Positions 1 to 64,000 of a stretch of 64,000 nt of DNA are shown in pieces; position 1 is the first letter of the stretch, and every line of letters begins with the position of its first letter. A model generated the notes under the pieces. The model made no database searches. It saw only the letters and a list, made by a program, of their open reading frames with translations, and was not told the DNA's origin. Position numbers and translations under genes: made by a program. Location of the stretch: the NCBI RefSeq assembly GCF_018304825.1, contig NZ_CP072648.1, forward strand, positions 1,595,501 through 1,659,500, written 5' to 3'. Origin of the DNA: Chloracidobacterium validum (GTDB lineage Bacteria > Acidobacteriota > Blastocatellia > Chloracidobacteriales > Chloracidobacteriaceae).

Positions 1-880
1 AGCTTCCAGTCACCCCAATCCGTCGAGCATACGTTTCTCGACCAAGCGCGGGCGAAGTCCAAGCGAGCCACCCAGCCTCCAAGCAAATCTGCCGCGCGGC
101 TTCACCAGCCGCCGCATCCTCGAAGAGACCAAAAACCGTGCTACCGCTGCCTGACATCCGCGCCAGATGCGCACCCAGCGCACGGAGCCGGTCGCGCACT
201 TCCCGAACCAGTGGAAAAGCGCGAAAGACGACCGCTTCGAGGTCATTGCCTGCCGCCAACCAATTGATGTTGTCTGGCGAGCAAGCGGTCAGTGTATGGA
301 TAGTTAGCTCATCTGTCAACTCTGCTTGTAAGCCGCGGAAGACCGGGCCGGTTGGTATCGCCACCTTGGGGTTCACGACGACGATGGTGGGAAGATTGGC
401 GTCTGGGAGCGGCGTGATGCGGTCGCCGCGCCCCAGCCCAAGGGCCGTCCCGCCAACCAGAAAGAATGGCACGTCAGCCCCAAGCTGCGCGGCCAGGCGC
501 TGGCGGGTGGCTACCGACAGCGCAGCCCCCCAGAGCTGCTCCAAGGCCAGGAGCGTGACGGCGGCGTTGCTGCTGCCACCGCCGAGTCCGGCTTGCATGG
601 GAATACGTTTTTGAAGGTGGATACGCGCCCCGTGGGTAACGCCGGCAGTGGATTGCAACAACCGCGCCGCGCGCACCACCAGATTTTGGTCATCACAGGT
701 CAGCGTCGGATCGTCGCAGGTGAGCGCAATCGAAGGGTCCGCCGTGACTTCGATTTCCAACAGGTCATGTAGCTCGATGGTTTGAAAAACCGTCCGTAGC
801 TCGTGATAGCCGTCGGAGCGCCGCCCGATGACTTCAAGGGACAGGTTGACTTTGGCAAAAGACGGGAACAGAGCCGGCAT
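1..880 (-). CDS. ispE: 4-diphosphocytidyl-2-C-methyl-D-erythritol kinase (3' end outside window)
   Basis: GHMP-family kinase that phosphorylates CDP-methylerythritol with ATP in the MEP isoprenoid pathway. Translating the complement from 880 gives PSFAKVNLSLEVIGRRSDGYHEL at the N-terminus, with the expected Lys10, and the GHMP ATP-binding loop GLGGGSSNAA at about residues 98-107. About 293 residues are in the window and the frame is still open at base 1, so the C-terminus is missing. The ATG at 880 gives the family-typical start; the same frame stays open upstream but that part resembles nothing. It is divergent from lgt, and ispF lies 10 kb away on the same strand. Confidence 0.93.
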   Translation of the reverse strand, partial: MPALFPSFAKVNLSLEVIGRRSDGYHELRTVFQTIELHDLLEIEVTADPSIALTCDDPTLTCDDQNLVVRAARLLQSTAGVTHGARIHLQKRIPMQAGLGGGSSNAAVTLLALEQLWGAALSVATRQRLAAQLGADVPFFLVGGTALGLGRGDRITPLPDANLPTIVVVNPKVAIPTGPVFRGLQAELTDELTIHTLTACSPDNINWLAAGNDLEAVVFRAFPLVREVRDRLRALGAHLARMSGSGSTVFGLFEDAAAGEAARQICLEAGWLAWTSPALGRETYARRIGVTGS

Positions 881-1059
881 GAAAACTTCTCGCGTGGCAG
901 GTGTCTTGCGCGCTGGTTCGGTAGCTTGACGAAGCCGCTCGAAAACGACAAGCCGAGCGGACGCGCCACGCGCCGGACTGGCCGTTCCGGCATAAACCGC
1001 AGTCAGACGTTGGCGTTCAGGTAACTTTCCAGGATAATCGCCGGTGGCGAGGACAAAGC

Positions 1060-1914
1060 ATGTTTCCTGAACTGTTTGAAATCCCCGGCACGGGTTTCAT
1101 CGTCAATACCTATGGCGTTTTGCTCGCCATTGGTTTTCTGAGTGGCATGTGGTTGGCTGGCCGGTTTAGCGTCCAGGACGGCTTGCCGCGTGGCACGGTG
1201 CTCGACATCGTTCTCTACTCCCTGATTGCCTCGCTGCTTGGGTCGCGCCTGCTCCTCGTCATTGTCGAGTGGCACAACTTCCGCCATGACTGGCGGGCGA
1301 TATTCTCGCTCGATGTCTTGCGCTCCGGGGGTGTCTTTTACGGCGGCTTGTTGGCGGCTCTGCTTGCCAGCATCCTGCTCACCCGCCGGCACCGCCTCGA
1401 CTGGTGGCGGGTTGCCGATGCGTGCGCGCCGGGCATTGCGCTCGGACAGTTTTTCGGCCGCCTGGGATGCTTTGCCGCTGGATGCTGCTGGGGTCGCCCA
1501 ACCACTGCCTGGTGCGGGGTTCGTTTTTCTGAGCGCGGCCATGAGTTGACTGGCGTTCCCTACGACGTGGCGCTTCACCCGACACAACTTTACGAGAGCG
1601 CCGCCACGCTGGCCCTGTGCCTGGGGCTGGGGTGGCTTTTTCACCGCCGCCACTTTCGCGGCCAGGTCATCCTGGCTTATTTGTTTGGCTATGCCGTCAT
1701 TCGGTTTGTCATCGAAATCTGGCGCGACGACCCACGCGGCGCCGTTGGGCCGTTATCAACCTCGCAGTTCATTGCACTGGGCTGCGCGGCCTTTGTGGCT
1801 GGTGCGTGGATGCTCCGCCGACGGAAAACCATATCGTCGCCGGCCGTGACCGAGACGGCTACGACAACGAGCACGCCGCCCCCGACGGCCTCGCTACTTC
1901 CTCCTGAATCCTGA
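1060..1914 (+). CDS. lgt: Prolipoprotein diacylglyceryl transferase
   Basis: Inner-membrane enzyme that moves diacylglycerol from phosphatidylglycerol to the lipobox cysteine of prolipoproteins. The 284 residues form several hydrophobic segments and carry the family loop GRLGCFAAGCCWGR (about residues 133-146), containing the arginine that is essential in E. coli Lgt. The E. coli HGG motif appears here as FYGGLL, so the His is a Tyr, a variant I believe occurs in other phyla. GAGGA lies about 6 bases before the ATG. Candidate substrates in this window are the lipoproteins at 34119, 48697 and perhaps 26695. Confidence 0.95.
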   Translation: MFPELFEIPGTGFIVNTYGVLLAIGFLSGMWLAGRFSVQDGLPRGTVLDIVLYSLIASLLGSRLLLVIVEWHNFRHDWRAIFSLDVLRSGGVFYGGLLAALLASILLTRRHRLDWWRVADACAPGIALGQFFGRLGCFAAGCCWGRPTTAWCGVRFSERGHELTGVPYDVALHPTQLYESAATLALCLGLGWLFHRRHFRGQVILAYLFGYAVIRFVIEIWRDDPRGAVGPLSTSQFIALGCAAFVAGAWMLRRRKTISSPAVTETATTTSTPPPTASLLPPES

Positions 1915-1941
1915 AGCTGTTCGACGAAGCCGTTCCCCGAC

Positions 1942-3900
1942 ATGTCCAACGCACAAGCTAGTTCAACGTCGCCGCTGCTCGCTCGTGATGAGCGAAGGGA
2001 AAAGTTTGACAAGAAAGCCGCAGCCAAAGACACGGCCCGCCTGATGGCCAAGTATGGCGCGCCGTATGTTCCTTACTTTGCCCTGGCTTTTTTCTGCCTG
2101 GTTGGCGCGGGAAGTTTGGCGCTGATTTACCCGCTTTTCGTCGGGACGCTCTTTGGCTCAATTTTCTCGCCAGACAAGCCATCCGCCCTTGCGCCGCTGC
2201 TGGCAGTTGTTTCCGGTCTTTTGAATCGGCTCTTTCCCGGCTACCAGCTTTCGCCCCTTGACCCCGTGCTGGCGCTCTTGACGGGCATTTTGGTAGTTCA
2301 ATCGGTTCTGAGTTTTGGGCGAACCTACTTGCTCAACTATGTTGGTGAAAAGCTCGTGGCTGATGTGCGCCGCGACCTTTACCGACATTTGCTTTCACTG
2401 GATGTAACTTTTTTTGCGAATCGGCGCACGGGTGAACTCACCTCGCGCATCGCATCGGATGTCACAGCCATTCAAAACAGTGTCACGTTGAGCCTGGCCG
2501 AAGCCATGCGGCAGGTCATCGTCTTCACCGGCGGAACGGCGTTTCTCTTTTGGATTGACTGGCGGCTGGCCTGCCTGTTGCTGGCGCTCATTCCGGTGCT
2601 GGTCGTGAGCTTTGCGTTTTTTGGGCGAAACATCCGCCGGCGCAGCACGCGCGTCCAGGACGCCCTGGCCGAGGCAACGGCCATTTTGGAAGAAACCATT
2701 GCCGGTATTCGCACAGTGCAGTCCTTTGCCCGCGAACCCTACGAAGTGAATCGCTACGAAACGCATATCACCCGCTCGCTGCGGGAAGCGCTGGGTCGCG
2801 CGCTGGCGCGGGGACTCTTCAACGCTGCCATTGTTTTCGTCCTCTTTGGAGGCTTTGTCGGCTTGCTGTGGTACAGCGGGAACCAGGTTCTCGCGGGCAA
2901 GCTGACGGCAGAACAGCTCATTCAGTTTTTGTTCTACGCGGCGTGGGTCGGCGGCGCGCTGGGCACGCTGGCCGAGTATTACGGAGAGTTCAACCAAACC
3001 ATTGGCGCGTCACGGCGCGTCGTCGAACTCTTTGAAACGAAGCCTGCCATTTGCGACCGGCAGGACGCACAGCCGGCGCAGCCGGTCAGTGGACTCGTCG
3101 AAGTCAAAGACGTTCACTTTACCTATCCGGGACGGACTGAACCGGCGCTGGACGGCATCACGATCACGGCCCGGCCTGGGGAGGTGATTGCGTTGGTCGG
3201 ACCGAGCGGGGCCGGAAAGTCAACGCTCATCTCGCTGTTGCCGCGTTTTTATGATGTCACGTCGGGCGCCATTTGCGTGGATGGAAGGGATGTTCGCGCT
3301 TGGAAGCTGGCCGATTTGCGTTCCAACATCGGCATCGTTCCGCAGGAAACCACGCTCTTTAGTGGCACCGTCTATGACAACATTGCCTATGGCAAGCTCG
3401 ATGCGACCCCCGACGAGGTTGAACGCGCGGCGCAGGCAGCCCATGCTCACGCCTTCATCACGGGCTTTCCGCAGGGCTACCAAACCATCGTGGGCGAACG
3501 CGGCGTCAAACTCTCCGGCGGACAACGGCAGCGAATCGCCATTGCGCGGGCCTTGCTCAAAAACCCACGAATTCTGATTCTGGATGAAGCGACGAGTTCG
3601 CTCGACTCCGAATCGGAGCGTTACGTCCAGGAAGCGCTCGACGTTTTGATGGAAGGGCGCACGACCTTCGTCATTGCGCATCGGCTTTCGACCGTTCAAC
3701 GGGCGACGCGCATCGTGGTCATGGCGCACGGACGCATCATCGAGGAGGGAACGCACCAGGATTTGCTGGCGCGGGAAGGCATGTACAAGAAACTCTACAA
3801 GCTTCAGTTCCGCGATGTGCCGGAGTGGATTTTACAGGAAGAAGCTGGAGCGCGTGGCGCAGCGCCCCAGCTTCAAGTCGCGCGGACGGCACTTCCCTGA
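1942..3900 (+). CDS. ABC exporter, fused membrane and ATPase domains (MsbA/lipid-exporter type)
   Basis: Half-transporter of 652 residues: six predicted membrane helices in the first ~370 residues, then a nucleotide-binding domain. Visible motifs are Walker A GPSGAGKST (about residue 419), signature LSGGQRQR (about 523), Walker B ILILDEATS (about 543) and the H-loop in IAHRLST. It should act as a homodimer exporting lipid or a hydrophobic substrate. The MsbA-like organisation and 27-bp spacing from lgt fit an envelope role, but the substrate cannot be read from sequence. The first ~35 residues are a charged cytoplasmic extension. Confidence 0.9.
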   Translation: MSNAQASSTSPLLARDERREKFDKKAAAKDTARLMAKYGAPYVPYFALAFFCLVGAGSLALIYPLFVGTLFGSIFSPDKPSALAPLLAVVSGLLNRLFPGYQLSPLDPVLALLTGILVVQSVLSFGRTYLLNYVGEKLVADVRRDLYRHLLSLDVTFFANRRTGELTSRIASDVTAIQNSVTLSLAEAMRQVIVFTGGTAFLFWIDWRLACLLLALIPVLVVSFAFFGRNIRRRSTRVQDALAEATAILEETIAGIRTVQSFAREPYEVNRYETHITRSLREALGRALARGLFNAAIVFVLFGGFVGLLWYSGNQVLAGKLTAEQLIQFLFYAAWVGGALGTLAEYYGEFNQTIGASRRVVELFETKPAICDRQDAQPAQPVSGLVEVKDVHFTYPGRTEPALDGITITARPGEVIALVGPSGAGKSTLISLLPRFYDVTSGAICVDGRDVRAWKLADLRSNIGIVPQETTLFSGTVYDNIAYGKLDATPDEVERAAQAAHAHAFITGFPQGYQTIVGERGVKLSGGQRQRIAIARALLKNPRILILDEATSSLDSESERYVQEALDVLMEGRTTFVIAHRLSTVQRATRIVVMAHGRIIEEGTHQDLLAREGMYKKLYKLQFRDVPEWILQEEAGARGAAPQLQVARTALP

Positions 3901-3918
3901 ACCCAGACCTTGCAAGGG

Positions 3919-4968
3919 CTAGCTGTGCGCTGCGCCGTTGAGACCGATGTTGAGGACAACGCGCCCGTTGATTTGGCCGTGCTTCATGCGCTCAAACACC
4001 GCGTTGACCTCTTCAATGGGCTGGAGTTCAACATTTGGCTTGACCTTGCCTTCGGCAGCAAAGGCCAGGCTTTCCTGCAAATCCTTGCGGGTTCCGACAA
4101 TCGAGCCACGGACGGTCAGGCGGTTCAAAACGACATCAAAAATGGGAAGCGGAAAGTCGCCTGGTGGCAGGCCAACCATGGAACACGTCCCTCCGCGCCG
4201 CAGCATCGCAATTGCCTGCCGAAAGATTGAAGCCGATACGGCCGCGACCACGACTCCATGCGCCCCGCCGGTCTGACGCTGGATGGACGCCACCGGGTCT
4301 TCTTCCTTGGCATTGACCGTAACATCCGCGCCGAGCTGCCGGGCAAGCTCGAGCTTTTCAGGTGCAATATCCACCGCGCCCACGTGCAGGCCCATGGCTT
4401 TGGCATACTGAACAGCCATGTGACCAAGTCCACCAATGCCGACCACGACCAACCATTCACCCGGACGCGCCTGGGTTTCCTTGATGGCTTTGTAGGTCGT
4501 CACGCCGGCGCATAGCACTGGCGCGGCCGTGACAAAATCCAGTCCTTCGGGAATGTGCCCGGCGTAGGCCGCCGGCGCCAGAACATATTCGGCAAAACCG
4601 CCATCAACTGAATATCCGGTGTTGTGCTGGTGATGGCAGAGGGTTTCCCAACCGGTCAGGCAATGCTCGCATAGCCCGCAGGCATCGTGCAGCCAGGGAA
4701 TCCCGACGCGGTCACCTTCCTTGATGGCCGTGACGCCCTCTCCGACCGCCGCGACGTAACCAGCGCCTTCGTGGCCCGGCACAAGCGGTAGCTTTGGTTT
4801 AACGGGCCAGTCGCCATCTGCGGCATGCAGGTCGGTATGACAGACGCCACTGGCCATGACCTTGACGAGAATTTGCCCTGGACCCGGGCGCGGCACATCC
4901 ATTTCCTCAATGGCAAGCGGCTTCCCAAACTCATGAACAACGGCAGCTTTCATTTTGCTAGGCAGCAT
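3919..4968 (-). CDS. adhP: Zinc-dependent alcohol dehydrogenase, AdhP type
   Basis: Medium-chain dehydrogenase of 349 residues that interconverts primary alcohols and aldehydes with NAD. Catalytic-zinc ligands Cys43 and His66 are present, with the third Cys in PVLCAG. The four structural-zinc cysteines sit in the CGLCEHC segment and the following TLC. The Rossmann fold motif is [11 protein letters not shown] very strong AAGGAGG site (4974-4980) precedes the ATG, and a small hairpin abuts it upstream. It converges on the ABC exporter with only 18 bp between stops. Confidence 0.92.
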
Positions 4969-4980
4969 GTGAACCTCCTT

Positions 4981-5002
4981 GCTCTATTTTCAGAGCTTTT
5001 TT
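4981..5002. repeat. Hairpin abutting the adhP ribosome-binding site
   Basis: GCTCT and AGAGC pair around a 6-base loop (4981-4996), directly next to the Shine-Dalgarno complement at 4974-4980. On the plus strand the stem is followed by six T, so it also resembles a weak terminator in that direction, although no plus-strand gene ends nearby. On the minus strand it would sit in the adhP leader and could limit ribosome access. The stem is only five base pairs. Confidence 0.35.
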
Positions 5003-5203
5003 CAACGCTCCATCCGTAACCACGCCAGTGCGTCAAACGGTCAGGTCCGTCAACCCGCTAGCGAGTCCAGCCAAGCGTGAGAATATGGTTGTCGTGGTAG
5101 TGTGAGACAGGGGGGGAACGTGAGTTTCGATACAGTACACTACTTCGGCCAGGCGGCCAAGCCTGCGAGTGGGCAGCCAAAATGAAATTCGGTTGGCCGT
5201 GGC

Positions 5204-6232
5204 TTAGTACTCCCGCCGCAGGGGGCGTCCCATGACTTCGGCCATGGCGTCACGGACGCGGCGTCCCTCGTAAAGCACCTGGTACATGCCGCGCGTCATG
5301 GGCATATCCACCTGGTGTTTCTGAGCCAGGGCATGGATCGCCTTGGTGGTCTTGACCCCTTCGGCAACGTTGGTCATGCCGGCCAGAATGTCATCGAGCT
5401 GGCGTCCCTTGCCGAGTTCGACGCCAACGTAGCGATTGCGCGAAAGCGTTCCGGTCGCCGTCAGAAAAAGGTCGCCAACGCCGGCCAGCCCGGACAGCGT
5501 TTCAACCCGCGCTCCGAGGGCAACCGCCAGCCGCGTAATTTCAGCCAGCCCACGGGTGATGAGTGTGACGACCGTGTTGTGGCCGAAACCCAACCCCACC
5601 ATGACACCGGCCGCAATGGCGATGACGTTTTTTGAGGCGCCAGCAATTTCGACGCCGGTGATGTCCTGGTTGTAGTAAAGCCGAAAGTTGGGCGTACTGA
5701 GTTCGCCCTGCACGTATTCTCCCCACCGTGGAGCAAAGGCGGCGACGACGGTTGCCGTGGGATCGCCTTTGGCGACTTCGTAGGCGAAGTTTGGACCCGA
5801 AAGCGCGACATAACGCGGCTCAAAACGGTCATGCCAGACATCAAAGGCCACCTCCGACATGCGCATGAGCGTATCGGTCTCGATGCCTTTCGTGGCACTG
5901 ACAAACACCATTGTCGGCGTGACGTAAGGGCGCATGGCAAGCAGTGTCGCGCGGGTGACATGCGACGGGACAACCAACAGCACCATCTGTGCGCCGTCCA
6001 GCGCCGCCGCCAAGTCAGCCGTTGGCCGCAAGTTGTCAGGAAAAGGAAAGCCGGGCAAATACAAGCGGTTTTCGCGCTCGGCAGCCAGTGAGGCAATATG
6101 TTCCGGGCGGTGTCCCCACAACGTCACCAAGCGCGGGACGTGATTTGAGGCCGAACGCGCCGCGGCAACTAGCGCCAGGGCTGTCCCCCAGCTACCGGCT
6201 CCAATCACGGCAATCCGCTGGCATTGCTCCAT
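5204..6232 (-). CDS. gpsA: Glycerol-3-phosphate dehydrogenase [NAD(P)+]
   Basis: Cytoplasmic enzyme reducing dihydroxyacetone phosphate to sn-glycerol 3-phosphate, the backbone for phospholipids. The ATG at 6232 puts the dinucleotide motif IGAGSWGTA at residues 10-18 and gives 342 residues, the usual size; the open frame runs about 70 codons further upstream but that extension is not family-like. Other family motifs are ALSGPNFA, ASKNVIAIAAG with the catalytic lysine, and GLAGVGDLFLT. It diverges from the HAD gene across about 135 bp, which probably holds both promoters. Confidence 0.95.
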   Translation of the reverse strand: MEQCQRIAVIGAGSWGTALALVAAARSASNHVPRLVTLWGHRPEHIASLAAERENRLYLPGFPFPDNLRPTADLAAALDGAQMVLLVVPSHVTRATLLAMRPYVTPTMVFVSATKGIETDTLMRMSEVAFDVWHDRFEPRYVALSGPNFAYEVAKGDPTATVVAAFAPRWGEYVQGELSTPNFRLYYNQDITGVEIAGASKNVIAIAAGVMVGLGFGHNTVVTLITRGLAEITRLAVALGARVETLSGLAGVGDLFLTATGTLSRNRYVGVELGKGRQLDDILAGMTNVAEGVKTTKAIHALAQKHQVDMPMTRGMYQVLYEGRRVRDAMAEVMGRPLRREY

Positions 6233-6367
6233 AACGATATCGGTGGCAAAACAAACTGTGGAATGGCTATCAAAGCTTAGGGCTAGTTCAGGAAAATAAC
6301 TGGTTGCCTGACGGCTGGGAAGTGCTGGCTTGTCAGCGCAAGTAGAGCTAGTGTTTACTTGCCAACC

Positions 6368-7027
6368 ATGCAGCTCACGGATTTCGCGGCCGTCATTTTC
6401 GACATGGACGGTTTGTTGATAGATACAGAAACCATCTACTGCCAATCCTGGCAGCGGGCGGCGGCCGATTGCGGGTTTATTATCACACCGGCCTTTTATG
6501 GACAGCTTGTCGGGCGTTCACGCGCCGATGCCCTGCGGATCGTGCTCGACCACTTTGGCGACAGGGTTCCAATGCCAGCGTTTCAGGAATCGGTTCTACA
6601 CTACGAGACCGTCTGCTTCAGCGAAGAAACTATCCCAATCAAACCAGGTGCGCTGGAACTCATCCGGGCCGTTGAAACGCGCGGACTGCCCAAGGCCCTG
6701 GCCACATCAACCCACCGTCCTGCGGCAACGCAGCGCCTGGCGCGCACCGGACTTGACCGCCACTTCCCTATTACCATCACCGGGGATGACGTGCCGCGCC
6801 CGAAACCTTCGCCCGACATTTACCTGATGGCATGTGAGAAGTTGGGCGTCGCGCCGCAGGATGCGCTCGCATTTGAGGACTCGGATCCGGGCGTCCAAGC
6901 GGCCCATGCGGCCGGGGTTACGGTCGTGATGGTGCCCGATTTCAAAGCGCCGTCGCCTGACGCACACACCCGCGCCGCGCGGATTTTCCCTTCACTGCTG
7001 ACGGCACTCGTCGCCCTCGGTGCTTGA
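6368..7027 (+). CDS. HAD-superfamily phosphatase / beta-phosphoglucomutase-like
   Basis: HAD hydrolase of 219 residues with the nucleophile motif FDMDGLLIDTE at its N-terminus, the second motif TSTHR, the conserved lysine in RPKPSPDIY, and the acidic motif FEDSDPGV. The alpha-helical cap after motif I is the type seen in beta-phosphoglucomutases and phosphoglycolate phosphatases, so it acts on a small phosphorylated metabolite, substrate unknown. The ATG at 6368 is preferred to the in-frame TTG at 6359. Its stop is followed at 62 bp by the membrane protein gene. Confidence 0.88.
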   Translation: MQLTDFAAVIFDMDGLLIDTETIYCQSWQRAAADCGFIITPAFYGQLVGRSRADALRIVLDHFGDRVPMPAFQESVLHYETVCFSEETIPIKPGALELIRAVETRGLPKALATSTHRPAATQRLARTGLDRHFPITITGDDVPRPKPSPDIYLMACEKLGVAPQDALAFEDSDPGVQAAHAAGVTVVMVPDFKAPSPDAHTRAARIFPSLLTALVALGA

Positions 7028-7088
7028 GGTGAGCCGACCAGCGCGGCCACCCGACAGGCGGCTAGGCTTGGAAAGCGCGTCACATGCC

Positions 7089-8603
7089 ATGACGACGGGA
7101 GGATTTCAAAGGCTTTTTCAGCAACCTGAATGGTGTTTTGGCAGCTTAGGGGCCGCCGGAGCTGGCTGGCTGTGGTTTGTTCTGACACGCCATGGGATTG
7201 GGCTTTCGCCAGATTCGGTTGGCTACCTGGCCGTTTCACAGCATCTTGTCGAAGGACATGGGTTAGTGTCCTACCAGGGAGACCCTTTCGTTGTCCAGCC
7301 GCCACTTTACCCATTATGTATCGCTGGTCTTGGCTACCTATCTAATCTTTCGCTCCCTTCGTCTGCTCTGGCACTCAATGTTGCGCTTTTTGGTCTGGTA
7401 ATTCTTTTATCAGGAAAACTTACTTTTCTAGCGACAGGCTCATTAAAGTTTTCAATTTTTATTTGCTTTTCTATAATCTTCGGAATACCGATTTTTTGGA
7501 TTTCATTGTTCGCGTGGAGTGAATTACTTTTTATTTTATTTTTACTTTGTAACTTCACAGAATTTCACAAACTTATCTCTAAAAATAAAAATGTTTATAT
7601 TTTCTCGTGCCTGGTGTTCGCTAATCTGGCTTTTTTGACCCGTTACGTCGGCTTCTTGCTTATTGTTTCCAATCTTTTGATATTGTTCATTTTATTCATT
7701 AAGAAAGGAAAGAACTTTTTTGTTTTGCTTTATTTTGCTGTGCTCTCAGTTTCGATTCCGTCAATCTTTGTCCTTAGAAATTACGCAGTTTCCGGGACAT
7801 TCTTTGGACCCAGGACGCTGTCCTCAATACGGATCAGTGAAAATTTATTGCTTTTTTCCGATGCTTTTTTCAGTTGGGTCATCGCCCCACTTGGTAATCT
7901 CATTACTACGCCAATTCTAATTGTTGGGGCAATTATACTCATTTTTGTTTTACTTATTAACTATCTCTTTCATACCTTACGTCTTCAAGAATTGGCAGTT
8001 TCAAATTTGATTTTGTTCATCATAGTATATTTGTCTTTCATACTTCTATCTTCTACTCGAATTGCATACGACCCAATTGATAACCGGCTACTATCCCCGA
8101 TTTTCATACCGCTCTCTATCGTCTTGATACATTTTTTTTCTAAAACGATTTATTCAAACTTGCGTGCCAAACTACCTGAACGGACAGAGCGGTTGGCGGT
8201 CACGGCAGGAGTGCTGATTTGGTTTACTTATCCAGTGGTTTCAACGGTAACGCTTGCCATTGAAGTCTGGCAGGATGGAAAAGGCTACCATAGCCTGCGC
8301 TGGCAAACGAGTGAGACCCTGGCCTACGTTCGCAAGACCCACAAACAACTCACGCAGCTTCCGATTTACACCAATGATCCAGAGGGAATGTACTTCCTGG
8401 CTCAAACCCGTGCCGCGCACTTACCTTTTCGCGTACGGGCAAGCTGGCCCGAACCCGGATGCGCCTATGTCGTACGCTTCAAGCATGCCTATCGGGGCGA
8501 ATGCCTGGAACTGCTTGAGCAACTGCGCAGCGTGGCCGACATTGTGACCCACAAGCAGTTTTCCGACGGTGAAATTTACATTGTGACCCGCAAAGCGTCT
8601 TGA
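7089..8603 (+). CDS. Polytopic membrane protein, PMT/ArnT-like glycosyltransferase candidate
   Basis: A 504-residue protein with about ten hydrophobic segments, a short soluble C-terminal domain, and near the N-terminus a loop with LSPDSVGYLAVSQ. That layout resembles GT-C-fold lipid-linked mannosyl/arabinosyl transferases, where an Asp in the first periplasmic loop is catalytic, but no family motif is decisive. The ATG at 7089 follows a poor Shine-Dalgarno. Base composition is unusual: roughly 7340-8170 is rich in A+T while both ends have the normal high GC of the neighbours. This may reflect transfer or recombination of the core, though hydrophobic codons explain part of it. Confidence 0.6.
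   Translation: MTTGGFQRLFQQPEWCFGSLGAAGAGWLWFVLTRHGIGLSPDSVGYLAVSQHLVEGHGLVSYQGDPFVVQPPLYPLCIAGLGYLSNLSLPSSALALNVALFGLVILLSGKLTFLATGSLKFSIFICFSIIFGIPIFWISLFAWSELLFILFLLCNFTEFHKLISKNKNVYIFSCLVFANLAFLTRYVGFLLIVSNLLILFILFIKKGKNFFVLLYFAVLSVSIPSIFVLRNYAVSGTFFGPRTLSSIRISENLLLFSDAFFSWVIAPLGNLITTPILIVGAIILIFVLLINYLFHTLRLQELAVSNLILFIIVYLSFILLSSTRIAYDPIDNRLLSPIFIPLSIVLIHFFSKTIYSNLRAKLPERTERLAVTAGVLIWFTYPVVSTVTLAIEVWQDGKGYHSLRWQTSETLAYVRKTHKQLTQLPIYTNDPEGMYFLAQTRAAHLPFRVRASWPEPGCAYVVRFKHAYRGECLELLEQLRSVADIVTHKQFSDGEIYIVTRKAS
7340..8170. other. AT-rich segment inside the membrane-protein gene
   Basis: By eye the composition drops sharply in this stretch, with long runs of T and A and codons such as TTA, ATA, AAA and AAT that are rare in the surrounding genes. 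It returns to the local norm on both sides within the same open reading frame. Confidence 0.7.
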
Positions 8604-8622
8604 AACCGCAGCCTCGCCGTGC

Positions 8623-10506
8623 TCACCGCACCATGGGCCGCAGTTGCTCGATTCGCTGGCTGATTTCGGCCGGAGACATATGCCGAAAGGCTTCCGGCAA
8701 CATGTCGCGCGAGGTTGCCTCGCGTACCGCCACCAGGGTTTGATACTCGATGGCAACTTCATCCCGTGCCGGTGTGAACTCTTGCGCCACCAGACGCACA
8801 TCGTCGTGGGAGACTTCTTTTCGTCCGGCCTGACGGGCAATGCGCCGGCAGCGGATGAGCATGGACTCAATATCCGCGCCGGACAGTTTCATCTCGCTGC
8901 GCACAATCGGCGACCAGTCCGTTACTTGGTGCACAATGCGGTTTTTCTTGATCATGGCCTCAACAATAGCCATCCGGTCGGCTTCCGACTCTGGATAGAA
9001 GAGCGAGATATGCTCTTCGCATCGCCCCTGGCGCTTCAGGTCAATTGGGAGCAAGTCAGGACGCGATGTCATCAGAATCCACAGAATCCGCCCCCGATTG
9101 TCGGTGTCGCCCATGGCAGAGGCAATTTTCGAGAAGATACGCTTATCCACGCCACTGTCACCACCGGAGTCGCGGTTGCCAAGCGTGGCATCAGCCTCAT
9201 CAATCAGGACGACAATTGGCGCCAATGTTTGGATGAGTTTGAGAATCTTTTCCAGGTTGGACTCCGATGATCCAACCCACTTATCACGGAAGTTTTTGAA
9301 CTCAACGACATTCAACCCACAGTCTTTGGCGAAAGCTTCAGCCAAAAATGTCTTTCCAGTTCCGACGGGGCCAGAGATCAGAATCCCCATGGGAGCTTCC
9401 TCGGTTTCGCCGTTGCGAATGACATCGGCAATGTTGCGGAGATAGGTTTTCGCTTTCTCAAAACCGCCAACGTGATCAAGTCCGTATTTTGGCGTTACGA
9501 ACTCAATCAAGCCCACGCATTCTGACTCGATGATGGATTTTTTCTTGGCGCGAACGAGATCAAGCGTCAGCCCTTCATTGTTGAGGGTGGCTCCCTTGAG
9601 AATAGATGCGATGTGCACGCGATTGAGACCGGACGTAAGGTTGGCAAGCTGCTCGTCGCTCACCTGCATTTTCAAGCCGAGCACACTGTTTCCCAGCTCA
9701 GACTTCATCTTTTCAAGCTGTTCATTGAACTTCTTCGTTTCTTCATTGAGCCGATCGACGCCTTCTTCCCGGAGAATGCGTTCCGCCTTGGCTCGAAAAT
9801 CGGACTTGAGTTGTTCGACTTCTTTTTCCGAGCGGCCGTTGCGCCGCTTGGCAATGTCGGCCAGCTCATGGCGAATGTAATCGAGGCGCTCGTTGTAATC
9901 TGGATAGGGAACCTGAATTGCCGTGATGCGCGAATTCTCGCGTAGCCGCTGCGCGACATCCGAGAGGCTCTCGGTGAGGAAGATGACGATGTTATCGGAG
10001 TTGAGCAAGCGCGCGCTGGTTAGCCAGCGCTGCATCATGACGAGCAAGTTGCGTTCGTCACTGCTCAGATGCGTCATGTCACCCGCCGGCACGAGCGTTT
10101 CAAGAAAGTTGATGATGACAGCAACTTGGTCTCCACTGTACAGGAAACGCTCGATGAGACTAAGCGCCGGCACCGGGTCACGGGGTAAGGTTGCCATGGT
10201 TTTGGCGTCGGCCAGTGGGTTGGCAACCCGCAAGGTCGCCAGGAATTGGCGCTCCGCTTCCTGCGAGCCGAAGGAGATGCCCTCACTCCGGTTGTAGAGC
10301 ACGATGTGCTTGTTGCCGAGCATCTCTTGTTGAAGAAACGTCACCAGCCCAACGTAGCCACGTTTTGACCGCGCCACGTCATAGACGTTGTGATGAAGCA
10401 GAAAATGGCTTGCCTCACCGGAAAAATACTTTCGCCCCATTTCGGCCGCCCAAGGCGGAAGCTGATTGAGTTCATCGAGCGTGAGCAGGTGACGAGTAAC
10501 TGACAT
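8623..10506 (-). CDS. AAA+ ATPase with degenerate N-terminal half and central coiled coil
   Basis: A 627-residue protein. The C-terminal half is an AAA module with Walker A GPVGTGKT (about residues 377-384), Walker B VVLIDEAD (about 433), an Asn-type sensor region and SRPDLLPIDLKRQGR carrying arginines. The N-terminal ~220 residues look like a second AAA domain without a usable P-loop (VIFLTESL sensor-like strand), then a charged helix at about 219-270 likely to form a coiled coil. This degenerate-plus-active layout recalls the Ycf46 family. Function is unknown; remodelling of a protein partner is the general expectation. The start is the ATG at 10506, 23 bp after ispF on the same strand. Confidence 0.75.
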   Translation of the reverse strand: MSVTRHLLTLDELNQLPPWAAEMGRKYFSGEASHFLLHHNVYDVARSKRGYVGLVTFLQQEMLGNKHIVLYNRSEGISFGSQEAERQFLATLRVANPLADAKTMATLPRDPVPALSLIERFLYSGDQVAVIINFLETLVPAGDMTHLSSDERNLLVMMQRWLTSARLLNSDNIVIFLTESLSDVAQRLRENSRITAIQVPYPDYNERLDYIRHELADIAKRRNGRSEKEVEQLKSDFRAKAERILREEGVDRLNEETKKFNEQLEKMKSELGNSVLGLKMQVSDEQLANLTSGLNRVHIASILKGATLNNEGLTLDLVRAKKKSIIESECVGLIEFVTPKYGLDHVGGFEKAKTYLRNIADVIRNGETEEAPMGILISGPVGTGKTFLAEAFAKDCGLNVVEFKNFRDKWVGSSESNLEKILKLIQTLAPIVVLIDEADATLGNRDSGGDSGVDKRIFSKIASAMGDTDNRGRILWILMTSRPDLLPIDLKRQGRCEEHISLFYPESEADRMAIVEAMIKKNRIVHQVTDWSPIVRSEMKLSGADIESMLIRCRRIARQAGRKEVSHDDVRLVAQEFTPARDEVAIEYQTLVAVREATSRDMLPEAFRHMSPAEISQRIEQLRPMVR

Positions 10507-10529
10507 GGCGAGATTCCTTTTATAGTCCC

Positions 10530-11036
10530 TCAAATCCGATCTGGGATGGCGCGCTGGCACAGAAGCACCACGGCTTGTACGGCAATCGCTTCCCGCCGAC
10601 CAACGGCGTCAAACCCCTCATTGGTTTTTGCCTTGATACTCACCGCGCTGGGATCGAGTTGCAGGTTCGTGGCGAGTCGCTCCCGCATGGCCGGGATGTG
10701 TGGCCCGAGCTTGGGGCGCTCAGCAATGATTGAAGCGTCTAGATTGCCGATTTCAAAGCCCTGCGCAGCAACCAATGTGACAACGTGGCGCAGAAGCGCC
10801 AGACTATCGGCATTGGCCCAGCGCGGATCGGTGTCGGGAAAGTGTGACCCAATATCGCCTAGCGCCAGCGCCCCAAGCAGCGCGTCGGTTATCGCATGGG
10901 CCAGGGCATCAGCGTCGGAGTGGCCGAGCAGTCCCCGTTCATAGGGAATCGTCACGCCACCCAAAATCAGCGGGCGGCCTTCCACCAAACGATGGATGTC
11001 ATAGCCCGTCCCAACCCGAAATGCGCAACGGTGCAT
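10530..11036 (-). CDS. ispF: 2-C-methyl-D-erythritol 2,4-cyclodiphosphate synthase
   Basis: Zinc-dependent trimeric enzyme that closes the cyclic diphosphate in the MEP pathway, the step right after IspE. The 168 residues carry the metal ligands in GYDIHRL (Asp13, His15), the [10 protein letters not shown] segment, and the C-terminal [13 protein letters not shown] signature. Length and ends are standard. It lies 12 bp after tdk and before the AAA gene, probably in one transcript. Confidence 0.97.
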
Positions 11037-11048
11037 CGTACAACGTCC

Positions 11049-11669
11049 CTACATCAACCTATCCGAAGACGGCACCGGATAGGGGACAAAGCAGTGGCGG
11101 CAGCGCGCCTCATACAAGCCTTCGGCGCCAACGACGACCCGGCGCTCATCGGCAATCAACCGTTGCGAGAAGTTTGCCGGATGCCCACACACCACGCAAA
11201 TCGCCTGTGGCTTGCTGACATATTCAGCCACGGCCAACAGGTGTGGGATTGGCTCAAATGGTTCACCCCGGTAGTCGAGGTCGAGCGCCGCGACAATGAC
11301 TCGTCGCCCTTCGTCAGCCAACCGGCGACACACGGCAACCAAGCCCAACCCCAGAAATTGCCCCTCGTCAACGCCAACCACTTGGGTATTCGGCAATAGG
11401 CAATCGAGAATATCCTCAGCCTGCTCGATAACGTGGGTTTCAATCCGAAGCTGACTATGAGAAACGATAAAGTTCGCTTCGTAACGGTCATCCAGCCGGG
11501 GCTTGAAGGCCTGGACCGACTGCCGCGCAATGAGCGCCCGGCGCAAGCGCGTGATAAGCGCTTCGGTTTTGCCTGAAAACATGCCTCCGGCAATGACTTC
11601 AATCCATCCACGTGGACGTGAAAGGCTGTCGGTTGCGCTAAGTTCCTGCAATGGCTGACTGTCCTTCAA
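11049..11669 (-). CDS. tdk: Thymidine kinase, type II
   Basis: Phosphorylates thymidine with ATP for nucleotide salvage. In 206 residues it has the P-loop GGMFSGKT (28-35), the DEGQF motif with the catalytic Glu, and a C-terminal zinc site made of CVVC plus CRHC. The ATG overlaps the stop of the upstream small membrane protein by four bases, so translation is likely coupled. The N-terminal ~20 residues are a variable extension. Confidence 0.95.
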   Translation of the reverse strand: MKDSQPLQELSATDSLSRPRGWIEVIAGGMFSGKTEALITRLRRALIARQSVQAFKPRLDDRYEANFIVSHSQLRIETHVIEQAEDILDCLLPNTQVVGVDEGQFLGLGLVAVCRRLADEGRRVIVAALDLDYRGEPFEPIPHLLAVAEYVSKPQAICVVCGHPANFSQRLIADERRVVVGAEGLYEARCRHCFVPYPVPSSDRLM

Positions 11670-12019
11670 GGGCTTCGACGAACCGGCGGCGTCGGCGCTT
11701 TAGGTTGTGGAGAGAAGACCGCCACAATGATGACCGCCATGACAGACAGCAGCAGCGTGGCGACAAACCACACAACATACTTGTTGATAAACTGGCGGAT
11801 GCGCATCCGCCACCGCCGCGGTAGGCGCAGTGTCGGCTGGGCCTGGGGCGGCACTTCCTCGAATTCGAAAACCGGAGCCTCCGTCACGAGGGGAATCCGC
11901 GAGCGAACTTGGTTATCACGCGCCACGGTGTCTGGAAAAACGAGTTGCCGCTTGGCCGTGAAGCTCACCGGGTCTTTCGGCTCTGGAACTTCAGCGTCGG
12001 GATGAGGTGAATCGGGCAT
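11666..12019 (-). CDS. Single-pass membrane protein of unknown function
   Basis: 117 residues: an acidic, proline-rich N-terminal half, an Arg-rich stretch (about 68-76), one strong transmembrane helix (about 83-103) and a short Pro-rich tail. The positive patch before the helix predicts a cytoplasmic N-terminus. It overlaps tdk by ATGA and follows asd by 40 bp. I recognise no family. Confidence 0.7.
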   Translation of the reverse strand: MPDSPHPDAEVPEPKDPVSFTAKRQLVFPDTVARDNQVRSRIPLVTEAPVFEFEEVPPQAQPTLRLPRRWRMRIRQFINKYVVWFVATLLLSVMAVIIVAVFSPQPKAPTPPVRRSP

Positions 12020-12059
12020 CAGTGACCCTTCCGCGTCTATAAACTAGACGGTCTGTAGT

Positions 12060-13112
12060 TTAGGTGAGTCGTCCGGTCGCGGCCAAGAACTCGGCATTGA
12101 GCAAGGTCGCCCCGGCGGCTCCACGTACTGTGTTGTGACCGAGAATCGTCATCTTGACATCAAACAGGGGGTCTTCGCGGACGCGCCCGACAATGCTCGC
12201 CATGCCGCGCTCGAGATCACGGTCCAGCCGCGGCTGTGGACGATCCGGCTCTGAGCGCAGGACAATCGGGCGACTCGGCGAACTGGGGAGCGAACGCGCC
12301 TCGGGCACGCCACGAAATTCCACGAGCGCCGCGCAGACATCCTCCACCGGCGCGGACTGCCTGAGCTTGACCGAAACCGCACAGAGGTGGCCGTCCGTCA
12401 CGGCGACGCGGTGGCAGTGGGCGCTGAGGCGCAGCGGCGCCGGTTCAACTTGGTCGCCGGACAGGCGGCCGAGAATTTTGCGCGGCTCGGTTTCGACCTT
12501 GGTTTCCTCGCCGGCAATGTAGGGGATGACATTGTCCACGATGTCAAGCGAGGCAACGCCTGGATACCCGGCCCCAGAAATCGCCTGCATGGTGGAAACC
12601 ACGGCCAGCTCCACCCCAAACGCTTGTTCGAGAGCGGCCAGCGGCAGCACGAGCGCCAACGTTGTGCAGTTGGGGTTCGTGACCAGAAAACCCCGAGTCC
12701 AGTCGCGGCGCTGTTGCTGTACAGGGATGAGCCGCGCATGCTCGGCATTGATTTCGGGAACGAGCAACGGCACGTCAGCCGCCATCCGGTGGGCGCTCGA
12801 ATTGCTGATGACCGGGTATCCGGCCGCCGCAAAGGCGGCTTCTGTTTCGCCTGCCATCTCCCCCGGCAGGCTCGAAAAGATCACGTCGCAATCAAGCGGC
12901 GGACGACACGCGCCCAGCGTCAGTTCGGCAACCCGCGCCGGCAACGGCGTCGGCAGTTTCCAGGCCACCGCGTCGCCATACCGCTTCCCTTCCGAGCGAT
13001 CCGAAGCCGCCAGCGCCGTGATCGTAAACCACGGGTGCGCTTCCAGAAGTTGAATGAACCGCTGCCCGACCGTTCCGGTCGCGCCCAAAATCCCAACCCG
13101 CCATTGTTTCAT
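12060..13112 (-). CDS. asd: Aspartate-semialdehyde dehydrogenase
   Basis: Reduces aspartyl phosphate to aspartate semialdehyde, the branch point for Lys/diaminopimelate, Thr and Met. At 350 residues it has the NADP motif GILGATGTVGQ, the catalytic cysteine in NPNCTT, and the HCHRVAV histidine region. The SNSSAHRM segment suggests the archaeal/fungal-like subclass rather than the E. coli type. The ATG at 13112 overlaps the wecG stop by ATGA, which favours it over a start 11 codons upstream. Confidence 0.95.
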   Translation of the reverse strand: MKQWRVGILGATGTVGQRFIQLLEAHPWFTITALAASDRSEGKRYGDAVAWKLPTPLPARVAELTLGACRPPLDCDVIFSSLPGEMAGETEAAFAAAGYPVISNSSAHRMAADVPLLVPEINAEHARLIPVQQQRRDWTRGFLVTNPNCTTLALVLPLAALEQAFGVELAVVSTMQAISGAGYPGVASLDIVDNVIPYIAGEETKVETEPRKILGRLSGDQVEPAPLRLSAHCHRVAVTDGHLCAVSVKLRQSAPVEDVCAALVEFRGVPEARSLPSSPSRPIVLRSEPDRPQPRLDRDLERGMASIVGRVREDPLFDVKMTILGHNTVRGAAGATLLNAEFLAATGRLT

Positions 13113-13885
13113 CGTGATGTCGAGTGTCTTCCAGCTCGCCGCCACTCACGGACGAGGAAAAAGATGAAGGCAACATTGCCAATGAGGTAGCGCCGCCACA
13201 ACCGCCGCGGTTCCTGGAGCAGCCGAAAACACCACTCCAGCCCGCTGCGCTGCATCCAGCGGGGCGCACGCTTGCGCTTTCCGGCCAGAATGTCGAAATA
13301 CCCTCCAACGCCAAGCGCGAAGCGCACGCCGGTGAGCGGGCCGAAGCGCGCAATCCACAGCTCCTGCTTGGGAGAACCCATCGCAACAAACAGCACGTCG
13401 GACTCACTGGCACGAATCGCAGCCGCCACTGCAACTGACGTGGATTCGCCAACATAACCGTTATGCACGCCAACCACCAGCAGCTTTGGAAAACGTCGTT
13501 CCAGGGCCGCGCGCGCGGCTACCACCACCTCCGCCGTCGCGCCCAGTAAGTACACCCGATAACCCCGTTGCTCACAGTGCGCGACAACAGCATCCATGAC
13601 ATCCGGCGCGGCCACCCGGGCAACCAGCCGCCCACCGAAGACCGACAGCCACCGCGTCGCCCACACCACCGACATGCCATCGGCCGTAACCAAATCTGCC
13701 GTTGCCAACAGCTCCCGAAACGAACCATCCCGTTCGGCGTCAAGCAGGATGGCCGCATTGACAACGGCCATACGGTGAAAACCAGGCTGCTCCAACCAGG
13801 CGGCAATGCGCGTCATGGCTTCAGAAAGCGTGACGTTGGCAATGCGAATGCCACTCAGGGTTGGAGACGGACGCGCCACCATCAT
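13109..13885 (-). CDS. WecG/TagA/CpsF-family glycosyltransferase (GT26)
   Basis: 258-residue transferase that adds an N-acetylmannosamine-type sugar to a lipid-linked intermediate in surface polysaccharide or teichoic-acid-like pathways. Family signs are the N-terminal [13 protein letters not shown], the ADGMSVVWA motif, the strand [10 protein letters not shown], and the basic hydrophobic C-terminus that anchors such enzymes at the membrane. It overlaps rfbC upstream and asd downstream by ATGA, so it is translated within the dTDP-sugar operon. The exact donor and acceptor are unknown. Confidence 0.88.
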
Positions 13886-14439
13886 GCTTCGCCGTCGGCC
13901 AGCACCTGCTCCATCAAGGCGCGCAAGGTCGGCAGCCGCCGATCCTTGTCAGAAACCACCGGCGACTGCACCCCCCAGTCAATGCCCAGTTCGGGATCAT
14001 TCCAAACGATGCCGATTTCATCCGTTGGATCGTACAGCGCCGTGCACTTGTAGAGGACTTCCGCCGTTTCGCTCACTACGCAGAAGCCATGGACGAATCC
14101 CGGCGGGACATAGAGCTGGCGAAAGTTCTCGGCCGATAGCGTCACCCCAAGCCAACGCCCAAATGTCAGCGATGATGGGCGGATGTCCACGACAACATCA
14201 AAAATTTCGCCACTGACAACACGCACTAGTTTCCCCTGCGGTCGGCGGCGCTGCGCATGCAACCCGCGGAGCGTTCCCCGGACTGACTTCGAGTGGTTGT
14301 CCTGCACGAAGGTCACATCCAGACCGGCCTGAGCAAACTTTGCCTGGTGATAGCTTTCAAGAAAAAAGCCGCGGTGATCCCGGAAGACCTGTGGTTCAAT
14401 CATCACCACGCCCGGAAGCTCAGTCGAAATGAAGTTCAT
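13882..14439 (-). CDS. rfbC: dTDP-4-dehydrorhamnose 3,5-epimerase
   Basis: Cupin-fold enzyme that epimerises dTDP-4-keto-6-deoxyglucose on the way to dTDP-rhamnose. The 185 residues contain the family landmarks [26 protein letters not shown] with the catalytic His, and [10 protein letters not shown]. The start overlaps the rfbA stop by ATGA. RfbB and RfbD, needed to complete the pathway, are not in this window. Confidence 0.95.
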
Positions 14440-15173
14440 CGCTGATTGGTCACCGCGGCCCGCATAGCCGCAACCAAGTTTGAAGCGGTATGCAGGCTCT
14501 CAAACGTGCCGGCATCCGTCCACCAGCCATCCAGCACTTCCCAGGTCAATTCACCCTGCGCAATGTAGGCATTGTTGACATCCGTGATTTCGAGTTCACC
14601 CCGCTGGCTCGGCTTGAGGGTTCGGACAATGTCAAACACCGTCGCGTCGTACATATAGATGCCGGTCACAGCGTAGGGCGACGCCGGACGGGACGGCTTT
14701 TCATCAATCCGCACCACCCGCGTCCCCTCCAGGGTTGGAACCCCAAAACGCTGCGGGTCAGGAACTTCCTTGAGCAAAATCTTGGCTCCGCGCCCTTGCT
14801 CGCGGAAGCGCGCCACCGGGCCGGCGATGCTTTTCTCGATAACATTGTCGCCCAGAATGACGACAATCGGGTTGCCATCGGCAAAGTCTTCAGCCAAGGC
14901 AAGCGCGTCGGCAATGCCGCCCTCACCCTGCTGGTAAGTGTAACTAAGGCGCTTGAGGCCGTGTTCTTTGCCGTTGCCCAGCAGTTGCAGAAAGTCACCC
15001 GCCTTATTCCCCCCGGTTACAAGCAACACATCATCCACGCCGGCTTCGACCAGGGTTTGCAGTGGGTAGTAAATCATCGGCCGGTCATAGACCGGCAACA
15101 AGTGTTTGTTTGTTACCTTCGTCAGCGGGTACAGCCGTGTGCCGAGTCCGCCGGCGAGGACAACCCCTCTCAT
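14436..15173 (-). CDS. rfbA: Glucose-1-phosphate thymidylyltransferase
   Basis: Makes dTDP-glucose from dTTP and glucose 1-phosphate. The nucleotide-binding start [14 protein letters not shown], the PMIYYPL segment, LGDNVIEKS and [10 protein letters not shown] are all present. At 245 residues it belongs to the shorter class, without the C-terminal tail of E. coli RmlA. The ATG at 15173 is preferred because GGAGA lies about 10 bases upstream; a TTG at 15194 is the only longer option. Confidence 0.93.
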
Positions 15174-15259
15174 GCGCGCTGATTCTCCCATCAAAACGTT
15201 ACTGCCAGCCGCCTATCATGCCGCAAAACGAGCGTGAAAGAAACCCGGAAGCAACCTCA

Positions 15260-16747
15260 TCAGGCGGCTCCCTTCCCCAGCATGCGGCGGAATGGAAGCC
15301 GGACGATGAACGTCGTACCTTGCCCCGGATGGCTCACCGGTTCGATGGTGCCGCCGTGATCGGTCACGATTTGCCGAGTGACGGCCAGCCCGAGGCCAAT
15401 CCCAGTCTCTTTCGTCGAAAAGTACGGATCAAAAATATGCTTCAATTCATCGCGGGAGATACCGGTTCCGGTGTCACTGACCTCGACCAGTTGCCCGGTT
15501 GACGTGTCCCGGATATGGATGCGCAACCGTCCACCGTTTGGCATGGCTTCAATGGCGTTGATTACGAGGTTGGAAAAGCAAGACTTGAGGGAATCCGCGT
15601 CGGCTTCGATCGTTGTGCCCTGGGTGTCGTCCACGCAGATCAGTTCAATCTGCTGGGCTTCGGCTTTGGAGCGGGCGACATCGAGCACCGCAGCGATCAA
15701 GTCACTAAGCTTGACCGGACGCAGTGCCAAAATGGCCGGGCGACCAACCCGCAGAACGTTCGTCACCAAGGTGTTGAGGCGCGCGATTTCATCCTTGACG
15801 GCGGTAGTCAGTCGCTCAAACGTGGCCCGCTCGGTCGGGTCAGACGGCGCATGGCGTGTGCGCACATGATCCATCGTCAGGTTGATGAAGTTGAGCGGGT
15901 TGCGGATTTCATGCGCGATCCCAGAAGTCAGCCGACCAACCACGGCTTCGCGTTCCAGGTCGCGGGCCTCACGCAACCGCGCCACCATGGCATTGAACCG
16001 CTCGGCCAGAAGACCGATTTCATCCCGCCGGTTCAGCGTCAACCGCACGTCCAAATCGCCTTCCTCAATCCGGCGGGTGGCCTTGACGAGTTCGCCGATG
16101 GGCTGCGTAAAGCGCCACACCAAAGCGACCGCCACCACCAGCGCCGCCAGCAAAGCACTGCCCGTGACGAGCAGCCGTTGACGTGAGGTCTGGGCAATCG
16201 TCTCGGTCAAGGTTTGCGCCGAAATCGTTACGACGACGTAATTCCGCTCCGGCGAACCATCCTTTCCCAAAGCCTGGAATGGAATGAAAATCGTCCGGGC
16301 CAGTCCGTTTTCGGCATCGCTGGCAGCCAAGGGATCGCCCTCCTTGACCAGGGCTTCATCGCTTGGCGGATGAATATGCTGTCCACGTTCCGCGCGCAGC
16401 GTGCTGTCCGTCACGAGGCCGTTGGCATCCACGATGGCAATGCGCCGGATGCGCTGGAGTTGCTTGGGCGTAAGCTGCCGCGACCGGATGAAGTCATCCA
16501 GGTAGTCGCTCGTGCTGATGCTCTGCAAGCCAAGTTCCAAAGCGGTGGTGAGCTGGGCCGTTTGCGCTTCCACCTGCGCCAGGATTTGGCGCTCGGCGCG
16601 GCGGTTGAGTTCGTACAACACGGCCACCATGCCAATAATGACCACCGAGAGCAGTGTTGCCAGCCGAAAACGAAGGTCCAGATAGCGCGGCATTCGCAAG
16701 GCCCACTGACAAAGCCGGCGGTGCGTCGCGCCGGGCTTCGTTGACAT
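15260..16747 (-). CDS. Sensor histidine kinase with periplasmic sensor and HAMP domain
   Basis: 495 residues in the order: transmembrane helix (about 28-46), periplasmic domain of about 150 residues, second helix (about 193-212), HAMP linker, HisKA with AHEIRNPLNF (phospho-acceptor His about 277), and HATPase with NLVINAIEAMPNGG, VSDTGTGI and GIGLGLAVT. It should autophosphorylate in response to an envelope signal. No response regulator gene is adjacent, so its partner is elsewhere. It starts only 8 bp after the nuoH stop, implying co-transcription with a respiratory subunit. Confidence 0.92.
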   Translation of the reverse strand: MSTKPGATHRRLCQWALRMPRYLDLRFRLATLLSVVIIGMVAVLYELNRRAERQILAQVEAQTAQLTTALELGLQSISTSDYLDDFIRSRQLTPKQLQRIRRIAIVDANGLVTDSTLRAERGQHIHPPSDEALVKEGDPLAASDAENGLARTIFIPFQALGKDGSPERNYVVVTISAQTLTETIAQTSRQRLLVTGSALLAALVVAVALVWRFTQPIGELVKATRRIEEGDLDVRLTLNRRDEIGLLAERFNAMVARLREARDLEREAVVGRLTSGIAHEIRNPLNFINLTMDHVRTRHAPSDPTERATFERLTTAVKDEIARLNTLVTNVLRVGRPAILALRPVKLSDLIAAVLDVARSKAEAQQIELICVDDTQGTTIEADADSLKSCFSNLVINAIEAMPNGGRLRIHIRDTSTGQLVEVSDTGTGISRDELKHIFDPYFSTKETGIGLGLAVTRQIVTDHGGTIEPVSHPGQGTTFIVRLPFRRMLGKGAA

Positions 16748-16755
16748 GCCACCGC

Positions 16756-17778
16756 TTAGAACCAGAGCGCCATGGTCGCTGAAAGCACGACGTTGACAAG
16801 CGCGAGCGGCAGCAAAAACTTCCAGCCGAAGTCCATCAGTTGGTCATAGCGCAGGCGCGGCGACGAAGCCCGCAACCACACGTAGAGAAACAGAAAAAAC
16901 GCCATCTTCAGGATGAAGTACACCGGCCCCAGCCACGGCACCTGGGCCACGCCCGGACCCTGCCAGCCGCCCAAAAACAGCGTGGTCGCCATCGCGGCGG
17001 CCGTGACCATATTGGCGTATTCCGCGATGAAGAACATGGCAAACTTCATCGAGCTGTATTCGGTGTGAAAGCCGGCCACGAGTTCGCTTTCAGCTTCGGG
17101 CAAGTCGAACGGCGCGCGGTTGGTTTCCGCAATCATACTGATCAGAAACACGAAGAAACCGATGGGCTGAAACCAGAACACGTGCCACCCCAAGCCCCAC
17201 GCGCCACTTTGCCGCTCAACGATGGTCACGAGGTCAAGCGAGCCGGCTTGAATCAACACACCAATGATGGAAAGCGACATCGCCAGTTCGTAGCTCACCA
17301 GTTGCGCCGAGGAACGCAGCCCACCCAGCAGACTATACTTGTTGTTTGAGGCATAGCCGGCCATGACGATGCCATACACGCCCATCCCGGTCATGGCGAG
17401 CACCGCCAAAATGCCAACATTGATGCTGGTGACATGCAGCGCCACGGGCCGGTCGAGAAACGGCAACGTCACTTCGCCACCGATGGGAATCAACGCAAAC
17501 GTCATCAGGGCCGGCACCAGCGACAGCGCCGGGGCCAGCACATACAGAAACTTGTCGGCATCGAGCGGAACGAGGTCTTCCTTGAAAATGAACTTCAGCC
17601 CATCCGCAATGGGCTGGAACAATCCGAAGGGTCCGACCCGGTTGGGACCGTAGCGCATCTGAATGAAAGCCAGCAGGCGGCGCTCAATGAGCGACAAATA
17701 CGCCACCGTCGTCATGAGCAGAATGAACCCAACGGCAATCTTAATGCCCCATTCCACCAACTGTTCAAAGGCAGGCAT
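16756..17778 (-). CDS. nuoH: NADH-quinone oxidoreductase subunit H
   Basis: Membrane subunit of complex I lying next to the quinone site. The 340 residues form about eight hydrophobic helices and contain RYGPNRVGPFG and ETNRAPFDLPEAESELVAGF, both diagnostic. The start at 17778 (MPAFEQ) gives the standard length; the frame extends 27 codons upstream without similarity. Unusually it is not flanked by other nuo genes. A 21-bp inverted repeat lies in the leader, 12 bp upstream of the start codon. Confidence 0.95.
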   Translation of the reverse strand: MPAFEQLVEWGIKIAVGFILLMTTVAYLSLIERRLLAFIQMRYGPNRVGPFGLFQPIADGLKFIFKEDLVPLDADKFLYVLAPALSLVPALMTFALIPIGGEVTLPFLDRPVALHVTSINVGILAVLAMTGMGVYGIVMAGYASNNKYSLLGGLRSSAQLVSYELAMSLSIIGVLIQAGSLDLVTIVERQSGAWGLGWHVFWFQPIGFFVFLISMIAETNRAPFDLPEAESELVAGFHTEYSSMKFAMFFIAEYANMVTAAAMATTLFLGGWQGPGVAQVPWLGPVYFILKMAFFLFLYVWLRASSPRLRYDQLMDFGWKFLLPLALVNVVLSATMALWF

Positions 17779-17790
17779 CGGCTCGACCAA

Positions 17791-17811
17791 GCGTCCGGGA
17801 CGACCGGACGC
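17791..17811. repeat. Inverted repeat in the nuoH leader
   Basis: GCGTCCGG (17791-17798) and CCGGACGC (17804-17811) are perfect 8-base arms around GACGA. It begins 12 bp upstream of the nuoH start codon on the minus strand, so it could be an mRNA hairpin limiting initiation or an operator. There is no T-run, so it is not a typical terminator. Confidence 0.55.
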
Positions 17812-18031
17812 GCTTTGAAAAGTACAACGTACGCTGCCATACCCTACCACCATGGGCATCGGATACGAAACAGTTCCCTGACGGAGGGCGTCTGACGCTC
17901 AGTATGCCTAACCCACATTCGGTGGCAGCCCGCGCCGAAGCGCCTGGACAGCCGACCCACCGGCGCAACGCGGAGCAGTCCCAGGGGCGATATAGTCCGG
18001 CCTTGTCCAGAACTAGTTGTTTGAAATCGTC
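17812..18031. other. Divergent intergenic region nuoH / alpha-beta hydrolase
   Basis: No coding frame, tRNA or clear sigma-70 promoter pair is recognisable here apart from the inverted repeat at its left edge. It must hold promoters for both divergent genes. Confidence 0.4.
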
Positions 18032-18088
18032 ATGCGGCGCATACTTGGCGTATCCCCACAAGACTTTTGCTCGTTGTTATTTGTTTCT

Positions 18089-19003
18089 ATGTCTGCCCTT
18101 CTTGTGGACGAACTGACTGAAACGACATCTACGGTAGCGGCTACGCCAGCAACGGTGGTGGTCACGGAAACGTTCTGGCACTGGCGACACGGGCGCATTC
18201 GAGTTTGGGAAACGGACCCACATCCGTCTGGCAAGGCCATTGTTTTACTTCACGGCTATGGCGCGATGGTCGAGCACTGGCGCAAGAACATCCCGGCGCT
18301 CGCGGCTGACGCCACGGTGTATGCGCTCGACCTGCTCGGCTTTGGCAAAAGCGATATGCCGGACGCCCACTACAGCGCCCGGCTCTGGGGCGAGCAGGTG
18401 CGGGATTTCCTCGACGCCCGCCGGATCGCCAAGGCAACCCTGTTCGGACACTCGATGGGGGGACTGGTGGCAGCGCAGTTTGCCCATGACTACGCCGAAC
18501 GGACGGATGGACTCGTCCTGGTCGATCCAAGCGGCTACCCGCCCCGGACACCGTCCGACTTCATGTTCCGCACGCTGCGGTTTGCGGCAGAAAACCCCAT
18601 TCTCCGCGATCTTTCCTACTGGCTTTTTGCGACGCCAGACATTGCGCGGCAGGGGTTGACTTCAGCCTATTTCGACCCCAGGGCCGTGACGCCGGAACTG
18701 GTTGAAACCTTTGTCGCCCCACTCCGGCAACCCGGTGCAAAGTATTCCTACTTGGCCGTCGCTCGGCGTCCCGGCGACTTTTTCGTCAATGCCCCGAACG
18801 GTATTGCGGCCCCAACGCTCCTGGTCTGGGGCGGTCGTGACCGCTTGTTGCCGCCGCGCTTGCTCAAACCATTCCGTGAACTGATCCCGCACGCGGAGTC
18901 GGTCGTCATCCCAGATACCGGACACTGTCCGCAGGATGAAACACCCAGCGCGTTCAATGCCGTCACGCTGCGGTTCCTGAGAATGAACGTTTTCAACGAA
19001 TGA
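18089..19003 (+). CDS. Alpha/beta hydrolase resembling plant/cyanobacterial dephytylase-type hydrolases
   Basis: 304 residues with the oxyanion strand VLLHGYGAMVEHW, the nucleophile elbow GHSMGG (Ser about residue 122), an acid in WGGRDRLL (about 250) and the histidine in DTGHCPQ (about 278). The segment VYALDLLGFGKSD and the Trp before the elbow are what I associate with the hydrolases that include chlorophyll dephytylase and pheophytinase, but epoxide hydrolases and haloperoxidase-like esterases are close alternatives. Substrate is not determinable. In-frame ATGs at 18017 and 18032 would add an N-terminal extension. Confidence 0.8.
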   Translation: MSALLVDELTETTSTVAATPATVVVTETFWHWRHGRIRVWETDPHPSGKAIVLLHGYGAMVEHWRKNIPALAADATVYALDLLGFGKSDMPDAHYSARLWGEQVRDFLDARRIAKATLFGHSMGGLVAAQFAHDYAERTDGLVLVDPSGYPPRTPSDFMFRTLRFAAENPILRDLSYWLFATPDIARQGLTSAYFDPRAVTPELVETFVAPLRQPGAKYSYLAVARRPGDFFVNAPNGIAAPTLLVWGGRDRLLPPRLLKPFRELIPHAESVVIPDTGHCPQDETPSAFNAVTLRFLRMNVFNE

Positions 19004-19061
19004 ACGTTTTCAACGCCGATTCATCGCCGTCGCGTCAGACGGCATTGTTGTGAGGTGGTCT

Positions 19062-19604
19062 ATGAATGCACTAGCGCCTGCTTTGCGCCCGGAATCCACC
19101 ACAAAACCCATTGCCTATGACCCTTCCCCACGCCGAATCAGTTACAGCATTTGGCTGGGTGTTACCTTGCTGTGGTCATCGTTCTTTTTCATCACGGCCC
19201 TGGCGGCGCTTCAGTGTGCGGCGATGCTCCTTGGTTCGCCACTCAACCTGACCCACCTTGGCTTCGCGTTTGGACTTCACGTCGGATTTGCCATCGCCCT
19301 GGCCTTTGGGATCGGCTTCCTCAACCGGCAGCTCGACCCAAATGGCGAGAAGCGCGCCCGGCGCAATGCCGAGATTCAGGCCAAGTATGCCGGGAGGGTC
19401 CCGACGTTTGTTTCGCTCCCGGGAAGTCTGGCTTCGGCTTGTCTCTTTTTTGGCACGACCGTCACGGTTATGCAGATCGCCGGACTCAACCTGGACTGGA
19501 AAATGATTGGGTTGGGGTTGGTCATCAACCTTCCGGCCGCGTTCGTGGGGGCCTTTCTGACCGGCGTGGTGTTGCGCAGCATCCAGGCGCGCCGAGCGCG
19601 GTGA
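19062..19604 (+). CDS. Four-helix membrane protein of unknown function
   Basis: 180 residues with four hydrophobic segments (about 35-58, 70-88, 122-143, 151-172) separated by a basic cytoplasmic loop with RRNAEIQAKY. GAGGTGG sits just before the ATG at 19062 and decides the start. Not recognised. It lies between two hydrolase genes on the same strand, 58 bp and 36 bp away. Confidence 0.7.
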   Translation: MNALAPALRPESTTKPIAYDPSPRRISYSIWLGVTLLWSSFFFITALAALQCAAMLLGSPLNLTHLGFAFGLHVGFAIALAFGIGFLNRQLDPNGEKRARRNAEIQAKYAGRVPTFVSLPGSLASACLFFGTTVTVMQIAGLNLDWKMIGLGLVINLPAAFVGAFLTGVVLRSIQARRAR

Positions 19605-19640
19605 GCCTTGCCGATGCGCTGCCCTGGACACAAGCTGACG

Positions 19641-21026
19641 ATGCCGGTTCGTGCAACTTGGTTTAGCCTAGTACTGTGTGGCGTGGTCCTGTTGAGCGCC
19701 GGCCATCCGGCCGCCATCCGCTGTTGGTGTGCCGTCCCGCCAACGGCATCGCCCTTCCTAACAAACTCGCCTTCCACTATGACACCCCCTTACTCCGTAT
19801 CGGCGGCGGTTCTTGCCCGCGATGCTCGCTACCAACGTGATATTGCCGACCTTACCCCGAAGCTCATCGAAACCCGCCGTGACCTGCATCAACACCCGGA
19901 GCTATCCAACCGCGAGGAGCGCACGGCCCGGGTCGTGGCTGACCGCCTGCGGGCGCTGGGGCTTGAAGTCACGACCGGGATCGCGCACCACGGTGTCATC
20001 GGTGTGCTGCGGGGCGGCAAGCCGGGTAAAGTCATTGCCCTTCGCGCCGATATGGACGCGCTCCCCATCGAGGAAACCCGCGACACGCCCTACACATCGC
20101 GCACGCCAGGCGTCATGCATGCCTGTGGGCATGACGTACATACGACGGTCGCGCTGGGCGTGGCGGAGGTACTCTCGAAGTACCGCGCCGACCTTCCCGG
20201 CACCGTGAAGTTCATCTTTCAACCAGCCGAAGAAGGGCCGCCACGCGGCGAACGGGGCGGGGCGAAAATGATGCTCGAAGAGGGCGCGTTTGACGCACCC
20301 ACGCCAGACGCCATCTTCGGACTGCACTGCATGCCCACGATCGAGGCCGGGTCCATTGGCTACTGTGAAACGTCTGCTATGGCCAGCGCCGACCGCTTTC
20401 TCATCACGGTTCGTGGCAAAAAGGTTCATGGGGCGTATCCCCACGAAGGCATTGACGCCATTGTGACTGCGGCGACGGTCATCGAGCAGTTGCAAACGAT
20501 TCGGAGCCGGCGCATTGATACCCAATTACCGCTGGTGCTTTCGATCGGAAGCATCCACGGCGGCAACCGCTTCAACATTCTGGCCGATGAAGTCCGCATG
20601 GAAGGCACGGTGCGGACGCTCGACCCAGACGTTCATGCCCGCGTCGAGCCGCTCATGCGCCAGATTCTGAAGGGCGTGACAGAAAGCCACGGCGCAAGCT
20701 ATGAACTCGATTACGAGCGGATCGTGCCGGTCACGGTCAACCATGCGCCGCTGGTTGCGCAAATGCTGCCGACCATTCGGCGGATCGTCGGGGATGCCCA
20801 CGTGCTGGCAACCCGGCCCCAAATGGGCGCCGAGGATTTTTCCTACTTTGCCAATCGCGTACCGGCTTTTTTTTACTTTCTTGGCGTTGGAAACAAAGCG
20901 AAGGGGCTAACCGCCATGTTACATACGCCTGACTTTGACGTGGACGAAGCTTGCCTACCGGTCGGCGTATCGGTCATGGCAGCCATGGCAACCGACTGGC
21001 TTGAAGCCGCCGCGCGACAGTCCTGA
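19641..21026 (+). CDS. M20-family amidohydrolase, probably exported
   Basis: Metal-dependent amidase of the N-acyl-amino-acid/hippurate hydrolase group, 461 residues from the ATG at 19641. Motifs: RRDLHQHPELS, LRADMDALPI, the binuclear-metal site HACGHDVH, the catalytic PAEEGP, FGLHCMP, and GAEDFSYF. A dimerisation domain lies between about 235 and 350. The first ~25 residues form a signal-like hydrophobic stretch followed by a Cys-containing linker, so it may act in the periplasm; most relatives are cytoplasmic, so an internal start near 19779 cannot be excluded. Confidence 0.9.
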   Translation: MPVRATWFSLVLCGVVLLSAGHPAAIRCWCAVPPTASPFLTNSPSTMTPPYSVSAAVLARDARYQRDIADLTPKLIETRRDLHQHPELSNREERTARVVADRLRALGLEVTTGIAHHGVIGVLRGGKPGKVIALRADMDALPIEETRDTPYTSRTPGVMHACGHDVHTTVALGVAEVLSKYRADLPGTVKFIFQPAEEGPPRGERGGAKMMLEEGAFDAPTPDAIFGLHCMPTIEAGSIGYCETSAMASADRFLITVRGKKVHGAYPHEGIDAIVTAATVIEQLQTIRSRRIDTQLPLVLSIGSIHGGNRFNILADEVRMEGTVRTLDPDVHARVEPLMRQILKGVTESHGASYELDYERIVPVTVNHAPLVAQMLPTIRRIVGDAHVLATRPQMGAEDFSYFANRVPAFFYFLGVGNKAKGLTAMLHTPDFDVDEACLPVGVSVMAAMATDWLEAAARQS

Positions 21027-21088
21027 ACTGCGCCCGGCGCGTCGAATCCAGCCGAAATTCTCATGCGCTTCAACCAACGAAAATCCGC

Positions 21089-21116
21089 GCGTGCCGCATC
21101 TTGAGATGCGGCACGC
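21089..21116. repeat. 28-bp near-perfect palindrome
   Basis: Two 13-base arms, GCGTGCCGCATCT and AGATGCGGCACGC, are separated by TG. It lies 63 bp after the amidohydrolase stop and 40 bp before the next ATG. As RNA it would make a very stable hairpin, but no T-run follows immediately, so a rho-independent terminator is only one reading; a dimeric-regulator operator for the secreted protein gene is another. Confidence 0.75.
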
Positions 21117-21155
21117 CACCGGACATATCAATTTCTTGACAGAACAAGGTTCAGC

Positions 21156-21923
21156 ATGATGCTTCCAAATCGTTCCTTGATCGCAACTGTGAGCTTGGCG
21201 TTCGTTCTGGCATTTTCTTTTTCCCTGCCAACCGATGGGCAGCAACGTTTCAGCGGGCGACTTGAAAACTTGGCCAATCAGCTCGTTCGCCAGTCACGGG
21301 ACGTGGCGGACCGCCTTGAACGTGATTACCGGCGTGGCTTCAACAATGGCCGACGCGATGTCCAGCAACTTTACCAAGCTCGGATGTTCGTGGCCGGCGC
21401 TGACTTGCTGGCGCAAATGACCCGCGAAGGACGCCCCGAAAACGAACTCAACGACGCGGTTGAATTTCTTCGCAGTCAGGTCAACTTTGAACCTGGGTGG
21501 GGCAATCTGCGCGGTACGCTCGATGACTTGAGTCGTGAGTTACGCTTTAGTGGACGTGACCCCGGACGCGATCCCGGCGGTGGACGCCAGGGCGGGCGGC
21601 GAAACGATGGGGGATGGAATGATGGGCGCGTGACCGGGCGCATGCGCTGGTTTGGGCGGGTGGATGATGAAATCTACATCTACGTCCAAGACAACGTTGC
21701 TCGCACCGAACTCATTTCCGGGCAACCGACGCTCAACGAGCGGTTTTCCTTTACCAGTCCCTTGCCCCGCCGGACCGTGAGCGTCAGCGTCAACCGCCTG
21801 CGCGGGCGTGGGCGCGTCGAAGTCTTCCAGCAACCATCGGTGAACAACAACTTTACGGCTGTCGTTCGGATTACCGATCCTGGGCGTGGAGCAACCGACA
21901 TGGAGTTTGAACTGATTTGGTAA
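21156..21923 (+). CDS. Secreted protein of unknown function with Gly/Arg/Asp-rich linker
   Basis: 255 residues. A signal peptide (about 1-29) ends in DGQ, then a helical domain (about 30-130) rich in Arg and Gln, a low-complexity linker (about 131-155) of Gly, Arg, Asp and Asn, and a C-terminal beta-rich domain (about 160-255) with alternating hydrophobic residues. No catalytic motif and no cysteines in the mature part. The C-terminal half could be a small beta-sandwich. The 28-bp palindrome lies just upstream. Confidence 0.75.
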   Translation: MMLPNRSLIATVSLAFVLAFSFSLPTDGQQRFSGRLENLANQLVRQSRDVADRLERDYRRGFNNGRRDVQQLYQARMFVAGADLLAQMTREGRPENELNDAVEFLRSQVNFEPGWGNLRGTLDDLSRELRFSGRDPGRDPGGGRQGGRRNDGGWNDGRVTGRMRWFGRVDDEIYIYVQDNVARTELISGQPTLNERFSFTSPLPRRTVSVSVNRLRGRGRVEVFQQPSVNNNFTAVVRITDPGRGATDMEFELIW

Positions 21924-22054
21924 GGCTTCAATCGGGGGGGTGCCGTCCTTGGGTCGGGAGTCATCCTTCCGCGACTTGTCTGGCCGGCTGCCGTTCGGGG
22001 GGTCCGCATCGGTTGCCGCTTACCCACACCCCCTTGGATTTGAGAGCTAAGTTG

Positions 22055-22708
22055 ATGTCAGCGCATACCAGCTCCAGGCAGCCCGACGTTGGCGCGGTTC
22101 GATTGCTTTCACGAACCTTCTTTCATCGGGGACGGGTCTTCGAGACCTCACACGACGCGATTCAGTTAGCCTCTGGGGTGCGGCTCGAACTTGACGTCAT
22201 TCACCACCTCGGTGGCGCGGCCGTGCTCCCAATCTTTGACAATGACGATGTCCTGCTCATCCGGCAGTACCGCCATCCAGCCGGGCAAGTCCTGCTCGAA
22301 GCGCCAGCCGGTCGCCTGGAGCTTGGCGAAGTACCCGAAGCCGCCGCTCGGCGTGAACTACTCGAAGAAACCGGCTATCAGGCAGAAACCTTCACCTTTG
22401 TGACGAAGTTTTACGCGCTGCCCGGCTACAGCACCGAAGTGCTTTACTGTTTTTCAGCGACCGGACTGACGCCCGGCGCGCAATGCCTGGATGCCGATGA
22501 AGACATCCGCACCGTCCGCCTGCCATTGGCTGAAGCCCTGTCACTTGTCCATCGTGGCGGGATTGTTGATGCCAAAACGATGATGACCCTGTTGCTGGTT
22601 GATGCTCAACGGCGGGAATCAGCATTCTCTGCCGAGCAACGCCGGACGGCCACCTCGCCACTTCCCGATTGCCTGCCGGGGCCCGGTGACGGACGCGGCG
22701 GAAGCTAA
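22055..22708 (+). CDS. NUDIX hydrolase, ADP-ribose pyrophosphatase-like
   Basis: 217 residues. The Nudix box is intact, spanning GRLELGEVPEAAARRELLEETGY, and the substrate strand LIRQYRHPAGQ before it and GYSTEVLYCF after it are typical of NudF-type ADP-ribose/nucleoside-diphosphate-sugar hydrolases. It would clear ADP-ribose in the cytoplasm. The ATG at 22055 precedes the conserved beta strands; the frame runs 46 codons further upstream without similarity. The last ~20 residues are low complexity. Confidence 0.9.
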   Translation: MSAHTSSRQPDVGAVRLLSRTFFHRGRVFETSHDAIQLASGVRLELDVIHHLGGAAVLPIFDNDDVLLIRQYRHPAGQVLLEAPAGRLELGEVPEAAARRELLEETGYQAETFTFVTKFYALPGYSTEVLYCFSATGLTPGAQCLDADEDIRTVRLPLAEALSLVHRGGIVDAKTMMTLLLVDAQRRESAFSAEQRRTATSPLPDCLPGPGDGRGGS

Positions 22709-22826
22709 CCTCAGGCCGAACTCAATCAAGCTGCCGACATGGTTTGCCGACACGAAGGCCAGTCGCTACCCTTGCGCGCTGGTGAAACCGTAGCGCCAGC
22801 ACGATTCTCTTCCAAGGCGAGTGGCG

Positions 22827-24191
22827 ATGTATAGCCTGCAATTTGAAACCATTTATCCCATCGTTGAACTCAAGGCCAAAAAGGGCGTCACGGTCACGGA
22901 GGTTGACCCGGACGGCCTTGGCGCAGTCGTGGGGCTTCAGCCGGGCGACCGAATTCTTGCGGTCAACGGGCGCAAGGTGCGGGACTACTTGGATTTTCAG
23001 TTCTACAGCGGCTCAGAAGACATCGTCGCGCTCACAATCGCCAACAGGGATGGGACAACCCGGCAAGCGGAGGTCGAAGTTGGCGAGGGCGACATCTGGG
23101 GCCTCGACTTTGAAGCCTTCAAACCACGCCAGTGCGGCAATGAGTGCCTGTTTTGTTTCTGCGAGCAAAACCCGCCGGACGCCCGCCCATCGCTGTTTTT
23201 CCGGGATGAAGATATTCGCCTGTCGTTCCTGCATGGCAACTACACGACCATGACGACGCTCACCGCGGAGGAGTTCAACCGGATCGTCGAGCAGCGTCTT
23301 TCGCCACAGTACGTTTCCGTTCACGCCACCGATCCGGAAGTCCGCCGTCATTTACTGGGCCGCAAACAGGCCGACGACATTCTGGGCACGATGCGGCGGC
23401 TGCTGGCCCACGGAATCGAGCTTCATGCGCAGGTCGTCCTCTGCCCGACGATCAACGACGGCGATATTCTACGGCGTACCATCTATGACCTAGCGGCGCT
23501 CCATCCCGAGGGCGTCAGTTCGGTGGCAATTGTTCCACTGGGACTGACCAAGCATCACCGGAACCGGCACTTGCTCGTCGCCCCAACCGATGCGTGGGAA
23601 GCAAGCATCATCGAACTGGTCGAGCCGATCCAACGCGAGCTGAAGCGTCGCTACGGGACGAGCTTCGCCTTTCTGGGCGATGAGTTTTACGTCCGCGCCG
23701 GCGTTCCGATTCCATCGGCGCGCCACTATGGGGATTATCCCCAAATCGAGGATGGGGTTGGGATGATCCGGCGGTTCATGGATGGCTTTCAAAAAGCCGT
23801 CCGGCGCGCGCGGAAGCGCCCACCAACCGGAACGTTTCCCACGACGACGGTCGCCACCGGAGCACTCTTTGCTTCGCAGTTGTCCCGCCTGGCCGAACAG
23901 CTCAACGGGATATTCGGCACGCGCCTGCGCACCGTAGCGATTCCGAATGAGTATTTTGGTCACGAGGTCAACGTGGCCGGGCTGGTGACCGGCAGTGACC
24001 TCATTGCCGCGCGCGACGCCTTCCAGGGTGAGCGGCTGCTCATCCCGAATGAAATGGTGATGGGCGAGCGCCATCTTTTCCTCGATAATTTGACGCTTGA
24101 GGATGTGCGTAACCGCCTTGGCATGAAGGTTCAACTGGCCGGCGTCACAGGCGAGGACTTTGTCAAGGCAGCACTTGAAACTGGTCACTAA
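22827..24191 (+). CDS. PDZ, radical SAM and DUF512 protein
   Basis: 454 residues: an N-terminal PDZ-like domain (about 15-75; AVVGLQPGDRILAVNG), a radical SAM region with the cluster triad in QCGNECLFCFC (CX3CX2C, about 108-118), and a C-terminal DUF512 region with FLGDEFYVRAG and VPNEYFG-like segments. This exact architecture is widespread in clostridia and other phyla but its reaction is unknown. AAGGCGAG precedes the ATG at 22827. The neighbours do not suggest a substrate. Confidence 0.88.
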   Translation: MYSLQFETIYPIVELKAKKGVTVTEVDPDGLGAVVGLQPGDRILAVNGRKVRDYLDFQFYSGSEDIVALTIANRDGTTRQAEVEVGEGDIWGLDFEAFKPRQCGNECLFCFCEQNPPDARPSLFFRDEDIRLSFLHGNYTTMTTLTAEEFNRIVEQRLSPQYVSVHATDPEVRRHLLGRKQADDILGTMRRLLAHGIELHAQVVLCPTINDGDILRRTIYDLAALHPEGVSSVAIVPLGLTKHHRNRHLLVAPTDAWEASIIELVEPIQRELKRRYGTSFAFLGDEFYVRAGVPIPSARHYGDYPQIEDGVGMIRRFMDGFQKAVRRARKRPPTGTFPTTTVATGALFASQLSRLAEQLNGIFGTRLRTVAIPNEYFGHEVNVAGLVTGSDLIAARDAFQGERLLIPNEMVMGERHLFLDNLTLEDVRNRLGMKVQLAGVTGEDFVKAALETGH

Positions 24192-24275
24192 CCCCGCAAG
24201 CTGGCCGCCTGGGCGTTGGCCGTACCAGCCGGCTCGAACGCCCCGAAGCTGGCCGAGCAGCCTGCCCGTAGTGGC

Positions 24276-25319
24276 TCACAACGACGACCCACCGCTGTTT
24301 GCGCGCCGCCGGACGAGATAGCCATCCCGCGCCTTGACTTTGACATTTTTGCGCGTGACGACCTTGACTTCAATCTTGCGATAACCGGGTGTGTCAGGGT
24401 CTTGTGGCTCGTAGGACAGTAAATAATAGCGCCGCGCGGCCTGGTCAATCCGCTGAAAGGCGCGCTCCAGGTCAATGACCTTCTGCGGAAAGGCAACGTC
24501 GCCACCGGTGCGCGTGCACAACTTGCGCAGTTCTTGGTCGTCTTCGCCAGCCACCATCCCTGCGCCCGTCCCAAAGAAACCGGCATTTCGCGTGCTGATG
24601 CCAAAGATCAGCACTTCGTAGCGCTGGGCAATCTCAATGGCTTCCTCCAGGGTATGTTCACTCGCCGTATCCGCGCCGTCTGTGATGATGATGATGATTT
24701 TGCGCGGCGTCGGCACGTTGTACATCTTTTCTTCGCAAACTCGGTACACTGCGTCATAGAGCGCCGTATCACCACTCGCCTTGACATCCGTGATGGCCTT
24801 GGCCAGCAGGTTTGTGTCATCCGTGAAATCCTGCCGCAACTGAACGGTTGAATCGAAGGTCACAAAGAGCGCCTGGTCCTTGCGCCGCCGAATGATGGTC
24901 TGAAGAAACGAAATCGTCGCCTCTTTTTGAAACTTCAGCTTTGGCTTGATGCTGGCGCTGGTGTCCATGAGGATGGCAACAAACAGCGGCAGGTCAGTTT
25001 TGTCTTCAAACGACTCAATCTTTTGCTTTTTCTTGTTTTCGTAGATTTCAAAGTCATCCTTGGACAGCTTGCTGATGAAGCGGTCATCCTGATCGGTCAC
25101 GATCACTGGCACGGTGACGTTCGTAATGCGGATGATGTCATTGTCTTCCAGGTTCTGGGGTGCGGACTGGGGCGCCGTTGGACGTTGCGGCGCCGGTTGC
25201 GCTCGCAGGGGAAGCGCCGGAAGCCCGGCCAACGTCATCCCAAGCAGCAGGGTGACGGTTAATCTCAAACGTAAGTCGCACAGATAGTTCATCACTCGAT
25301 TGGCCATAACGTCGTTCAT
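24276..25319 (-). CDS. VWFA-related secreted protein (acidobacterial type)
   Basis: 347 residues from the ATG at 25319. A signal peptide ends near residue 41 (LRAQ), followed by a Pro/Gln linker, a beta domain with VTDQDDRFISKLSKDDFEIYEN, and a von Willebrand A domain whose metal site is intact: DTSAS, a Thr in the SGDTAL loop and the ITDGAD acid. The C-terminal KARDGYL strand is typical. Proteins of this kind are numerous in Acidobacteriota and act outside the membrane, possibly in adhesion or complex assembly. Convergent with the radical SAM gene across 84 bp. Confidence 0.85.
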   Translation of the reverse strand: MNDVMANRVMNYLCDLRLRLTVTLLLGMTLAGLPALPLRAQPAPQRPTAPQSAPQNLEDNDIIRITNVTVPVIVTDQDDRFISKLSKDDFEIYENKKKQKIESFEDKTDLPLFVAILMDTSASIKPKLKFQKEATISFLQTIIRRRKDQALFVTFDSTVQLRQDFTDDTNLLAKAITDVKASGDTALYDAVYRVCEEKMYNVPTPRKIIIIITDGADTASEHTLEEAIEIAQRYEVLIFGISTRNAGFFGTGAGMVAGEDDQELRKLCTRTGGDVAFPQKVIDLERAFQRIDQAARRYYLLSYEPQDPDTPGYRKIEVKVVTRKNVKVKARDGYLVRRRANSGGSSL

Positions 25320-25330
25320 CTTACATAAAG

Positions 25331-26515
25331 TCAGCAAGACTCATACTCTCGCACGGCGGCACGACTCGATAACGGCCCGGGCGGCGTATCTAACCCGGCA
25401 GACGACGCCGAATTGGGGCCACGCGCAAGCTGGGTCTTTTCGGCATGGCGAGCAAGCGCCAAGTCAATGAGTTGGTTGAGTATGGAAGGCAGCGACCGCC
25501 CACTTGCCTCCCACAGCTTGGGATACATACTGATGCGCGTAAATCCTGGCATCGTATTGATTTCATTGACCATAATCTCACCGGTCTGGGGCAGCAGAAA
25601 GAAATCCACCCGCGCCAGGCCGGCGCCATCCAGGGCTTGAAAAGCGCGAACCGCCAGCGCACGAATCGCCGCCGTCTGGTCTGGCGTAAGCCGTGCCGGG
25701 ATGACCAACTGCGATTGGCTGTCGGGTGAGTACTTGTCGGCGTAGTCATAAAACGCGGCCGAGCTGATGATTTCCCCCGGCAAGCTGGCTTCTGGATGGT
25801 CATTGCCGAGTACGCTGACCTCAATTTCACGGACATCGTAACCTTTTTCAACAATGATGCGGCGGTCGTACCGCGCGGCCAGCTCAACGGCTGATTTGAA
25901 ATTCGACACATCGTCCACGCGGGTGATGCCGACCGACGAACCCAAGTTGGCTGGCTTGACAAATAATGGAAAGCCAAGCTCTTCAACGATACTGTCGGTC
26001 AGGCGCTGGGCGTTCGCTACCCACTCGTGACGCGCAAACCACCGAAAGTCAACGACAGGCAGACCGGACTGCCGGAACAACTGCTTCATGACAATCTTGT
26101 CCATGCCGGTTGCTGACGCCAACACGCCACAGCCAACGTAGGGCAAGCCTAGCATTTCAAATAGTCCCTGAATCGTTCCGTCTTCACCATAGGTTCCGTG
26201 CAGCACGGGAATGGCGACATCCAGTTGGGGAAGCACGTCCGCCAGCGCCGTCAACACCTTGGCAGGCGGCGCAAGCGCCGGGGCGTCCGTGTCAAGCGCA
26301 GCGACCGCATCCGGCGACGATGTGGGACTGAGCATCTCAGATGCGGCCGGGCCGGTCACCCACTGTCCGGCGCGTGTGATGCCAATCGGTAGGGGGTTAT
26401 ACTTTTCTGGGTCAAGTGCCGAAAGAATCGTCGCCGCCGAGCGAAGCGACACTTCATGCTCACCAGAGCGTCCGCCAAAAATAACCCCAACCGTTTGTCG
26501 TTGTTGCACAAGCAT
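25331..26515 (-). CDS. ddl: D-alanine--D-alanine ligase
   Basis: ATP-grasp ligase supplying D-Ala-D-Ala for peptidoglycan. Motifs: VIFGGRSGEHEVSLRSA, VLHGTYGEDGTIQG, KPANLGSSVGI, RVDFFL and NEINTMPGFT. At 394 residues it is longer than average, with a short insert around 60-85 and a ~35-residue unrelated C-terminal tail. Start: the ATG at 26515 has AAGGAGA almost touching it; the GTG two codons later (26509) would be better spaced, so it may be the real start. Confidence 0.95.
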   Translation of the reverse strand: MLVQQRQTVGVIFGGRSGEHEVSLRSAATILSALDPEKYNPLPIGITRAGQWVTGPAASEMLSPTSSPDAVAALDTDAPALAPPAKVLTALADVLPQLDVAIPVLHGTYGEDGTIQGLFEMLGLPYVGCGVLASATGMDKIVMKQLFRQSGLPVVDFRWFARHEWVANAQRLTDSIVEELGFPLFVKPANLGSSVGITRVDDVSNFKSAVELAARYDRRIIVEKGYDVREIEVSVLGNDHPEASLPGEIISSAAFYDYADKYSPDSQSQLVIPARLTPDQTAAIRALAVRAFQALDGAGLARVDFFLLPQTGEIMVNEINTMPGFTRISMYPKLWEASGRSLPSILNQLIDLALARHAEKTQLARGPNSASSAGLDTPPGPLSSRAAVREYESC

Positions 26516-26694
26516 TCTCCTTCCCAGCTCTACGCTGGTGATGTCTGGTCACGCTGCCGAGACGCCATCGAGCGCCTGGGAGTTGCGCCCACCAGGCGGC
26601 TAAGATAGCGTTTTGCCTTTCACATTTCACCTGTGATTTCGTCTGATTCATAACCAGCGTCTTCAAGTCTTCCCATCCACCAGCGACTTCACTT

Positions 26695-27747
26695 ATGTCA
26701 CCTCACCGACCGTTCCAACGCTACCGATTTTCCGTGCTTGCGGCGCTCGTTATCCTCGTGAGCCAGATGGCTTGTTTGAAAACCGCCATTGGCGGTAGCA
26801 AGCTCGACGATGGTGTCGTCATTTCCGAGCGCGTGGATATGTTCAACTCGACGGCTCTGGTCAACTCTAAGGTCGGACAGCTCGAGAAAGGCGATGACGT
26901 CGCCATTTACCACCAGGCCGAGGTCAACGGGTTGGAGTGGCTCAAGGTTCAGCGGCTGAAGGATGCCAAAGTCGGCTGGGTTGAGGCCCGCCATGTGGTA
27001 TCGCGCAAACTCCTCGATGCCTGCCGCGCGCTCGATGAGCAAAGTGCCCACATCCAGCCCCAGATTGGGGGGCGGCTCAAACGGGAAACTCGTTTACGCG
27101 CTCAACCAAGCCGCGATTCTGACGTCATTACCATTCTCAAGGGAGGAACCGAATTCGACATCCTCAAACGCCAGCGCGTTGAGCGGCGAACCGCTGGAAC
27201 CGATGAGTCGGAAAGCCCCAATACAAATACAGATGAACCAGATGTCAAATATGACACCTGGTACCTTGCCCGCTTTCCAGAAGGCTCGATTTACCGGATC
27301 GGGTGGCTTTATGGTGGCTCAGTCGAAATTGTCGAGCCGCCCGCCATTGCCGGTATCATTGGCAGCGGACGGCGCATGGTGGGGGCGATTCCCTTTGGCA
27401 CCACCCTCGACAAGAGCGGAATGGCGCTGAAAAACTACTTCATTCTCGACAAGCAGATCTTCAGCCGTGATCCAACCATAGACTTCGACCGCATCTACGT
27501 TGTTCGGATTGATCAGAAGTCGGGCAACTACACGGCGGCCTACTACGAACTATCCGTTCGGGGAGTGTATCCGGTGACCTATCAGAACGATAGTGACACC
27601 GTAGCGACGTTCAAGGTTCCTTTGCTCGACAAAAGCGGCAACTTGAGCCAAGTCGAATACACCGCTGGGCTGGTCAACAACGTTTGGACCGTTACAAAAG
27701 GCAAACTTCCCTCACCCACCGAGACGCCCCGGAGAGGACGGCGCTAA
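26695..27747 (+). CDS. Secreted or lipid-anchored protein with two SH3-like domains
   Basis: 350 residues. The N-terminal hydrophobic segment ends in SQMAC (Cys about 27), an imperfect lipobox, so either a lipoprotein or a periplasmic protein. Two bacterial SH3-like repeats follow: about 45-105 (KVGQLEKGDDVAIY ... VGWVEARHVV) and about 128-225 (TRLRAQPSRDSDVI ... IGWLYGGSVEI). The C-terminal ~120 residues are a beta-rich domain with no recognised motif. SH3 pairs of this kind often bind peptidoglycan. It is divergent from ddl across 179 bp. Confidence 0.75.
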   Translation: MSPHRPFQRYRFSVLAALVILVSQMACLKTAIGGSKLDDGVVISERVDMFNSTALVNSKVGQLEKGDDVAIYHQAEVNGLEWLKVQRLKDAKVGWVEARHVVSRKLLDACRALDEQSAHIQPQIGGRLKRETRLRAQPSRDSDVITILKGGTEFDILKRQRVERRTAGTDESESPNTNTDEPDVKYDTWYLARFPEGSIYRIGWLYGGSVEIVEPPAIAGIIGSGRRMVGAIPFGTTLDKSGMALKNYFILDKQIFSRDPTIDFDRIYVVRIDQKSGNYTAAYYELSVRGVYPVTYQNDSDTVATFKVPLLDKSGNLSQVEYTAGLVNNVWTVTKGKLPSPTETPRRGRR

Positions 27748-27802
27748 ACAGCCGTTGCATAGCGCCTGAGGTGGAACTCGCCAACGAACCTGACCGACAA
27801 CA

Positions 27803-28144
27803 CTAACGAAAAAATAAACCAAGCCACCGAACAAAGCCAATGAGCGTGGCCACGATGGCAACCCCGGCTAACGCCAGAACAAGCATGCCGGCAAACACGA
27901 TATAAAACCGTAAGCCTGGCATATCGTCTGGATTCTGGTTGTTCCCAAGCACGAAGTCGCGCAGTAGCTGCTTGAAGCTTTCCCCCTCGTCCGAGCTGGC
28001 AGGGCTGTCGGCAAGTGACTCGCCCGGGCGCGCGGCAACACGTTCATCAGGCAGGGTTTCCTCACCAGAGACGACCAGGGCAGCGGCAGAGGTGGCCGGC
28101 GGCGGCGCGACAACATCTGGTGTATCCGGGATTGGCGTCGGCAT
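27803..28144 (-). CDS. Small tail-anchored membrane protein, unknown function
   Basis: 113 residues: a disordered Pro/Ala/Ser-rich N-terminal half, a short motif with SFKQLLRDFVLGNN, and one or two hydrophobic helices at the C-terminus ending in RWLGLFFR. The ATG at 28144 is chosen over a non-ATG start four codons upstream. It follows the hydrolase at 28801 by 21 bp on the same strand. Not recognised. Confidence 0.6.
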   Translation of the reverse strand: MPTPIPDTPDVVAPPPATSAAALVVSGEETLPDERVAARPGESLADSPASSDEGESFKQLLRDFVLGNNQNPDDMPGLRFYIVFAGMLVLALAGVAIVATLIGFVRWLGLFFR

Positions 28145-28165
28145 GGCGGGCCTCACGATTCCTGT

Positions 28166-28801
28166 TTAGTCTTGGACACATCGCCCCTGTAACCAAGCTA
28201 CGGCGGCGGCCAGTGCCGTAGCAAGCTCTGTCTGATGCTTGTCAAAGAAATGATTGGCTCCCGGCACGAGTGTGAGACCCTTGGGTTCTTGGCAACGGGA
28301 CAGCAAGCTCTCAACGATCGCGGCCGGACCAAACTCATCCGTGTCGCCTTGAACAACCCACGTTGGCAGCGTCACAGCCGGCAGAAATGAAAAATCAAAG
28401 CGGGCCACCGGCACGCCCACCCCTAATCGTCCGACAACTTGCGGACAATTCCGAGCAGCCTGAAACCCAACCCAGGAACCAAACGAAAAACCCGCCACAA
28501 CGAGCGGGTCATGTGGGTAGTTCTTTTGCAGATAGGCCAACGCGGCCGCGGCATCCGCCTGTTCACCAATGCCACCGTCATAACCGCCCCGACTGGCGCC
28601 GACGCCCCGGAAGTTGAAGCGCAGCACATCCGCTCCGGCCGCCAAAAAGGCCTTGGCTATCCGATAGACGACACGATTGTGCATCGTGCCCCCAAACACC
28701 GGATGCGGATGACACACCAATGCCGCCCAGCCCCGTGGGTTTGAGGCGCGACTGTGCAGCGCCTCCAATGGGCCCGCCGGGCCGTCGAGTAAAAACGTCA
28801 T
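28166..28801 (-). CDS. Alpha/beta hydrolase, dienelactone-hydrolase-like (COG2945 type)
   Basis: 211 residues. The opening CHPHPVFGGTMHNRVVYRIA, the strand LRFNFRGVGASRG, the nucleophile elbow GFSFGS, the acid in QGDTDEF and the C-terminal histidine in GANHFF are the usual set for this small esterase group. Substrate unknown. It lies 47 bp downstream of the small-gene cluster and probably shares its transcript. Confidence 0.85.
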   Translation of the reverse strand: MTFLLDGPAGPLEALHSRASNPRGWAALVCHPHPVFGGTMHNRVVYRIAKAFLAAGADVLRFNFRGVGASRGGYDGGIGEQADAAAALAYLQKNYPHDPLVVAGFSFGSWVGFQAARNCPQVVGRLGVGVPVARFDFSFLPAVTLPTWVVQGDTDEFGPAAIVESLLSRCQEPKGLTLVPGANHFFDKHQTELATALAAAVAWLQGRCVQD

Positions 28802-28848
28802 GGCGCGCCCCAAGCCGCGCGCATCTCGAATACACCCAACCTAGGCGA

Positions 28849-29040
28849 TTAGGCCGCCGGGGCGGCCGGCTGCGGCTGCATCAATGTTGAAATCAGCGCA
28901 ATCGCCCCTTCAGCCAAGGTCTTGAGCAATGCCCCAAGCGCCTCGACCAGGCCTGAAATAAGGTCCCCAAAACTCTCGGCATAGTTGTGAAACGCCCCAC
29001 CGAGATACCCCTCATACGGTTCACGCACATACTGTCCCAT
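28849..29040 (-). CDS. 63-residue amphipathic small protein (chlorosome-envelope-like candidate)
   Basis: GGGAGGAAC sits a few bases before the ATG at 29040, giving 63 residues. The frame also opens at 29076, where that ATG overlaps the stop of the 57-residue gene as TGATG, so a 75-residue product by coupling is possible. The 63-residue form has a Tyr-rich N-terminus, a single His in GGAFHNY, a hydrophobic/amphipathic helix from about 24 to 54 and a Pro/Ala tail, with no cysteine. Size, lone His and helix recall CsmA-type bacteriochlorophyll-binding proteins, but I could not align it to one. No firm family. Confidence 0.65.
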   Translation of the reverse strand: MGQYVREPYEGYLGGAFHNYAESFGDLISGLVEALGALLKTLAEGAIALISTLMQPQPAAPAA

Positions 29041-29075
29041 AAGTTCCTCCCAACATTGCGTGCAGATACGCGGCA

Positions 29076-29249
29076 TCAGCCGCTGAAGTACACCGTGGCG
29101 ACAGCCATCGCCAACCCAACCGGCAGCGCAATTTTCAGCGCCTGTCCATTGGTCAACGGACCTTCGGACGTGCGCAACCCGAAGCGCGCAAATAAAAAGC
29201 CAATCGCAACATAGGCGACGACATAGATAGTAAACTCAATCCAAGGCAT
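29076..29249 (-). CDS. 57-residue two-helix membrane protein, unknown
   Basis: Too short for ordinary gene finders. The frame runs from the ATG at 29249, with AGGA about 6 bases upstream, to TGA at 29076-29078. The product starts MPWIEFTIYVVAYVAIGFLF and has two hydrophobic helices (about 4-23 and 39-56) joined by a polar hinge with RTSEGPLTNGQ. The stop overlaps an in-frame ATG of the next gene (TGATG), so the two may be translationally coupled. Such mini-proteins are typical accessory subunits of membrane complexes; which complex is unknown. Confidence 0.7.
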   Translation of the reverse strand: MPWIEFTIYVVAYVAIGFLFARFGLRTSEGPLTNGQALKIALPVGLAMAVATVYFSG

Positions 29250-29264
29250 GGGTTCCTATCACTC

Positions 29265-29294
29265 GCGCTTGCAAGCGCTTGAGCCAAGCGCTCA
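29265..29294. repeat. Palindrome and hairpin between small genes
   Basis: GCGCTTGCAAGCGC (29265-29278) is a perfect 14-base palindrome. Immediately next to it TGAGC-CAAGC-GCTCA (29280-29294) can form a second stem. Both lie in the gap between the 83-residue gene and the 57-residue gene, close to the latter's start. A processing or attenuation element is possible. Confidence 0.45.
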
Positions 29295-29389
29295 CGGGGA
29301 TGACGGCCGGAAATGTGTTTGGGGACAAAACTGGTGGCAACCCAAAGCCAAGCTAGCACGTGCAGCGCGGTCGCTGGTCAATGGCGGCT

Positions 29390-29641
29390 TCACATGGACA
29401 CGAGCTTGGCTTCATAAACCGTATCAGCGCCAACGCTTCCCGCGACTTTGATGGTGCTACCGAGCTTGGCGGTCACATCCAGTGGGCGCGGCTCAGTATC
29501 CTTGAGGTGAATCGGGTTCTCGAACAACTGATACACTTTACCTTCAGGCGTCTTGATCTCACTGGCGCCAATCACTTCACCGGTTACGGTTCCATACTCA
29601 AGCAGGGTCGCTGATTTCTTGGGTTTCTTACCAAAAAGCAT
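29390..29641 (-). CDS. 83-residue soluble protein, beta-rich, unknown
   Basis: GGAGG is 6 bases before the ATG at 29641, which decides the start. The product has a basic N-terminus (MLFGKKPKKSAT) and alternating strands with GTVTGEVIGASEI, GKVYQLFENPIHL and LGSTIKVAGSV, an arrangement that could be a small OB-like barrel. No cysteine, no membrane segment. The upstream 76-residue gene stops one base before its ATG, so the two are tightly linked. Confidence 0.7.
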   Translation of the reverse strand: MLFGKKPKKSATLLEYGTVTGEVIGASEIKTPEGKVYQLFENPIHLKDTEPRPLDVTAKLGSTIKVAGSVGADTVYEAKLVSM

Positions 29642-29642
29642 A

Positions 29643-29873
29643 TTATACCTCCGCCCTTGCGTCTGCCCTGTCCGCCAACGGTATGGCATCCTCGCCCGCT
29701 TGGAGAAGGCGAATCATACGGACGTTATCCAAGTTGATCAGCCTTCCCTGATCCACAGCCAGCCACCGCGCCTGCGCCAGCAAAATGCCAAGCGCATCCA
29801 CGTTCTCGACTTCCGTATCCAAACGGACATCTATTGGCTCGACACTTCCAATGAACCAAACGTGAAGTTGCAT
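29643..29873 (-). CDS. 76-residue hypothetical protein
   Basis: First gene of the small-gene run on this strand. The frame from the ATG at 29873 ends in TAA at 29643-29645, just before the ATG of the 83-residue gene and overlapping its leader, an arrangement seen in coupled genes. The sequence has LINLDNVRMIRLL near the end of a strand-helix pattern and an acidic C-terminus. Shine-Dalgarno is weak. No family recognised. Confidence 0.55.
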   Translation of the reverse strand: MQLHVWFIGSVEPIDVRLDTEVENVDALGILLAQARWLAVDQGRLINLDNVRMIRLLQAGEDAIPLADRADARAEV

Positions 29874-30123
29874 GCGCTTTACCCGCGTCCATTTCCGGGT
29901 GACGAAGACACTACCAAGTGACCTATGGTTTTTCCGGGGGACACCAAATCAGGGCCGTTAGCCTTCATTTCTGTTTTTCTTAGCACTCGTCGCCGCCAGT
30001 AACAAGAGCCGATAGCCAAAAAGGCTACCAGTACCACTCTACTGCGTTCAGCCACCATCGCCAACGGTCGTTTGCCAAGTGCTTCGAGCCAAAAGCCGGC
30101 TTCAGGCTAGCGGAAAGAACCAA
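29874..30123. other. Intergenic region upstream of the small-gene cluster
   Basis: No convincing coding frame. It includes a TAGCC-AAAAA-GGCTA hairpin near 30015-30030 and an imperfect stem followed by TTTT on the minus strand just after the dehydrogenase stop, which may end that transcript before the small genes begin. Confidence 0.35.
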
Positions 30124-31161
30124 CTAGGGAAAAATAATCTGCGCCTTGAGGACATCCTGCGCTTCGGCCATTTTGCGAAATCCAAGCGCAGTATCCTCGA
30201 TAGTGTAGCGGTGGGTGACAAGCTTCTCAGCGGTCAGGACCCCATTGGCAATCGCATCGAGCGCGGCTCGTGTGTCGTCCGGGCCGCAGGAATAGCTCAT
30301 CACCAAGTCAATCTCATTGAAGTACAAATGGAACGGCTCGATGGCGAGCATTTCGCCGGGCGACGACCCCATGAACAGCACAACCGTTCCGCCCTTCCCG
30401 GCGCAGCGAATCCCAAGCTCCATGACCCGGACGCTGCTCGGCCCGACAATGACCACATCGGCGAGTGCGCCGGCCGTAAGTTCGGCCAGGCGCTCAACCA
30501 GGTCTTCACGTGCTGGGTTGATGACGGCATCCGCGCCAAACTCCAGCGCCTTGGCGCACCGCCAGTCCACCAAGTCCGCGCCAATGACCCGCTCCACGCC
30601 AGCGTGTTTAGCCAAAAGGACATTCATCTGCCCCATGATGCCCAGCCCGATGACCAGGACGGTATCCCGCGGATGCAGGCCTGCCTTGCGAATGGCCTTG
30701 ACCGAACAGGCGGCCGGCTCGACCAGCGCCCCATCTTCAAATGACATGGTCTCTGGCAAGCGCAGGGTGTCGCGCCGGTTGACCTCCGGCACGAGAAAGT
30801 ATTCGGCCACCGCGCCCGGAACGATATGCGAGGATTTCCAGGTGGCGCACTGCACGTACTCGCCCTTGGCGCACAGCTTGCACACGAAGCAAGGCGCATG
30901 GTGGTGGGCAAACACTGGATCACCAACGCGAAAGTCCGTCACCTCTGCGCCGACCTCAGCCACGATACCGGCTGGTTCGTGACCAAGGACCTTGCCGGCC
31001 TTGCGCTTGATGTACCACGGCGTCACATCGCCAGAGCAGATGCCGCTGGCTTTGACTTGAATGAGTAGCTCGCGTGGGCCGACCGTCGGGCGCGGCATCT
31101 GCTCAATCCGAACATCGTCGAAGTCGTAAACTCTGGCAACTTTCATTAGTGACGCCGTCAT
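30124..31161 (-). CDS. Zinc-dependent medium-chain dehydrogenase (threonine/sorbitol-dehydrogenase-like)
   Basis: 345 residues from the ATG at 31161. Catalytic zinc residues are visible in SGICSGD and LGHEPAG; the structural zinc lobe is PCFVCKLCAKGEYVQC; the NAD motif is VIGLGIMGQMN. Substrate is most likely a polyol or amino alcohol by family, not provable here. I considered the related bacteriochlorophyll enzyme BchC, but the intact structural-zinc lobe argues for an ordinary polyol-type enzyme. Divergent from the NDH-2 gene across 118 bp. Confidence 0.87.
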   Translation of the reverse strand: MTASLMKVARVYDFDDVRIEQMPRPTVGPRELLIQVKASGICSGDVTPWYIKRKAGKVLGHEPAGIVAEVGAEVTDFRVGDPVFAHHHAPCFVCKLCAKGEYVQCATWKSSHIVPGAVAEYFLVPEVNRRDTLRLPETMSFEDGALVEPAACSVKAIRKAGLHPRDTVLVIGLGIMGQMNVLLAKHAGVERVIGADLVDWRCAKALEFGADAVINPAREDLVERLAELTAGALADVVIVGPSSVRVMELGIRCAGKGGTVVLFMGSSPGEMLAIEPFHLYFNEIDLVMSYSCGPDDTRAALDAIANGVLTAEKLVTHRYTIEDTALGFRKMAEAQDVLKAQIIFP

Positions 31162-31279
31162 GCCACCTGCCCTAACTGCTTGAATTGTTGGGTGGAATGT
31201 GGCGAAGTAGGCGCTGGGCGTCAAGTCGCAGCGCCCCAGTGCAGCACGTTACGACGTTGAACGCATCCACTCAGGCCAC

Positions 31280-32569
31280 ATGACTGAATCCACCACCCCA
31301 CGCAAACACATCGTCGTCCTTGGCGCTGGGTTTGGCGGCGTTGCCTTTTGTCAGGCATTCCCTGAAGGCCTGGCGGACATCACACTCGTTGATCGCAACA
31401 ACTACCATCTGTTTCAACCGCTGCTTTACCAAGTGGCTACGGCCGATCTCTCTCCAGCCGACATTGCCGAGCCAATCCGCACGATTTTCGACCGCCGCCG
31501 CGACATCAAAGTTCTCATGGATGAAGTTAGCGGTATTGACCTTGCCAAGCGTACGGTCACCATGCAGCGGCGAACGCTCACCTATGACTACCTCGTGCTG
31601 GCGGTGGGAGCGCGCACCGGATACTTTGGCAACAACGAATGGGCGCGCCATGCCGGTGGACTCAAAGGCATTGACGACGCCCTCAACATCCGCAATCGCG
31701 TCTTGACGGCATTTGAAGAGGCTGAAAACTGTCTCGACCCGGAACAAGTCAGGCGCTTGACCACGTTCGTCGTCGTGGGCGGCGGGCCAACCGGCGTCGA
31801 GCTGGCCGGGGCACTGGGCGAACTGACCCGGCGGGTGCTCCGGCGGGACTTCAAAAACATCGACACTTCCCAGGCGCGGGTTTTTCTTATCCAGGGGGCG
31901 TCGCGGCTGCTGCCGCCCTATCACCAGGCGCTTTCTGAATATGCCCGCCAGAAGCTGGTGAAGTTGGGGGTGGACGTGCGCGTCTCGGCCCGTGTCACCC
32001 GAGTCGGACCGCAGCGCGTTGAGCTAGACAACGGGAAAGTCATCGAAGCGGCGAACATCATTTGGTGCGCTGGCGTTGAAGCGAACCCCTTGACTCGAAA
32101 ACTCGGACTGCCAACGGATCGCACTGGACGGCTCAAGGTCGAACCCGACCTCCGGCTGCCCGGACACCCCGAAGTCCTGGCCATTGGTGACATTGCCGCC
32201 CTCACCGACGCCCGGGGCGTTGACGTGCCGGGGGTGGCACCGGCCGCGCTCCAGATGGGGAGATACGCGGCCAAGGTTATCGAGGCGCAACTACGCGGCA
32301 GGACGCCGCCGCGGCCGTTCGTCTATTTTGACAAAGGCAGCATGGCGACGATTGGCCGCGCGGCAGCCGTGCTGGAAGTCGGGCGTCTCCGCATGACCGG
32401 ATTTTTTGCCTGGATGGGCTGGCTTCTCGTGCACTTGGCCATGCTCGTCGGCTTCAACAATAAAGTGAGCGTTCTCACGGAATGGATTTTTCGCTATATA
32501 ACGTACCGCCAGGGCGCGCGAATCATCACGACGCCCCGGACCGATGAACTCCTCCGCGACGCGACGTAG
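31280..32569 (+). CDS. ndh: Type II NADH dehydrogenase
   Basis: Single-subunit, non-proton-pumping NADH:quinone oxidoreductase on the cytoplasmic face of the membrane. 429 residues with the FAD motif [12 protein letters not shown], the [19 protein letters not shown] segment diagnostic of the family, the NADH motif [16 protein letters not shown], and the second flavin motif LAIGDIAAL. The C-terminus has a hydrophobic/amphipathic anchor ([18 protein letters not shown]). Together with nuoH it shows both types of NADH dehydrogenase in this organism. Confidence 0.94.
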
Positions 32570-32639
32570 GCCACCTCACGCCTCGTCCCACCCTACGCCG
32601 CGCAGGCTAACGCCATCAGGCGGATTGAAAAATTTCTGT

Positions 32640-33035
32640 ATGGGTATCCTTCAAGAGTTCAAAGACTTTGTTGCGCGCGGCAGCGTCATTGACCTGGCCG
32701 TTGGCGTGATTATCGGTGGCGCGTTCGGCAAGATTGTTGCCTCATTTGTCGAAGACATCATCATGCCTCCGGTTGGGCTACTGACCAGCGGGGTCAACTT
32801 CACCGAGGCAAAGCTGGTGCTCAAAGAAGCCGCCAAGGCTGGCGATCCCGTCATTGCCGTCAAATATGGCAACTTCATCCAGGTTGTCATTCAGTTTGTG
32901 ATTGTGGCGGCAGTCGTTTTCCTGATGGTCAAGACCATCAATCGTCTCCGCCGCCCGGAACCAACCGCGCCGCCGCCGGAGCCAACCAACGAGGAAAAAT
33001 TACTGACCGAAATCCGCGACCTGCTCAAACGGTAG
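32640..33035 (+). CDS. mscL: Large-conductance mechanosensitive channel
   Basis: Pentameric pressure valve of the inner membrane. 131 residues with the N-terminal amphipathic helix [30 protein letters not shown], a periplasmic loop, the second helix [19 protein letters not shown], and a cytoplasmic bundle [13 protein letters not shown]. The ATG at 32640 is the standard start; the open frame extends upstream over the end of ndh without meaning. A Pro-rich linker precedes the C-terminal helix. Confidence 0.96.
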
Positions 33036-33057
33036 CCGAAGTGTTGACGCGATTCGC

Positions 33058-33954
33058 CTACGGTGTCGGTTTGGAAGGATTCGATTTCATCTTGACCGAT
33101 GTTCGTGAGCGCGTTTTCTTCGTCGGGTAGAGTCGGCGCAGCACCGCGCCAATCCGCTTTCCCCAGTCACCTTCGGTGTGCTTGCCGCCCCGGACTTCGC
33201 GGTAGAACAGGTCTTTATTCAACGTCCATCCGTATTCGGCAAGCAAGTCGCGCATCTGCCGCAAGTGCAGGATACCGGATCCCATCTCGCGGGTGCCCAT
33301 GTCGAGCCAAACGCGGATGTCGGGCTTGCGCTTCAGGTGGCGCACCAACCGAAAAGCCACGCCATGGTCCCACCACAGCGAGGGTGAGAGCGCCGCAATG
33401 CGGCCGAAATGCTCTGAATAGTGCAATCCAAGCAACAATGCCGCCAGTCCACCCAACGATGAACCGCCGATGCCGGTTCGGTCGCGGGACGGATCGGTGT
33501 GGTAGGTTGCATCGACAAAGGGCTTGAGTTCCTCGACGATGAAGCGTCCGTACAACGGCAGCCCACCACCCTGCTTGACATTCGGGTCGCGGGTCGGCGT
33601 GTATTCATCCATCCGATGCACTCCGGTGTTCCAAATCCCCACGATGATCAGCGGCTCGATTTTCTTTTCAAGGATCAACCGCTCTGCCGTCCGCGCCATT
33701 TTCCAGTCATGGCCCCGCACGTATGCCGTGTCGCCATCGAAGAGATTTTGCCCATCGTGCATGTAAAGCACCGGATAACGCGCGGACGGATCATCACCGT
33801 GTCCGGGTGGCAAATACGCAATAATGTGTCGCTTTTGTGCCAAATGCCGAGACGCAATACTGGCATGAACCCGAAAGCTCCCGGCGTAGGTTGATGCGTC
33901 GCGTGGGATCGAAGGGACGAATAATGCCTGACTAGACGGAGGGCGTTTTGACAT
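33058..33954 (-). CDS. Esterase-family alpha/beta hydrolase (enterochelin esterase/EsD-like)
   Basis: 298 residues from ATG 33954. Motifs: YPVLYMHDGQNLFD, the nucleophile elbow GGSSLGG (Ser in a GxSxG-like context), an Asp in the WLDMGTRE segment, and a late His in RGGKHTEGDW. No signal peptide is visible. The C-terminal ~25 residues are basic and low complexity. This family includes siderophore esterases and antigen-85-like enzymes; substrate unknown. Convergent with mscL by 22 bp. Confidence 0.83.
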   Translation of the reverse strand: MSKRPPSSQALFVPSIPRDASTYAGSFRVHASIASRHLAQKRHIIAYLPPGHGDDPSARYPVLYMHDGQNLFDGDTAYVRGHDWKMARTAERLILEKKIEPLIIVGIWNTGVHRMDEYTPTRDPNVKQGGGLPLYGRFIVEELKPFVDATYHTDPSRDRTGIGGSSLGGLAALLLGLHYSEHFGRIAALSPSLWWDHGVAFRLVRHLKRKPDIRVWLDMGTREMGSGILHLRQMRDLLAEYGWTLNKDLFYREVRGGKHTEGDWGKRIGAVLRRLYPTKKTRSRTSVKMKSNPSKPTP

Positions 33955-34050
33955 GAACAAAGAAGCGGTCAGGCAGCCATTGGGCAATGAAATATGTGTG
34001 CTGAGTGGCGCGGAATATGCCGCTTGTTGGAACGAGAAGCAAGAGATGGC

Positions 34051-34078
34051 TTGCGGCTTATTCTGTTTCCGACATAAT
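34051..34078 (+). promoter_or_regulatory. Candidate sigma-70 promoter for the lipoprotein gene
   Basis: TTGCGG and CATAAT hexamers with 16-base spacing end about 41 bases before the ATG at 34119, in the divergent gap with the esterase gene. Confidence 0.4.
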
Positions 34079-34118
34079 TACGCCTTCACTTCATGCACCT
34101 ACTGAGGGAAAACGCCCG

Positions 34119-35240
34119 ATGAAACGCAACGTTGGAACGCTCCTGGCGGCAGTATGCGTCTTACTGGCCGGACTGCTGCCCACAACCGGATGTCAGGACA
34201 GTTCAGCGGCAAACGACGCCGGCAAAGCCAAGTCAACCGCCATATCACCGGAATTTGCTGCTCGCTTGGGGCAAGATGATGGCTTTGCCTTCTCACTGCT
34301 TTTTGGGGCCGATGTTCAGGGCAACCTCAAGGACTGCGGCTGCCCCAAGCACCCGCAAGGGGGACTGGCTTGGCGCATGGGCTATGCCGACGGACTCAAG
34401 CAGATGGCGCCAGATGCACCATTCCTACAGATTGACGCGGGACGGATGTTTGCCCACTCGGTGGGTTACGTTCAGCCCTATGACCGCACGCGCAACGAGT
34501 GGATGCTACGCGCCTATGGCGAAGCTGGGTTTGCCGCGGCGAACATGAGCTATTTTGACATGCCAATGCTGGCCGAGCTGCTTTACAAGTCTGAGGTTGA
34601 AGCCAAGCGTCAGGCGTTTCCGTTTCTGACGCGCCTGGTCTCGGCCAACATTCGGCCAGCCAAGCCGGAGCTAGTACCGCCAACCCCGTACATTATCGAA
34701 ACCGTGACCAGCAAGCGCCTTCCAAAGCCGGTCCGGGTGGGCATTACCGGAGTCACCATGGCGAATCCCAATCCCGGCGCGGAAACGCTCAACTTCACCA
34801 TTGACGACCCAGCCGAAGCTCTCAAGCGCGTTATCCCAGAACTGCGCGCCAAGTGCGACTTTGTCGTGGTGATGTCGTATGGTCCAGAGGCCCAGACCGA
34901 CAAGGTGACAAAAGTGCCCGGCGTTGACCTCGTCGTCGTGGCGAATAACCTTGGCGCCATGATTCTTCAGGTGCAAAAGGTCAATGATGTGTCGGTCGTC
35001 CAGGCGTTTTCCCAGACGAAGCTTCTGGGTGATTTACGGTTTTACTACACGCCGGACGGCACACTTCGGGAAATGCGGCTCTCCATGCCGAGCCTCGACA
35101 AAGACATCCCAACCGACCGCCGCTGGGAGCAGATGGTCGTGGATGCCCAGAAAGCGATTGATGAAGCCACGAAGGCGGTGGTCAATTCCCCGCCGAGCGA
35201 AGCCGCCGGTCCGGTCAGCGCCCAGCCACGAAACAACTGA
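34119..35240 (+). CDS. UshA/5'-nucleotidase-like lipoprotein with degenerate metal sites
   Basis: 373 residues. The signal peptide ends in the lipobox LPTTGC (Cys about 24), so it is a lipoprotein. The mature part follows the calcineurin-type 5'-nucleotidase layout: LLFGADVQGNLKDCGCP, GGLAWRMGY, LQIDAGRMF, NMSYFDM, VVVMSYGPE and VVVANNLG. At several places where active relatives have metal ligands (DxH, GD, NHE/D, SH, GHxH) this protein has other residues, yet the CGC motif is kept. It may therefore bind rather than hydrolyse. GAGGG precedes the ATG at 34119. Confidence 0.75.
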   Translation: MKRNVGTLLAAVCVLLAGLLPTTGCQDSSAANDAGKAKSTAISPEFAARLGQDDGFAFSLLFGADVQGNLKDCGCPKHPQGGLAWRMGYADGLKQMAPDAPFLQIDAGRMFAHSVGYVQPYDRTRNEWMLRAYGEAGFAAANMSYFDMPMLAELLYKSEVEAKRQAFPFLTRLVSANIRPAKPELVPPTPYIIETVTSKRLPKPVRVGITGVTMANPNPGAETLNFTIDDPAEALKRVIPELRAKCDFVVVMSYGPEAQTDKVTKVPGVDLVVVANNLGAMILQVQKVNDVSVVQAFSQTKLLGDLRFYYTPDGTLREMRLSMPSLDKDIPTDRRWEQMVVDAQKAIDEATKAVVNSPPSEAAGPVSAQPRNN

Positions 35241-35282
35241 GGCGACACGGCCGAGTGAACAGGTTGCCGACCCGCTTCGGGA

Positions 35283-36404
35283 TCAGGATAAAACCCGCAC
35301 ATAGCACTTGCCGGGCAGCTCACGCAGCGCGCCACAGAGCGTCAAGTTGAGGAGAGCGGCCAGGGTGCGTGGCTGCCCAAGCCCACTTTGCATGATCAGC
35401 CCGTCCACGTAGATGGGCTGATCGTAGCCAATGAGCGCCAGAACCGTGCGTTCATCCGGGCCCAAGTCAAACGGCAAGGGAGGTTCTGCAAGCTTGGGTG
35501 GCAGTTGTCCTTTTCGGAGACGCTGGCGTATGTCGTACGAAAACTCTGAAATGACATCCTGCCAATCCATGACGAGCTTGGCGCCGTCTTGAATGAGGCG
35601 ATTCGTTCCAACCGACTTTCCTGACGTGATATTCCCCGGCACGGCAAACACTTCCCGTCCCTGCTCAAGCGCCAGCCGCGCCGTGATGAGCGAGCCGGAA
35701 TGCTCCGCGGCCTCCACCACCACCACACCCAGACAAAGTCCGGCGATCAGGCGATTGCGATAGGGGAAGTTCTTGGGCATTGGCGGTTTTTCAAAGGGGA
35801 ATTCAGTCACGAGCGCCCCAGTCTCCGTGATGCGCTCGGCAAGTTTGGCATTTTCCCTGGGGTAAATATCATCCAGCCCCGTGCCCAACACGGCGACGGT
35901 GCACCCATGGGCTTCAAGGGCAGCTTCGTGCGCGGCAGCGTCAATCCCACGCGCCAAACCGGAAACCACCGTCACGCCGTTGGCGGCCAAATCCCGCGCC
36001 AGCTTGGCGGCCGCGTTCCGTCCGTAGGTTGAGCACGCCCGCGAGCCAACCACGGCGATACAGGGTTGCGCCAGGACCGCTCTCCATGCCCCTTTCACAA
36101 ACAAAACCAGTGGAGCGTTGTGGAGTTCACGGAGCAGCGCCGGGTAATCGGCGTCCGCAAGCGTCAGGACTTCTCCACCAGACCGTTTCAGCGCCGCCAC
36201 TTGCCGATCGGCATCGGCAGCCGCAGCATCGTTTACCATCGCAGTGACCGTATCATCCGCCACACCAAGGTCACGAAGTTCGGCCCGCGACGCCCGCAAG
36301 ACAGCGGCTGGGGTTTTAAAGTGTTCCAGCAGTTTGCGTCCGGTGACCGGTCCGACGCCAGGCGTAAGCCACAGCTTAAACCAGTCTCGGAGATCATCTG
36401 GCAT
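35283..36404 (-). CDS. dprA: DNA processing protein DprA
   Basis: Binds incoming single-stranded DNA and loads RecA during natural transformation. 373 residues: an N-terminal helix-hairpin-helix/SAM-like region, the Rossmann core with VVGSRACSTYGR, VSGLARGIDAAAHEAAL, LGTGLDDIYPREN, FPYRNRLIAGL and EHSGSLITARLALEQGREVFAVPGN, and a C-terminal winged helix. The ATG at 36404 overlaps mazG by 11 bp. With comM at 51546 it hints at competence. Confidence 0.95.
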   Translation of the reverse strand: MPDDLRDWFKLWLTPGVGPVTGRKLLEHFKTPAAVLRASRAELRDLGVADDTVTAMVNDAAAADADRQVAALKRSGGEVLTLADADYPALLRELHNAPLVLFVKGAWRAVLAQPCIAVVGSRACSTYGRNAAAKLARDLAANGVTVVSGLARGIDAAAHEAALEAHGCTVAVLGTGLDDIYPRENAKLAERITETGALVTEFPFEKPPMPKNFPYRNRLIAGLCLGVVVVEAAEHSGSLITARLALEQGREVFAVPGNITSGKSVGTNRLIQDGAKLVMDWQDVISEFSYDIRQRLRKGQLPPKLAEPPLPFDLGPDERTVLALIGYDQPIYVDGLIMQSGLGQPRTLAALLNLTLCGALRELPGKCYVRVLS

Positions 36405-37254
36405 GGGTATCCACGGCAGATGCCGCAGTGGGCGGCGTCCTATGCTTGATGGCGTCCCAGATGGCATTCATTTCCACCGGGTTGCTCTCGGTGAGGGTTT
36501 TACCCTGGGCCGCCAGGGTTTGTTCGACAGCGGCAAAGCGCCGCCGAAACTTTTGATTGGCGACTTTGAGCGTAGCTTCCGGGTCAAGGCCGAGCTTGCG
36601 CGCCAGATTGACCAAAACAAAGAGCAAATCACCGACTTCTTCAGCAACTTGGCGCTGGTCGGGCGCGGGCAGCGCCAATGCCGCGCGGAGTTCCTGGGTT
36701 TCTTCGGTCAGTTTATCGAGCACGGCCTGGGCGTTGGGCCAGTCAAAGTCATAGTAGGCTGCACGTTCCGTCAGTTGGCGGGCTTCGATCAGGGCCGGCA
36801 TGGCAGACGCAACGCCATCGAGTACGGAAGCCGCTGATTCAGCCTTCCCGGCAGCCGCTTTCTCCTGCGCTTTGATGGCTTCCCAGTTGCGCGTCACTTC
36901 GCGGGCGTCCTGCGCGCGCGCATCGCCAAACACATGCGGATGACGGCGGATGAGCTTCTCGCGCAAGGCGTCAATCACGTCATAGACATCGAAGCGGTTT
37001 TCCTCAGCCGCAATCTGGGCATGAAAAACCACCTGAAGCAAGACATCGCCAAGTTCCTTGCGCAGTTCCACATCATCGCCTTCATCAATCGCGTGGAGCA
37101 CTTCGTAAGCTTCCTCGATCAGGTATGGCTTGAGCGTCTGGTGCGTTTGCTGCCGGTCCCAGGGGCAGCCAGCGGGCGCGCGGAGTCGCGCCATGACCTC
37201 GACCAATGCCTGAAAACGTTCATCTCGCCCGGCATGTGACGCAGATTGTGCCAT
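36394..37254 (-). CDS. mazG: Nucleoside triphosphate pyrophosphohydrolase MazG
   Basis: Hydrolyses NTPs, including damaged ones, to NMP and pyrophosphate. 286 residues with two tandem MazG modules: EEAYEVLHAI ... KELGDVLLQVVFHAQIA in the first half and EETQELRAAL ... EEVGDLLFVLVNLARKLG in the second, each with the EExxE/ExxD metal-binding set. The N-terminal signature GCPWDRQQTHQTL is classic. Its 3' end overlaps the dprA start. Confidence 0.96.
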   Translation of the reverse strand: MAQSASHAGRDERFQALVEVMARLRAPAGCPWDRQQTHQTLKPYLIEEAYEVLHAIDEGDDVELRKELGDVLLQVVFHAQIAAEENRFDVYDVIDALREKLIRRHPHVFGDARAQDAREVTRNWEAIKAQEKAAAGKAESAASVLDGVASAMPALIEARQLTERAAYYDFDWPNAQAVLDKLTEETQELRAALALPAPDQRQVAEEVGDLLFVLVNLARKLGLDPEATLKVANQKFRRRFAAVEQTLAAQGKTLTESNPVEMNAIWDAIKHRTPPTAASAVDTHAR

Positions 37255-37463
37255 GAAACTGCTCCTGATTATTTCGTGCTCATCTGTGAACTTCTAGCAA
37301 ACATTGACTTTCACGCTCCAGCAGGTCAAGCCGGAAGCGCGCCTAGGTTGGAAATTTTGGAAAAGCAGTGGTAGGTTGAAACACGACTTCTATTTTTTGT
37401 CTCAACCTGCCCGCATCATCGGCAAGCCTTGGGAAGCTTGGCAAGGACTTCAAAAATAAGACT
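37255..37463. other. Divergent intergenic region mazG / hfq
   Basis: About 209 bp with no coding frame. It contains an AGGTTGA/TCAACCT inverted repeat (around 37370-37410) with a T-rich loop, upstream of hfq. Confidence 0.35.
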
Positions 37464-37784
37464 ATGGATGCCAAATCACCAACGCCTCCATCTGGGGCGT
37501 CGTCACAAAACCTTCAGGACACCTTCCTCAACCAAGTGCGTCGTGAGCGCGCGATGGTGGCTATTTATCTGGTGAGCGGGGTTAAGCTCACCGGCCGCAT
37601 TCGTGGCTTCGACAAGTACTCCGTCGTCCTGGAAGCTGGCAATCAGGAGCAGCTCATCTTCAAGCATGCCATTTCGACGATTTCAGTCCTACGAAGCGGT
37701 CCAGGGCGCGGCCCGTCGCCAGCCACCCCGCCGGAGAATCCGGCCGGCGGCAAAGCAGACGACGCGGACACCACAAGCCCCTGA
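37464..37784 (+). CDS. hfq: RNA chaperone Hfq
   Basis: Hexameric Sm-like protein that pairs small RNAs with mRNAs. 106 residues: a short extension, the Sm1 motif [36 protein letters not shown], Sm2 with FKHAISTI, and a ~35-residue Pro/Gly/Asp-rich tail that is longer than in many phyla and probably disordered. The Sm2 KH pair is intact, consistent with 3' poly-U binding. tmk follows after 26 bp. Its presence implies Hfq-dependent small RNAs elsewhere. Confidence 0.94.
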
Positions 37785-37810
37785 CAGCGAAACCCAAGCA
37801 AGCTACGCCA

Positions 37811-38464
37811 ATGGGACTATTCATTAGCTTCGAGGGGGTTGATGGTTGTGGAAAGACGACCCAGGCCATCCGGCTTGCGGAGCGACTGCGGCAGCAGGGA
37901 TGGGCAGTCGTTCAGACGCGCGAGCCAGGTGGGACGCCGCTCGGCGAGCGCGTACGGCAACTGCTCCTCGGCGTTCAGGATGCGCCACCGACGGCCCGCG
38001 CCGAAGTCTTACTCTTTGCCGCCGACCGCGCCCAGCACGTTGATACGGTGATCCGCCCGGCGCTGGCGGCTGGAGCGATGGTGCTTTGCGACCGTTTTGC
38101 TGATTCCACCCGCGCTTACCAAGGTTATGGTCGCCAACTCGACTTGGGCTTGATCGAGGATGGCATCCGGTTGGCAACCCAGGGACTCGAACCACATATC
38201 ACGTTTCTGCTTGACCTTCCCATCGAAGCCATGGCTTCGCGCCTTGCCCACCGTGGGGCGGCAAGCAACCGCTTTGAGCTTGAAGGAGGGGACTTTTACG
38301 CCCGCGTGCGCCAGGGCTTCATGGCCCTGGCGCGGATGCACACGGCCCGCATTTGCGTACTTGACGCCCTGCAATCCCCGGATGTCATTCACGCTGCCGC
38401 TTGGCAGCGGCTGTTGCCACAGCTCAGTCCGCCACCTCAGTCACAGATAGCCCCCGTGTCGTGA
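37811..38464 (+). CDS. tmk: Thymidylate kinase
   Basis: Phosphorylates dTMP to dTDP. 217 residues with the P-loop SFEGVDGCGKTTQ, the TREPGGTPLGE motif, the substrate loop DRFADSTRAYQGYGR, and a LID-type Arg/Asn segment. The 3' end overlaps the convergent sugar kinase gene by 41 bp. Complements the thymidine kinase at 11049 in the dTTP salvage route. Confidence 0.96.
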   Translation: MGLFISFEGVDGCGKTTQAIRLAERLRQQGWAVVQTREPGGTPLGERVRQLLLGVQDAPPTARAEVLLFAADRAQHVDTVIRPALAAGAMVLCDRFADSTRAYQGYGRQLDLGLIEDGIRLATQGLEPHITFLLDLPIEAMASRLAHRGAASNRFELEGGDFYARVRQGFMALARMHTARICVLDALQSPDVIHAAAWQRLLPQLSPPPQSQIAPVS

Positions 38465-39449
38465 GACGAGCATCGAGGACTTGTCCACCGGCCGCCGACA
38501 GAGCGGCGCTTACGTTGGCTTTCTGGCCGTCGGCCACCACAAACACGACACACCCGCCGCCGCCCGCGCCACAGACCTTCCCGGCCAACGCCCCGGCTCC
38601 CCGCGCCACATCCATCAGGCGCTCAATCATCGGCGTGGAAACTCCTTCCGCCAGTTGACGCCGATGCTCCCACTCTTGCCGGAGACACTCCGCCACCCGT
38701 GGAAGGTCACGGTCGAGCACGGCCGCGTGCATGGCTTGGGCCAAATCGCGGATGCGGGCCAGTGCCGCCTGCGTCGCCGTGTCGCCGTCAATGTGGCGTT
38801 TGAAAACCTCCCAGTTATTCGTGCCGGAAAAGTGGGCTTGTCCCGTGTGACACACAACCACGCGCGCATCGAGCCAGGGGAGCCAATCCGAGACCAACGA
38901 CTCGTGACGAACACCCCCAACTTCTAAATGAATGGCGCTGATGCCGCCATAGACGGCCGGGTAGTAATCCTGCACGCCGGCCGGAACGCGAATGACCTGG
39001 GTTTCAACGGCCGGTGCCAGCGCCAACAGTTGCTCCGGTCCGTAACCGGCCGCCGTCAGATGGTTGAGCGCCCCGGCGAGCGCAATGACCAACGCCGATG
39101 AGCCACCCAGCCCCGAACCTGGCGGGGCCGCGCAAGCCGTGACGACTTCTACCCCGTGAGTTGGCGCGAAGAAAGCCACCATTCGCGCCAGGAGTTGCAG
39201 CGGTGTGTCAAAGCGTACGTCAGCCCGCGAGGCATAGACCTCGCGTCGCCCAATATCGAGCGACTCAAGGATAACCGTTGTGTCGGCGCGCGGCCTGATT
39301 TCACAGGTTGCGGGCAAGTCGAGGGCAACATTGACGGTCACGGCGCCGGGATGAAACAGATGCAGCGGCGGCAGATCGAGTGTTCCACCGGCCAAATCAA
39401 TCCGCGTTGGCGCCGTTGCGATAATTGTCTTGGCAACGTTTTGGCTCAT
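38424..39449 (-). CDS. GHMP kinase, heptose/sugar-kinase-like
   Basis: 341 residues. TAPTRIDLAGGTLD at the N-terminus, the ATP loop PPGSGLGGSSAL (about 112-123) and the C-terminal GKVCGAGGGGCVVF identify the family. The combination resembles D-glycero-D-manno-heptose 7-phosphate kinase (HddA) and fucose/arabinose kinases; substrate not assignable. The ATG at 39449 overlaps the ferredoxin stop by ATGA, which selects it over the longer open frame. Confidence 0.88.
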   Translation of the reverse strand: MSQNVAKTIIATAPTRIDLAGGTLDLPPLHLFHPGAVTVNVALDLPATCEIRPRADTTVILESLDIGRREVYASRADVRFDTPLQLLARMVAFFAPTHGVEVVTACAAPPGSGLGGSSALVIALAGALNHLTAAGYGPEQLLALAPAVETQVIRVPAGVQDYYPAVYGGISAIHLEVGGVRHESLVSDWLPWLDARVVVCHTGQAHFSGTNNWEVFKRHIDGDTATQAALARIRDLAQAMHAAVLDRDLPRVAECLRQEWEHRRQLAEGVSTPMIERLMDVARGAGALAGKVCGAGGGGCVVFVVADGQKANVSAALSAAGGQVLDARLTTRGLSVTEVAD

Positions 39450-39757
39450 GACACCGTGGACTTCGCCTTGACATAGCGCAGCCGTTCCACCGGCGCGTCG
39501 CCTAGCAGGTGGTCGTGAACAATCTTCGGCGCATCCTCGACCGTGACACGGCCATACCAAACTTGTTCGGGATAAACGACGACCATCGGTCCATGGCCGC
39601 ACTGCGCCAGACAACCAGACTTGTTGACCCGGATTGCATCGAGTTTTCCACAGGCTTTGACCTCATCACGGAGCGCTTGCCAGACGGCTTCACTGCCTTG
39701 GGTAGGGCACGTCTTGCCTGAAACGCAGACAAACACGTGCTTTTCGTAAATGCTCAT
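39446..39757 (-). CDS. Thioredoxin-like [2Fe-2S] ferredoxin
   Basis: 103 residues with the four cysteines expected for this fold: CVSGKTC near the N-terminus and GCLAQC about 40 residues later, followed by MVVVYPEQVWYG. These proteins carry a [2Fe-2S] cluster on a thioredoxin scaffold and act as small electron carriers. It is translationally coupled to the sugar kinase by ATGA, a surprising pairing. A second member lies at 62754. Confidence 0.93.
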   Translation of the reverse strand: MSIYEKHVFVCVSGKTCPTQGSEAVWQALRDEVKACGKLDAIRVNKSGCLAQCGHGPMVVVYPEQVWYGRVTVEDAPKIVHDHLLGDAPVERLRYVKAKSTVS

Positions 39758-39846
39758 AGCGCAAGTTCCTTTGATTCAACATTGGGTTGGCGCATCTTGG
39801 CGGAAAGTCCAGAGCTTGGGAAGCCGCGCTTGCATCGCTCGCCCGG

Positions 39847-39874
39847 TTGTTTTGGATTGGACGGCGCGTATAAA
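39847..39874 (+). promoter_or_regulatory. Candidate sigma-70 promoter for plsC-like gene
   Basis: TTGTTT and TATAAA separated by 16 bases, ending 52 bases before the plsC-like ATG at 39927. Confidence 0.4.
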
Positions 39875-39926
39875 GTAGCGCCAGCGCCGTTTGGGGTCGC
39901 TATCTTCACTTGTTGATAAAACCGCC

Positions 39927-40898
39927 ATGTCGAAACATCGCCTCCCTGACTCGCCGATGCGGGTGACGCCACAAACTCCGCCCGGCAGCAACAATGGACA
40001 AGACCCGAAGCTTGCGCCGCCAACATCGCAGTCCCAGGAAGACATCAAGCCACCGGAGAAACACACTTCCTTACTCAAGGCAAGCGCCAGTGTCGGCATT
40101 GCGCTTGGCATCGCCACGGTCGGCAGCTTTCTCCTCTTTCGTCTGCTCAACCGGATGAAGGTCGAGGGACTTGAAAACATTCCGGACTCCCATGAGAACG
40201 TTCTCTACTGCCCCAATCACTCGTCCATCCTCGACAACTTCGCCCTGGGCGTTGGGCTATACATTCCCCGCATGCTGTTTCGTCCGGAGTACATCCCCAT
40301 CAACTTGGCGGATCGCAAAAACTTTTTTGGCGATCCATCCTCGCGGCGCTTAAAGGATCGCGTGCTGCGCGCCTTGGGAGAGTATTTTTTCAAGAATCTG
40401 CGTACCTTTCCGGTGGACCGACGCGGGGCCGGACTCGAACAGGTTGACCAGTGGGTTGACATGCTCCGGCAAAACATCGTGATTGTCTTCCCCGAAGGAA
40501 CCCGCTCCCGCACCGGCGAGATCGGACGCGGGCGGGCGGGCGTCGGCAAGCTCATCTATGACGCTCGCCCAACGGTCATCCCGGTACGGCTCATTGGCAC
40601 GGATGAAGTGCTCGGCGTCGGCAAGCTCATCCCGAGTTTTTTCCGCACCGTTCGCATCATCATTGGCAAACCACTCGACCTGACGGATTTGATTGACCAG
40701 CCGCTCCCGCAGGAAGAACGCGCCCAATACGCTCTGTACCGTGCCATTTCCAACCGGGTGATAGAGTCCATCCGGTCGCTCGGTGACGGACGCCCACTTC
40801 CTCTGGATCGGCAACCAGATGCTACGGAAGCCACCGAGGACACCGAACCCGAAAGCAGTGAAGTTTCGGAAGCCAAACCCGAAATGACGCAGGGGTGA
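39927..40898 (+). CDS. plsC: 1-acyl-sn-glycerol-3-phosphate acyltransferase-like protein
   Basis: 323 residues. After a disordered ~55-residue N-terminus comes a hydrophobic helix (about 58-80) and the acyltransferase domain with NHSSILDNF (the NHx4D motif), FPVDRRGAG, FPEGTRSRTGEIGRGRAGVG and TVIPVRLIG. It would acylate lysophosphatidate, or another glycerolipid, at the inner membrane. The C-terminal ~45 residues are acidic and low complexity. Confidence 0.88.
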   Translation: MSKHRLPDSPMRVTPQTPPGSNNGQDPKLAPPTSQSQEDIKPPEKHTSLLKASASVGIALGIATVGSFLLFRLLNRMKVEGLENIPDSHENVLYCPNHSSILDNFALGVGLYIPRMLFRPEYIPINLADRKNFFGDPSSRRLKDRVLRALGEYFFKNLRTFPVDRRGAGLEQVDQWVDMLRQNIVIVFPEGTRSRTGEIGRGRAGVGKLIYDARPTVIPVRLIGTDEVLGVGKLIPSFFRTVRIIIGKPLDLTDLIDQPLPQEERAQYALYRAISNRVIESIRSLGDGRPLPLDRQPDATEATEDTEPESSEVSEAKPEMTQG

Positions 40899-40903
40899 AG
40901 CTC

Positions 40904-40918
40904 GCGGGGCTGCCCCGC
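40904..40918. terminator. Hairpin between convergent genes
   Basis: GCGGGG-CTG-CCCCGC, a perfect six-pair GC stem with a three-base loop, lies 6 bp after the plsC-like stop and 52 bp from the convergent peptidase stop. No T-run follows on either strand, so it would need to work as a non-canonical terminator. Confidence 0.45.
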
Positions 40919-40969
40919 CAGCCTCACCCAACCGTTGTCACCGCCTGGCACCCACAGCCCGCCAAACGG

Positions 40970-43147
40970 CTACTTGACAGTGATCTGGAGCGTCTTGACG
41001 AGAAACGCCCAGATGTCGGCCGCTTCTTCAATTAGCTTGGCAGTCGGCTTGCCCGCGCCGTGGCCGGCTTTGGTTTCAATTCGAATCAGCACCGGCGCAT
41101 CGCCCTTGTGGGCTGCCTGGAGCGCGGCCGCGAACTTGAAACTGTGCGCCGGGACGACACGGTCGTCATGGTCGGCAGTGGTCACGAGCGTTGCCGGATA
41201 GCGCGTCCCTGGCTTGAGGTTATGCAGTGGCGAGTAGGCATACAGGGCTTTGAACTCCTCTGGATTTTGCGGCGAACCGTAATCCGATTCCCATGCCCAG
41301 CCAATGGTGAACTTGTTGAAGCGCAGCATGTCCATGACGCCGACGGCCGGCAGCGCCGCGCCAAACAGCTCCGGGCGCTGCGTCATGCAGGCGCCGACCA
41401 GTAAGCCGCCGTTGCTACCACCCTGAATGGCCAGCTTGGCCGGGGACGTGTACTTTTCCCTGATCAACCACTCGGCAGCCGCGATGAAATCATCAAAGAC
41501 ATTCTGCTTGTTGAGTTTCGTCCCGGCCTGATGCCAAGCTTCGCCATACTCGCCACCGCCGCGCAGGTTTGGAATGGCCAGCACGCCGCCCATTTCAAGC
41601 CAGGCAATGCGCGCTGGCGAAAAAGCTGGCGTGAGTGAAATGTTGAACCCACCATAGCCATACAGCAGGGTCGGACGTTTTCCGTCCCGCTTGAGTCCCC
41701 TGCGGTGGGCGATGAACATTGGGACGCGCGTTCCATCCTTGCTTTTGTAAAACACTTGCCGGGCTTCATAGTCATCGGGGTCGAAGGCAACCTTGGGCTG
41801 CTTGACTAGGGTGCTTTTTCCGGTCGCCAGATCGTAGCGGTAGATGCTCGTCGGCTGGGCAAAGCTCGTAAAGGCATAGAAGGTTTCCGTCGCGTCCGGC
41901 TTGCCCCCAAATCCGGCCGCCGTACCAATGCCCGGCAGTTCAACCTCACGAACTGGCTTTCCATCGCGGTCAAAAACCCTGACTTGGGTTTTGGCGTCAG
42001 CCAGATACAACCCGATGAACTGCCCGCCAACAAAGCGAACGCCTTCCAGCTTGTTGTCTGTCTGCGGAATAATTTCACGCCAGTTCGCCGGCTCAGGGCG
42101 GGTAATGTCAATGGCAATCAGACGCCCCCGCGGAGCTTCCCAATCGGTACGGAAATAAAACATCGTCCCGTCATTCCCAACCGGCGTAAAATCCGCGATA
42201 AAGTCGGGGATGAGTTCGACGACCTGGGCTTCTGGATTCGTCAAATCCTTATAGAAAATGAGGTTTTTAGGGCTGGTGCCCATGGTGACGGCAATCCCGA
42301 GATACCGCCCGTCATCGGTGACGTAGCCGCCGAAACCCCATTCCTTGTGATCCTTGCGCTCATAAACGAGTTGGTCTTCGGACTGCGGCGTCCCGATGCG
42401 ATGGTAGTAAAGCTTCTGGTAGTAGTTTGTGGATTGCAGCAGGTTGCCTTCTTTTGGCTCATCGTAGCGACTGTAGAAAAAGCCCTTTGAATCTTTGGTC
42501 CAGGAAGCGCCGGAAAACTTGACCCACTGGATGCGATCGGGCAAATCCTCGGCGGTTTCCACATTGCGGACTCGCCATTCATTCCAGTCAGAACCGGCGG
42601 TCGCCAGGCCGTACGCGAGCCACTTGCCATCGTCGCTGACGGCGTACCCGGTCAGCGCCACCGTGCCGTCGGACGACAGCCGGTTGGGATCGAGCAGCAC
42701 ACGGGCCGCTGAGCCATCCGGGTTGTTTCCGACATAGAGCACGCTTTGATTTTGCAGACCATCGTTGCGCGTGAAGAAGTACTTGCCGCCTTCCTGAAAG
42801 GGAACGCCAAACTTTTCATAGTTCCACAACTGCGTGAGTCGTTCCCGGATGCGCGCCCGTTCAGGAATGCCTTCCAGAAAACCGAACGTGACCTTGTTTT
42901 GCGCCTCAATCCAGGCTTTGGTGTCGGGCGAGTCGGCGTCTTCAAGCCAGCGGTACGGATCGGCGACGTTGACACCGTGATAGTCATCCACCTGTTCGAC
43001 TTTCTTCGATGGTGGGTAGGTCAGTGGTGACTTGGAAGCTTTCATGCTGTTGGAGAAACTCTGCGCAGAAAGTGGCAGCGGAGCGGACAGGATCAACGCC
43101 ACCGCGCTGACCGTCAATCCGTGCTTCCACGCTGATTGTTTAGGCAT
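40970..43147 (-). CDS. Prolyl oligopeptidase (S9A), exported
   Basis: Serine peptidase cutting short peptides after proline. 725 residues from ATG 43147, which GAGGA precedes at about 8 bases. A signal peptide ends at about LSAQ. The propeller starts with the family segment DPYRWLEDADSPDTKAWIEAQN. The catalytic domain has TLLYGYGGFNIS, the nucleophile GGSNGG, the Asp in TADHDDRV and the His in KAGHGAGK. The signal sequence suggests a periplasmic role in peptide degradation. Confidence 0.95.
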   Translation of the reverse strand: MPKQSAWKHGLTVSAVALILSAPLPLSAQSFSNSMKASKSPLTYPPSKKVEQVDDYHGVNVADPYRWLEDADSPDTKAWIEAQNKVTFGFLEGIPERARIRERLTQLWNYEKFGVPFQEGGKYFFTRNDGLQNQSVLYVGNNPDGSAARVLLDPNRLSSDGTVALTGYAVSDDGKWLAYGLATAGSDWNEWRVRNVETAEDLPDRIQWVKFSGASWTKDSKGFFYSRYDEPKEGNLLQSTNYYQKLYYHRIGTPQSEDQLVYERKDHKEWGFGGYVTDDGRYLGIAVTMGTSPKNLIFYKDLTNPEAQVVELIPDFIADFTPVGNDGTMFYFRTDWEAPRGRLIAIDITRPEPANWREIIPQTDNKLEGVRFVGGQFIGLYLADAKTQVRVFDRDGKPVREVELPGIGTAAGFGGKPDATETFYAFTSFAQPTSIYRYDLATGKSTLVKQPKVAFDPDDYEARQVFYKSKDGTRVPMFIAHRRGLKRDGKRPTLLYGYGGFNISLTPAFSPARIAWLEMGGVLAIPNLRGGGEYGEAWHQAGTKLNKQNVFDDFIAAAEWLIREKYTSPAKLAIQGGSNGGLLVGACMTQRPELFGAALPAVGVMDMLRFNKFTIGWAWESDYGSPQNPEEFKALYAYSPLHNLKPGTRYPATLVTTADHDDRVVPAHSFKFAAALQAAHKGDAPVLIRIETKAGHGAGKPTAKLIEEAADIWAFLVKTLQITVK

Positions 43148-43275
43148 CGGGTCAGTCCTCATGAAGTGAAATCCTGCCAGCCCGGCACGAGCCGACGGTC
43201 AGCATTCGATAGAGAAGCTTTCGCCGTCCGCCTGGCGCGCAGGTGCTGGCAGTCTAGCAAAGTTGACGATTATGG

Positions 43276-43397
43276 CTACTGACGAATGGATCGCACCTGC
43301 TCAGAAGAATTGAACTGGACCAATTTCTCCCAGTTTATAGCTCCATCACATTCGCAAAACTTTTCTATTTTACATCATCAAAGTTTAATGGATTCAT
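43276..43397 (-). pseudogene. Frameshifted small reading frame coupled to the methyltransferase
   Basis: An ATG at 43397 overlaps the methyltransferase stop as ATGA. The frame reads MNPLNFDDVK and hits TAG within an A-run (GTAAAATAG). Shifted by one base it continues as KIEKFCECDGAINWEKL and on to a TAG at 43276-43278. The total is 122 bases, one short of the 41 codons that restoring a single A would give. It looks like a short gene, or the front of a lost one such as a restriction enzyme, broken by a one-base deletion; a sequencing error is an alternative. Confidence 0.45.
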
Positions 43398-44218
43398 AGC
43401 AAATAAACTTCAAGTGGTTTTATGTGCTTTTGAACGATTTCAAAGTAGTGAGGCATGATTTCTATTCCAATCGCATTTCGTCTCAGACGGTTGGCCACAA
43501 TCAGCGTCGTCCCCGAACCCATAAAAGGATCAAGTACTGTATCTAGTTCTTTGGTAAATAGCTTAATGAACCATTCAGGTAAGCTTTCAGGAAAAGCAGC
43601 GCTATGACGCTTGTTACTGCATTCTGTCGCCAAATGAATAACATTGGTTGGATAAGCTATTTCCCTACTCATCCAATTAGATATATTCTTTCCAAATCCA
43701 CTACCGACGCGGGAATTATCACGAATCTTGTCAGTTTCTGATAAATTTCTTAGGCGCGTGTTTTTCCACTCGCCCATTGGAACCATGACTGATTCTTGAT
43801 ACATATTGAATTTATGATTTTTATTAAATTGCAATAGTCGCTCCCATGCATCGCGGAAGCGATTAGGCCATTTACCTGGATAGCAATTTTTTTTGTGCCA
43901 GATAAATTCCTCAGTCCATAGCCATCCTTGTTTACGCATGTTCAGAATAAGTTCTAAAACATAAGTACTTCGCTCACCGTTGACGACCTTTTCCTTGATA
44001 TTGAGAATAAATGTTCCCGACGGCTTAAGGATTCGAAGCAAGTTTTCTGATATAGGTAAAAACCAGTCAACATAATCATCTGGATGGATACCGCCATAAG
44101 TCGCCTTGCGCTGGTCAGCATACGGTGGCGAAGTAAAAATCAAATCTACTGAATCATCAGGCAGCAACCAGAGCTTTTCTCGACAATCACCCAAGTGCAG
44201 TTCCGTTCGGACTTCCAT
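43394..44218 (-). CDS. Orphan DNA methyltransferase (TSPPY type)
   Basis: 274 residues. The catalytic motif TSPPY (29-33) precedes the SAM-binding DPFMGSGTT (about 230-238), so the order is that of the beta class; TSPPY is most common in N4-cytosine enzymes, N6-adenine being the alternative. The central ~110 residues are the variable target-recognition part. The gene is visibly AT-rich against its neighbours, a sign of recent transfer. No intact restriction gene is adjacent, only the broken frame downstream. AAGGAAG lies about 11 bases before the ATG. Confidence 0.9.
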   Translation of the reverse strand: MEVRTELHLGDCREKLWLLPDDSVDLIFTSPPYADQRKATYGGIHPDDYVDWFLPISENLLRILKPSGTFILNIKEKVVNGERSTYVLELILNMRKQGWLWTEEFIWHKKNCYPGKWPNRFRDAWERLLQFNKNHKFNMYQESVMVPMGEWKNTRLRNLSETDKIRDNSRVGSGFGKNISNWMSREIAYPTNVIHLATECSNKRHSAAFPESLPEWFIKLFTKELDTVLDPFMGSGTTLIVANRLRRNAIGIEIMPHYFEIVQKHIKPLEVYLL

Positions 44219-44332
44219 ATTACTTGTGACTTCCTTGTTTTCCGATAGCTAGAAGCAAGGGAGGCTAGGCTGGAGACAGTGCGCATGGCTCGGCCGTCTG
44301 TGTAGGCGCTAGTGGCACGTTTTGCCACACCG

Positions 44333-45061
44333 TCACCCAAACAGCAACTTGCCGCCGGCGACCACGAGGACGAGGGATAGCGCATACGCGATGGCGCGTG
44401 GGGAAAAATGCCGACTCCCAACATAGGACCCTACCCACCCACCGACCAGCGCCGCGACAAACAGTGGCCACGCAAAGACCGGCAGCGGTCCGGCGCTGGC
44501 CACATACCCTAGCAATCCGGCCAGTGAGTTCCCCAGAATGAAGGCGGCCGAAACAGCAGAAGCTACCTTTGCCTCTGCCCACCGGGCGAACAGCAACAGC
44601 GGGGTCAGGAAGATTCCACCACCGGTTCCCGTAAGACCCGACAGCAACCCAATGACCGCGCCGCCAAGTAGCGCGGCCGTTAGTGGTGGAAGCCGAACCG
44701 CTCCTTCCGCCGGCTTTGGCAACCATAAACGCGCGGCTGAAAACCACAACACACCGCCGACCAGCCATCTGAACACTTCCGGCGGCGCTGTCAGATACCC
44801 GCCGACGAACGCCGACGGCAGGGCCGACAAGGCAAACGGCCAGAAGCGTCGCCACTCGAAATAGGGGGCGAAGTGCCACGTCGCCAGAACCGCTACAAGG
44901 ACATTGAGCATCAGGGCCAACGGTTTGATGACGGCCGGGCCAAGTCCGGCCAAGGTCAGGATGGCAATGTAACCAGACGCCCCGGCATGGCCGACTGAGG
45001 CATAGAGTGCGGCAACCACCAGGACGCCAGCCGTCACCCACAGAAGAACGTCGAGCGGCAT
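44333..45061 (-). CDS. TauE/SafE-family sulfite exporter-like permease
   Basis: 242 residues with about eight hydrophobic helices in two related halves; the repeat marks are VGHAGASGYIAIL in the first half and SGLTGTGGGIFLTPLLL in the second. The family exports sulfite, sulfoacetate or other small anions. Which anion is unknown here. A GTGGCA/TGCCAC hairpin at about 44311-44327 follows its stop and may end the transcript. It starts 3 bp after the hypothetical gene upstream. Confidence 0.87.
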   Translation of the reverse strand: MPLDVLLWVTAGVLVVAALYASVGHAGASGYIAILTLAGLGPAVIKPLALMLNVLVAVLATWHFAPYFEWRRFWPFALSALPSAFVGGYLTAPPEVFRWLVGGVLWFSAARLWLPKPAEGAVRLPPLTAALLGGAVIGLLSGLTGTGGGIFLTPLLLFARWAEAKVASAVSAAFILGNSLAGLLGYVASAGPLPVFAWPLFVAALVGGWVGSYVGSRHFSPRAIAYALSLVLVVAGGKLLFG

Positions 45062-45064
45062 GAC

Positions 45065-45526
45065 CTAGGGCAGTGGGTCAAACTTGGGTTTGGTGGCGCT
45101 GATGCGACGATAAAGGCCGGCAGCCGTCACGTTATGGCCGAACCCGCAAACGCCATCCTGCGTCACGACCAACCGCCCGCCGGTAAAGCGCAGCGTGATC
45201 TGGCACTCCGGGTCGTCGTCACCCATCGGGTTGAACGTTGCCGTATCACCCTCGATGAAAGCGATGCCATCGCCCGTTCCGATATTGGCCGTTGGCGTGC
45301 CGTCCGGGAGACGGTATGCATACACGCCGTCAAAGGCCACGCGCAGGCGCTGCCGGCCGAGCGCCAACACCTTGAGCGCGCTGCCGTCTTTCCGCCGCCA
45401 GGTGCCGTTGACCTGCGCGGCCGTGACAATCGTCTGTGGATTCGCCGTCACCTCTGGCAGGAGAACACAGGTTGAAAGCGTAAGCCATCCAGCCAGGACA
45501 GCCATTAGTGGTGCGAAAGATCGCAT
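45065..45526 (-). CDS. Secreted hypothetical protein, possible lipoprotein
   Basis: 153 residues. A hydrophobic N-terminus with LTLSTC (Cys about 20) makes a plausible lipobox. The mature part is beta-rich with a VNGTWRRKDGSALKV start, a recurring pattern for small lipocalin-like or META-type periplasmic proteins, and two later cysteines (PEC, GVC) that may form a disulfide. It overlaps recF by 22 bp. Confidence 0.65.
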   Translation of the reverse strand: MRSFAPLMAVLAGWLTLSTCVLLPEVTANPQTIVTAAQVNGTWRRKDGSALKVLALGRQRLRVAFDGVYAYRLPDGTPTANIGTGDGIAFIEGDTATFNPMGDDDPECQITLRFTGGRLVVTQDGVCGFGHNVTAAGLYRRISATKPKFDPLP

Positions 45527-46677
45527 GGTGGTGACTCCGTTTCGAGCAAGGGCGTGTCGAACATCTGGCCATCCTCGGCATCCTTGGCGGGATACACAAA
45601 ACGCCCGGCATGCAGTTGCTGCCGGTGGGCCGGGCCGTTCACCAAACCCGGTTTGGTCGTGGTGACGAAGGTTTGGGCCTTGTCCTGCAAGTAGTCAAGC
45701 AGGGTAGCAATCCGCCCTGCATCGAGTTCGGCGTCGAGGTCGTCCAGCAGGAACACGGGGGGTTCTGCGCAGCGTTCGCGGTAGAGCGCCAGTTGCCCCA
45801 GCGTGAGCGCAAGCAAGGCACTTCGCTGCTGACCGGCGCTGCCGAACCGCGCGACATCCCGGCCGTCCATTAGAATCGCCAGGTCGTCCCGGTGCGGACC
45901 GACCAACGCATGCCCGGCCGCCAGTTCGGCCGGCCGGCGCCGCGCCAGTTGTTCCAGCATTGCCGATTGGAAAGCCTCGGCCGTGGCCGGCAGACCATCC
46001 GCCACCGACGAACGATACCGAATGGTGATCTGCTCCGCACCGAACAGTTGTCGGGTGAGGCGCGCATCGAGGCATTCGGCGTACCGGGCGCGTTCGATGT
46101 GCAGCTCGGCGCCGAGCGTGACAAGCTGCGTATCCCAGGCTTCCAGCGACGCCAGCCAAGTCCGTCGGTCGGCTTGCTCCGCAACGGCCCGCAACAGGGC
46201 GTTTTTCTGCTTGAGGACCCGATTGTAATCGGACAGCGCCTGGAGATACGCCGGTTTGAGACTCAGCACGCCCCGGTCAAGAAAACGTCGCCGCTCGCCG
46301 GGTTCGCCACACACCACATCGAGCGCTTCACGCCCGTAGGCAAAGACCACGAGTTGGCCCAGGTAGTCGCCAAGTGACACTCGTTTGCCGTTGACCAGCA
46401 GCGTCTTGCGCCCGGCTTCGAGGTGGAGGTCAAGGGTCACCGGAATGGACCGCCGCCGGACTTCCGCGCGGAGGTGCGCGGCGGACGCACCAAAGGCGAT
46501 GAAGTCTTGTGGCTGGTGCGTCCGAAAGGATTTTGTCGTGGCCAACAAATACATGACTTCCAGCCAGTTGGTCTTACCCTGTCCGTTATTGCCCCAAAGC
46601 ACATTGAGGCCGGGGCGTGGCTGCAATGTTCCGGCAAGGTTGCGAAAGCCATCTACCGTGACCGATACAATTTCCAT
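45505..46677 (-). CDS. recF: DNA replication and repair protein RecF
   Basis: SMC-like ATPase that helps load RecA at gaps. 390 residues with Walker [13 protein letters not shown] (about 29-40), the family segment [15 protein letters not shown]-like (FAYGREALD), [18 protein letters not shown], the signature [16 protein letters not shown] and Walker [13 protein letters not shown]. It is not next to dnaA, dnaN or gyrB, where it often lies. The last ~45 residues form an unrelated tail. Confidence 0.94.
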
Positions 46678-46703
46678 GCTGATGCGCGCGCTCCGGGGTG
46701 TAG

Positions 46704-47876
<1,173 letters not shown>

Positions 47877-47947
47877 GGTTGGCTCAAGCTCCTGGGGGCA
47901 TCAAAGTTAGTGCTGCGCGCATGTATAGGCGAATCGCGCCGACGAAG

Positions 47948-48697
47948 CTACGTTCCCAACACAACCGGCAGCAGGGCTTCAACCCACGCGGCGTACATCC
48001 GGCCCGATGGGTGCAACCCATCCGCCGCCAGCCAAGACCGATCCTGGGCCGCGCGCCGGGAAATCGAGGTGACCTCCACATAATGCGCTCCAACGGCCAG
48101 GGCTTCTTCGCGGTTGACGGCGTTGAACTGGTCAATGCTCGAACCTTCATCCTGGCGGTGTTGCGCGGCGGCAAAGGGCGTCACGCACCAATCTGGAATC
48201 GAGATGACGATCACGCGCGCTGCCCGGCCGCCCGCAAATTCAACGGCTTGAGCAAGCACCGCGCGAAACTGCGGACGGTACTCTTCTGGCGTCCGTCGCC
48301 GGTACTGATCGTTGACGCCGATGAGCAATGTCACCAGATCAAACGTCCCGGATGGACGGTCGGCAGCTATGGCGGCGGTGAGTTCATCGGTTGTCCACCC
48401 GGTGCGCGCAATGACTTGCGGCGGAGCCACGGTGCGCCCCTGCCGCCGCAGCGCAGCGCAAAGCTGTTCGGGAAAGCGTTCCGAATCGGCAACGCCTTCG
48501 CCAATCGTGTAGGAATCCCCCAGGGCCAAATAACGCATGGCAGACGCATCCTTTGATGTCATATCCCCGGCGGATAGGGGGTGCGCGGTCGGGACGGAAC
48601 GACAGCCAACCAGCAGGACGAGGCACAGGCACGCGCCAATCCACAGCCGCCACGGTTGGGAACCCAGCGCCGGCCGCCTCACTCCCCGGCCGGTCAT
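47948..48697 (-). CDS. SGNH/GDSL-family esterase lipoprotein
   Basis: 249 residues from ATG 48697. The N-terminal helix ends in LLVGC (Cys about 32), a good lipobox. The SGNH blocks are ALGDSYTIGEG (nucleophile Ser), the GWTTDEL region, IGVNDQYRRR and the DGLHPSG Asp/His pair. It should hydrolyse an ester at the envelope. The start overlaps the upstream membrane-protein stop by four bases, which excludes the much longer open frame around it. Confidence 0.9.
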   Translation of the reverse strand: MTGRGVRRPALGSQPWRLWIGACLCLVLLVGCRSVPTAHPLSAGDMTSKDASAMRYLALGDSYTIGEGVADSERFPEQLCAALRRQGRTVAPPQVIARTGWTTDELTAAIAADRPSGTFDLVTLLIGVNDQYRRRTPEEYRPQFRAVLAQAVEFAGGRAARVIVISIPDWCVTPFAAAQHRQDEGSSIDQFNAVNREEALAVGAHYVEVTSISRRAAQDRSWLAADGLHPSGRMYAAWVEALLPVVLGT

Positions 48698-49560
48698 GGC
48701 ATGGTTTCCAACAGGCGGCAGCCGCCGGCGATAAAGACCAAGTTGACCCAGTAGCGCAGGCACACCAGCAGTTGACCAAGCAAGCACAGGAAGGCCGTTG
48801 TCGTCCAGGTCAGCGGCGCAACCGAGCTTGCCAGCCAAGTCAGCCCGCCGACGACCACCAGCCACAGCCCGGTCGTCAGAGCATAGAACCCAATCGCCGC
48901 GACCGGATAGCGGACCAGGAGGCCCAATCCGGCCTTGATTTGCCCTGACCAGGACCGGCGCGGACCGTGGACGACCAAGGCCAGCCTGACGTAGTCCATC
49001 ACCAGCCGGATCGACCAGAAGATCAGAAGTCCACTGCCAAGCCAAAGCCATTGCATCAGGTCGCTCCGCCAGGGCGTTGTTTGACCCTCGGTGACACTGG
49101 CATAGAGCCAGGTTCCGCCGACGGCCAGCACCAGCCCCGCCAGGGCTTGAAGCGCAAGCGTTGCCATTCCCGCAACGAGCAACGGGAGGAAATAGCGGCG
49201 GCAATCTGCCCAGAAGGCACGGGGTACTTCCTGGGGGACAAACGAAGCGATGATCCCGCCGGCAAGCAGCGTAGCGACGAGCGCGCCAACCAACCAGACC
49301 AAGCCGGAAGCTACGGCCAGGCGGATGGGAAAGGCGCTTTTTCCGATCCGCAGCGCAACCACTAGCCACTCGATGTCGAGGGTGGGCTTGAGGAGGCGTT
49401 CGCCAAAGAGCGAACGTCCGTTGACCGTGTCTAGCCACAGGACGACCGGCAGGAGCGCCAGCAGGGTCAGGCCCAAGTTGACGCCGGTGAGAAGAAATGC
49501 CCACTTCAGATTGGCCGTCGCCCGGCGCAGGCTGTCGGGGAGCAGCGTTTGGAACATCAT
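48694..49560 (-). CDS. Polytopic membrane protein, unknown
   Basis: 288 residues from ATG 49560, with about six hydrophobic helices, no catalytic motif and a conserved-looking amphipathic N-terminus (FQTLLPDSLRRATANLKW). The pattern resembles membrane proteins of the DUF975/GlpM-like kinds, but I cannot name it. An inverted repeat GTCAGGA-AG-TCCTGAC lies at 49573-49588, just before the start. Coupled to the esterase lipoprotein by a four-base overlap. Confidence 0.65.
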   Translation of the reverse strand: MMFQTLLPDSLRRATANLKWAFLLTGVNLGLTLLALLPVVLWLDTVNGRSLFGERLLKPTLDIEWLVVALRIGKSAFPIRLAVASGLVWLVGALVATLLAGGIIASFVPQEVPRAFWADCRRYFLPLLVAGMATLALQALAGLVLAVGGTWLYASVTEGQTTPWRSDLMQWLWLGSGLLIFWSIRLVMDYVRLALVVHGPRRSWSGQIKAGLGLLVRYPVAAIGFYALTTGLWLVVVGGLTWLASSVAPLTWTTTAFLCLLGQLLVCLRYWVNLVFIAGGCRLLETMP

Positions 49561-49572
49561 TGAGATCACAAG

Positions 49573-49588
49573 GTCAGGAAGTCCTGAC
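49573..49588. repeat. Short inverted repeat upstream of the membrane-protein start
   Basis: GTCAGGA and TCCTGAC, perfect 7-base arms with a 2-base spacer, lie 13 bp upstream of the start codon at 49560; possible operator. Confidence 0.35.
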
Positions 49589-49762
49589 GGAACATTGACC
49601 GGCAACTTGCGGACGATGACGACAGCGAGCACCAAATGGCGTAGCGAAAGGGCCTTTTCCAGCTCGATGGTGAAAGGCAACCAGAAAAGAAGTCCACGAG
49701 CGTGATGCCGAAGGTCCGATTACGGATTTTTGTCATTTTACAGGTTCTTGCCTCCGAAGCGT

Positions 49763-50020
49763 TCAATCCGGCGACAGGGTGTCGTCCTCAGCCTTGGCTT
49801 CGGTTTCTGCCTCTACCTCGCCTGCCATCTCGTCCCGTGCCGACGCCTCAATCTGGATGAAACGCAGCTTGACGGCGGCCACATTGAGGGCATCGCAAGC
49901 AACCTCAAAAACTTCCCAGCCAGATTGCTCAGCGAGTATGGCTTGTAGAAGCTGCTCGGCTTCGCGCAGATGCGCCTGGGCCTCAACCATCAGTTGGCGA
50001 TGCTGTGGACTAAAAGACAT
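49763..50020 (-). CDS. Small helical hypothetical protein
   Basis: 85 residues from ATG 50020. Mostly one or two amphipathic helices (EAQAHLREAEQLLQAILAEQ, then SGWEVFEVACDALNVAAVKL), ending in a very acidic tail. Possibly a coiled-coil dimer. It overlaps the 3' end of the S4 gene by 11 bp. Not recognised. Confidence 0.55.
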   Translation of the reverse strand: MSFSPQHRQLMVEAQAHLREAEQLLQAILAEQSGWEVFEVACDALNVAAVKLRFIQIEASARDEMAGEVEAETEAKAEDDTLSPD

Positions 50021-50276
50021 GTTCGATTGGCGCTTCAGAAATCCGTTCATAGAGCGCCGTCGGCGTTTTGACGCATTTCGTCTCCGGCACGTTCACCACC
50101 CGAACGACAATTTGCCGCTTGCCTAAACGAAGGGTCAGGCAGTCGCCGGCTTTGATGGAACGCGAGCTTTTGGCCGGCAGGTCGTTGACCAGGACGGCCC
50201 CGACATCGCATAGATTCTGCGCCACGGTTCGGCGTGGCACCAGGCGGCTGACTTTGAGAAACAGGTCTAATCGCAT
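50010..50276 (-). CDS. S4-domain RNA-binding protein (HslR/RqcP-like)
   Basis: 88 residues, essentially one S4 domain: MRLDLFLKVSRLVPRRTVAQNLCDVGAVLVNDLPAKSS followed by a short beta strand GDCLTLRLGKRQIVVRV. Small free-standing S4 proteins bind stalled 50S subunits (Hsp15, RqcP); this one is shorter than E. coli HslR and closer in size to RqcP. Placement 24 bp after the crotonase gene gives no functional clue. Confidence 0.88.
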   Translation of the reverse strand: MRLDLFLKVSRLVPRRTVAQNLCDVGAVLVNDLPAKSSRSIKAGDCLTLRLGKRQIVVRVVNVPETKCVKTPTALYERISEAPIEHVF

Positions 50277-50300
50277 GGGAGCTTGGCTAAGACATCTGCG

Positions 50301-51074
50301 TCAGTGGTGTTGCCAGACTGGCTTTCGCTTTTCACGGAAGGCGCGCAGTCCTTCCTGGACGTCGGCATAGCTCATCAACTGGTTGAGATACTGATCTTCA
50401 ATCGCCTGCATGGCGGCATCAATGTCGTGGAAATAGGCGGTGTGCAGCGCCCGCCGGGCAGATTCCAACACGGGCGCGCTCCAGCCGTGCAAGATGGCGA
50501 GCAATTCTTCAGTCTTGGCAGGCAACTGGTCCTGGGGCACGACATAGTCCACCAGTCCTGCCCGCTGCGCTTCCGCGGCGTCAAGCACCTCTGACAACAG
50601 CACCATGCGGGTAGCCCGTCGCCAGCCAATGATGCGTGGCAGCAGGACGCTGGCCGTTGGCGGGTAAAGCCCCAGGCGGATTTCGGGTTGCCCAAAGGTC
50701 GCCGTTGTCACGGCGATGACCAAGTCGCAGTAGGCGACCAGTTCGCAGCCCATGCCAAAGGCCTGCCCCCGGACGACCCCCACCACCGGCTTGCCGAGCA
50801 CGCGCAGGTTTCGGTAGATGGCATGAAACTCCTGAAGTGTCTGATAGGCGGTGGATGGCTGGTGGTCCTCGACGGAAATACCAGTTGAAAAAGCCGTACA
50901 CTCCGGGGCAGCGGCGATGACAATCGCCTGAAAACCGTTGGATGGCTGCCTTCCCAAATCATCCAGGCACTGGTTGATTTCACGCATCATGGGGAGCGTC
51001 AAAATGTTGAGTGGTGGTGAAGCCAGCGTGAGAAAGGCAGTCCGTTGCTCGATGCTAAACTGTATGAGCGACAT
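50301..51074 (-). CDS. Enoyl-CoA hydratase/isomerase (crotonase) family protein
   Basis: 257 residues. The oxyanion segment is present as PECTAFSTGISVEDH, and the second half GQAFGMGCELVAYCDLVIA with FGQPEIRLGLYPP is typical. One catalytic Glu of true hydratases is retained in the PEIRLGL loop; the other position is not clear. It would act on an acyl-CoA, perhaps in a side pathway rather than core beta-oxidation. The thioesterase gene ends 6 bp upstream, so the pair probably shares a substrate class. Confidence 0.87.
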   Translation of the reverse strand: MSLIQFSIEQRTAFLTLASPPLNILTLPMMREINQCLDDLGRQPSNGFQAIVIAAAPECTAFSTGISVEDHQPSTAYQTLQEFHAIYRNLRVLGKPVVGVVRGQAFGMGCELVAYCDLVIAVTTATFGQPEIRLGLYPPTASVLLPRIIGWRRATRMVLLSEVLDAAEAQRAGLVDYVVPQDQLPAKTEELLAILHGWSAPVLESARRALHTAYFHDIDAAMQAIEDQYLNQLMSYADVQEGLRAFREKRKPVWQHH

Positions 51075-51080
51075 AGTGGT

Positions 51081-51500
51081 TTACCGTGTCATCAAGCGTT
51101 TCTGCGCCCCGGCCAGGAGGCGTTCCACCTGGACAATGGCGCGGGCATGGTCGCCTGCCCCGATTTTACCAGCCGGATCAAAGGCTTCGACCCGAAAGCG
51201 ATGTAGCTTACCATCAAAGCCAAGGTAAGTTGCGGTTGCGGTAACGGTCGCGCCGACCGGGGTCGGCGCCAAGTGCGTCACATTCACCTCCACGCCAACG
51301 GAAAGCTCGCCTGGTTGTTGCACGCTTTCAAGCAGTCGTCCGCAGGCTAGCTCCATGAGCGCAATCATCCGAATCGTAGCGAAGACATCAAGGTAGGCGT
51401 CACGGTATCGCTCATCTTTCCAGGCAAACGATAAGCCGTGCGCGGTATCTTCCTTTGTCACGGTGTAGGTGACATGTTCGGTTTGTCCGATAGAAAGCAT
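51081..51500 (-). CDS. Hotdog-fold thioesterase (FlK-like)
   Basis: 139 residues with the fold pattern of fluoroacetyl-CoA thioesterase-like proteins: an N-terminal strand, a long helix MIALMELACGRLLE with the catalytic Glu position, VGVEVNVTHLAPTPVG, and a HRFRVEAFDPAGKIG strand pair. Likely hydrolyses a short acyl-CoA. It sits between comM and the crotonase gene on the same strand. Confidence 0.8.
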   Translation of the reverse strand: MLSIGQTEHVTYTVTKEDTAHGLSFAWKDERYRDAYLDVFATIRMIALMELACGRLLESVQQPGELSVGVEVNVTHLAPTPVGATVTATATYLGFDGKLHRFRVEAFDPAGKIGAGDHARAIVQVERLLAGAQKRLMTR

Positions 51501-51545
51501 AAAGCACTGACTCCTCAGCGCGCGCCAGGGCCATCGGCGCGCGGC

Positions 51546-53105
51546 TCACTGCCAATAGCTCCGGTCAAGGCTGCGGTACTGAATGGCCTCAGCCACATGA
51601 TGGGCAGCAATGCCAGTTGCGCCCTCAAGGTCAGCTATGGTCCGACTGACTTTCAGGATGCGGTCATAAGCGCGCGCCGACAGACCCAGCCGGGCTATGG
51701 CGGTTTCCAACATGCGCGAGCCGGCGGCGTCCAACTGACAGTAGCGGCGAAGTGCGCGGGGCGGCATGTGGGCATTGCAGAATACAGTCGGCTTGGCATT
51801 GTCGCGGGCTTTGAAGCGTCCAAGCTGGATTTCTCTGGCGCGTATGACGCGCGCCCGAATCGTCGCCGAGTCTTCGCCCGGCACGTCACTGACCAGCTCC
51901 TGAAACCGGACGGCCGGGACATTCACATGGATGTCAATCCGGTCAAGCAGCGGGCCGGAAATTTTGGCAACGTAGCGTTGGATTTGAACCGGCGTACATT
52001 TGCATTCGCGCGTTGGATCGTTGAAAAAGCCACAGGGACAAGGGTTCATTGCTGCCGCCAACATAAACCGCGCCGGAAACGTCAGCGACATGGCCGCGCG
52101 TGAAATCGTCACTTTGCCGTCTTCGAGTGGCTGGCGGAGCACTTCCAGCGCGTTGCGGTCAAACTCTGGGAGTTCATCGAGGAAGAGCACGCCGTGGTGC
52201 GACAGGCTGACTTCGCCCGGACGCGGGGTCGCCCCCCCGCCGATGAGGCCGGCGTCGGAAACCGTGACGTGTGGGTTGCGAAAGGGACGCTCGCACACCA
52301 TGCCCTGGCCCTGCGTCAATCCGGCGACACTGTGAATGCGTGTGACATCCAGTGCTTCCTCGAAGGTCAGCGGCGGCAGGACGGTCGGAATCCGCCGAGC
52401 GAGCATGGTTTTGCCTGAGCCGGGCGGTCCAATCATCAAGATGTTGTGTCCGCCAGCGCAAGCGACCTCGATGGCCCGTCGAACGTGGAGTTGCCCGCGA
52501 ATGTCCCGAAAGTCGGCACTGCCATCCGTGGGCGTTGCCAGCAAGGCGTTTGTATCTACCGTGAAGGGGGCCGGCAGGGTGTCACGTTCCAGCAAAGCAA
52601 TGACATCGGCGAGTGAGTCAACCGGGTACGTTGCCACGCCACTGACGACAGCAGCCTCCGGGGCATTATCACGCGGGAGAATCATCCGCGCCTGGCCGCT
52701 TTCGCGCGCTTTGAGCGCCATCGAGAGCGCGCCTTTGACCGGGCGCACCTGTCCATCCAGTGAAAGCTCACCGACAAAGAGGGTATCGGGGACATGTCGG
52801 TTGCGGATGTCGCCCATTGCACCCAAGACGCCGACCGCAATCGGTAAATCAAAACCGGAGCCTTCCTTGCGCAAGTCGGCCGGGGCGAGGTTGACCGTGA
52901 CCCGTTGGTTAGGAAACAGATAACCACAGTTGGTGATGGCGGCCCGGATGCGCTCACGGCTTTCCCGAACCGCCGCGTCCGGCAAGCCAACCATGGTGAC
53001 AATGGGTTGACTTTCACCACCGTGCGGCGTCAGGTGAACTTCCACTTGTACAAGATGCGCGTCAATGCCAAAGACAGCCGCGCCAAACGTCTTGAAAAGC
53101 GCCAT
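51546..53105 (-). CDS. comM: Mg-chelatase-like AAA protein ComM/YifB
   Basis: 519 residues. N-terminal Lon-protease-like domain ([26 protein letters not shown]), then an AAA+ core with Walker A GPPGSGKT, the [13 protein letters not shown] segment and a Cys-rich MNPCPCGFF, and a C-terminal Mg_chelatase_C domain with [20 protein letters not shown]. ComM promotes branch migration during natural transformation, matching dprA in this window. Two short genes for lipid-type enzymes follow it on the same strand. Confidence 0.95.
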
Positions 53106-53386
53106 GACATCACAACAGATGAGCTGGGTTATCGGCGACTGAACCTACGTGTTTTCAGGCCAAGCGCGCAAGCTGAAACCTAAAAAAATAAAGCCTTGGT
53201 TGCGCGGCCGACCACGAGTTTGGTTGAATCATCAGCTATCGGTTTTCAGTTTTCTGAACGCTGAACAAATGGAAGAACATGACGAGGCATGGTGGCCAAC
53301 CCGACGGCTCTGGGGGGGCTGACCGGTTGTGCCTGCCCAGCCAAGGCAATCAAACTGGTGGCTCCAGTGGTTTTTGAGCATATCCA
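53106..53386. other. Divergent intergenic region comM / selB
   Basis: About 280 bp with no supportable coding frame, and no structure recognisable as tRNA-Sec, which often neighbours selB. An A-rich stretch near 53183-53193 may be part of a promoter. Confidence 0.45.
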
Positions 53387-55273
53387 ATGGAAAGCGTCGT
53401 TATCGGCACGGCCGGCCACATTGACCACGGCAAAACTGCGCTGATTCAAGCGCTCACCGGAACCAACCCAGACCGGCTCCCTGAAGAACAACAGCGTGGC
53501 ATGACCATTGACTTAGGCTTTGCCGACTTGCCGTACGCCGGGCGTCGGTTTGCTTTCGTGGATGTTCCCGGCCACGAACGGTTCATCAAAACCATGCTCG
53601 CCGGCGCGCAAGGGATTGACCTAGTGCTGTTTGTCATCGCCGCCGACGAGGGGGTGATGCCACAGACCACTGAGCACCTGGCAATTTGTCACCTGCTCGG
53701 TCTGTCACATGGGGTCGTGGCGCTTACGAAATCCGATCTCGTAACGGAAGATTGGCTCGCGCTCGTCCGCGAAGACGTGAACCAGCTTACGCAACGCACC
53801 TTCCTGGCAGGCAAACCACGGCTCCCGGTCAGCGCCAAAACCGGCGCGGGCCTGAGCAAGTTGCTGGTGGAGCTTGAACGGGAAGCCCGACAAGTCCGCC
53901 CCCGGGATGCCGCGCGCCCACCCCGCCTGCCGGTTGACCGCGTGTTCAGCGCGCGGGGCTTCGGGACGGTCGTCACCGGCACGTTGATTGCTGGAACCTT
54001 CAGCGTGGGCGATGAAGTCAGCATCGAACCTAGGGGATTGGCGGCGCGAATTCGCGGAATTGAAGTTCACGGTGAAACCCGGTCGTCTGTCCAGGCCGGT
54101 GAACGAGCCGCGCTCAACCTGTCGCCCATCAGCGTCGAAGATGTCCGGCGTGGCAGTGTCGTCACCCCGGCCGGGCGCTTCCAACCAACGTCGCTGCTGG
54201 ACGTCCAACTCGAAGTTCTCGCCGCCGCCCCACAGCCACTCGCCGATGAAGCCCGGATTCGTTTTCACCATGGCACGAGTGAACTGATGGCGCGTGTGAC
54301 TCTGCTTGATGGCGCACGCGAACTTGCGCCGGGAGAAACCGGTTTCGGGCAACTTCGGCTCGAAGCGCCGGTGCTGGCGCTCCCCGGCGACCGGTTCATC
54401 ATCCGGCGCTATTCACCGGCGGGCACACTCGGCGGCGGGGTGGTGCTCGACGGGCGGCCGCCCAGGCGGCGCGGCCGCTTACGAAGTGTAGCCAACTTCC
54501 TCAGCCAACTAGCTGAGGGACCGGAGTCACGGCGGATGGCGTTCATCAGCCGGGCCGGGGCACGAGGACTGACCTTGCGCGAGCTTGCCCAACTGACGGG
54601 CGAGAGCGACGCCGAACTCGAAACCTTTGCGCAACGCGCCACCGGGTTGACATACTTCGTGGCAAGCAAGCGACTGGTTGACCAATCCGCCCTCACCAAC
54701 TTCGGTCAGGAGGTTTTCCTTGCGCTTGAAGCGGCTCACCGGGAGCAACCTTTTCAGTCCAACTTCCCCCGTGAGGACATTCGCCAGCGCGTGGCAGCGA
54801 CCTTCCCGACGGAAGTTTTCCAACACGCCATCAGCCAACTCATCAACCAGGGCCGCATCGTCGCGGATGCGCGCGTCATGCGATTGGCGGAGCACCGCGT
54901 TGAGCTTTCCAACACGGAAGCTGCGTTGAAACACCGGGTGGAGGACCTCTGCCGTCAAGCCGGTTGGCAACCGCCAACGCTGGCTGGACTTTGTCGCGCA
55001 CTCAATATCTCGCCTCCGCAAGCGCAAACCCTGGTGCGGTTGCTGTTAGCCGAGCGCAAGCTGTATCAAATTACCGACTTTTTTCTGCATGTCGAAGCTG
55101 CGGAAGCATTGGTTGCGCGGCTGCGCGCGGCATATCCATCCGGCGCGACGCTCGATGTCGGCGCGTTCAAGACATTGTGCGACCTGCCCCGAAAGTTTGC
55201 GATTCCACTTCTCGAGTGGCTTGATCAAACCAACGTTACACGGCGCTACGGAAACACCCGCGTCATGATTTGA
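53387..55273 (+). CDS. selB: Selenocysteine-specific translation elongation factor
   Basis: Brings selenocysteyl-tRNA to UGA codons with a SECIS element. 628 residues: a GTPase domain with [11 protein letters not shown] (7-17), the shortened DVPGHE switch and TKSD, two beta-barrel domains with [15 protein letters not shown], and four C-terminal winged helices (from about 375). The GTPase and winged-helix layout distinguishes it from EF-Tu. No selA, selD or selC is nearby, so the rest of the pathway must lie elsewhere. It converges with the kinase gene, overlapping by 11 bp. Confidence 0.94.
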
Positions 55274-58223
55274 TGTTTGGCGTAGGTTCAACCTGGGTCG
55301 GCGACTGGGTCGAGACATTGGCCTCAGAAACTGGCACGGCGGTGGGCAGATCATCCTGAGCCGGTGGCTTGGGTCTGAGCCTGATGATGTCATGGGCAGC
55401 CCCATAGGCGCGTAATGCCGGGATAACTTCGGTTTGAAAGTCCGCGACGGTGGCATAGCGAGTATCCGGCTCACGGGAGAGCGCGCGGGTCAGTACGCGC
55501 TCCAGGTGTTTAGCTTCTGGGCTTGTCCCAAGCGCCAACTGATTCGCTTGGTTCGTGACGGCAAGGACATAGGTGTTGAAGTTTTGGCGTGAAAACGGCA
55601 GGCTCCCCGTCAGGGCCTCAACCAGCATCACCGCCAGGGAGAAAATGTCGCTGCGGGCATCGGTTTCGCGCCCCAGTGCTTGTTCTGGGGCCATGTACCC
55701 AACCGTTCCCAGGACCATGCCAGGACGTGTAATGCTCTGCCCATCGCCTGTGCCGGCTTTAGCCAATCCAAAGTCGAGAATTTTGATGACGGTTTGGCGC
55801 GCGTCGGCTCGGCATACAACAACATTTTCAGGCTTCAGGTCCCGGTGGACGATGCCAGCGGCATGCGCCGCCTTGACCCCCTCGAAGACTTGGTCAAACC
55901 AGTCGGCAGCGGTGTATCCATCCAGCCCACCTTGCTGACGCAACTCCGCCCGTAGCGACCGTCCCTGAACGACCTCCATGACCAAGTAGGCCCCATCGGC
56001 CCCGGTTCGTCCAAAGTCAAACACGGCCACAAGGTTGGGGTGGCGCAGCGCGGCAGCGACCCGCGCCTCACGTTCAAAGCGCCGCAGCGCGGTTGTATCG
56101 CCAAACAGATGCCCTAGGATCACCTTGACCGCAACCGAACGCTCAAGCCGTAGGTCATGAGCCAAGTACACCGCGCCCATACCGCCTTTGCCCAGAAGGC
56201 GTTCAAGCCGGTACTTGCCTTCGATAACCCGTTCGATGGGGAGCGATAAGGTAAGCTCCGCCCGGTCATCCACGCACAGGTTGACGCTGGCGTCATAGCA
56301 CCGGCCGCACACGGGGCACTCTTTGACAAGATTGATTTCCTGCTCATCCAAACGCGCCAAGACCTCACGGCGCATCCGCTCAACGCGGTCAACATGCGCC
56401 TTGAGACGCGCGTTATCATGAATGACGCCAACTTGCGCGCCGATGGCTTGCAGCGTTTGACGGTCAAGCATGGAATAAGGCTCTTCAGATTGCTTCTCGC
56501 CGAGCAACATTAGGCCCACCAACCGTCCGTCGGCGTTTTTTACCGGAACAATCAACGCCGTCTGGGACTGTTCGAGGAGCGCCAGCTCGAAGGGGCTGAG
56601 TTGCACTTCGGGCGGCAGGGGGACATCCTGCGCCCCACTGGCCAACTGCATGTAGGCCGCCAGCGGGGACTGTTCCGGCAGCGTCAGGTAGCGACTGGGC
56701 TTCTGGGTTTCGGCCAAGGTGACCTGCCCGACGGTGGACGAGAGAAAGCTCAGACGAAAGGTTTTTGGACGCAGCGCCGCCGCAACTTCCCTTGCCACGA
56801 GGTCGGTTAGGTCATCGAGTGAAAGTTGCTCCTGGAGCTGCTCGAGCAACCCGACCAACAGGCGCTCACGGTCGTACTGCTCACGGAAGAAGCGCCGGTC
56901 AATCCACTGTTGCAGTGACACGCGAAAGCGCAGGCCGAGCGCCCCACACAGACCGAGCACAATCGAAAGCGGGTTTTCGAGGAAAAGCTCACGGATGGTC
57001 AAGTCGGCATTGAGAAAGGCCATCAGCCCCAGCCACCCAAGGGGGGCCAGCACAAAAAACGTCAGCGCTTGTTTGGCAAGGGCATACTGCACACCGCGCC
57101 GAACGATGACCCGCACATCAAAGAGCTGGTGACGGATAATGGTGTAGCCCAACGCGACCGGCATGGCAATTGGTGCCAGCTCTGAGGCGACGGTCAACAA
57201 CTGATACGCTGGATTGGCCGCCAGTGCCTTGCGGTAGGCGCCAAAGGCCACCTCAACCGCCACCAAAACGGCAAAGGGAACGACACCAACCAAGGTGCCA
57301 TAAACCGCCCAGATGATTCGTCGGCGGTCGCCCGGCTCGGTCAACCGCCGGTAATTGCCAGTGACGACGACGACCAGAACCACGAAACCAGCCAGCAGGT
57401 AGATCAGAGTCAACTCATCGAGTGCCCGGAAGACCGTCTCGGCCTGAGCAAACAGCCGCAGGGCTTGCTCTTTGCCGTGCAGCGTCGCCCAATCCAACCA
57501 CCGATACCCAAGTCCCAGCACGGCTCCGGCGGCGTAGCCAAGGACAATGGCCGGACGCCACACCGTAGCCAACCCCATCCGTGAAGGAAACAGCGCGTAG
57601 AAGTGCACGCCTAGCGCCAGAAACACCGGATAGGGCGTCGCCACCGTGTAAAAGATCGCCAATCCGAACGGTGAAAACAGCGGGGCGATGGGCTCGAGCA
57701 TGCGGAAGTACGGAATCCCGGCAGTGGCAAATGCCGCCAGCGCCGCCAGGCGGGCTAGCCGATCTGCCGGCCGCAAAAACCCAAGAAAGAGTGCCAATCC
57801 AGCAAACGACAGGCTCACCAGTCCGTAGGAAAGGGACTGCCACAACTTGCTCCATTCCCAGCGTTGGCGCGCACTCAACGTCAGTTCCCGACTCGCTTCG
57901 CCCTGCGCCAGGCGTAACGTGTAAGGCTGGTCTGGCGCAATGTCCCGCAGGTGCAGCCACAAGATCCGGTCGCGGGCAATACTCGACAACCGGGAGTCCC
58001 CGTTGATGGCCATCACCCGCCAACCATCTACCGGCCGGAGGACATCATCTTCAGCGACCAAGCAGTAGTGGTCGGCTTCAAGCCGGACCGTCCAGCCAAA
58101 AACCTTTTCCGAGCCGCCATAACGCCACAGCGAAATCACGGCAAACGCCGTGTAGAACAAGGCGAGCACAGCCATCGTGCTGGCAACCAGCGTGAAGGGA
58201 TGGCGGGTGGAACGTAACTGCAT
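55263..58223 (-). CDS. Membrane serine/threonine kinase with N-terminal multi-helix sensor and GAF domain
   Basis: 986 residues. Order: transmembrane helix (about 13-33), periplasmic domain with a PDZ-like VDGWRVMAINGDS segment, about seven helices (about 125-420) in ComP-like style, a GAF-like domain (about 455-600), a zinc-ribbon-like element CPVCGRCYDASVNLC (about 635), and a protein kinase (about 660-935) with GKGGMGAVYLAH, HRDLKPEN, DFGLAK and GYMAPEQ, all catalytic residues intact. The Pro-rich tail is short. This joins a histidine-kinase-type sensory module to a Hanks kinase. Ligand unknown; it lies 64 bp after cobQ on the same strand. Confidence 0.88.
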   Translation of the reverse strand: MQLRSTRHPFTLVASTMAVLALFYTAFAVISLWRYGGSEKVFGWTVRLEADHYCLVAEDDVLRPVDGWRVMAINGDSRLSSIARDRILWLHLRDIAPDQPYTLRLAQGEASRELTLSARQRWEWSKLWQSLSYGLVSLSFAGLALFLGFLRPADRLARLAALAAFATAGIPYFRMLEPIAPLFSPFGLAIFYTVATPYPVFLALGVHFYALFPSRMGLATVWRPAIVLGYAAGAVLGLGYRWLDWATLHGKEQALRLFAQAETVFRALDELTLIYLLAGFVVLVVVVTGNYRRLTEPGDRRRIIWAVYGTLVGVVPFAVLVAVEVAFGAYRKALAANPAYQLLTVASELAPIAMPVALGYTIIRHQLFDVRVIVRRGVQYALAKQALTFFVLAPLGWLGLMAFLNADLTIRELFLENPLSIVLGLCGALGLRFRVSLQQWIDRRFFREQYDRERLLVGLLEQLQEQLSLDDLTDLVAREVAAALRPKTFRLSFLSSTVGQVTLAETQKPSRYLTLPEQSPLAAYMQLASGAQDVPLPPEVQLSPFELALLEQSQTALIVPVKNADGRLVGLMLLGEKQSEEPYSMLDRQTLQAIGAQVGVIHDNARLKAHVDRVERMRREVLARLDEQEINLVKECPVCGRCYDASVNLCVDDRAELTLSLPIERVIEGKYRLERLLGKGGMGAVYLAHDLRLERSVAVKVILGHLFGDTTALRRFEREARVAAALRHPNLVAVFDFGRTGADGAYLVMEVVQGRSLRAELRQQGGLDGYTAADWFDQVFEGVKAAHAAGIVHRDLKPENVVVCRADARQTVIKILDFGLAKAGTGDGQSITRPGMVLGTVGYMAPEQALGRETDARSDIFSLAVMLVEALTGSLPFSRQNFNTYVLAVTNQANQLALGTSPEAKHLERVLTRALSREPDTRYATVADFQTEVIPALRAYGAAHDIIRLRPKPPAQDDLPTAVPVSEANVSTQSPTQVEPTPNIKS

Positions 58224-58287
58224 CGTGCCAGCGTTGCCTCATGATAGTCCGCGCACAGGGGACGGCTTGTGGTGAGCTTGATTTCGA

Positions 58288-59826
58288 TCAAAGACCGAGC
58301 CAGCGTTCAATCTGGGCCATATCGAGTGATATACGTAACGCATCTGCCAGGCGGTTGAGTCGTTGGTATCGCGCCAGACGGTACTGTCGAACATTCGTCG
58401 CCGGAAGTAAGTTACGCAGACTACGGATGGCAGCGATGAAGCCATGGCGGAAATCGTCGTCATCAAACAAACCGTGCAAATATGTTCCGATGACATTTCC
58501 ATTGCTCGACACCGCGCCATCCCGCACCGACTCGCCGGTTGCGCGCTCCAGGTCAAAGAGCGCCGTGGCGTCAGTCGCATAGATGGTCGTTCCCAAGTGA
58601 ATTTCGTAGCCGGTGACACGTCGGCACGTCAGAGGACGGCCAAACAACGTCGGCACACGCAACTGCCCGATGGCTGGTGTCGTACACTTTTCGCGTTGCA
58701 AGATGGTGACAATGGGCAAACAGCCAAGCCCATCGTCAGTGCCGCCACCCTCGGCGCCATGCGGGTCTTCAATCCGCTGTCCGAGCATTTGCATGCCGCC
58801 GCAAATTCCGATCAGGGGTTTTATCCTGGCGTGCGCCAGTAGCGTTTCGGCAAATCCCCGGGTGCGGAGATAGCCCAAGTCGCGCAGGGTTTGTTTCGTG
58901 CCCGGTAGGATGACGACATCAGCCGCGGCAACCTCGGCAGGGTGCTCGATGAAGGCGAGCGCCACCGATGGCTCGGCCGCCAAGGCGTCGAAATCGGTGA
59001 AGTTGGACATGGAGGGCAGGGCGATGACGCCGATCCGCAGCGGACGGTCTGGCGTCTCAGGCAGGTCGCGCCAGGTCCGCGCAGTGGTTCGGCGACCTTC
59101 GAGCGCCACGCTGTCTTCCTCGTCTAGGTCGAGGTTGGCCAAGTACGGCACGACGCCGACGCACGGCCGCTGGGTATGCGCTTCCAACATTGCCAGCCCC
59201 GGCTCGAGCAAGGCTTGGTCGCCGCGAAACTTGTTGATGACCGTTCCCCGAATCCGGGCGCGGTCGGCGTCTTCAAGCAGAACGAGCGTCCCAACCAGCG
59301 AGGCAAAGACGCCGCCCCGGTCAATATCGCCGACCAGCAGGCAGGCGGCATCTGCGGCATGTGCCATGCGCATGTTGACAATATCCCGGTCGCGGAGATT
59401 GATTTCCGCCGGCGACCCCGCGCCTTCCAGCACGATCAGGTCAACCTGTGCGGCCAGCCGGGCATAGCTTTCCAAGACGCGCGGGAACAGCTCCCGAACG
59501 CGAAAATCAAAGTAATCCTGCGCCGTCAAGTTGCGCCAAACCTTGCCTTGGACGACGTACTGGGCAGCGTGATCCGATGCCGGCTTGATGAGAATCGGGT
59601 TCATGTCGGTGGTTGGCGGGATTCCACAGGCCTCGGCCTGAAGGGCTTGGGCGCGGCCGATCTCGCCCCCATCGGGGGTAGCCGCCGAATTCAGCGCCAT
59701 GTTTTGGGCTTTGAACGGCGCGACCCGGAGACCCTGTTGCTTGAAGATGCGGCACAGTCCGGCCGTCAGGATGGACTTCCCGACGTGCGAGGCCGTTCCC
59801 AACACCATAAGGGCTTTGGCTGCCAT
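58288..59826 (-). CDS. cobQ: Cobyric acid synthase
   Basis: Glutamine-dependent amidotransferase that adds four amides to adenosyl-cobyrinic acid a,c-diamide in late B12 assembly or corrinoid salvage. 512 residues: the N-terminal P-loop-like VLGTASHVGKSILTAGLCR, the substrate region NSAATPDGGEIGRAQALQA, EGAGSPAEINLRDRDIVNM, and the C-terminal class I-like GATase domain with the nucleophile in GICGGMQMLG. The ATG at 59826 is the standard start; the longer frame upstream has no similarity. The gap to the ATPase gene is 134 bp. Confidence 0.96.
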   Translation of the reverse strand: MAAKALMVLGTASHVGKSILTAGLCRIFKQQGLRVAPFKAQNMALNSAATPDGGEIGRAQALQAEACGIPPTTDMNPILIKPASDHAAQYVVQGKVWRNLTAQDYFDFRVRELFPRVLESYARLAAQVDLIVLEGAGSPAEINLRDRDIVNMRMAHAADAACLLVGDIDRGGVFASLVGTLVLLEDADRARIRGTVINKFRGDQALLEPGLAMLEAHTQRPCVGVVPYLANLDLDEEDSVALEGRRTTARTWRDLPETPDRPLRIGVIALPSMSNFTDFDALAAEPSVALAFIEHPAEVAAADVVILPGTKQTLRDLGYLRTRGFAETLLAHARIKPLIGICGGMQMLGQRIEDPHGAEGGGTDDGLGCLPIVTILQREKCTTPAIGQLRVPTLFGRPLTCRRVTGYEIHLGTTIYATDATALFDLERATGESVRDGAVSSNGNVIGTYLHGLFDDDDFRHGFIAAIRSLRNLLPATNVRQYRLARYQRLNRLADALRISLDMAQIERWLGL

Positions 59827-59960
59827 AGCGTTACCAGGCTCCCATCCACCACAGATGACGGGCCGGCAACCGCCGGTCACAGGAACGACCAAAGCGGATA
59901 CCGGCCCGGCCACACGTTATCCCAAAACCACTGCGCTGCCATCAGCTTGTCCGGGAGGAA

Positions 59961-60767
59961 TCAGGCGTTGGGGATGGCCGCGTGGCCGACCGAACTACGG
60001 GGGTGAAAGACAAAGTTTAGTTGACCGGCGCGCGACCGAAGGACTTCGACCTCTACGCCAAACACGTCGGCTAGCAGCGTTGGTTCAAGAACTTCACCGG
60101 TTGCGCCCTGCGCCACACACTCACCGTTCCGTAGAACGGCAACCTGATCGGCGTACCGGGCTGCCGCGTTCAGATCGTGAACCGCCATGACGATGGTCTT
60201 CCCCTCATCGGCCAATCGCCGGCATAGCGCATAGGTGTCGAGCGCATGGGCGACATCGAGGCTGGCCGTCGGTTCATCGAGCAAGATGATCGGCGCTTCG
60301 GTCGCCAGCGAGCGCGCCAGTAGGACCCGCTGCCGCTCGCCGCCGGATAGCCCCGTGACCAGACGCGCTTTCAGGTGCAACAGGTCAGCGCGCGCCAGGG
60401 CCATCTCAATCACCGACCGGTCATGCGGGCCTTCGGGCTGGAAGCGGCCCAGGTGCGCATGCCGGCCCATGGCCACGATGTCCCGCACGGTAAAGGCAAA
60501 ATCGAGGTGCGTATTCTGCGGAACAACGGCTACCTGCCGAGCAACGGCGCGCCGCGACCATTGCGCTAGGCTGCGCCCGTCCAACCGCGCGACGCCGCGG
60601 GTCGGACGCAGGAGACCCGCCAGCAAGCGCAGGACGGTGGTTTTGCCAGAGCCGTTCGGGCCAACCAGGGCCAAGAAGGTACCGCGGGCTGGCGACAACG
60701 CGATGTCGCGGACAATCGTCACGCGGTCAACCTCAAACCAGACCCGGTCCAGTTCCAGCATGCCCAT
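59961..60767 (-). CDS. B12/iron-siderophore ABC transporter ATPase (BtuD/FecE type)
   Basis: 268 residues with Walker A VGPNGSGKTTVL, signature LSGGERQRVLLARSL, Walker B PIILLDEPTASLDV and the H-loop VHDLNAAARYADQV. It starts 5 bp after the permease stop, so the start at 60767 (or 60761) is set by context; the longer frame overlaps the permease and is not coding. The ~20-residue C-terminal tail is extra. Energises corrinoid import with the two genes upstream. Confidence 0.92.
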   Translation of the reverse strand: MGMLELDRVWFEVDRVTIVRDIALSPARGTFLALVGPNGSGKTTVLRLLAGLLRPTRGVARLDGRSLAQWSRRAVARQVAVVPQNTHLDFAFTVRDIVAMGRHAHLGRFQPEGPHDRSVIEMALARADLLHLKARLVTGLSGGERQRVLLARSLATEAPIILLDEPTASLDVAHALDTYALCRRLADEGKTIVMAVHDLNAAARYADQVAVLRNGECVAQGATGEVLEPTLLADVFGVEVEVLRSRAGQLNFVFHPRSSVGHAAIPNA

Positions 60768-60772
60768 ATCGC

Positions 60773-61801
60773 CTACATTACCAGCGCGCGCTTGGATTTC
60801 ATCAGCAGGTAGAGAAAAAACGGCCCGCCGCAAAGCGCCGTCACAACCCCCGGCCGCAGTTCGGATAGCGAACCCAACCGGCACACTAGGTCGGCAAGCA
60901 CCAGAAACAAGGCCCCACCCAAAAAACTGGCTGGCAGCAAACGCCGGTTGTCCGGTCCCAGCGCCAGCCGCAAGAGGTGAGGAATCACCAATCCGACGAA
61001 CCCAATCGCGCCCACCACGGCCACCGTTGCCGCCGTCACCAACGACGCCCAGACAATCAAGTTGCGGCGAAGGCCCGGCACGTCCACGCCCAACGACGCG
61101 GCCGATTCCTCGCCGGTCAACAGGACATTGAGTTCCTGGCCGTGCAGCGCCAACCAAATCGCGCCGATAAGGACCAGCGGAAACACCATGGCGACATGTC
61201 CCCACGACCGGCCTTCAAAATCGCCCATCAACCACGAGAGCATCTGCCGCCCAACTTCCCACTGACGCAGTGACAGCGCCAGCACGAAGGAAGTCAAGGC
61301 TGAAATGATGCTACTGATGGCAACCCCGGCCAGCAGCAGCGTCGTGACCGACAGGCGCCCTCCCTGGTGCGTAGCAAGCCAGTAAATCGCAACCGTGCAG
61401 GCCAATGCCCCCAGAAATGCGCCGGTGGGCACCAGAACCATGGAAAAGCTGGCCGTCCCCCAATAAAGCGTGACGACCGCGCCGAATGCCGCGCCGGATG
61501 ACACGCCAATGATGCCTGGCTCAGCCATGGGATTGCGAAAAAGCGCCTGCATCACGGCCCCCGTCAGCGCCAACCCACCGCCGACCACGGCCGCAACCAG
61601 TACCCGTGGCAGCCGGATCCACAGCAAGACCGTCCGCTGCCAGGCTGGGTAGTCCCCTGGCTCACCCGTCACGGCTGCCCAGATGATGCGCAGGCTTTGC
61701 GTCGGCGTGACGTTGGCTGTCCCAAAGGCAACGGCCAGGAGCATGACGGCGCCTAGCAACACGGAAAGCGTTCCAAACGTAACCAAGTCGCGGCGTGTCA
61801 T
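60773..61801 (-). CDS. BtuC/FecD-type ABC transporter permease
   Basis: 342 residues in about ten helices. Family marks are WIRLPRVLVAAVVGGGLALTGAVMQALFRNPMAEPGIIGVSSGAAFGA in the first part, SVTTLLLAGVAIS, and the C-terminal GFVGLVIPHLLRL cytoplasmic EAA-like loop. Start at ATG 61801, 5 bp after the binding-protein stop. With cobQ nearby vitamin B12 is the best guess for the substrate; ferric siderophores are the alternative. Confidence 0.93.
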   Translation of the reverse strand: MTRRDLVTFGTLSVLLGAVMLLAVAFGTANVTPTQSLRIIWAAVTGEPGDYPAWQRTVLLWIRLPRVLVAAVVGGGLALTGAVMQALFRNPMAEPGIIGVSSGAAFGAVVTLYWGTASFSMVLVPTGAFLGALACTVAIYWLATHQGGRLSVTTLLLAGVAISSIISALTSFVLALSLRQWEVGRQMLSWLMGDFEGRSWGHVAMVFPLVLIGAIWLALHGQELNVLLTGEESAASLGVDVPGLRRNLIVWASLVTAATVAVVGAIGFVGLVIPHLLRLALGPDNRRLLPASFLGGALFLVLADLVCRLGSLSELRPGVVTALCGGPFFLYLLMKSKRALVM

Positions 61802-61806
61802 AGGTG

Positions 61807-62757
61807 CTATTCCTGAAAGCGTTCGGGGTGCAGGGTGCGAGCCATCGCCCAGCCTGTCTGAACGATGTAGTGCGAATTGCACAGCAAAAGCCGCGGCGGA
61901 AGCGCCATGACGCGACCTTCACGCACGGCGCGTACGTCTTGCCAGCAGGGGTCATGTTCAAGTGATTCGAAGGGAACGACCGACCGTGCCCCCACCGCGC
62001 CATGCGGCTTGCCCCCGGTATCGGGCACGAAAATCACGTCTGGATTCATTTCAATGACCGTTTCAAGCGAAATTTTGCCCCACGCTTGAACACCTGCCTC
62101 ACGGGCAGCGTTGCGCGCTCCCGCAGTCTGCAACAGCTCGTCCGTGTAGGTGCCAATGCCGGCCGTGTAACCGTAGCCACTCCCGACATAGAGCGCCCGG
62201 GGCAAAGGCGCGCCGGCAACCAGCCGTCGGATGGTGGCAAGCTGGCGGTTCATTTCCGCCACGAGCGACACCGCCCGCGCCGGTTCGCCGACCGCCTGAC
62301 CGATGGTGCGGATATTTTCCTGGATTTCAGCAATCGTATAGCCCCGGCCGATGGCAACAACCCGCGCCCCGCCAAGTTCGAGCAGCGCTCTGGCTTCGGC
62401 CGTGCAACTGCTGCCAACCAGTACCAAATCCGGTTCAAGGGCCAGGATTTGTTCAACGCGCAGCGGTGATGACGCCACCCGTCCCGGAACCTGCGCCGTG
62501 CGCTCCAGGATGTTGCACAATCCCGGATTGTCGGCATCCTGACTCAGTGCGGCAATCCGCTCCGGCGCGACCAAATCCATGAGTATTTCGTTGATGTTGT
62601 ACTCGGTCGAAACGATTCGGGATGCGCTAACTGGCGGCTTCCGCGGCGCTCCGGCCACGAGGCGACTCGGTTGCCGGTCAAACCCGTAGGCCCCGAGCAG
62701 CGCGGAGGTCATCAGCGCCAGCGGCAAGAGCCACAAGCTAGAAGCCCACTTCCTCAT
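61807..62757 (-). CDS. Periplasmic substrate-binding protein (BtuF type)
   Basis: 316 residues. N-terminal hydrophobic signal (about 8-24), then the class III binding-protein layout with RIVSTEYNINEILMDL in lobe one, the linking helix around 150-175, and PDVIFVPDTGG and PPRLLLCNSHY in lobe two. It should deliver corrinoid to the BtuC-type permease. It overlaps the ferredoxin-like gene upstream by four bases. Confidence 0.9.
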   Translation of the reverse strand: MRKWASSLWLLPLALMTSALLGAYGFDRQPSRLVAGAPRKPPVSASRIVSTEYNINEILMDLVAPERIAALSQDADNPGLCNILERTAQVPGRVASSPLRVEQILALEPDLVLVGSSCTAEARALLELGGARVVAIGRGYTIAEIQENIRTIGQAVGEPARAVSLVAEMNRQLATIRRLVAGAPLPRALYVGSGYGYTAGIGTYTDELLQTAGARNAAREAGVQAWGKISLETVIEMNPDVIFVPDTGGKPHGAVGARSVVPFESLEHDPCWQDVRAVREGRVMALPPRLLLCNSHYIVQTGWAMARTLHPERFQE

Positions 62758-63215
62758 GATTTGGCCTCGGTGCGTTTTTCAGCGCGCCATTCCCCAGGCG
62801 ACGCCGAATCGAACACATGCCGGTTGAAATGGCGCGCGGCCAGTGCGCCACCGGGCGGCACATAACGACCGGCATCGAGCATGGCTTCCAAGTAATCAAA
62901 GACGGTTGACACTGCGTCAGCGTCGTTGATGGAGTGCAACCAGATGGTTTCGCCGCCAAACAAAATGAGAATGACGTTGGCCAGCGGGCAGGGGCCGAGG
63001 CAGCCGGTCACCGTGAGGTGAATCCGCAGCCGCAGCCCCCGTTCCTTCCACTGGCGCTTGTATTCATCTAGTGGAACGGCCGGAAATCCACGCTCCGTCT
63101 GCCCACAGCAACAACCCTGGCAAACGAACAACTGTCCTTCGATAACGCGCAACTCTCTGACGACACCATCGGCGCGCGTGACATCGAGGAAGCGGTTGGG
63201 TTGCGTGGACGCCAT
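62754..63215 (-). CDS. Thioredoxin-like [2Fe-2S] ferredoxin-like protein in the corrinoid operon
   Basis: 153 residues from ATG 63215. The N-terminal part has FVCQGCCCGQTERGFPAV and, about 40 residues later, TGCLGPCPLANV, giving the four-cysteine pattern of the [2Fe-2S] thioredoxin-like fold plus extra cysteines in CQGCCC. The last ~60 residues are unrelated to the fold. Such proteins sit in cobalamin gene clusters of several phyla, possibly in cobalt or corrinoid reduction. It lies 17 bp after the TonB receptor and overlaps btuF. Confidence 0.82.
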   Translation of the reverse strand: MASTQPNRFLDVTRADGVVRELRVIEGQLFVCQGCCCGQTERGFPAVPLDEYKRQWKERGLRLRIHLTVTGCLGPCPLANVILILFGGETIWLHSINDADAVSTVFDYLEAMLDAGRYVPPGGALAARHFNRHVFDSASPGEWRAEKRTEAKS

Positions 63216-63232
63216 GGCGGCTTTGCTTCCGG

Positions 63233-64000
63233 TCAGAACTGGAAAGCGACCCCGCCGGTGCCGACTACGCCCGGCGCAAGCCAACCGTTTCCGGTGAAGT
63301 AGCGGCGGTTGAACATGTTTTCGACCTTGCCGTACACCCGGAGCGAACGGTCATTGCCAACCGGAATCGTGTAGCCTCCCATCACATCCGCCTTGACAAA
63401 GCCGGGCACTTCAAAGGCCCGTGACCGGTTGACGGCAAACAGCGAGGCATAAGTTCCGCTGTAGGCAACCATGTCGAAATTGACATTGAAGCGTTTGCCG
63501 ATGGCTTGATTGGCGACGAGGGTAAAGGTGTGGGCGGCGACTCCGAAAATGCGGAAGAAGCCACGCACTGAAACGTCGCGGTCGGTTCCGGCGCTGGTGT
63601 GCGTGTATGACCCGTTGAGGGTGAGGGTCGCCGTCGGACGCGCGTTGAAACTCACCTCAACGCCGCGCGAAATCCCGCCGGAGCCGTTGATATAGCCCGA
63701 TGACCGACCGTATGGATCGGTTGCTGGATTCAACACGCCACTCGAATCAAAGGCCGTAATCTGAACGACACGGGTGTAAAACACCGTCAACCCGACTTGC
63801 AACCGGTCGCGGAAAAAGTACTGATCCACGCCCCCATCGAACGAGTTGTAGCGGTCTGGGGACAGAAACGGATCGCCGTAAGGGGTAAAGTTGACGAGTC
63901 CGGTGACCGGGTTGTTGAAAAAGCCACCGCCAAACCGCTCATAAAGCGCCGGCGCGCGATAGGCATTGCCAACGTGCGCCCGCACCTTGGTTTTACTGGT
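63233..64000 (-). CDS. TonB-dependent outer-membrane receptor, BtuB-like (N-terminal part outside window)
   Basis: The frame is open through base 64000, and only about the last 255 residues are present. It is a beta-barrel C-terminus: the conserved HVGNAYRAPALYERFGGG, alternating aromatic strands, YGKVENMFNRRYF and a final AFQF with terminal Phe. With the BtuCDF-type genes and cobQ, vitamin B12 is the likely ligand. The plug, TonB box and any cobalamin riboswitch lie beyond 64000. Confidence 0.92.
   Translation of the reverse strand, partial: TSKTKVRAHVGNAYRAPALYERFGGGFFNNPVTGLVNFTPYGDPFLSPDRYNSFDGGVDQYFFRDRLQVGLTVFYTRVVQITAFDSSGVLNPATDPYGRSSGYINGSGGISRGVEVSFNARPTATLTLNGSYTHTSAGTDRDVSVRGFFRIFGVAAHTFTLVANQAIGKRFNVNFDMVAYSGTYASLFAVNRSRAFEVPGFVKADVMGGYTIPVGNDRSLRVYGKVENMFNRRYFTGNGWLAPGVVGTGGVAFQF

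Follow-up and report, generated by a model that had tools for sequence, protein, structure and literature searches.

Four small genes on the minus strand

The window analysed here is a stretch of 64,000 nucleotides from Chloracidobacterium validum (contig NZ_CP072648.1, positions 1,595,501 to 1,659,500), and all positions below are counted from its first letter. A sequence-only reading of the window had described four minus-strand frames of 76, 83, 57 and 63 codons, and all four are present where it placed them. The frames are called ORF1 to ORF4 here and are listed with their surroundings, in the order in which they would be read:

Possible promoter of the run, 29978-30006, minus strand: CTTGTT (30006-30001), 17 nt, CTAAGA (29983-29978)
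ORF1, 29643-29873, minus strand: 76 codons, 76 amino acids; soluble; restricted to the family
ORF2, 29390-29641, minus strand: 83 codons, 83 amino acids; predicted small OB-like beta barrel
ORF3, 29076-29249, minus strand: 57 codons, 57 amino acids; two hydrophobic segments
ORF4, 28849-29040, minus strand: 63 codons, 63 amino acids; long amphipathic helix, as predicted; the most conserved of the four
Alpha/beta hydrolase, 28166-28801, minus strand: context, after the run; PF12146 (1.3e-11) and PF00561 (5.2e-9)
TMp, a small membrane protein, 27803-28144, minus strand: context and control, downstream of the hydrolase

The four frames are real genes, with order and frame kept in eight genomes. 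Their order is identical in seven genomes of the genus, the host's own included, and in G008, a genome of another genus. In these eight genomes they are neither missing nor riddled with stops, two conditions that the sequence-only reading, speaking of close relatives, had named as fatal to its claim. Of course, short frames in a G+C-rich genome full of chance frames invite the suspicion that they are no genes at all. This has a negligible probability and was rejected, since the frames are conserved, the ribosome site before ORF4 is kept, and dN/dS is low. Pairwise dN/dS lies between 0.012 and 0.195 in every one of the 14 computable pairs out of 16, two ORF2 pairs being saturated; the values are rough, since dS comes close to saturation in several of the remaining pairs. 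It is 0.09-0.17 for ORF1, 0.11-0.20 for ORF3 and 0.012-0.058, the lowest of the four, for ORF4; across the eight genomes 29 of 57 columns are invariant in ORF3 and 41 of 64 in ORF4.

The ends of the frames had been described as adjoining or overlapping, and this holds for ORF1 and ORF2, which are 1 nt apart from stop to start; ORF2 and ORF3 are separated by 140 nt and ORF3 and ORF4 by 35 nt, and a further 47 nt lead to the hydrolase gene. In the other six genomes of the genus, the gap between ORF2 and ORF3 measures 131-183 nt, and its sequence is hardly conserved in the alignment. The hydrolase gene lies downstream of the run in all ten family genomes examined.

Good Shine-Dalgarno sites had been counted before three of the frames; two are good, GGAGGT before ORF2 and GGAGG before ORF4. 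The site before ORF3 is weak (AGGA), and the start region of ORF1 holds no convincing one. An alternative upstream ATG at 29076 would make ORF4 a frame of 75 codons that touches the stop of ORF3. This longer form is disfavoured because GGAGG precedes the 63-codon start in eight of eight genomes and because G003 and G004 lack any start codon in frame farther upstream. Upstream of ORF1, a box around TGCTAAGA / GAGTGCTAAGAA is conserved in the alignment of seven genus genomes, with the variant GAATGCTAAGA in G002 and G003. The box at 29978-30006 resembles an extended -10 element with CTTGTT 17 nt upstream, making it a possible promoter; a consensus scan found no sigma-70-like site at these positions.

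The genes had also been called unrecognised, and nothing above noise was found for them in Pfam, NCBIfam, PHROGs or PDB sequences. None of the four matched Pfam at E up to 5. The one NCBIfam row, for ORF2, reached 12.4 bits where the cut-off is 125.4, and the PHROGs rows (ORF3, E 0.37 and 0.7; ORF4, E 0.016 and 0.031) are weak and read as noise. PDB sequences searched at E up to 10 gave 14 rows for ORF1 (E 0.28-1.5), one for ORF2 (1jju_B, E 0.0042, best stretch 1.5), four for ORF3 (E 0.25-1.4) and one for ORF4 (E 1.7), and profile searches of the PDB gave three for ORF4 (E 0.54-0.61), with none up to E 1 for ORF3; all of these are read as noise as well. Plasmid records held no match to ORF3 or ORF4, and Rfam returned one row over 27700-31300, far below its cut-off. 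None of the four genes is named in the portions available of PMC9751088, PMC8245765, PMC12214013, PMC10968294, PMC12816986, PMC4759061, PMC4376005 and PMC9316378, supplements excluded.

Two pairs with different distributions

The run consists of two pairs, ORF1-ORF2 and ORF3-ORF4, and is not one tight unit. In a set of 58 genomes, the host's own included, ORF1 and ORF2 occur in 10, among them G007 and G009, which represent two further genera of the family; ORF3 and ORF4 occur in eight, and G008 is the only carrier outside the host's genus. The chlorosome protein CsmA and FMO, checked in 15 of the genomes, were found in the same eight. This means that ORF3 and ORF4 are present in 8 of 8 genomes with CsmA and FMO and in none of the remaining seven. 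G007 and G009 keep the order of ORF1, ORF2 and the hydrolase gene, the last two being 118 and 284 nt apart, and ORF3, ORF4, CsmA and FMO were not found in either.

Conservation across Acidobacteriota had been proposed as a check, and it was examined in 347 genomes of the phylum, drawn from a larger group. ORF1 and ORF2 occur in five of these, all of the host's own family. An ORF4 profile matched 13 at E 0.1 (three of the genus and ten partial matches within longer frames, none above 20.7 bits), and ORF3 matched 12 at E 0.01 (three of the genus and nine partial matches, none above 21.4 bits). The partial matches were considered as homologues and rejected as chance, so that neither ORF3 nor ORF4 has a convincing match outside the genus in this set, where G008 is absent from the matches. 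The nearest named records that a search with ORF2 turned up belong to Chloracidobacterium MAGs and are 88-89% identical.

ORF1 and ORF2 are best explained as an old family pair beside the hydrolase gene, independent of phototrophy. Their presence in G007 and G009, in which neither CsmA nor FMO was found, means that they cannot simply be called photosynthesis genes; only ORF3 and ORF4 follow phototrophy. This bears on the proposal, made from the sequence, that all four proteins are subunits of one membrane complex, a reaction centre or an antenna. The order of the genes, conserved in eight of eight genomes with all four, speaks for such a complex. However, ORF1 and ORF2 are separable from the others in G007 and G009, neither of the two looks like a membrane protein, the stretch between ORF2 and ORF3 is hardly conserved in the genus, and no PDB chain was matched in a copy that holds the reaction centre 7VZG. 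A single four-part complex is improbable on these grounds, and a role in an antenna or in the photosynthetic membrane is an open candidate for ORF3 and ORF4 only.

Phototrophy, ancestry and rates of change

According to PMC8245765 and PMC12816986, the Chloracidobacterium lineage is the only genus in its phylum that is phototrophic. The host genome comprises 3.66 Mb in two contigs, one of 2.66 Mb, which agrees with the figures that PMC8245765 gives for the genus, a genome of about 3.7 Mb with one chromosome of about 2.7 Mb and another of about 1.0 Mb. The window also contains, at 58288-59913 on the minus strand, a cobyric acid synthase, CobQ (E 1.1e-186); the family is described in part of PMC12816986 as unable to make vitamin B12, and the gene perhaps serves salvage.

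The host had been taken for a chlorophototrophic acidobacterium, and its genes agree: CsmA (PF02043) and FMO (PF02327) are above their Pfam cut-offs, and the PscB encoded in a pscA-pscB-fmoA locus matches chain 7vzg_B of the solved Chloracidobacterium reaction centre (E 2.5e-47). Large frames of the fmoA region read as PscA, PscB, FMO, two cytochromes and an ATPase of ArsA-like type, with PscB named by the match to 7vzg_B and the others by position, after PMC10968294 or from general background. The run lies about 0.91 Mb from fmoA and about 1.33 Mb from csmA. ATPase genes that we take to be ArsA-like from their P-loop sequence (L067:4338-5600; L042:129-1289; L070:4473-5633) adjoin fmoA in G000, G001 and G008, and a paralogue about 35% identical adjoins csmA in G001 and G008; they may help to target or assemble the antenna.

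The link of ORF3 and ORF4 to phototrophy is weaker than it looks, being confounded with ancestry. In a tree built from ORF1, ORF2 and the hydrolase, G007 and G009 are split from the rest with a support of 100. The eight carriers thus form one side of a single split, and the association amounts to one evolutionary event, a gain or a loss. TMp, the sole neighbour used as a control, occurs in exactly these 8 of the 15 genomes, although it was searched with a query without a start codon (27803-28141) and evolves fast enough to be missed, its conservation being confined to the C-terminal part. G008 is a draft assembly in 1,090 contigs, 90% complete, with csmA and fmoA on short contigs other than that of the run, and its assignment to the phototrophs depends on those short contigs.

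For these reasons another reading is nearly as likely as the one preferred below: ORF3 and ORF4 would be small membrane proteins peculiar to the lineage that act elsewhere than in photosynthesis, perhaps in respiration, in membrane stress or in adaptation to heat, and their match with phototrophy would reflect shared ancestry. Their distribution in one clade, like that of TMp, fits this, as does the distance of csmA and fmoA from the run; also, a scan of 20 of the 53 larger ORFs in the window gave no match to a photosynthesis family within the limits applied. Against it stands the rate at which ORF4 changes. Between G000 and G008, ORF4 is 81% identical, nearly as strictly kept as the core proteins of the photosystem: FMO is 92%, PscB 90% (over 119 of 203 residues), CsmA 89% and PscA 87% identical (over 487 of 867 residues, up to a contig end). 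TMp is not kept in this way, with 48% identity over 54 residues. The rate of ORF4 is among those of the slow photosystem proteins. Not all photosystem proteins are slow, however, PscY being 71% and PscX 60% identical, and the ArsA-like ATPase next to FMO changes no faster than ORF4, likewise at 81%. ORF3, at 64%, is conserved no better than its non-photosynthetic neighbours ORF1 (63%), ORF2 (66%) and the hydrolase (62%).

Predicted forms and a possible role

Three of the predicted forms agree with what had been read from the sequence. ORF2, expected to be a small beta barrel, is modelled by AlphaFold2 as five strands in a small barrel with a mean pLDDT of 81.7, a moderate confidence, and is probably OB-like. 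Several OB-fold chains stand among the top rows of VIA-align, where the best Z is 5.4, below the level of kinship. The OB-fold proteins PriB, RPA, SSB and IF1 share the small barrel predicted for ORF2, with Z of 4.4-5.3, but Z stays below 8 and Foldseek gave no match to the model at E 0.001 (the best E was 0.2), so that the likeness is one of arrangement only.

The protein expected to have two membrane helices is ORF3, which has hydrophobic segments at residues of about 3-21 and 37-55, with hydropathies of 1.87 and 1.81. R22, R26 and E29 lie between the segments, and K39 lies near the start of the second. This pattern suggests a two-helix membrane hairpin, and its loop would be in the cytoplasm by the positive-inside rule, given R22 and R26 between the segments and K39 at the second.

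ORF4 is the amphipathic helix protein, judged by its AlphaFold2 model and by a helical-wheel count. The model, made from eight sequences only, predicts one helix over residues 12-54, with pLDDT of 91-96 over residues 21-50 and a pTM of 0.43. Seven strongly polar residues (H18, N19, E22, D26, E33, K40 and E44) fall on one face, a one-sidedness (R 0.86) equalled in 7 of 20,000 shuffles. Its best 19-residue mean hydropathy, 1.52, is below that of the ORF3 segments. This lower hydropathy, the charges in the middle of the helix and the one-sided polar stripe fit a monotopic protein better than a membrane-spanning one, the helix lying in one leaflet or monolayer instead of crossing a membrane. As expected for a lone helix, Foldseek found no match to the model.

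The best explanation, which we advance tentatively, is that ORF3 and ORF4 form a lineage-specific pair at a membrane surface, tied to the photosynthetic membrane or the chlorosome. They would be a second pair, placed between ORF2 and the hydrolase gene in the phototrophic branch only. ORF4 would lay its 43-residue helix in one leaflet or monolayer with the narrow charged stripe facing outwards, and its N-terminus (residues 1-20), aromatic and glycine-rich, with an invariant His18, may meet a partner or a pigment. The two-helix hairpin of ORF3 would hold ORF4 at the cytoplasmic membrane, so that ORF3 anchors and ORF4 coats. The data show that the genes are real, where they occur and how conserved they are, and the helix is a prediction; we infer binding to a membrane, the partnership of the two, any contact with a pigment and their place in the photosynthetic apparatus, where they would most likely serve the chlorosome surface or its meeting place with FMO and the reaction centre. 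A bolder form of this, which we find doubtful, has the ORF3 hairpin and the ORF4 helix as an undescribed pair that links chlorosome, FMO and reaction centre to one another in phototrophic acidobacteria, and that this lineage acquired along with phototrophy itself.

ORF4 is a small protein, strongly conserved and found in these phototrophs alone, which makes it a candidate for a part of the light-harvesting machinery that is still missing. It is short enough to escape gene calling and poor in tryptic sites: R6 and K40 are the only ones, few usable peptides would result, and the protein could have escaped detection. Should the pair have nothing to do with photosynthesis, the locus would be no more than an ordinary group of small genes specific to the lineage.

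Among the known systems, CsmA is like ORF4 in being short, mostly helical, extremely conserved in the lineage and present in the same 8 of 15 genomes. It differs in having a separate locus and polar residues that are not one-sided (R 0.27 against 0.86). Proteins of the CsmA family have a conserved BChl a-binding histidine in the helix. His18 of ORF4 is invariant, in a sequence context that differs from that of CsmA's histidine. An hhalign comparison with the lineage's own CsmA gave a probability of 0.7% over 10 columns, both profiles being shallow, and ORF4 is not detectably related to CsmA as far as these profiles reach.

The reaction centre offers a second comparison. A role there had been suggested, and profile searches against photosynthetic reaction-centre and chlorosome subunits had been proposed; no match above noise was found for ORF1 to ORF4 in Pfam or the PDB, and a reaction-centre subunit recognisable by sequence was dropped, all PDB rows being noise. 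The C. thermophilum reaction centre has the small subunits PscU, PscV, PscW and PscZ and an undefined polypeptide (7VZG/7VZR; sections of PMC9751088). These subunits are like ORF3 and ORF4 in being small, were found only by structure work, and include in PscZ another helical protein, of 60 residues. PscU, PscV and PscW have one transmembrane helix, whereas ORF3 apparently has two. ORF3 and ORF4 match no PDB chain in the copy searched, which holds at least the chain 7vzg_B of 7VZG.

A third comparison is with the chlorosome envelope proteins that Chloracidobacterium has besides CsmA, namely CsmV, CsmR, CsmS, CsmT and CsmU (a section of PMC9316378). CsmA alone is common with other phyla, according to that section, which fits a lineage-restricted small protein of the kind seen here. 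That ORF4, or ORF3, is itself one of these five published C. thermophilum proteins is somewhat unlikely, and this identity would overlap with the membrane-surface pair proposed above rather than add to it. Compared by description, CsmR to CsmV are lineage-restricted proteins of the chlorosome surface, the very role proposed for ORF4, and ORF4 may already be known as one of them.
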